Shown here in pieces: positions 1 to 21,441 of a stretch of 21,441 nucleotides of DNA (positions within the stretch are counted from its first letter, which is position 1; each line of letters begins with the position of its first letter). The notes beneath the pieces are model-generated. The model was not told where the DNA came from and did no database searches. It saw nothing but the letters and a program-made list of their open reading frames with translations. Source of the DNA: a virus; the IMG/VR virus record IMGVR_UViG_3300037069_001586, positions 1 to 21,441 of that record; one strand, given 5' to 3'. A program made the translations under genes and the position numbers.

Positions 1-1
1 C

Positions 2-379
2 TCACCCGACCGAATGGTTGGAGACAATGGCCTCATCGAAATCAAAATAGTACGCGACAACACGTTTGTAGAGGTTTTAATGACCGGGGTGCCACCCAAG
101 CACTGGAAACAGATTCAAGGCCAGCTGTGGGCTTCAGGGCGCAAATGGTGTGATTACGTGTGCCTAAACTTCACCACTAAGAAGGTGGTGGTGGTCAGGG
201 TCTACCCCGACAAGGAGTTCCATGAGTATCTGGCTGAAGCCGTCCAGGAGAAGCTAGTCGTCGAGCCCTTCAAGCTCGATACGGTACACGATATTAAAGG
301 GGAGCTCCCGGACTGGTCACACAACGCCAGCGCCGCGTTAGCCGACCGCAGTGATAGTAACTTAAAAGGAGGTTGGTAA
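2..379 (+). CDS. YqaJ-like viral recombinase (exonuclease), C-terminal part, cut by the window edge
   Basis: This is the end of a PD-(D/E)XK exonuclease of the YqaJ/lambda-exonuclease type, which resects double-stranded DNA ends for phage recombination. The first readable codons give S-P-D-R-M-V-G-D-N-G-L-I-E-I-K, which fits the family pattern of a catalytic Asp followed by Glu-x-Lys. The later segment P-P-K-H-W-K-Q-I-Q-G-Q-L-W-A-S-G-R-K-W-C-D matches the conserved QxQ and tGxxWCD region of YqaJ proteins. The frame is open to the left edge, and no ribosome binding site precedes the ATG at position 14, so that ATG is internal and the gene starts outside the window. The stop overlaps the next start by one base (TAATG). 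Family call is from motif recognition, not alignment. Confidence 0.82.
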   Translation, partial: SPDRMVGDNGLIEIKIVRDNTFVEVLMTGVPPKHWKQIQGQLWASGRKWCDYVCLNFTTKKVVVVRVYPDKEFHEYLAEAVQEKLVVEPFKLDTVHDIKGELPDWSHNASAALADRSDSNLKGGW

Positions 380-984
380 TGGTAGTCAGTAGGACCCTAG
401 AAAACGCGCATAAATTTGTGTATTTAGCGAAGGCTTATCCGGAGAAGAAGGTTAACGAAATCATCAACTTGTTCCGGCTATCCCCGATTGACATAAATTG
501 TGCTATCTGGTTGGCGCTCGACAAGAAGTGGGTAGAAATTGTGGACCGAGAGGAAGTGATTGAAGTGCCCCACCCTAAGAAGCCTAAAAAGAAGGTGGAG
601 AAAAAGGTGCAGGTTTCCTATGCCAAGGTCATTGGTAAGCCCGCAGAATGGGCCTTCAAAGATCAGTGGAATTTTGGAGCCGAGGTCAAGGAACTAGAGG
701 CGTCTTTGGTCTACGCCTTCGCTCATTTGAACGCCGAGGAAAAGGACCTAGAGGAAAACTATGTAGCTAACTGGCTCACTGGTTACGCGCCTCAAGATAC
801 TCTAATTGCTATCAAGCATCTGCTCGAAACTGATATACTCCATGAGTACGAAATAGAAGATGGTGACAGTGCATACATTTTTTATACACTTAAGGAGAAC
901 GCCGGTAAGAACTGGGGGACCAAGCAATTCAAAGCTAACCCTCTAACCGGAGAACCGAACGATACTGACGAGAAATCAGAGTAA
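379..984 (+). CDS. Hypothetical protein, possible two-domain winged-helix-like
   Basis: I do not recognise this 201-residue protein. The ATG at 379 is chosen over an in-frame TTG at 373, because AAAGGAGG at 365-372 touches that TTG but sits six bases before the ATG. The N-terminal 55 residues look like a small helical fold ending in a strand (V-E-I-V). A very basic linker follows (about residues 65-80, P-K-K-P-K-K-K-V-E-K-K). The second half has predicted helices (A-E-V-K-E-L-E-A-S-L-V) and a final strand pair (Y-E-I... Y-I-F-Y-T-L). Both halves could be winged-helix-like, which is inference. Coupling to the YqaJ exonuclease suggests a role in DNA recombination or replication, but it does not resemble a RecT or Erf annealing protein. 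Confidence 0.75.
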   Translation: MVVSRTLENAHKFVYLAKAYPEKKVNEIINLFRLSPIDINCAIWLALDKKWVEIVDREEVIEVPHPKKPKKKVEKKVQVSYAKVIGKPAEWAFKDQWNFGAEVKELEASLVYAFAHLNAEEKDLEENYVANWLTGYAPQDTLIAIKHLLETDILHEYEIEDGDSAYIFYTLKENAGKNWGTKQFKANPLTGEPNDTDEKSE

Positions 985-988
985 ATAA

Positions 989-1108
989 GTTGGCGGTAAC
1001 GCGAGGGTTTCTCCCCAGAAGTCCCCTCAACAAGCGTTCAATGGCCCCGTCTAGCGATATGGCCGAATGTAAGCGCAAGCGTCGCCAACACTACACGTGA
1101 GGTGTAGT
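989..1108. ncRNA. Candidate structured RNA element in the convergent intergenic region
   Basis: GTTGGCG (989-995) is exactly complementary to CGCCAAC (1083-1089), closing a 101-nt region. Inside, ACGC (999-1002) pairs with GCGT (1079-1082), extending the closing helix to 11 bp with a GTA bulge. As an alternative, AACGC (998-1002) pairs with GCGTT (1034-1038). GAGGG (1003-1007) pairs with CCCTC (1024-1028) around a TTCT-CCCC-AGAA hairpin, and GGCC (1043-1046) can pair with GGCC (1061-1064). Immediately after comes ACTACAC-GTGAG-GTGTAGT (1090-1108). No ORF explains this stretch. Strand is undetermined because all helices are symmetric. It could be an independent small RNA, the 3' end of the + transcript, or that of the - transcript. 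Confidence 0.4.
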
Positions 1109-1117
1109 TTGGAGAAG

Positions 1118-1149
1118 TGTTTGATGGGACTGCGAGCAACCATCAAACA
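1118..1149. other. Perfect 10-bp hairpin next to the terminator
   Basis: TGTTTGATGG (1118-1127) and CCATCAAACA (1140-1149) form a perfect inverted repeat around a 12-base loop. It is followed on the + strand by an A-run and then the GC-rich terminator stem. It could be part of a compound terminator, a 3'-end protective hairpin for either transcript, or an arm of the adjacent structured RNA. Confidence 0.55.
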
Positions 1150-1150
1150 A

Positions 1151-1180
1151 AAAAGCCGGGCCATAGACTGCCCGGCTTTT
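1151..1180. terminator. Bidirectional intrinsic terminator
   Basis: AAAAGCCGGGC (1151-1161) pairs with GCCCGGCTTTT (1170-1180). The stem is GC-rich, flanked by A's on one side and T's on the other, so the transcript on either strand ends in a U-run. It lies exactly between the converging + strand block (stop at 984) and the - strand block (last stop at 1196), and so should end both. Confidence 0.88.
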
Positions 1181-1195
1181 AGTTTGTCTTTATAA

Positions 1196-1438
1196 TTATC
1201 TTTTTGTGCCGACTTTGCTTGCGACGGTATGCACCCCGACGCCAGCCAACCCTACTAGTACGCCCTGCGCCACGCTAATAGACGCCACGCCTATGTGTGG
1301 GGCTAATACTGCGACCAGAGCGCCGACGACAACAGCCACTACCGTAGTAATGGCACCGCTAATCTGCGGGAACACCTCTTTAAGAGCCTGAACGATAGCA
1401 ATTACGATTGCTCCGATGAATACTGTGCTGTCAGTCAT
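1196..1438 (-). CDS. Putative holin
   Basis: This 80-residue, very hydrophobic protein is placed directly after the endolysin. That position, its size and its membrane segments point to a holin, which permeabilises the inner membrane at the end of infection and lets the endolysin reach peptidoglycan. Predicted membrane segments are about residues 6-19, 29-46 and 51-69, rich in Val and Ala, followed by a short basic C-terminus (K-V-G-T-K-R). A three-segment layout would be class-I-like, though the last segment is glycine-rich and may not span. AAGGA lies seven bases upstream of the ATG. One base separates it from the endolysin stop, so the two are co-transcribed. I cannot assign it to a named holin family. 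Confidence 0.75.
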   Translation of the reverse strand: MTDSTVFIGAIVIAIVQALKEVFPQISGAITTVVAVVVGALVAVLAPHIGVASISVAQGVLVGLAGVGVHTVASKVGTKR

Positions 1439-1439
1439 T

Positions 1440-2144
1440 TTACTTTCCTTGTAGCCTTTCTATAAACCTTATTATTGTTGACCAAACTATCTCAAACCAA
1501 GTCGCTTGTCCACCAACTTGAGGAGGTGGAGCAGTTGTAGTCCATGTCGTCGTAGCCGTCGTTGTTTCGACAGGCTGTGCAGTAGTGGTATCAGTGGTAG
1601 TTGCTGTAGTTGTTGGAGCCTGCGTCGTCGTCGTAGTAGTCGTTTCAGGAGCAACTGTCGTAGTAGGATCAGGAATCGGTGCCGGTGGAACTCCAGGGTC
1701 TGGGGCTGGATCAGGCGCCGGGATTGGTGCTGGTGCAGCCTTGGGACGCATCCATCCAATGACGTACGTCCAGACGTGTCCGGTAACAAAGTGAACATAT
1801 TGGCCTCCCCAATTTTGGTCTAGGCCCTGCCAATGGTCAGTGTCTTGCTGCATATCAAATATATTGATATGCCCGTAGCCACCGGAGCCAGGCTGGTTCC
1901 CATTAAAGATTACTACGTCACCCCTATTCGGTAATTGATTAGGGTCGTTAGGGTCGTTAGCGATAAAATCAAAAGCACCTATCAGAGAAGGGTGCTGCCA
2001 CCAGTCCTTCGCGTTAGCGTAGGCCACTGGCTTATTATTATCAGAACAGTATTGTGCAATTTCGTCAACGCACTGGGCGCCGTACATTCCGTCCCAGTCG
2101 ATGGCTTTTCCAAGCCACCTATTGATGAACCCGTCGTAGTCCAT
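1440..2144 (-). CDS. Endolysin with CHAP domain, Pro/Thr-rich linker and short C-terminal helix
   Basis: This 234-residue peptidoglycan hydrolase should cleave the stem peptide or cross-bridge (amidase or endopeptidase) at lysis. The CHAP domain spans about residues 1-135. The catalytic Cys is in Y-G-A-Q-C-V-D (Cys25), the His in G-Y-G-H-I-N (His92), with Asn111 in L-D-Q-N-W-G-G as the likely third residue. Next come a Pro/Ala-rich stretch (about 137-160) and a Thr-rich linker (about 161-207). The end (about 216-234) is a short amphipathic, mostly hydrophobic and basic helix (W-F-E-I-V-W-S-T-I-I-R-F-I-E-R) in place of a usual wall-binding domain. No signal peptide is visible, so export should depend on the adjacent holin. 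AGAGGT lies six bases before the ATG. Confidence 0.88.
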   Translation of the reverse strand: MDYDGFINRWLGKAIDWDGMYGAQCVDEIAQYCSDNNKPVAYANAKDWWQHPSLIGAFDFIANDPNDPNQLPNRGDVVIFNGNQPGSGGYGHINIFDMQQDTDHWQGLDQNWGGQYVHFVTGHVWTYVIGWMRPKAAPAPIPAPDPAPDPGVPPAPIPDPTTTVAPETTTTTTTQAPTTTATTTDTTTAQPVETTTATTTWTTTAPPPQVGGQATWFEIVWSTIIRFIERLQGK

Positions 2145-2167
2145 TATGCGACCTCTATCATGTTTGC

Positions 2168-2176
2168 ATTATAGCA
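2168..2176 (-). promoter_or_regulatory. Extended -10 promoter for the endolysin-holin pair
   Basis: On the minus strand the sequence reads TGC-TATAAT, a perfect extended -10 element, in the 36-base gap before the endolysin. The expected start of transcription is near 2161, giving a leader of about 16 bases that contains the AGAGGT ribosome site. No good -35 hexamer is present at 16-18 bases, which extended -10 promoters tolerate. It would let lysis genes be transcribed separately from the upstream structural genes. Confidence 0.55.
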
Positions 2177-2180
2177 CACT

Positions 2181-3797
2181 TTAACTCACCTTCACCCAAA
2201 CTGAACCATTCCAGCGCTTCAAGGGCTTCTGGGGCCAACTTGAGCCGTTCCACACCTTGACAGGACGGTACTGCCAAGTAGCGCCGTCCCACTGCTTCAT
2301 GTCACCCGGGATACCTATGCTGATCTTGGCGACAGCCGACTGAGTTTTGCTTAAGTTAACGGCAATCCTGGCAGTTGCACTCTGGGTAAGGGTTTTGTTA
2401 AGGGCGATACGGCCAATGGCGTTCTGGGTTTTAGTCAGGTTCTTTTGGATACGAGCGACAGCAGGCTGCGTCTTTGTAAGGTTCTGCTGGATACGAGCGG
2501 TCGCACTCTGGTATTTGGTGGAGTTGACGTTGTTGACTATATGGGCTATGGCGCTTTGAGTCTTGGTGAGGTTAACCTGGACTCTGGCTGTGGCGCTCTG
2601 GGTCTTGGTGCTTTGGGCTATGATATGAGCTATAGCCGTCTGAGTCTTGGTTAGGTTGACAGCTATGCGGCTTATGGCGCCCTGGGTCTTGGTCTTGTTG
2701 TTGGCGATCCGAGAGATAGCGCTCTGAGTTTTAGTAAGGTTAACCTGGATGCGAGCAGTCGCGGCTTGAGTTTTAGTGAGGTTAACCTGGATACGGGAGA
2801 TAGCTGTCTGGGTCTTGGTCTTATTGACTTGGATGCGAGCAACAGCGGTCTGGGTCTTGGTCAAGTTGACCTGAATACGGGCAATGGCGCCCTGAGTCTT
2901 AGTAACCTGGGCGGTGATGTGGGCGACAGCGCTCTGTGTTTTGGTCAGGTTAACGGCGATACGGGCAACAGCAGCTTGGGTCTTGGTTAGAGCGGAGCCC
3001 CCATTGATAATATTTATATAATCAGTTACCAAGTTCTGGGCTATGTTGGCGGTAGCCGTTTGGGTCTTGGTGAAGTTATTTGCTATATGAGCTATGGCTG
3101 TCTGGGTTTTAGTCTTATTAACAGCCAGTGCTGAGTTCGATAGGGCTATTAACACCCCAATAGTTCTGTGAGATGAGTCAGTAGTAGCTACGGACCCACT
3201 GTATGTACCGGTAGCGCTAACCACTTGAGTCTCTGTCGCTGTCGCCATGTTCTCGGTGGTAGTTGAGCCAGTCGAGAAGTTGACGGCCGTAGAGCCACCT
3301 AAGCTTCCTACGGTCAGTGTAGCGGTACTAATTATCTCTGCCACGCCATATAGTAGAATGTCGTTAGCATTAGCTGTAACGCTACCCAACGTGGTCGTAA
3401 TGGTAGATTCACCGTTAGAGGTATGCGTGCCTACAGCGTCTAGGGCGTTCCCCGAAGTGACTAGCCCACTAATTTCAATAGCAACTATGGCTGATAGTAC
3501 GAAGCCGCTATCTGAGGCTGTGACTACTAGCCCGGCCTTACTAGTAATATTCTGCGTCAAGTACCATTGTCCAGCGGCTGAAGTGGAGTTAGCGACCCCG
3601 GCGCCGGCTAGGGCTGTATAGGTAGCCCCGTTGTTATCTGTTACCCCGCTGAAGTCAGTGAGATCACCTTCGACGGTGACGAACACAGCGATAGCATTGC
3701 CAGCAGTTGTAGTGCTACCAAAGGCAGCAGTGGCTAATGTGTTGTTAAACCCAGTAGCGTCGCCTCTAGCTTGTTGGACAAATGCAGGGTTAGCCAT
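2181..3797 (-). CDS. Tail fibre/adhesin-like protein with eighteen 14-residue repeats and a C-terminal WNGS module
   Basis: A 538-residue virion protein, probably host-binding. Residues 1-225 form a beta-rich, Ser/Thr/Gly-rich domain homologous by eye to the 244-residue protein two genes upstream (shared V-Q...T-T-x-G-N, N-x-Y-T, N-A-N-D-I/L-I/L patterns). Residues 228-495 hold eighteen copies of a 14-residue unit, consensus L-T-K-T-Q-S-A-I-A-R-I-Q-V-N. They are interrupted by a 13-residue insert after copy 2 and two residues after copy 13. The last 43 residues carry three W-[ND]-G-[AS]-x-W motifs. No catalytic motif is seen. The start overlaps the upstream stop by one base (TAATG), so translation is probably coupled. 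Function as a fibre is inferred from repeats and context. Confidence 0.75.
   Translation of the reverse strand: MANPAFVQQARGDATGFNNTLATAAFGSTTTAGNAIAVFVTVEGDLTDFSGVTDNNGATYTALAGAGVANSTSAAGQWYLTQNITSKAGLVVTASDSGFVLSAIVAIEISGLVTSGNALDAVGTHTSNGESTITTTLGSVTANANDILLYGVAEIISTATLTVGSLGGSTAVNFSTGSTTTENMATATETQVVSATGTYSGSVATTDSSHRTIGVLIALSNSALAVNKTKTQTAIAHIANNFTKTQTATANIAQNLVTDYINIINGGSALTKTQAAVARIAVNLTKTQSAVAHITAQVTKTQGAIARIQVNLTKTQTAVARIQVNKTKTQTAISRIQVNLTKTQAATARIQVNLTKTQSAISRIANNKTKTQGAISRIAVNLTKTQTAIAHIIAQSTKTQSATARVQVNLTKTQSAIAHIVNNVNSTKYQSATARIQQNLTKTQPAVARIQKNLTKTQNAIGRIALNKTLTQSATARIAVNLSKTQSAVAKISIGIPGDMKQWDGATWQYRPVKVWNGSSWPQKPLKRWNGSVWVKVS
2313..3116 (-). repeat. Array of 18 degenerate 42-bp coding repeats
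   Basis: The repeated unit encodes L/K-T-K-T-Q-x-A-x-A/S-R/H-I-x-x-N. Lys/Thr/Gln at positions 3-5, Ala at 7 and Ile at 11 are nearly invariant, and the positions between them vary. Copy 14 has K-Y-Q and copy 17 has L-T-Q in place of K-T-Q. At the DNA level the copies differ by many synonymous changes, so the array is old or kept by protein-level selection rather than freshly amplified. Confidence 0.9.
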
Positions 3798-4351
3798 TAC
3801 TGGTACACCCTAACTGTCACGAAGTTGTTAGCGTCAAGATAGTGGGAGACATTACTGCTTTGGGTAGCGGTCATGGTGAGCAGGGTGCCTGCTGCTGTGC
3901 TTGTATCGGTGGCTAGAGTTTCCCATGCGCTAGAGAAAATATTATAAATCTGTAAGTAAAGTGTTTTCGCTGAGGTAGCTGTCCCCGGCTTGCCCTTCCA
4001 CGTTACCCCGATAGACGCAGGCGACCCAGAGATGTATTGGTCAAATTGGTGCAAGCGATAGGTTAGATTACTGCTGTTATTAATGTCGGTAGTGTTGCTA
4101 AGGGTGTTAGCATTAGTAACCTGAGTGTTCGAGTAGTAAGTTGCCAGGTCATTATTGTTGGCAGGGAGGCTGTTGGACGCCCCCAGGGAGTACGTGCTCG
4201 ATGGCTTGATACGAGCTACTGCTGGCTGGGTAACAGAGAAGTTGATAGCAATTCGAGCAATGGCTGACTGAGTTTTGGTCAGGCTCTGAATATTGGCCTT
4301 AAAGTTCCCAAGGTGTGGTCGGATAGGGAATGATCGGCCAAGGCGTGCCAT
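3797..4351 (-). CDS. Tail-associated protein with two copies of the KTQ repeat
   Basis: This 184-residue virion-cassette protein begins M-A-R-L-G-R-S-F-P-I-R-P-H-L, an opening I associate with phage structural proteins. Residues about 24-50 contain two copies of the same 14-residue repeat found eighteen times in the next gene (L-T-K-T-Q-S-A-I-A-R-I-A-I-N, then a diverged F-S-V-T-Q-P-A-V-A-R-I). The remainder (about 52-184) is Asn/Ser/Thr-rich and looks all-beta, with W-K-G-K and Y-L-Q-I-Y strands and a final T-V-R-V-Y. It shares one-base TAATG overlaps with both neighbours, so three genes are translationally chained. A tail or adhesin role is inferred from context and the shared repeat. Confidence 0.7.
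   Translation of the reverse strand: MARLGRSFPIRPHLGNFKANIQSLTKTQSAIARIAINFSVTQPAVARIKPSSTYSLGASNSLPANNNDLATYYSNTQVTNANTLSNTTDINNSSNLTYRLHQFDQYISGSPASIGVTWKGKPGTATSAKTLYLQIYNIFSSAWETLATDTSTAAGTLLTMTATQSSNVSHYLDANNFVTVRVYQ
4202..4282 (-). repeat. Two KTQ-type 42-bp coding repeats outside the main array
   Basis: This is the same 14-residue unit as the 18-copy array at 2313-3116, present twice near the N-terminus of the neighbouring gene. The second copy is diverged (F-S-V-T-Q). It shows that the repeat is a mobile or shared module rather than a feature of one protein. Confidence 0.85.
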
Positions 4352-5085
4352 TAGTAGAAGCTCCGCCTTGGAATAGCAGCCATATTGATCTCATTGGGCA
4401 TCGGGCTCACTGTGCCGAACCTCTTATTAGGGATAGAGGCGGCTCCCCCGGACCCCTTAAAAGCAGCAACACCAATCGCATTGTTAGTAGCGTTAGTCGT
4501 AGTGAACGAAGCTGACTGCGCACCAGTAGCGCTAACAATTTTATCTTCTAGTGCTAGTTCATTAGAGGTCCCAGTGGCTGTTACAAGATTACCAAAGCCA
4601 CTCCCTACGGCGCTAATGGCTGTGGCGGTGCTGCCCACCGCCCATCCAATAATCAAATCGTTAGCGTTCGTCGTAGCCGATGTATTGCCAGAGCTTTGGA
4701 CTCCTCCTGATGACGTAGCGGTAGTAACTGTATGCTGATCGACTGGAGCAGTTGTGACTATGCCAGAATATTCTCGCATAAGGAAGTTACAATCCTGGGA
4801 GCCAGAGAAGTGAACAGTTACTGTCGGAGTGGTCCCCCCTGTTATGTTTTTGGCATACCAAAATTCCCAGTCACAACTACCTACCCCTGATGTGCCGCTA
4901 TCTAACTTGGTATAAGTATTGCTTTGTGAGTCAGAGATAGAACTTACAACCGAGAAAGCTCCAAACCCCGTATATACAACCAGGACAATAAGGTTCCCGG
5001 TTGTGGTGTTGCTGCCCCATGTGGCAGCTATACTGGTAGTATTAGCATTAACACCAGCTTTAGTCTGGACGAGCGAGATAGCCAT
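4351..5085 (-). CDS. Beta-rich virion protein, paralogue of the repeat-protein N-terminal domain
   Basis: This 244-residue protein is rich in Thr, Ser, Ala and Gly with alternating hydrophobic strands, and probably forms a beta-sandwich or jelly-roll. It aligns by eye with residues 1-225 of the 538-residue repeat protein: G-S-N-T-T-T-G-N-L-I-V with G-S-T-T-T-A-G-N-A-I-A, S-Q-S-N-T-Y-T with D-N-N-G-A-T-Y-T, and T-T-N-A-N-D-L-I with V-T-A-N-A-N-D-I-L. It contains two Cys (in S-C-D-W-E-F-W and D-C-N-F-L). The last 30 residues form a basic, proline-containing tail (I-P-N-K-R-F-G... I-P-R-R-S-F-Y). A GGGGTGG stretch lies upstream of the ATG. Exact role unknown, presumably surface binding or tail decoration. 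Confidence 0.68.
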   Translation of the reverse strand: MAISLVQTKAGVNANTTSIAATWGSNTTTGNLIVLVVYTGFGAFSVVSSISDSQSNTYTKLDSGTSGVGSCDWEFWYAKNITGGTTPTVTVHFSGSQDCNFLMREYSGIVTTAPVDQHTVTTATSSGGVQSSGNTSATTNANDLIIGWAVGSTATAISAVGSGFGNLVTATGTSNELALEDKIVSATGAQSASFTTTNATNNAIGVAAFKGSGGAASIPNKRFGTVSPMPNEINMAAIPRRSFY

Positions 5086-5097
5086 AGCCGGCCACCC

Positions 5098-5610
5098 CTA
5101 TACCCTTACAGTTACATAGCAGTAAGCGTTGACCGCAGCCCCAGCAGTTACTCGAATACGCAAGAAGTTAGATATTTGTATGATTGGTTCAAGTCCTAGT
5201 GGGAACTGCTTGATGTATTGGTTGGTTGGGGCTACCAGTTGAGCGTCAAATACACGAGTCGCAACGATGGTTCCTTCAGCAGAAGCTGTGTAACCAGTGT
5301 TGCTTGTTCCGACTTGGATAAGGTTAGTAGTTGGGTCGCCTCCGGCCAGAGCCTCAGCGTCCAATTTAACAATCCCGGCTGCAACGTGAGCCGTTACAGT
5401 GGCAGCTATAGTACCTGTCTCCAGGAGTTCTACTTTGATAGGTGTAGCAGCTGCGCTACCATCAAAACTGATACCCCACTCTACGATCTGGAGTGGTTTA
5501 GTAGCCGACGGTTCAACTTGTAGTAATGTTTTGATTGCCGTTCCAGTCGTAACCGGGACCTGCGCCGCTGTGGTGGGACTAGGGCCGTTCCATATTTGAT
5601 ACAGAGCCAT
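5098..5610 (-). CDS. Virion-cassette protein of unknown function, beta-rich
   Basis: A 170-residue protein, M-A-L-Y-Q-I-W-N-G-P-S-P-T-T at the N-terminus. It is Ala/Thr/Val-rich with regular strand-like alternation (I-V-E-W-G-I-S-F-D-G, I-K-V-E-L-L-E-T-G) and ends in a strand (Y-C-Y-V-T-V-R-V). No catalytic motif or membrane segment is visible. AAGGA is nine bases before the ATG, and the start overlaps the preceding stop by one base (TAATG). Its length and composition suit a small capsid- or tail-decoration protein, but that is context only. Confidence 0.65.
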   Translation of the reverse strand: MALYQIWNGPSPTTAAQVPVTTGTAIKTLLQVEPSATKPLQIVEWGISFDGSAAATPIKVELLETGTIAATVTAHVAAGIVKLDAEALAGGDPTTNLIQVGTSNTGYTASAEGTIVATRVFDAQLVAPTNQYIKQFPLGLEPIIQISNFLRIRVTAGAAVNAYCYVTVRV

Positions 5611-5975
5611 TATCTTAATTCCTTTACTTCTTGAATATTTTTACTATTATCATCAGTATACTGATAACCGAAGCCAAGTACCATAATCTCTTTACGAGTT
5701 AATTGAGTACCTACAAAGTCAGCCTCTATCTGCTTATAGCGGATAGGGCGTGCGTTCTCTGGCACATTGCGCCAGTCCAGGTCATATTGGTGGTTCTTCC
5801 AGAAGGTGGTGAACCGTACCATCTTGCCGTGTTCGGCCTCTGGCAACTTGTTTAGGATAGCATCAAAGATATTCTTTTCGTGGTAGGGCGAAATATCATC
5901 ATGCTCAGTTTCATCTAAGATAAAACCATCAGCATATTCAGCTTGACAACTACCGTCTAGCGGTATGGTGGACAT
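5610..5975 (-). CDS. Small structural-region protein of unknown function
   Basis: A 121-residue protein, less Thr-rich and more charged than its neighbours. Notable segments are D-G-F-I-L-D-E-T-E-H-D-D-I-S-P-Y-H, the central I-F-D-A-I-L-N-K-L-P-E-A-E-H-G-K-M-V-R-F and N-V-P-E-N-A-R-P-I-R-Y-K-Q-I-E-A. Such an acidic, compact protein with a conserved-looking core resembles small proteins often found beside phage tail genes, but I cannot name a family. AAGGGG lies eight bases before the ATG, and its stop overlaps the next start (TAATG). Confidence 0.65.
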   Translation of the reverse strand: MSTIPLDGSCQAEYADGFILDETEHDDISPYHEKNIFDAILNKLPEAEHGKMVRFTTFWKNHQYDLDWRNVPENARPIRYKQIEADFVGTQLTRKEIMVLGFGYQYTDDNSKNIQEVKELR

Positions 5976-5993
5976 TGTATTGCCCCTTCATGG

Positions 5994-6500
5994 TTACGAT
6001 TCTGTCCAGTAGGCAGTGATGGTACGAGAGGTAATGTCCCCAGGGCCACCTGCGTAAGAGGATGTTGTTTGAAGTTGAGTACGGAGTGCGTTCATATTGA
6101 TAGCACCAGAAGCTGTCGAACTGGAAGCACCAGCGGCGTAGCCCATAGCTGTCGTGGTTAAGTTGGCCGAGATACCAGAGGTGCTCAGAGCACCGTCACC
6201 GGTAGCTGAGGTTGACGGCGTAGTGCCGGCAGTTACTACAGAGCCAACGATTGAAAGACCGGTTGCTGGGGCGTTGTTATCTATCTTGTAACCACAAGCA
6301 GAGATTGAACTCCAGGTGCCAGCGAAGTAAAGCGATTGATATTTGCTAAAACTGTTTGAGTTGGTGGTTGAGTTTATGGGAGAAGCGGTGTAGGCAGTCG
6401 TGCTGTCGTCGATGTTCTTCCAGTTACACTCGGTTCGAGAGGTAGTAACGGTAGCGGCGTTAGTGCCGTTACCCTCTGACCATGTTTGCGTTGAGGCCAT
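5994..6500 (-). CDS. Ser/Thr/Asn-rich virion-cassette protein of unknown function
   Basis: This 168-residue protein has very low charge and is dominated by Thr, Ser, Ala, Asn and Gly, like other surface-exposed phage beta-structures. It opens M-A-S-T-Q-T-W-S-E-G-N-G and closes with a strand T-I-T-A-Y-W-T-E-S. Two Cys are present (T-E-C-N-W-K and S-A-C-G-Y-K). The nearest ribosome-site-like bases (AGGAAA) are rather far from the ATG. One base separates it from the stop of the 58-residue gene upstream, so coupled translation is likely. Confidence 0.62.
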   Translation of the reverse strand: MASTQTWSEGNGTNAATVTTSRTECNWKNIDDSTTAYTASPINSTTNSNSFSKYQSLYFAGTWSSISACGYKIDNNAPATGLSIVGSVVTAGTTPSTSATGDGALSTSGISANLTTTAMGYAAGASSSTASGAINMNALRTQLQTTSSYAGGPGDITSRTITAYWTES

Positions 6501-6501
6501 T

Positions 6502-6678
6502 TTATTGTCCGTTTCCTGTGACGGCTTCTTTATGCCAGCCGATTACGTTACCATTTTCATCTGTGTCGTGAACGATTTGCTCAACTCCATTAGGGGTTGG
6601 GACGGTGGACCCATGCTCTGGGAACTCCACCGCAGCTTGTGTGGTAGAGTTTGTTGTAGTTTCTGTATCTTCTTGCAC
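6502..6678 (-). CDS. Small 58-residue protein with GTG start
   Basis: This short gene starts with GTG (6676-6678) preceded by AAGGAG with exactly six bases of spacing, and fills the gap between two genes with one base to spare at its 3' end. The product is acidic and Thr-rich at the N-terminus (Q-E-D-T-E-T-T-T-N-S-T-T-Q). It then reads E-F-P-E-H-G-S-T-V-P-T-P-N-G and V-H-D-T-D-E-N-G-N-V-I-G-W-H-K, a strand-turn-strand look. Function unknown. The ideal ribosome site and tight packing make it a real gene. Confidence 0.75.
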   Translation of the reverse strand: MQEDTETTTNSTTQAAVEFPEHGSTVPTPNGVEQIVHDTDENGNVIGWHKEAVTGNGQ

Positions 6679-6697
6679 GATTAACTCCTTTTCCTTA

Positions 6698-6726
6698 ATA
6701 ATACTTTAACTTATATCAATCCACAA
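6698..6726 (-). promoter_or_regulatory. Possible internal promoter in the tail cassette
   Basis: On the minus strand, TTGTGG (6721-6726) and TATTAT (6698-6703) are separated by 17 bases, a sigma70-like arrangement overlapping the end of the 82-residue gene and preceding the 58-residue gene. The -10 matches five of six positions, the -35 three or four. This AT-rich patch may be chance. Confidence 0.3.
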
Positions 6727-6954
6727 ATCATTAACATTAGGAGAAACGGGGGGTGTTGTGCTAACAGTTATCGGGACAATACCGCCAGTGAACCCTCGCG
6801 GCCCAGTCGGGCCTGGAATTCCCTGATCGCCACGCAGCGTCCCATTGACGGAAATACTCACAGGCGTGGCCGGGGTCACGACAGCTTGTACTGGTTGAGC
6901 AGGAGTAATAACAGCTTGTACGCTGCTGCCTCCGGTAACAATAATGTCTGGCAC
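6706..6954 (-). CDS. Short collagen-like tail protein
   Basis: The start is GTG (6952-6954), with GAGGAC six bases upstream. The 82-residue product has a tandem ten-residue repeat, V-Q-A-V-I-T-P-A-Q-P then V-Q-A-V-V-T-P-A-T-P (residues 12-31). A collagen-like stretch of five Gly-x-y triplets follows (residues 42-56, G-D-Q-G-I-P-G-P-T-G-P-R-G-F-T). It ends T-T-P-P-V-S-P-N-V-N-D-L-W-I-D, a C-terminal pattern common in phage tail and collagen-like fibre proteins. Five triplets are too few for a stable long triple helix, so it probably acts as a short trimeric stem or linker. Confidence 0.72.
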   Translation of the reverse strand: MPDIIVTGGSSVQAVITPAQPVQAVVTPATPVSISVNGTLRGDQGIPGPTGPRGFTGGIVPITVSTTPPVSPNVNDLWIDIS

Positions 6955-6955
6955 T

Positions 6956-7342
6956 TTAGAGTCCTCGTGCTATGTCGAAATAAACAGTGCAGTTAAGCTT
7001 GGGGTCGGTCGCAGGGAAGGTAATCGGTACACCCGTGGAGTCCTCCCACTGGAACTCGCCAAGATACTGAGCGCTTTGAGCGCCATTGCTAAGTATGCTA
7101 TTAGTGTCAGCTGGCACAAAAGAACAGGCGTACTGCTTGTAGGCCACGCCATTGATAGTTGTGTCGCTCACTGCGCTGTCGGTCCAGCTCTTTTTAATAA
7201 CCGCTGCAGCGTCGGTGTTGTCATCGTCAACCGTTGGTTTTGCCACAAACCATAACTTCCCGCCAGGGCTCCACGCGCTAGCCGGCATCGAAAAGGTATG
7301 CGTAATAGCATCCCCCCTCGTAAAATTGATAGTATTAGCCAT
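6956..7342 (-). CDS. Tail/baseplate-type structural protein of unknown function
   Basis: This 128-residue protein opens M-A-N-T-I-N-F-T-R-G-D-A-I-T-H-T-F and continues G-G-K-L-W-F-V-A-K-P-T-V-D-D-D-N-T-D. That pattern (fTRGD, then a strand, then D-x-D-x-T/A-D) recurs in small phage tail or baseplate proteins with a beta-sandwich fold. The C-terminal half contains F-Q-W-E-D-S-T-G-V-P and ends C-T-V-Y-F-D-I-A-R-G-L. No enzymatic motif is seen. GGGAG lies about 13 bases upstream, so the ribosome site is weak. Family resemblance is from memory. Confidence 0.65.
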   Translation of the reverse strand: MANTINFTRGDAITHTFSMPASAWSPGGKLWFVAKPTVDDDNTDAAAVIKKSWTDSAVSDTTINGVAYKQYACSFVPADTNSILSNGAQSAQYLGEFQWEDSTGVPITFPATDPKLNCTVYFDIARGL

Positions 7343-7346
7343 GACC

Positions 7347-7820
7347 TTATACTACTCCCTTAACGGTTTGATGTTCAACTGTCTGCTCAGTGATGTTTTG
7401 TTTAGCTACTGAACCAACTGTGCCAATCGCTACGTCTCTATCGGTGGCAGCGATTACAGCAGACCTCTGGAGTGTTTCTAATATCGCCGCATTGCTTTGA
7501 GCATTTGATCTGATATCGACAGCCATGCTCGTCATAGTATCAGCCAGCTTTTCTAGTGGTATATCTTTATAAGTAGCTATCTGGCCTTGCATATTAGCCA
7601 GTGCCTTGGCGTCCTCTAGGTGTTGGGCTTCCAGAATCTTGAGCCGATTATTAAATTCTTCTTTGTCAGTTTCCCTGAGTTTGGTCAGGTTGGCGATCAA
7701 CTCCGTGGCTGCGCCATCATTAACCTTGCGAGTAGTTGACTTGAGATAAATAGCTGAGGCAGCGATAAGCGCTAAGAAGCCTATGCTGTCGAAGCCTAGT
7801 TTGTATAAATCTATGCTCAT
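7347..7820 (-). CDS. Membrane-anchored coiled-coil protein
   Basis: A 157-residue protein with one predicted membrane segment near the N-terminus (about residues 9-26, F-D-S-I-G-F-L-A-L-I-A-A-S-A-I-Y-L). A Lys/Arg patch follows (K-S-T-T-R-K), then a long helical, heptad-like region (about 38-80, rich in Leu, Glu, Lys and Ala) and a second helical region to about 125. The Thr/Val-rich tail includes E-Q-T-V-E-H-Q-T-V-K. With a short N-terminal side and a basic patch after the helix, the bulk probably lies in the cytoplasm. It is the only clearly membrane-bound product in the structural cassette, and it lies about 5 kb from the holin. Possible roles are lysis accessory or membrane-associated assembly factor. 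One base separates it from the preceding stop. Confidence 0.68.
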   Translation of the reverse strand: MSIDLYKLGFDSIGFLALIAASAIYLKSTTRKVNDGAATELIANLTKLRETDKEEFNNRLKILEAQHLEDAKALANMQGQIATYKDIPLEKLADTMTSMAVDIRSNAQSNAAILETLQRSAVIAATDRDVAIGTVGSVAKQNITEQTVEHQTVKGVV

Positions 7821-7821
7821 T

Positions 7822-8532
7822 TTACATTAGCCCTATTAATATTGGTATTATCCCTGGGACGGCCAGGGTAGTGAATTGTCCCGTACTCTGCCCAGTGTAA
7901 CCAATAGCATTGTAAGCCGTCAACCTATAATAATATGTCTTGCCGGGCTGGAGACTCGACAGGGTGCGGTTGTCGTTTTGTCCAGCGGTCGTCGAAGAAC
8001 CATAGCCAAGGGTCAGCCCCCACTCCACCAGGGTGTGGTCATAGGTACAATAATTTCCGGTAGTGGCCGTCCAAGCAAGGTTAGCTGAGTTAGTGGTGAT
8101 ACCCGTGACGGTGCCCCCACTGATCGTCGGGGAGGTGGTCGCCGGGATGCCTACCCCAATCGGGCCAATCCACCCGCGCCATACGCCGTCGGTATTAATA
8201 CGGTGCTGGAAATAATAAACTGTATCGCCTGAGCTAACACCAACGCTCGGGGACGTCCCGGATGTGTAGTAGTTGTTGTTCGTTATAACACCTGAACCGG
8301 TGTTACCTTTACTCTGCCACCCTGTTATAAAGCCCGTTCCGCCACCGTTAGAGTAGACGTCATCGTACCATGGTGGAGCGTCGAAGGCGCCTCCTGTGGG
8401 GGTCCAGTTACGGACGTACAGGTTGTTGATGGTTATGGTGTTGTTGGTACGCGAAACGCTATCGACATTGATTGCCGAGTAAATAGTGACTGATCCGGAC
8501 CCGTCAGATACGCCGCTCCAAATATCACCCAT
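7822..8532 (-). CDS. Tail/adhesin protein with a fibronectin type III domain
   Basis: A 236-residue protein. Residues about 134-226 form a fibronectin type III-like domain: T-S-P-T-I-S-G-G... N-S-A-N-L-A-W-T-A... and the diagnostic L-Q-P-G-K-T-Y-Y-Y-R-L-T-A-Y-N-A-I-G. The N-terminal 130 residues are Gly/Asn/Ser-rich, with repeated aromatic residues (P-P-W-Y-D-D-V-Y, Y-Y-F-Q-H-R, G-V-W-R-G-W-I-G), suggesting a carbohydrate- or surface-contacting beta domain. The C-terminus is a short hydrophobic string (P-G-I-I-P-I-L-I-G-L-M). GGAGG lies six bases upstream of the ATG. FN3 domains are frequent in phage tail proteins and act as binding or spacing modules. Confidence 0.75.
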   Translation of the reverse strand: MGDIWSGVSDGSGSVTIYSAINVDSVSRTNNTITINNLYVRNWTPTGGAFDAPPWYDDVYSNGGGTGFITGWQSKGNTGSGVITNNNYYTSGTSPSVGVSSGDTVYYFQHRINTDGVWRGWIGPIGVGIPATTSPTISGGTVTGITTNSANLAWTATTGNYCTYDHTLVEWGLTLGYGSSTTAGQNDNRTLSSLQPGKTYYYRLTAYNAIGYTGQSTGQFTTLAVPGIIPILIGLM

Positions 8533-8533
8533 G

Positions 8534-9319
8534 TTAAGCCTCCGTAGAGATGCTCATTATTTGCCATTTGCTAACATTGGAGTTATACATGACGCCGAAT
8601 ACGTGCCACTTCCCAGCCGATGTAGCAGACGGTAACGCTAGGCCACTAATGTTTGTGTAGGCCGCTACGAAAGTTAGCGAGCGAGAAACGCCGTTGTCCT
8701 TAATGCGTATGACAACTGCAGCCCCGTCCCAGGTTCCGATTGTCGGTGCTTGAACGGTTGCTGAGGCATCAAGCCCTGTGACAGTAAAGATTTGCTTATT
8801 CGGGGTGACATTGGCTGAACCGTCAACTGTGGCGACGCTTGAGGAGGCGCTGTGAACAGCCCCTGTCATTACCAGGTTGCCGCCAACATTAGTATCGTTA
8901 GTGCTGGTTAGCGTGGTGACGGTTGTAGCGCCGGCCGTTACGCCAGCGAAGGTGACAGCCTCTGGCGTGCCGAAGTTGGTTGCGTTCTTAATAAATTGAG
9001 CTACGCGGTTGGCCCAACCAGTGTTAGGCTTGATAACAACTACCTGACCAGAGGTGTTGCCAGTATCAGTGCTGCCTGGTTCAAAAGCGTCGATAACAAG
9101 TGTGGCGCCTGATACGTGTCCTTTGAAGTCGGTCTTGGTTGTTGGGTCAATAAAACCAGTCGCCAGTAACGTACCGCACGTACCGATAAAGTTAGCTGGG
9201 ACATTTACTACGCTGTCTACGGCGTAAACGGTGGAACCGATGCCACGGTTCCCAGTGAGGTGCATAAGAGAAGCGTCACCGCTACCATTACTTACCGGCA
9301 AATAGTTATAATCGCTCAT
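8534..9319 (-). CDS. Virion structural/tail-fibre-like protein
   Basis: A 261-residue protein. The N-terminal part (S-D-Y-N-Y-L-P-V-S-N-G-S-G-D-A) has strand-rich segments with G-T-L-L-A-T-G-F-I-D, G-H-V-S-G-A-T-L-V-I-D and a short helical W-A-N-R-V-A-Q-F-I-K. After a Thr-rich zone (V-T-A-G-A-T-T-V-T-T-L-T-S-T-N-D-T-N-V-G-G) comes a C-terminal beta domain ending W-H-V-F-G-V-M-Y-N-S-N-V-S-K-W-Q-I-M. That ending resembles C-terminal domains of phage fibre or appendage proteins. AAAGGG is about 14 bases upstream of the ATG, an unusually long spacing. Role inferred from composition and position. Confidence 0.68.
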   Translation of the reverse strand: MSDYNYLPVSNGSGDASLMHLTGNRGIGSTVYAVDSVVNVPANFIGTCGTLLATGFIDPTTKTDFKGHVSGATLVIDAFEPGSTDTGNTSGQVVVIKPNTGWANRVAQFIKNATNFGTPEAVTFAGVTAGATTVTTLTSTNDTNVGGNLVMTGAVHSASSSVATVDGSANVTPNKQIFTVTGLDASATVQAPTIGTWDGAAVVIRIKDNGVSRSLTFVAAYTNISGLALPSATSAGKWHVFGVMYNSNVSKWQIMSISTEA

Positions 9320-9323
9320 GGCT

Positions 9324-10205
9324 TTATAGTATCACCCTTTCTAATGCTTCAACATATTTAATGGAACACTTTTGTTTATCAACCCAAGAAAAGTCTCCGC
9401 CGAATGGCGTCTGCTCTCGATACTTACCCTTGAAAAATAATTGACCGGTATCCTCTGTGACTCCTGAGTTATGGAGAATCTTAGTCTCATCCCAGCGCTT
9501 TAGGGGGTCGGTGGAGAAACAGAAGTCCAGCTCCTTGGGGGCTTCGATAGTAATACCATACTCTACCATCGTCCAGAGTTGAGCCCACATCTCGGCTGTC
9601 CACTTCTGGATATTGCTAGTGACGCCATCCAGGTAGTGCCAAATAGCATTACTGCGCGTGTAGGCTTGCTTCCACATCTCGGCCGTTGGGTTTGCGATAA
9701 CGAGATGGCCCCCGATACCCGGGACGTTGACCATCTGCTCCTCGGTAATGTTACAAAGCGCTGCCATACGCGCTACGATGTCTGGGCCACGGTCACACTG
9801 TTTAATGTACGCGTGGTTGATGTAACTGTTACAGTTGCTACCCAACCACTTCTTCGGGCCAAAATCTAATGTCGCAAAATCTATCCACTCTCTAAAGATC
9901 ACGTCGCTGTCAATATAGAAATACGTTTCGGCTTCTCGCTCCGGGTGGTTACGGAGATACTGCCACCATAGGTAAGGCCGGATAGACGGGATGTAACTCT
10001 TGTCATACCGGTTGTCCTCATAAACAAAAGCCCGTACCCCAGGATACTTGTGGACCAAGTAAGAGGGTACGGAGCTGTTGTAATCGTGAGGCTTGCTGAA
10101 CAGCAACACCACTTCCATATCGGTGAATTGTCTGATATTGGTGAGCAGCACTTCCAGCTCCCATTGGAAGCGTAGAATGGAAGGCTGCGCCAATATCAGT
10201 TTCAC
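9324..10205 (-). CDS. Putative GT-A-type glycosyltransferase
   Basis: A 293-residue enzyme that should transfer a sugar from a nucleotide-sugar donor. It has a GT-A layout: early strands (V-V-L-L-F-S-K-P, V-R-A-F-V-Y-E-D), the metal-binding D-S-D in Y-F-Y-I-D-S-D-V-I-F (residues 99-101), a conserved-looking V-P-G-I-G-G-H-L-V-I-A-N-P (161-173), and a late I-L-H-N-S-G (His245), a plausible third metal ligand as in several GT-A families. It has no membrane segment. The start is GTG at 10205, with AGGA eight bases upstream. It lies just after the capsid gene, so virion proteins are plausible acceptors, but host surface polymers are an alternative. The family number cannot be assigned from sequence alone. 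Confidence 0.72.
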   Translation of the reverse strand: MKLILAQPSILRFQWELEVLLTNIRQFTDMEVVLLFSKPHDYNSSVPSYLVHKYPGVRAFVYEDNRYDKSYIPSIRPYLWWQYLRNHPEREAETYFYIDSDVIFREWIDFATLDFGPKKWLGSNCNSYINHAYIKQCDRGPDIVARMAALCNITEEQMVNVPGIGGHLVIANPTAEMWKQAYTRSNAIWHYLDGVTSNIQKWTAEMWAQLWTMVEYGITIEAPKELDFCFSTDPLKRWDETKILHNSGVTEDTGQLFFKGKYREQTPFGGDFSWVDKQKCSIKYVEALERVIL

Positions 10206-10225
10206 CGAAGTAATCCTATCTTAGA

Positions 10226-11140
10226 TTACGGGCCGGCAGTAACGGTTGTAGCCGTGGTGCTAGCTGTGGTGCTTGCGGCATTTTCGAGTGACGCAACGCT
10301 GTTGACTTTTTGGTTTAGAACGAATGTGTCAGCACGATCTCGCAACTGGATTTCGATACCACTGAAGCCGGGAACTGGGTCTACGATGACCATGCCGCCA
10401 GCCTTGGGGTCCATTTTTGGAGTGACGTTGATGACTGCACGCTTGTCAACGACAAGGGCTAGGACACCTACGAACAGGTAGCTATCAGGAATTTCGACAG
10501 TAGGAACGCCAGCCAACTTGCCAAGGTAGCCGTTCTTGCCAGCAGCGAAGCCGGCTTCGGAACCCGTGAAGTTGATCTGAGCACCAGCAGTATCCTTGAA
10601 GGTATAAGTAACCCAAGCAATCAAGTTGCTAGTGTTACCACCTGAGAAGGTACGGCTCTTGCTAACCATTTTGCTGAAGGACAATGCGTAACCAGGAATC
10701 TGGTTGCCGCCGGTTGGGTCTGTGGTGTCGAGAGCAACGATGTTGCCGGCAGGACGGGCAGCCCAAATTTTTGCCAGGGTGTAAGCGTCGTGAGCAGGAA
10801 CGAATACATCGTTAGCTTGCTGCAAGGCGACTTGCTTGGCGAACTGACCAACAGGGATGTCCTGAATCTGCGTGCGCTGGATGCGGAGCAGCATAGACTT
10901 GTTGTAAGCCAGTTGAAGCACTTGCTCACTTGGGACCACCAAAGTGGCGCTACCAAATGGAGTAGTTGCGTTTGTTTCGTCATAGTTGCTGAGAGTACCG
11001 TCAGCGACTGACAGGACACGAACGCTGTTAACGCCGTCCCACTTATAACCGTTGTCACCAAGATAAGGAGCAGTCACGCTACTGATGTGTAGCGGCGTGT
11101 CCATGATATTGGCTGTCTTTGTCCCATAGCTAAAAGCCAT
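10226..11140 (-). CDS. Major capsid protein
   Basis: A 304-residue protein, called as the major head protein from its sequence style and place in the head module. It has the N-terminal W-D-G-V-N-S-V-R-V-L-S-V region, then L-S-N-Y-D, a strand with V-P-S-E-Q-V-L-Q-L-A-Y-N-K, and the helix D-I-P-V-G-Q-F-A-K-Q-V-A-L-Q-Q-A-N-D-V-F-V-P-A-H-D. Together these are typical of one large group of phage capsid proteins with an HK97-like fold. The C-terminus is Thr/Ala-rich (A-S-T-T-A-S-T-T-A-T-T-V-T). The ATG at 11140 is preferred over the in-frame TTG at 11146, because GAGGA (11148-11152) is seven bases from the ATG and only one from the TTG. Confidence 0.75.
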   Translation of the reverse strand: MAFSYGTKTANIMDTPLHISSVTAPYLGDNGYKWDGVNSVRVLSVADGTLSNYDETNATTPFGSATLVVPSEQVLQLAYNKSMLLRIQRTQIQDIPVGQFAKQVALQQANDVFVPAHDAYTLAKIWAARPAGNIVALDTTDPTGGNQIPGYALSFSKMVSKSRTFSGGNTSNLIAWVTYTFKDTAGAQINFTGSEAGFAAGKNGYLGKLAGVPTVEIPDSYLFVGVLALVVDKRAVINVTPKMDPKAGGMVIVDPVPGFSGIEIQLRDRADTFVLNQKVNSVASLENAASTTASTTATTVTAGP

Positions 11141-11195
11141 TGTCAAATCCTCTTTCTAATTAGTTTTGTGTCGAACCCTTGTTGTTCATAAGCTA

Positions 11196-11225
11196 ATCAT
11201 AATGCTTATCCCCTATAGACTACAA
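11196..11225 (-). promoter_or_regulatory. Candidate promoter for the capsid operon
   Basis: On the minus strand, TTGTAG (11220-11225) and TATGAT (11196-11201) are separated by 18 bases, in the divergent gap between the capsid and AP2/terminase genes. It would give a leader of about 50 bases before the capsid ATG. The -10 matches five of six consensus positions. The -35 is weak. Confidence 0.38.
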
Positions 11226-11235
11226 ATAAAATAGG

Positions 11236-11244
11236 TGGCATAAT
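11236..11244 (+). promoter_or_regulatory. Candidate extended -10 promoter for the AP2-terminase pair
   Basis: TGG-CATAAT is an extended -10 motif ending eleven bases before the ATG of the AP2 gene. A start seven bases later would give a nearly leaderless message, which fits the lack of a ribosome site at normal distance (AGGTGG is 17 bases away, inside the promoter itself). No clear -35 element. Confidence 0.38.
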
Positions 11245-11255
11245 TAAATTGAATT

Positions 11256-11468
11256 ATGGCATATAAAAATTCCTACAACGCTAGAAGTGTCCGTAGCGAT
11301 AACAAGGTCGGCGTATCCGGAGTCTACTTCCATAAGAAGAAACGACGCTATCATGCTACCATTACGGTACACACTCGGCGCATCCACCTGGGGTGGTTTG
11401 CCAGCGAACAAATGGCTATCAAGGTCCGCAAGAGCGCTGAGGAGAAATTCTTAGGAATGGTTGAATAA
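11256..11468 (+). CDS. Stand-alone AP2-like DNA-binding protein
   Basis: A 70-residue basic protein whose body matches the three-strand plus helix pattern of phage AP2 domains: G-V-S-G-V-Y-F-H-K-K-K-R-R-Y-H-A-T-I-T-V, then R-R-I-H-L-G-W-F-A-S-E-Q-M-A, then a helix (V-R-K-S-A-E-E-K-F-L-G). In most phages this domain is fused to HNH homing endonucleases, but no H-N-H motif is present here. Its stop overlaps the TerL ATG by one base (TAATG), so the two are translationally coupled, in the position where a small terminase usually lies. It may be a regulator, a remnant of a homing endonuclease, or a packaging DNA-recognition protein. The last is a hypothesis. Confidence 0.72.
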   Translation: MAYKNSYNARSVRSDNKVGVSGVYFHKKKRRYHATITVHTRRIHLGWFASEQMAIKVRKSAEEKFLGMVE

Positions 11469-12829
11469 TGCAAATACCACTAAACTATGTCCCCCGGGAC
11501 TACCAGAACGAAGCCTTGTGCGCCCTTGATAATGGTTCAACAATGAACATCTGGTGTTGGTCGCGGCGAGGTGGCAAGGACTTTACCGCTTTCGCCTACG
11601 CTGTCAAGAAGATGGTAGAGCGCCCTATGAACGTCGTCATCGTCTGGCCGACCAAGAAACAGGGATACGACAACTTCTGGACAACTATCTCTAATGACGG
11701 TATGCCGGTGCTCGATCACATCCCTGCCAGCCTGATCGCCCAGCGTACGAACAGTCCTACGGATATGCACATTACCCTGAAGAACGGCTCGACCCTCACG
11801 CTCCTTGGGGCCACAGAGCCAGAGGCCCTGCGTGGTGCTAACGGCTTTATCTATATCTTCTCAGAGTTCGTAGACATTCCCGGCGCAGCGCTGGATGTCA
11901 TCCGACCAATCGTGGCCGTTAACGGTGGTCAAATTATTATCCAGTCCACCCCGAAGATCGACGGCATCTCCGGTGGGACGTTTAAGATACTGTTCGACCG
12001 CGCTGTTGGGATTATGAAAGCCGGTGGCAAGCAGTTCGCTAGCCGTGTTACCGCTGACGCCTATCTGTCTAAAGAGCAACTAGAGGACATCCGGCAAGAG
12101 TCGATTGCCAAGAATGGTAATGACTTCTGGTATCAGCAGGAGTTCATGTGCGACTGGGGGCAGGTCAGCGCCACCAGTTACTACGGCGCTGTTCTGTCAG
12201 AGCTGCGAAAGCGTGGCAAGATCGGCCGTTATCCTTACGACCCAGCCTACCCAGCCTTTACTTCCTGGGACTATGGTATGAGCGATAGCACTGCTATTGG
12301 CTTCTTCCAGTACATCCAAAAGACCCCCCGGGTGATTGATTATTATGAGACTCACGATATTGCGCTGGGGGTCACACTCGACTACGTGCGCTCTAAGCCT
12401 TATAACCTGATGTGGCACTTCTTCCCCCATGACCTTAGAGTGCGTGACAGTGATGCTATCGAACGTATGAGTAAGGTGTTAGAGGTCCTGCCAAACAGTA
12501 GCCTGCTACGCCGTGAACCGAAAGAAGATGGCATCAAGCGGGCCGTAGATAAGACGATGCTCACCGAGTTTAACGAGGGTACGACCGAGGATTTGCGCCG
12601 TAAGCTTGGTCTGTATAAGCGTAAATTTAACCCGCTCACCGGGGACTACGAGGGCCCGGAACACAAGACCGAGAGCCACGCAGCTGACGAACACCGCTAT
12701 ATGTTTGCCGCTATCGAACAAGAGTTTGACCCAAAAACGGGACTGTTTCTATACAGCCCCGATTTACAGGTGTCTACTTATGACAGCGAAGAAATCAATC
12801 TTGCGCCGCAGTTTAATCCTGGGTACTAA
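11468..12829 (+). CDS. terL: Terminase large subunit (ATPase and nuclease)
   Basis: A 453-residue packaging motor that pumps DNA into the prohead and cuts it. The N-terminal ATPase has Walker A in W-S-R-R-G-G-K-D (31-38), a Walker B-like hydrophobic strand ending S-E (F-I-Y-I-F-S-E, 127-133) and a coupling motif I-I-Q-S-T-P-K (157-163). The C-terminal RNase H-like nuclease shows Asp268 and Asp273 in S-W-D-Y-G-M-S-D-S-T, Asp322 in F-F-P-H-D, and Asp407 in H-A-A-D-E-H-R-Y-M. Length is normal for the family. It sits on the + strand while all other head genes are on the - strand. Its TAA overlaps the TAG of the facing gene by four bases in total. Confidence 0.92.
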   Translation: MQIPLNYVPRDYQNEALCALDNGSTMNIWCWSRRGGKDFTAFAYAVKKMVERPMNVVIVWPTKKQGYDNFWTTISNDGMPVLDHIPASLIAQRTNSPTDMHITLKNGSTLTLLGATEPEALRGANGFIYIFSEFVDIPGAALDVIRPIVAVNGGQIIIQSTPKIDGISGGTFKILFDRAVGIMKAGGKQFASRVTADAYLSKEQLEDIRQESIAKNGNDFWYQQEFMCDWGQVSATSYYGAVLSELRKRGKIGRYPYDPAYPAFTSWDYGMSDSTAIGFFQYIQKTPRVIDYYETHDIALGVTLDYVRSKPYNLMWHFFPHDLRVRDSDAIERMSKVLEVLPNSSLLRREPKEDGIKRAVDKTMLTEFNEGTTEDLRRKLGLYKRKFNPLTGDYEGPEHKTESHAADEHRYMFAAIEQEFDPKTGLFLYSPDLQVSTYDSEEINLAPQFNPGY

Positions 12830-13185
12830 GCGACTTCTTCTTCGCTATTGCTTTGCTCACCAGCAGTGGTCTGGTGGTCAGCTGCGTGGTTAGCCATAGC
12901 CGTAGAACGAGCCTCAGCCATACGTTCATCAGCTGTCTGAGTGACGTCGTTGGTTGTAGGGTCGTTAGCTGGGTTCTCAACAGCTGGGCTGGCAACAGAG
13001 CCAGAAGCGTTTAAGTCAGTGCTAGGAGCGGCGTGTGCTGGGTCAGGATTAGGCAATGAGTCATTACCATACTGCTGGGCAATCGTCTGAGCTTCCGTAG
13101 TAGTCGTAGTCGTGGTAGGCGCTGCGGTTGTTGATGTGGTAGTAGTTTCATCTACTGTCGTTGTTGTTGTGGTGCTGTCGTCCAT
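12826..13185 (-). CDS. Thr-rich low-complexity acidic protein
   Basis: This 119-residue protein has an N-terminal 33 residues made mainly of Thr (D-D-S-T-T-T-T-T-T-V-D-E-T-T-T-T). The rest is Asn/Asp/Ala/Pro-rich and looks unstructured, with one short helical stretch (A-D-E-R-M-A-E-A-R-S-T-A-M-A). The C-terminus is acidic (S-E-E-E-V-A). AAGGAG lies seven bases upstream of the ATG. It lies between the scaffold region and the inverted terminase island, so it is probably a head-region protein, but the function is unknown. Its stop codon overlaps the convergent TerL stop. Confidence 0.68.
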   Translation of the reverse strand: MDDSTTTTTTVDETTTTSTTAAPTTTTTTTEAQTIAQQYGNDSLPNPDPAHAAPSTDLNASGSVASPAVENPANDPTTNDVTQTADERMAEARSTAMANHAADHQTTAGEQSNSEEEVA

Positions 13186-13225
13186 GATAGAACTCCTTTT
13201 TAATTAATTGCTATATAGTACACTA

Positions 13226-13750
13226 TTATGCTTGTGTTGTCGTCGAAGTATTTGATGGCGCTTTAGTGGTTGTTGTGGTTTGCTCGGCCGCCTTACGAGC
13301 CGCTAACTCAGCTTCCAAGTCGGCAATCGACCTAGTAGTGGTTGTGGTAGTCGAAGCTTCGACCTTGGCTGGGCCACCATCAAAACCCTCACTAGACGCA
13401 GCAACTTCAGCTGCCTGGACTTGCTTATCGTAATCATCAGCGTATTGGTCGATGTTAGCGATAGGGGCTTTCTCCAGTTCGGTCCTGTCGCTAATCCAAT
13501 GTAATATGTCAATCTCTGTCATATCCTCAAGCCCCTTCCGGTAGCGAGCAGCAATGCGCTCTAAGGTCGTAATGTCTTGCTTAATGCGCTTGATCTCGAC
13601 AACTACTTCCGGCGCCAAGCGCCAGCCCAAGTCTTGCCCCTGGGTAATGTTTGGGCTATGGTCAGAACTTGACCACAGCGCTGCGATCTTCGGCTCAGTA
13701 TCAGCTACTGCCTCTAGCCCTGATCTAATGTTAAAAAATTTGACTGCCAT
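13226..13750 (-). CDS. Head-region protein of unknown function with Thr tracts
   Basis: A 174-residue protein. Residues 1-110 appear folded: N-terminal F-F-N-I-R-S-G, a central helical region (V-V-E-I-K-R-I-K-Q-D-I-T-T-L-E-R-I-A-A-R-Y) and D-I-L-H-W-I-S-D-R-T-E-L. The C-terminal third alternates Thr tracts (S-T-T-T-T-T-T-R and Q-T-T-T-T-T-K-A-P) with an Ala/Glu-rich helix, D-L-E-A-E-L-A-A-R-K-A-A-E. AAAGGAG precedes the ATG by six bases. Placement between the probable scaffold and capsid suggests a head assembly or decoration role, unproven. Confidence 0.65.
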   Translation of the reverse strand: MAVKFFNIRSGLEAVADTEPKIAALWSSSDHSPNITQGQDLGWRLAPEVVVEIKRIKQDITTLERIAARYRKGLEDMTEIDILHWISDRTELEKAPIANIDQYADDYDKQVQAAEVAASSEGFDGGPAKVEASTTTTTTRSIADLEAELAARKAAEQTTTTTKAPSNTSTTTQA

Positions 13751-13762
13751 TTCTCACTCCTT

Positions 13763-14800
13763 TTAAGTTATTTTCCCAAACACGGCTTCAGCAGCGGCTG
13801 ACCACTCCTTGTCCTCGTCGGTTTGTGTATCTACCTTACCGGGACCGTAAATGTCTGACCGGTCTTGCCGGCGTTGCTGTTTGGTCTGTTCCTCTTTAGC
13901 CTTAGCTTCTTCAGCAGCTTTGGCATCAGCCTCAATCTTGGTGGTATTCTCAGTTTCCAACCGACGTCCTAACTCCGCGTAGGGTTCTAGCGCGGCCTCA
14001 TAAAAGTTTTGCAAAGACACCTTTGCCTTGGTAATAATGCCGCTTTTAGGGTCTTTATCCAGGGTCTTTTCATACTCAGCCCACAGCTTGGCACGCAGTT
14101 CCGGCATAGCTCGGAGTAGTTCGCCGTACTGGAAGTTGACTACATCAGCCTGGTCTTTAATATCGAGGTTGGCTTCAGCCACTTGCTCAACGGTCTTTTC
14201 AATATTCTCTAGGTTCTTTTTGAGTTGAGCGTTAGCGTCTAACAGATACCTCGCGGCTTCTTCTTCGGTAAAGGGCTCATTAGTTCTCGGGTTAATATAC
14301 CCAGTGATTTTGTCGATACTATCAAGCAGCTCACCATCCCGGTCGCGCAACTCAGTCTCCACCTTGCCAAACATCTTTTCCCGAATGTCGGACTTAAGGG
14401 CGTCTACTTCTGCTTGCTGTTCGCGGGCGCTAAGGCGGGCAGCGGCGTCTGTGGGCTCATTGCCATCGACTTCCTCATCATCGGCTGATTCATCGGATTC
14501 GGCCTCGTCCTCGCCAGGTTTCTCTGGCGTTTCAGGGTCTTTGTCCGCTGGCTTTTCTTCAGGCTTTTTTTCTGGCTTGGTTGACTCATCTTCTGCTCCA
14601 TCCTTTACTTTCTTTAGATCAGGAAACATCTCCTCCTCAGCAGCGGCCCACTCGTCAGCCTCCGCTTTATCTTCAGGCGTAATGCCATCATCATCGAGGT
14701 CTGCAGGGGGCGGTGGTGGTTCTGGGGCGGCTACCGGCTCAACTACTGGCGGTGTGGCGCCGGCGTCTGGTTGTATTGCTGCTAATGAATCGTCTTTCAT
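13763..14800 (-). CDS. Probable capsid scaffolding protein
   Basis: A 345-residue, highly charged, mostly helical protein between portal and capsid genes, as expected for a scaffold that guides coat assembly and then leaves the head. The N-terminus is Pro-rich (P-E-P-P-P-P-P-A-D). It is followed by a strongly acidic, Lys/Glu/Asp/Pro-rich disordered region (about 36-117). From about 120 on there are long coiled-coil-like helices (A-R-E-Q-Q-A-E-V-D-A-L-K-S-D-I-R-E-K-M-F), and near 290-310 a Glu/Lys/Ala helix. No protease motif is visible. Its ATG overlaps the preceding TGA stop (ATGA), so translation is coupled to the 107-residue protein. Assignment rests on composition and gene order. Confidence 0.68.
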   Translation of the reverse strand: MKDDSLAAIQPDAGATPPVVEPVAAPEPPPPPADLDDDGITPEDKAEADEWAAAEEEMFPDLKKVKDGAEDESTKPEKKPEEKPADKDPETPEKPGEDEAESDESADDEEVDGNEPTDAAARLSAREQQAEVDALKSDIREKMFGKVETELRDRDGELLDSIDKITGYINPRTNEPFTEEEAARYLLDANAQLKKNLENIEKTVEQVAEANLDIKDQADVVNFQYGELLRAMPELRAKLWAEYEKTLDKDPKSGIITKAKVSLQNFYEAALEPYAELGRRLETENTTKIEADAKAAEEAKAKEEQTKQQRRQDRSDIYGPGKVDTQTDEDKEWSAAAEAVFGKIT

Positions 14801-15120
14801 TTATTGTTCCTTTGTCTAAATTTTTCATCAACTATTGCTAAAGCCGAGTCAACTGCCTCAAGAGCAGGGGTAAGAATATCTGATGCTAGCTGATGAGCGT
14901 GGATGTCTTGCTTAAGTTTCAGCTCACTGAGGGCCCGGTGCCCATCAGAGAAAGCGTGCCAGGCGTCTATCCCTCGCAACCCTTCACTTAATATCTTACG
15001 GACACGGCGTAAGGTGCTTTGTTCTTCTTCGTCTTTACTGTACCCAGTATCCTCAGTTACCTGAGCGAGATCAAAGGCGGAGCGGTTGAGGTAAGGTATT
15101 TCTTCGTCTTGATTTATCAT
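14797..15120 (-). CDS. Small helical acidic protein, unknown function
   Basis: A 107-residue protein (M-I-N-Q-D-E-E-I-P-Y-L-N-R-S-A-F-D) with an acidic N-terminal part and long helices, such as L-R-R-V-R-K-I-L-S-E-G-L-R-G-I-D-A-W-H-A-F and I-L-T-P-A-L-E-A-V-D-S-A-L-A-I-V-D-E-K-F. An in-frame GTG at 15141 would add seven residues but lies within the promoter-like TGC-TACGAT. Neither start has a Shine-Dalgarno sequence. It is the only gene here ending in TGA, which overlaps the scaffold ATG. Position suggests a head assembly or packaging accessory, but no family is recognised. Confidence 0.65.
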   Translation of the reverse strand: MINQDEEIPYLNRSAFDLAQVTEDTGYSKDEEEQSTLRRVRKILSEGLRGIDAWHAFSDGHRALSELKLKQDIHAHQLASDILTPALEAVDSALAIVDEKFRQRNNK

Positions 15121-15131
15121 AATGTACTGCA

Positions 15132-15161
15132 ATCGTAGCACATTGACGAACTACAACACAA
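15132..15161 (-). promoter_or_regulatory. Candidate extended -10 promoter before the scaffold module
   Basis: On the minus strand, TTGTGT (15156-15161) precedes TGC-TACGAT (15132-15140) with 18 bases between hexamers. Eleven bases separate the -10 from the ATG at 15120, the same distance as at the AP2 gene, giving a very short leader without a ribosome site. Confidence 0.4.
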
Positions 15162-15169
15162 GCACTTTT

Positions 15170-16939
15170 CTACTGATTTTGCCCAACGGCAGGATTAGCT
15201 GGTAGTGGAGAAGCCATTTGCGCTGGAGCCATTGGGGGGCCAGTAGGCGCTAGGGGACCCACGAGTGGGGTTTGATCCTCTAATAGCATATCAGTGATCT
15301 CCTGGACCTTCTGGACAGCGCCAGGGCCAAGCTCTTGAGCGTTCTGAGCCAGGACTACTAACATATCTTGTAAGTCAGCACGCTTCTTGTCGTTGATCTG
15401 GTCTTGGCTAAGGCTAACTTCAACGTCAACTGACCACTCCCGGATACTCTCGTAGAATCGTTCCCAGTCAATCTCGATAGTGTTATCGGCGCCAATCGTG
15501 CCCGGGCGGACAGCATTAATAGAGTTCTTGGTGTCGTCATCGACAATCAACTCGTCCGTACCTTCCTGCTCTGACAATAGAGTGTCAAGGGCGACCAAGG
15601 CGTACTGGCGTAAGAAGTTCTCAAGGATTTTCGTAACCTGGTTGATCGACGTATCCTGCTGCTGCATATCGGCGTGGACACCTGGAGGGGTCTTGCCAGC
15701 ACTATTTGGCCCAGACATAGCTGGACGACCCATAATGTTTTGGACTTGACCGGTCATAAACTCAGCCATCGGGGTGAATTGTTCCAGTGCCCCGTTGTCC
15801 ATATTCTTCAGTTCGGCAGTAGCATTGGGGTCAATGGCCTTCCAGACCGCACCCTGCTTAAGCACAACCGGAGTCGAGAAGCGGCCCTTCTGTAAAATCG
15901 GCGGTTTACTATTAAGCAGGAGCATGGCGGCAATATTGCCGTAGTAGATGTTCATTAGGTTCTGGTTCGGAGAAGCCAGACGCACGCGGCTGATGCCGAA
16001 CGGCGTCAAGGCTGCAGGATCAATAACCAGATAGATAACGCGGGGGTAGCCCCACTTGCTTTTACTATCCATAACCCGTAAAGGTGCTTCTTGCACGTCT
16101 GGGCAGAAGGTGATAATCGTAGCGTCGGGGCCAGTCTCGTAGCGAGTAATAAACTGATACGTCGGGCCCGTTTCTTCTCCCGCTTGATTACGCCTGGGAG
16201 CGCTCTCGTATATAGAGTAATTCGTAGGCTTCGGAGTGCTGGCGAGAACCTGCTGCAGTGCCGGGATATTCCAGGTAGTATTGGGGTTGCCTTGGGCGGC
16301 CTTCAGAATCTTACGCACTCGGCTTGGGGTCAGGTTAGCTACTACATAGTCATAACCAGTTTCGTTGTGGTCCTGGATACCTGGCTCCGGGGCGGTGTCC
16401 ATATAATGAAGCAACTTAAGAGTGGTGCCAAAGTTGTTAAACATTGACCCAGTAGCTACCATGAACGGCGCGTAGCCGTGAGATAGAGCCTGTTCAGCGC
16501 CAATCTGGAGAGAGCTTAACAAACCCTTGCCAAATGTCTGCTCGTTAAAAGCAGTGTGCTTTAACAGATAAGTAGCCAGCAGTGCCGGTATTGAGTTCTT
16601 GGTGCCGTTGATAGTGCAGGATAGTACCGGTAGCTGTTGCAGACTGTCACGAGGGATAGAGTGGACTAGCCCGGCCAAGGTGGTGTCCCCGACAAACGGA
16701 GAATCATTCTGGTGAGCGAGCGGGACTCCATCGACTAACTCATCAAGGGACCTGAAATCACGGGTATAAAGCCGGACGTACTCACTGGTAAGATTCCACT
16801 CCTGAATCAACTGGTGCATATCTATACCGCTGGGGTTGGGAATAGTATACGACTGTGCTGACATACCGGGCGCCCCAATGGATGGATCACCCCCGATGGC
16901 TAGGGATTGTGGGTTTGCGTAGTTTAGATTTGGGTTCAT
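15170..16939 (-). CDS. Portal protein
   Basis: A 589-residue protein that would form the dodecameric DNA gateway at one capsid vertex, docking TerL during packaging and the adaptor afterwards. Supporting features are its length, its place in the head module, a long central mixed alpha/beta region with W-G-Y-P-R-V-I-Y-L-V-I-D-P, and a helical stretch near Y-Y-G-N-I-A-A-M-L-L-L-N-S-K-P-P-I. A loop follows (G-R-P-A-M-S-G-P-N-S-A-G-K-T-P), then a long helix rich in Gln, and a Pro/Ala-rich C-terminus (about 555-589) typical of disordered portal tails. AAGGA is seven bases upstream of the ATG. The alternative, a different head-tail connector, is less likely at this size. Confidence 0.72.
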   Translation of the reverse strand: MNPNLNYANPQSLAIGGDPSIGAPGMSAQSYTIPNPSGIDMHQLIQEWNLTSEYVRLYTRDFRSLDELVDGVPLAHQNDSPFVGDTTLAGLVHSIPRDSLQQLPVLSCTINGTKNSIPALLATYLLKHTAFNEQTFGKGLLSSLQIGAEQALSHGYAPFMVATGSMFNNFGTTLKLLHYMDTAPEPGIQDHNETGYDYVVANLTPSRVRKILKAAQGNPNTTWNIPALQQVLASTPKPTNYSIYESAPRRNQAGEETGPTYQFITRYETGPDATIITFCPDVQEAPLRVMDSKSKWGYPRVIYLVIDPAALTPFGISRVRLASPNQNLMNIYYGNIAAMLLLNSKPPILQKGRFSTPVVLKQGAVWKAIDPNATAELKNMDNGALEQFTPMAEFMTGQVQNIMGRPAMSGPNSAGKTPPGVHADMQQQDTSINQVTKILENFLRQYALVALDTLLSEQEGTDELIVDDDTKNSINAVRPGTIGADNTIEIDWERFYESIREWSVDVEVSLSQDQINDKKRADLQDMLVVLAQNAQELGPGAVQKVQEITDMLLEDQTPLVGPLAPTGPPMAPAQMASPLPANPAVGQNQ

Positions 16940-16962
16940 TTTTTAATCCTTATGTTCACATT

Positions 16963-19146
16963 CTATTGCAAGTCTGGTCGAACGCCAAGGTGTATACCCT
17001 CGAAGTTGATAGTTCGTATCTTAAAATTGTTGTAACCAGCGTTCGTGGTAAACCACCACTGAGCTTCATTTGTGATGTCATCAATCTGAACAGGGATACG
17101 AACATCAAGGGGTTGAAGTGGCACGAGAGACGTATTAATCTTAGGACTATGACTATAGCCAGGGATAGCCGGGAAGTAAGAATAAGTCCATTGAGTGTCA
17201 CCCCAACTGCCACCCTTTGTGGGAACATAACTAGGACCCACAAAAGTTTTGGATTTGGTCTTAAGCTTCCCGTTCTGATTACGGTAAGTGACCCCAACTG
17301 TGATCGAGCCTACCAGCCCCACCACGTAGAACATGGTTTGGACGTCAGCTTGCCAGACATTGCGGCCAGACGGCCCCATAGGAATAAGCGGCCCTGTAGC
17401 GGACGTCGAGAACGGCACAGACAAGCCGCCCTTCGTATCAAAGGTCGCCGTACCCTGTTGTAGCTTATAAGATTTATTCTTCTGAACTACATAAGTAAAG
17501 GCCGCCTCGTTTGCCGGGCTAACAACGTCAATCCACTGAGCCGGGATATTGAAGGTATAGAAGGCGCCGTTGTTATCATTCTCCGGGACCTTGTTGTTGT
17601 CATCAGCCACCAGAATCTGTTGAGGTGTATCAAAGCCATCATTCGGCATAGTCCACATATAACGGTTGTCCCAAGCAGTACCGACGATTGTGTTCATAGC
17701 TGAGTTCTTAATCTTAGACACATAAGACGACATCGTTTTGATAGTCAGGTTATCAGTAGCAATCACGTTCTGGCGGAGAGGCTGGGTATTCATCTGCATC
17801 AAGCCACCAGTAGACATAAAGACCAATTTGCCGTTGTAGTTAATAGCACTATCAGCGGCGGCAACACCGGCAGCCCCGTAGTGCTGGCTAGTGACTCCCC
17901 AAACCGTAAAGGTCTGATTACCGTAAGTGACTTGCTTCTGCTCTAGTACAGCCTGCTCTGCGAGCCCCTGAGTGTTGCTGAATAGAACGGTGAGGGAAGG
18001 GATACCCTGCCCGTTTCGGAAGCCGACCACCTGTGTCACCTGAAAGTTGGTGCCAAGGTTCGGTTGGGCCTTATAACCACCCAAGGCCGAGCTGAAGTTT
18101 AAGGCGTTGACGCCACCGCCACCGATCCAGATATTAGTCCGGTTAGCGACGTCACCGAACAGGATAGGGTTGCCTTCCTCTAAGATACCGTGGCTGACCT
18201 TCGGCCCATCAGTGCTGTTAGACGTGGGCGGCGGGGTCCCAAGCTGGATACCCAGTGAACCGTCGTCAACGAACACAGTAGTGTTCATATCCATATCTTT
18301 GGCTAGCAACAACATATCATTAACAGATGGTGCCCCGCCCGAGGCTGCCAACGCTATATACAGGTTCCACTTCTGGGCTCCAGCGGGTGCCCCGCCTGGG
18401 CGCGTAAGGGTTAGTTTGCCTGGGGCTGGGGTAGCACCAGAGGCAAGGCTTTGCCACTGATCCCGGTTTGCACTAATATATTCAGTTAAAATCGAGGAAA
18501 TATTAGTTTCCCCTGTAGACGTCGTATAACTATAAGCGTAATAAATTGGGAACGGATTAGTGCCGCTGACAGTGGCTGCACAGGTCAGCCCACCGGTGCC
18601 TCCGGAGGCCGTAACGGTTAGAGCGGTTGTTGGATCGGCAATCGCGGTGTATTGGCTAACCTTGAACGGGGTGGTGCTGAGGTCGATTTGAGCCAGCTTA
18701 TCACCGTTATCACCGTTCAGGATAAGCACGTGGTCGAGGGCGCGTAAGAACTCTGGCTTGCCGCCATTGTTAACAGTGACGGTGTTGGTGCTGCCACTTG
18801 TTGCGCCGGCCACAGTCCAACTAGTGTCTCCTTCCTGGCAGTAAACAATTTGACCAGCAGTGGCCGAGCCTCCCAAACTGATACGATCAGCCGTGATGTA
18901 ATAGACCACGCCGTTCCAGATCACTGGGTAAATCTGGTATACAGTGTCTACCGTATCTGGCAAAAAAGGCACCATCACAGGGCGAGGAACAAGGTAGCCG
19001 TCGGGGGTTAACGCCACGTCCTTACTATCAATAAATGAGTTGACGGCCGCGTTCTGGGCGCCATTGAGGTTCAGCCCACTCGCAAAATTCGGAACATCAA
19101 CGGAGGTAATCTCCTTTTGTGGGACTGAAGCTGGCTTCCCTATCAT
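16963..19146 (-). CDS. Tail nozzle/hub-like protein (beta-propeller type, podovirus)
   Basis: A 727-residue protein with an N-terminal signature V-P-N-F-A-S-G-L-N... followed by D-S-K-D-V-A-L-T-P-D-G-Y-L-V-P-R-P. This resembles the opening of podoviral hub, nozzle and DNA-stabilisation proteins, where a 'G-x-N ... D-x-x-N-x-x ... dGylxxRPG' pattern precedes a beta-propeller. Most of the remainder is repeated short strands with Tyr/Trp/Gly (Y-Q-I-Y-P-V-I-W-N-G-V-V-Y-Y-I-T, W-N-L-Y-I-A, N-R-Y-M-W-T-M-P-N). It would attach below the adaptor and hold packaged DNA in the head. It lies two bases after the adaptor gene, with a weak GGAG ten bases upstream. Fold call is pattern-based. Confidence 0.62.
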   Translation of the reverse strand: MIGKPASVPQKEITSVDVPNFASGLNLNGAQNAAVNSFIDSKDVALTPDGYLVPRPVMVPFLPDTVDTVYQIYPVIWNGVVYYITADRISLGGSATAGQIVYCQEGDTSWTVAGATSGSTNTVTVNNGGKPEFLRALDHVLILNGDNGDKLAQIDLSTTPFKVSQYTAIADPTTALTVTASGGTGGLTCAATVSGTNPFPIYYAYSYTTSTGETNISSILTEYISANRDQWQSLASGATPAPGKLTLTRPGGAPAGAQKWNLYIALAASGGAPSVNDMLLLAKDMDMNTTVFVDDGSLGIQLGTPPPTSNSTDGPKVSHGILEEGNPILFGDVANRTNIWIGGGGVNALNFSSALGGYKAQPNLGTNFQVTQVVGFRNGQGIPSLTVLFSNTQGLAEQAVLEQKQVTYGNQTFTVWGVTSQHYGAAGVAAADSAINYNGKLVFMSTGGLMQMNTQPLRQNVIATDNLTIKTMSSYVSKIKNSAMNTIVGTAWDNRYMWTMPNDGFDTPQQILVADDNNKVPENDNNGAFYTFNIPAQWIDVVSPANEAAFTYVVQKNKSYKLQQGTATFDTKGGLSVPFSTSATGPLIPMGPSGRNVWQADVQTMFYVVGLVGSITVGVTYRNQNGKLKTKSKTFVGPSYVPTKGGSWGDTQWTYSYFPAIPGYSHSPKINTSLVPLQPLDVRIPVQIDDITNEAQWWFTTNAGYNNFKIRTINFEGIHLGVRPDLQ

Positions 19147-19148
19147 GG

Positions 19149-19937
19149 CTAGTAAACTCCACGCACCCCAGTAAAGTCATCGTAATCAGCTGTTGGTGAG
19201 ATGGCGCTAGCCATACTACGGCTGATGGCGTTGCCCAACAGGTCATTATATTTTTGAGTGTAGCTAGGGTTCAAACCGCCCATAACGATATCAGGCAAAA
19301 TCGCGTTCTTCACGGTGCCAAGTTTCAAAAGCTGTAACGGGCGAACGATACTCAAGGCATCAACATTGGTAGCAACAATCAGCCCAGTAGAAGCGCTAAG
19401 GGTAGTAGTCAGCCGAGGGATATAGTTTGTCACATCCCCGACAATCGTACCGCCAACCTCTTGGGTAGAAAAGTTACGGCTGAACTCAATATTATTATTC
19501 ACCAAAGTACACATATCTATCGGGTTACGGTTACTGTCGTTACTCATTTCATCAGGAGCAACTACTGTGAAATTCGCCAAAACATTACTACCGTTAGCCG
19601 GGTCTAAGATTTGAACAAATCGCTCGCCCCCTGCACACAGGTTATTATAAGCGGCTGGGTCCCAAGAGATTGAATCAGCCCCTGCAGTTGCAACACCAAG
19701 CGTAACCCCTGGCTGCCGTACCCAAATCCAGTCAATAGCATTACCATCAGGTGTGACTTCAGTTTCTAGCTCGTCAATAAATTCATTAGCCCAATCGACG
19801 ATACCAGCCAAAAAGCTTTGGCCGTCAGCACTCGTTAAATCATCGTAATAACGATTCTTAATCATCTTATAAACACTCTGCGCGAAAGCTTGGAGTTGTG
19901 CGGTTGGTGAGCCTGTTGGTTTTCCTGTTGGTCCCAT
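19149..19937 (-). CDS. Probable head-tail adaptor
   Basis: A 262-residue protein. The first 60 residues after a flexible start are helical (F-A-Q-S-V-Y-K-M-I-K-N-R-Y-Y-D-D-L and F-L-A-G-I-V-D-W-A-N-E-F-I-D-E-L-E), like the helical bundle of phage adaptor or connector proteins that dock under the portal. The rest is strand-rich (F-V-Q-I-L-D-P, A-N-F-T-V-V-A-P-D-E) and has a late L-K-L-G-T-V-K-N-A-I-L-P-D-I-V-M-G-G. The gene directly precedes the nozzle-like gene and is near the portal. AAAGGG is about 12 bases from the ATG. An adaptor role is likely but not proven. Confidence 0.55.
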   Translation of the reverse strand: MGPTGKPTGSPTAQLQAFAQSVYKMIKNRYYDDLTSADGQSFLAGIVDWANEFIDELETEVTPDGNAIDWIWVRQPGVTLGVATAGADSISWDPAAYNNLCAGGERFVQILDPANGSNVLANFTVVAPDEMSNDSNRNPIDMCTLVNNNIEFSRNFSTQEVGGTIVGDVTNYIPRLTTTLSASTGLIVATNVDALSIVRPLQLLKLGTVKNAILPDIVMGGLNPSYTQKYNDLLGNAISRSMASAISPTADYDDFTGVRGVY

Positions 19938-19953
19938 GATTTTAGTATACCCT

Positions 19954-21441
19954 TTATGCTCTCATTGAGCTTACTGAAATTTTGTGTGCCGGCAACAAAC
20001 TCCCTGGCGGGGTCAACTTAGGTTCGGGTAGATTAAGCGTCTGAGGTGGCTGCATCAGATTACTGAGGAAACTTTCACGGGTCGGTTGAAGCAAATTGCC
20101 AACAGTATTTTGCTTAACCAAGTTGGCGGCTCTAGTCGCACTAGCAGTAGAACTGCTTGACGGCGTAACTGTTGACCCGCTACCATCAGGATTCAAATGG
20201 GCTGTACCACCCTCATAAACAGCTAAAGCATTAGCAATCTCAGTAGGCTGATCTGCGGACTTCTCAAACTGGGTAACAATAGCCTTGATAGCTTCAGGGC
20301 CAATCTTGCCCTTGGCAACATTAGCAATCTGCTGAACAGCGTAATCAATCCCGGCCGGGCTCTCAGCCCATGCCTGGTCCTTGCCCGGAGGCAACGCGCC
20401 GCCTACGTGCATCTGGAACGGTCCAAAACTTGTACCATTATCACCAACACCACCACCCAAACCTTCTTGAGCGGCAACTGACAGCAAAGCATTAATATCT
20501 ACGCCATACTTAGCGCCGGCTTCCTTAATGGTCTGGATATAAGCAGATGATTTTGGAGTAGTGCCCTTGAACTCAGGAGTATAAGTCGGAGCACCCTTAG
20601 GCTTCGTAAAGTCACCCCATAACTGATACTTGTTGTTGTCGGCCTGTGTTTTAGCAGCAGTGTCGATAAGGCTGCCTCTTGCCGCTGGCGTAAGATCAGC
20701 ATGATTCAACTGCCAGCTAATATTGCCAAGCAGTTTACCCTGGGCGTCCAACGTACCATTAAGGTCCTTATTACTCTTAGCATCAGCAATCTGATCGCTA
20801 GCCTGCTTATAGTCGTAGTCCTTGGTATCCATAGAAGTAACTTTGCCATCTGAACCTTTCAGGTAGACCTTGCCGTTGACATCCTTGTTGAAATCCTTAA
20901 GTTCACCGCTCTGATATTTAGCGTTATCGAGAGCTTGCTGCGCCTGAAGCTGTGTGTTATAGGCATGGGGTTGGCCGTCGTTGTTGACCCAGAACTTGCC
21001 ATTGATAGTGTCCATTTCCTTGCCAGACTTAAGGAACGCGGCTCTATCTGCGGCGTTGGCTAACTTGTCGCCATTCGGCGTACCAGGGGCTTTAGCTGCC
21101 GCAGCCTTTTGTAAGTCGTTAACCTGAGTTGGGTCAAGATGAGTACCCTTAGAAAGCCGATCTTCAAGATCAGGCGCAGCAACGGCTGGATTCCGGGGGA
21201 GCGCTTGAGAGGCAAAAGGAATCTTATTCAATAATGTGTTCCCCTCACTAGCAACAATATCCTTAGCCGTGGATGGGTTCCCGGAGTTCGTTGTGATCCC
21301 TTCCGAGCCCTTAGTCACCTTAGTCAAAGCAGCTTCACGAGTAGGGTTAAGCGGGGTGTAGCGATTTAGAACAGCGTTTACGTCGCTTGTAGCGGCCGGA
21401 ATATACTCGCCAGCGAAATTACCCGCAAACTGAGCTCTCTC
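19954..21441 (-). CDS. Internal virion (ejection) protein with a lytic-transglycosylase-like domain, cut by the window edge
   Basis: The frame is open to the right edge, so the TTG at 21327 is not the start and the 5' end lies outside; 495 residues are visible. A domain of about 100 residues matches the SLT/lysozyme-like fold: A-G-A-K-Y-G-V-D-I-N-A-L-L-S-V-A-A-Q-E-G (the Glu, codon 20464-20466, is the likely catalytic acid), then G-T-S-F-G-P-F-Q-M-H-V-G-G-A and A-L-A-V-Y-E-G-G. Such virion-borne muramidases locally open peptidoglycan during DNA ejection. The upstream half is Lys/Asp/Gln/Ala-rich and helical. The C-terminus is Ser/Pro-rich and disordered. Visible ends share an N/Q-P-T-R-E motif (L-N-P-T-R-E-A and L-L-Q-P-T-R-E-S). 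It resembles podoviral internal core proteins. Confidence 0.72.
   Translation of the reverse strand, partial: ERAQFAGNFAGEYIPAATSDVNAVLNRYTPLNPTREAALTKVTKGSEGITTNSGNPSTAKDIVASEGNTLLNKIPFASQALPRNPAVAAPDLEDRLSKGTHLDPTQVNDLQKAAAAKAPGTPNGDKLANAADRAAFLKSGKEMDTINGKFWVNNDGQPHAYNTQLQAQQALDNAKYQSGELKDFNKDVNGKVYLKGSDGKVTSMDTKDYDYKQASDQIADAKSNKDLNGTLDAQGKLLGNISWQLNHADLTPAARGSLIDTAAKTQADNNKYQLWGDFTKPKGAPTYTPEFKGTTPKSSAYIQTIKEAGAKYGVDINALLSVAAQEGLGGGVGDNGTSFGPFQMHVGGALPPGKDQAWAESPAGIDYAVQQIANVAKGKIGPEAIKAIVTQFEKSADQPTEIANALAVYEGGTAHLNPDGSGSTVTPSSSSTASATRAANLVKQNTVGNLLQPTRESFLSNLMQPPQTLNLPEPKLTPPGSLLPAHKISVSSMRA

Follow-up and report, generated by a model that had tools for sequence, protein, structure and literature searches.

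A 14-residue repeat array in a predicted surface adhesin of uncultivated phages, encoded beside two conserved small genes

Triple beta-spiral shafts, as in adenovirus, reovirus and phages, are built from 15-residue repeats. Among phage capsid proteins, the phi29 head fibre gp8.5, T4 Hoc and T5 pb10 are thought to aid attachment via carbohydrates (PMC7602432). Tail-associated proteins of crAssphage are reported to carry tandem BACON repeats, parts of which were horizontally transferred (PMC6949934), and distantly related Alteromonas phages are reported to have host-recognition modules in common (PMC10579305). Here we analysed a 21,441-nucleotide stretch of DNA (hereafter, the window) from a bacterial virus known from metagenomes only, in which one gene carries a long array of a short repeat.

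The repeat array and its relatives

The array gene shares its strand and gene block with the major head protein and endolysin genes, and in other contigs its cassette (described below) adjoins head, adaptor and neck genes, which places it among the virion structural genes (Table 1). The initial annotation had counted 18 copies of a 14-residue unit, and this is borne out by a motif search of the 538-aa protein, with 18 matches where 20,000 shuffles averaged 0.00075 and never exceeded 1. The tally holds for this protein, and two more units that were missed earlier (LTKTQSAIARIAIN and FSVTQPAVARIKPS; window 4199-4282) are encoded in the adjacent 184-aa gene. The self-identity of the array is 0.54 at lag 14, 0.52 at lag 28 and 0.51 at lag 42, and a 42/84-nt array was also picked up by Tandem Repeats Finder. 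The spacing is 14 residues throughout except for 14 additional residues after unit 2 and two after unit 13, the latter unit having His rather than Arg at position 10. The units are not perfectly constant: there is a single Leu at K3, a single Tyr at T4, and His, Asn or Lys at position 10 in places. Several (+) strand open reading frames of 69-74 aa overlie the array at window 2347-2990 and are probably side effects of the codon pattern of the repeat.

Table 1 Features of the window around the repeat array.
Feature	Position	Strand	Description
Endolysin gene	1440..2144	-	Directly downstream of the array gene
Array gene, 538 aa	2181..3797	-	N-terminal beta-rich domain, 18-unit array and Trp-rich tip
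Trp-rich C-terminal tip	2184..2312	-	Three W[ND]GxxW segments
14-residue unit, 18 copies	2313..3116	-	Residues 228-495
Expanded linker	2523..2528	-	Two extra residues after unit 13
Non-motif stretch	2991..3032	-	14 residues, LVTDYINIINGGSA, after unit 2
N-terminal domain	3117..3797	-	Residues 1-227, beta-rich in the model
Adjacent gene, 184 aa	3797..4351	-	Two units, then a beta-sandwich-like domain
244-aa gene	4351..5085	-	Resembles the array protein's N-terminal domain
Conserved cassette gene, 121 aa	5610..5975	-
Conserved cassette gene, 168 aa	5994..6500	-
Major head protein gene (phrog_422)	10226..11146	-	Upstream of the cassette, same strand

Pairwise comparison of the window units gave a pS of 0.72, near saturation, against a pN of 0.29. 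At Q5, A7 and I11 the pN is 0-0.05; Q5 and A7 are invariant, and T2 and I11 almost never changed. With silent sites near saturation while the motif residues scarcely vary, the array is old and is maintained by selection at the protein level. DNA slippage or recent expansion was rejected as its origin because even the most similar pair of units has only 74% DNA identity and the silent sites are nearly saturated.

The repeat recurs in metagenomic phage proteins. A DNA pattern of two tandem KTQxA units, used as the search seed, matched 39 IMG/VR stretches, about half of them real arrays on translation, and a profile made from these and further loci detected 555 units, of which 524 are distinct, in 26 arrays on IMG/VR contigs. 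The family consensus is [LVTF]-T-K-T-Q-[TSP]-A-[VTI]-A-R-I-[ATSQ]-x-[TNS], and units are more similar within one array than between arrays. Copy-number variation between phages, raised in the initial annotation as a mark of a tunable shaft, was found, with 4 to about 43 units per protein as counted at a rough profile threshold. The 97% identical L013 and L025, which have LGTDYYNPGFANI where the window array has LVTDYINIINGGSA, have the same array length. The window and L013 have in common the tip and, following unit 2, the anchor stretch TDY[IY]N, and the distance from anchor to tip is 245 residues in the window vs 300 in L013, a difference that includes 42 residues (three units). Copy number is therefore variable among distant phages and stable among close ones. 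In a sub-family (L017, L021 and L035; KTIxAxARITATT), position 5 is often Ile rather than Gln, and up to 43 units were counted.

The KTQ repeat is apparently an unnamed family. A PDB sequence search returned nothing better than an E of 1 or more, scans of the array with Pfam, PHROGs and NCBIfam gave scattered weak matches with no Pfam or NCBIfam model at its curated cut-off, and a query with one array matched a single record weakly (E 6e-3, 23% identity) in a set of 50,697 phage records. A literature search for the KTQ repeat motif found nothing relevant.

A cassette with two conserved genes

Contigs that are otherwise unrelated share the 168-aa and 121-aa genes alongside their arrays (43-77% identity), and searches of IMG/VR with the two genes matched 25 and 19 loci, respectively. 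The array gene is downstream of both in 17 of the 18 contigs whose sequence reaches far enough, IMG/VR contigs being often partial; the exception, L184, has the cassette without an array, and another region of this contig encodes a 1226-aa protein with three units. Among cassette-bearing contigs, the major head proteins are of at least four unrelated kinds (phrog_422 in the window, and phrog 1005, 1357 and 9953). In six of these contigs (L173, L180, L182, L184, L187 and L190) the major head protein gene precedes the cassette and a head-tail adaptor homologue follows it, and in L175, L177 and L188 the cassette is downstream of genes for other major head proteins. In the window, L183, L191, L192, L193 and L195 it follows a hub-like gene and precedes the lysis genes where these are covered; the window belongs to this podophage-like group, with the cassette after the tail-hub genes. 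The cassette is absent from L167 and L169, two terminase relatives of the window (59-79% identity among such relatives) whose fetched DNA covers the region. Because the same cassette sits with unrelated head proteins and is missing from these terminase relatives, it has been exchanged between phage lineages, and the recurrence of the repeat beside this pair of small genes in viruses that are otherwise unrelated indicates that the three are probably a transferable attachment device.

This defines a three-gene attachment cassette found only in uncultivated phages, and its two conserved genes can be used to trace adhesins of metagenomic phages that have gone unrecognised. The two genes had no clear relative among the 50,697 phage records. 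A host search with the 168-aa gene, covering about 1,570 genomes from four phyla, matched only a Flavobacteriales MAG, and a loose DNA pattern scan of genome contigs gave at least 120 matches, among which, for those listed, real units occurred only in the contig of this MAG. That contig (L101, L161 and L332) is probably a phage contig binned with the bacterium, because it carries the 1226-aa L039 protein together with the 168-aa gene of the cassette. The MAG is the sole host hint found.

The ends of genes 4351-5085, 3797-4351 and 2181-3797 abut or overlap, and these coordinates suggest translational coupling. Relatives of the 244-aa protein are encoded in L018, L020, L026 and L031. The C-terminal domain of the 184-aa protein matches a 428-aa ORF of L013/L025 (35%), resembles that of L178 by eye, and has a GH114_assoc match below threshold (E 0.015); no whole-protein relatives of the 538-aa and 184-aa proteins were found in IMG/VR. 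Elsewhere in the window, a 293-aa protein (9324-10205, -) adjoining the head protein gene is glycosyltransferase-like by eye; it is kept in the terminase relatives (52-89%) and has no Pfam match. The endolysin contains Thr-rich low-complexity stretches, as do two small proteins encoded upstream of the head gene (12826-13185 and 13226-13750, both -).

Other domains, of lectin type in some phages, interrupt the arrays or are joined to them. The L187 array protein has Laminin_G_3 (3e-13) and DUF2341 matches, that of L195 a Gly_rich_2 match (2e-15), and L182 an Ig-like match below threshold; L195 also has a 159-aa insertion between units at a place where L192 has units only. Among the proteins of the window itself, no member of a lectin family was recognised. 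The reading of the N-terminal domain as the base of a fibre is not supported: the domain is swapped between phages and varies from cassette to cassette, the constant parts being the two upstream genes, and the tail-fibre pattern of a conserved N-terminal anchor followed by a variable C-terminal part is not seen. The Trp-rich tip described at the C-terminus is present and is not private to the array protein. It is a generic phage module, since many unrelated phage proteins end in it, including short Rhodobacter phage proteins. This triple-hairpin-like WNGxxW tip (L213, L214 and L215-L293) is widespread, stands behind GVSATGxVG, GSYxLTGxxA and KTQ repeats, and also occurs in stand-alone short proteins of Rhodobacter phages.

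Predicted fold of the unit

The AlphaFold prediction of the full 538-aa protein (8 sequences) was not confident (mean pLDDT of 53, and 50-71 across most of the array). It has a 9-residue strand (positions 7-14 and position 1 of the next unit) in nearly every unit after the insertion and a 5-residue T-K-T-Q-x turn per unit, and the array is free of helix; this low-confidence monomer, with one strand and one turn per unit, is what bears on a beta-solenoid. An isolated 10-unit segment was modelled at a pLDDT of 32 with no secondary structure. Across the family, 20% of units have Pro at position 6, and such units occur in 21 of 25 arrays; Pro reaches this level at no other turn position (2-6), and Gly is at or below 5% at all of them; positions 8 and 11 hold beta-favouring residues. 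Covariation is strongest between residues i,i+2 (mean z of 3.3), followed by i,i+1 (2.4), i,i+3 (0.8) and i,i+4 (0.6), and the inter-unit covariation examined for a parallel or antiparallel register gave no clear signal past neighbouring residues. Arg is missing from position 10 in 16 of 21 units before a +2 linker vs 33 of 435 others (p=4e-13), a statistic in which some units may share ancestry. The arrays carry a charge of +1.9 per unit, and that of the window +35 with no Asp or Glu.

Given the Pro at position 6, the i,i+2 covariation and the strands of the low-confidence model, the unit is most likely one beta-strand plus a TKTQ turn, which describes it better than a coiled coil. Because five residues cannot span back along a 9-residue strand, the geometry suggests that the strands would stack as an antiparallel meander or with other chains. 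Of the rod proposed in the initial annotation, a regular, selected, shaft-like array therefore stands, and its coiled-coil option is disfavoured. A trimeric alpha-helical coiled coil, with 14 residues as two heptads as in the head fibres of phi29 or the tail needle of P22, would accommodate positions 1, 4, 8 and 11 as a/d and the weak, sub-threshold matches to the CLZ, SMC and SpiroCoCo models. It is nevertheless very improbable, as a continuous heptad-compatible helix is at odds with the frequent Pro, with i,i+2 coupling far above that at i,i+3 and i,i+4, with the +1 and +2 insertions that break the heptad phase, and with a modelled array of strands and no helix. It is also unlikely that the array is a disordered basic low-complexity linker, conserved for charge or composition and only spacing domains. 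Its Thr/Ala/Lys/Gln-rich composition, the excess of positive charge without acidic residues in the window, the low AlphaFold confidence and the unstructured isolated segment would fit such a linker, whereas the strict 14-residue phase, the invariance of Q5 and A7 in a window array whose silent sites are saturated, the position-specific coupling and the strand pattern of the full-length model argue against it.

Proposed role and comparison with known systems

On sequence and model grounds, we consider it fairly probable that a transferable cassette encodes a phage surface adhesin whose stalk is the array. In this scheme the 168-aa and 121-aa genes would be the constant part, and the next gene or genes would bring the stalk and variable binding domains. 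Since each unit would add one strand and one short turn, the number of units would set the stalk length, which the range of 4 to about 43 copies makes directly testable against adsorption. The basic stalk (about +2 per unit) would present N-terminal, interleaved or C-terminal domains, some of them lectin-like, which may bind host-surface glycans. We infer the beta fold, the outward display on the virion and the binding of glycans or polyanions.

The array had been read as the shaft of a phage fibre; the selected shaft-like array and the adhesin-type protein agree with this, and a tail placement was not borne out, the cassette being beside head genes in several phages. A head and a tail fibre are equally possible, and the gene order is ambiguous between them. 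The mechanism of the adhesin stalk would be the same on either, and we give a fibre or decoration on the head (capsid) close to an even chance. Carbohydrate-mediated attachment aids are known on capsids (Hoc, pb10 and gp8.5; PMC7602432), and the gene order in several phages favours the head: six contigs have the cassette flanked by the major head protein and head-tail adaptor genes (in L184 with the array missing from it), and three have it downstream of genes for other major head proteins. Decoration therefore fits as well as tail fibres. On the other side, the cassette of the window and L183 adjoins lysis genes after tail-hub genes, and the units of L039 are in a 1226-aa protein whose C-terminal part is tail-protein-like, by eye only. 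Rather doubtful is a wider proposal, namely that the cassette encodes a new class of polycationic beta-ladder fibre, one that travels whole between genomes of podo- and siphophage-like phages and can be mounted either on the head or on the tail, in which an Arg/Lys ladder would bind polyanions of the host envelope and the two-unit stub would co-assemble with the long array.

The adhesin that we favour would, like gp8.5, Hoc and pb10, be a virion surface protein that helps attachment, and its cassette is beside head genes in several phages; it differs in that gp8.5 is alpha-helical and Hoc and pb10 are Ig-like, and the array protein has no sequence match to them. With triple beta-spiral shafts it shares short fixed-length repeats of (here predicted) beta structure, a variable copy number and a terminal binding module, but the unit has 14 rather than 15 residues and, with so little Gly at positions 2-6, lacks the conserved Gly/Pro turn pattern. 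A protein of MW202675.1 likewise has a repeat region ending in a homologous Trp-rich WNGxxW tip, with GVSATGxVG as its repeat sequence. The BACON proteins too combine tandem repeats in virion-associated phage proteins with horizontal transfer of parts, the repeated element being a whole domain there and 14 residues here (PMC6949934). The Alteromonas phage modules consist of other genes, and the KTQ cassette is found here only in uncultivated phages; in both, an attachment module (here a proposed one) is exchanged between unrelated phages (PMC10579305).
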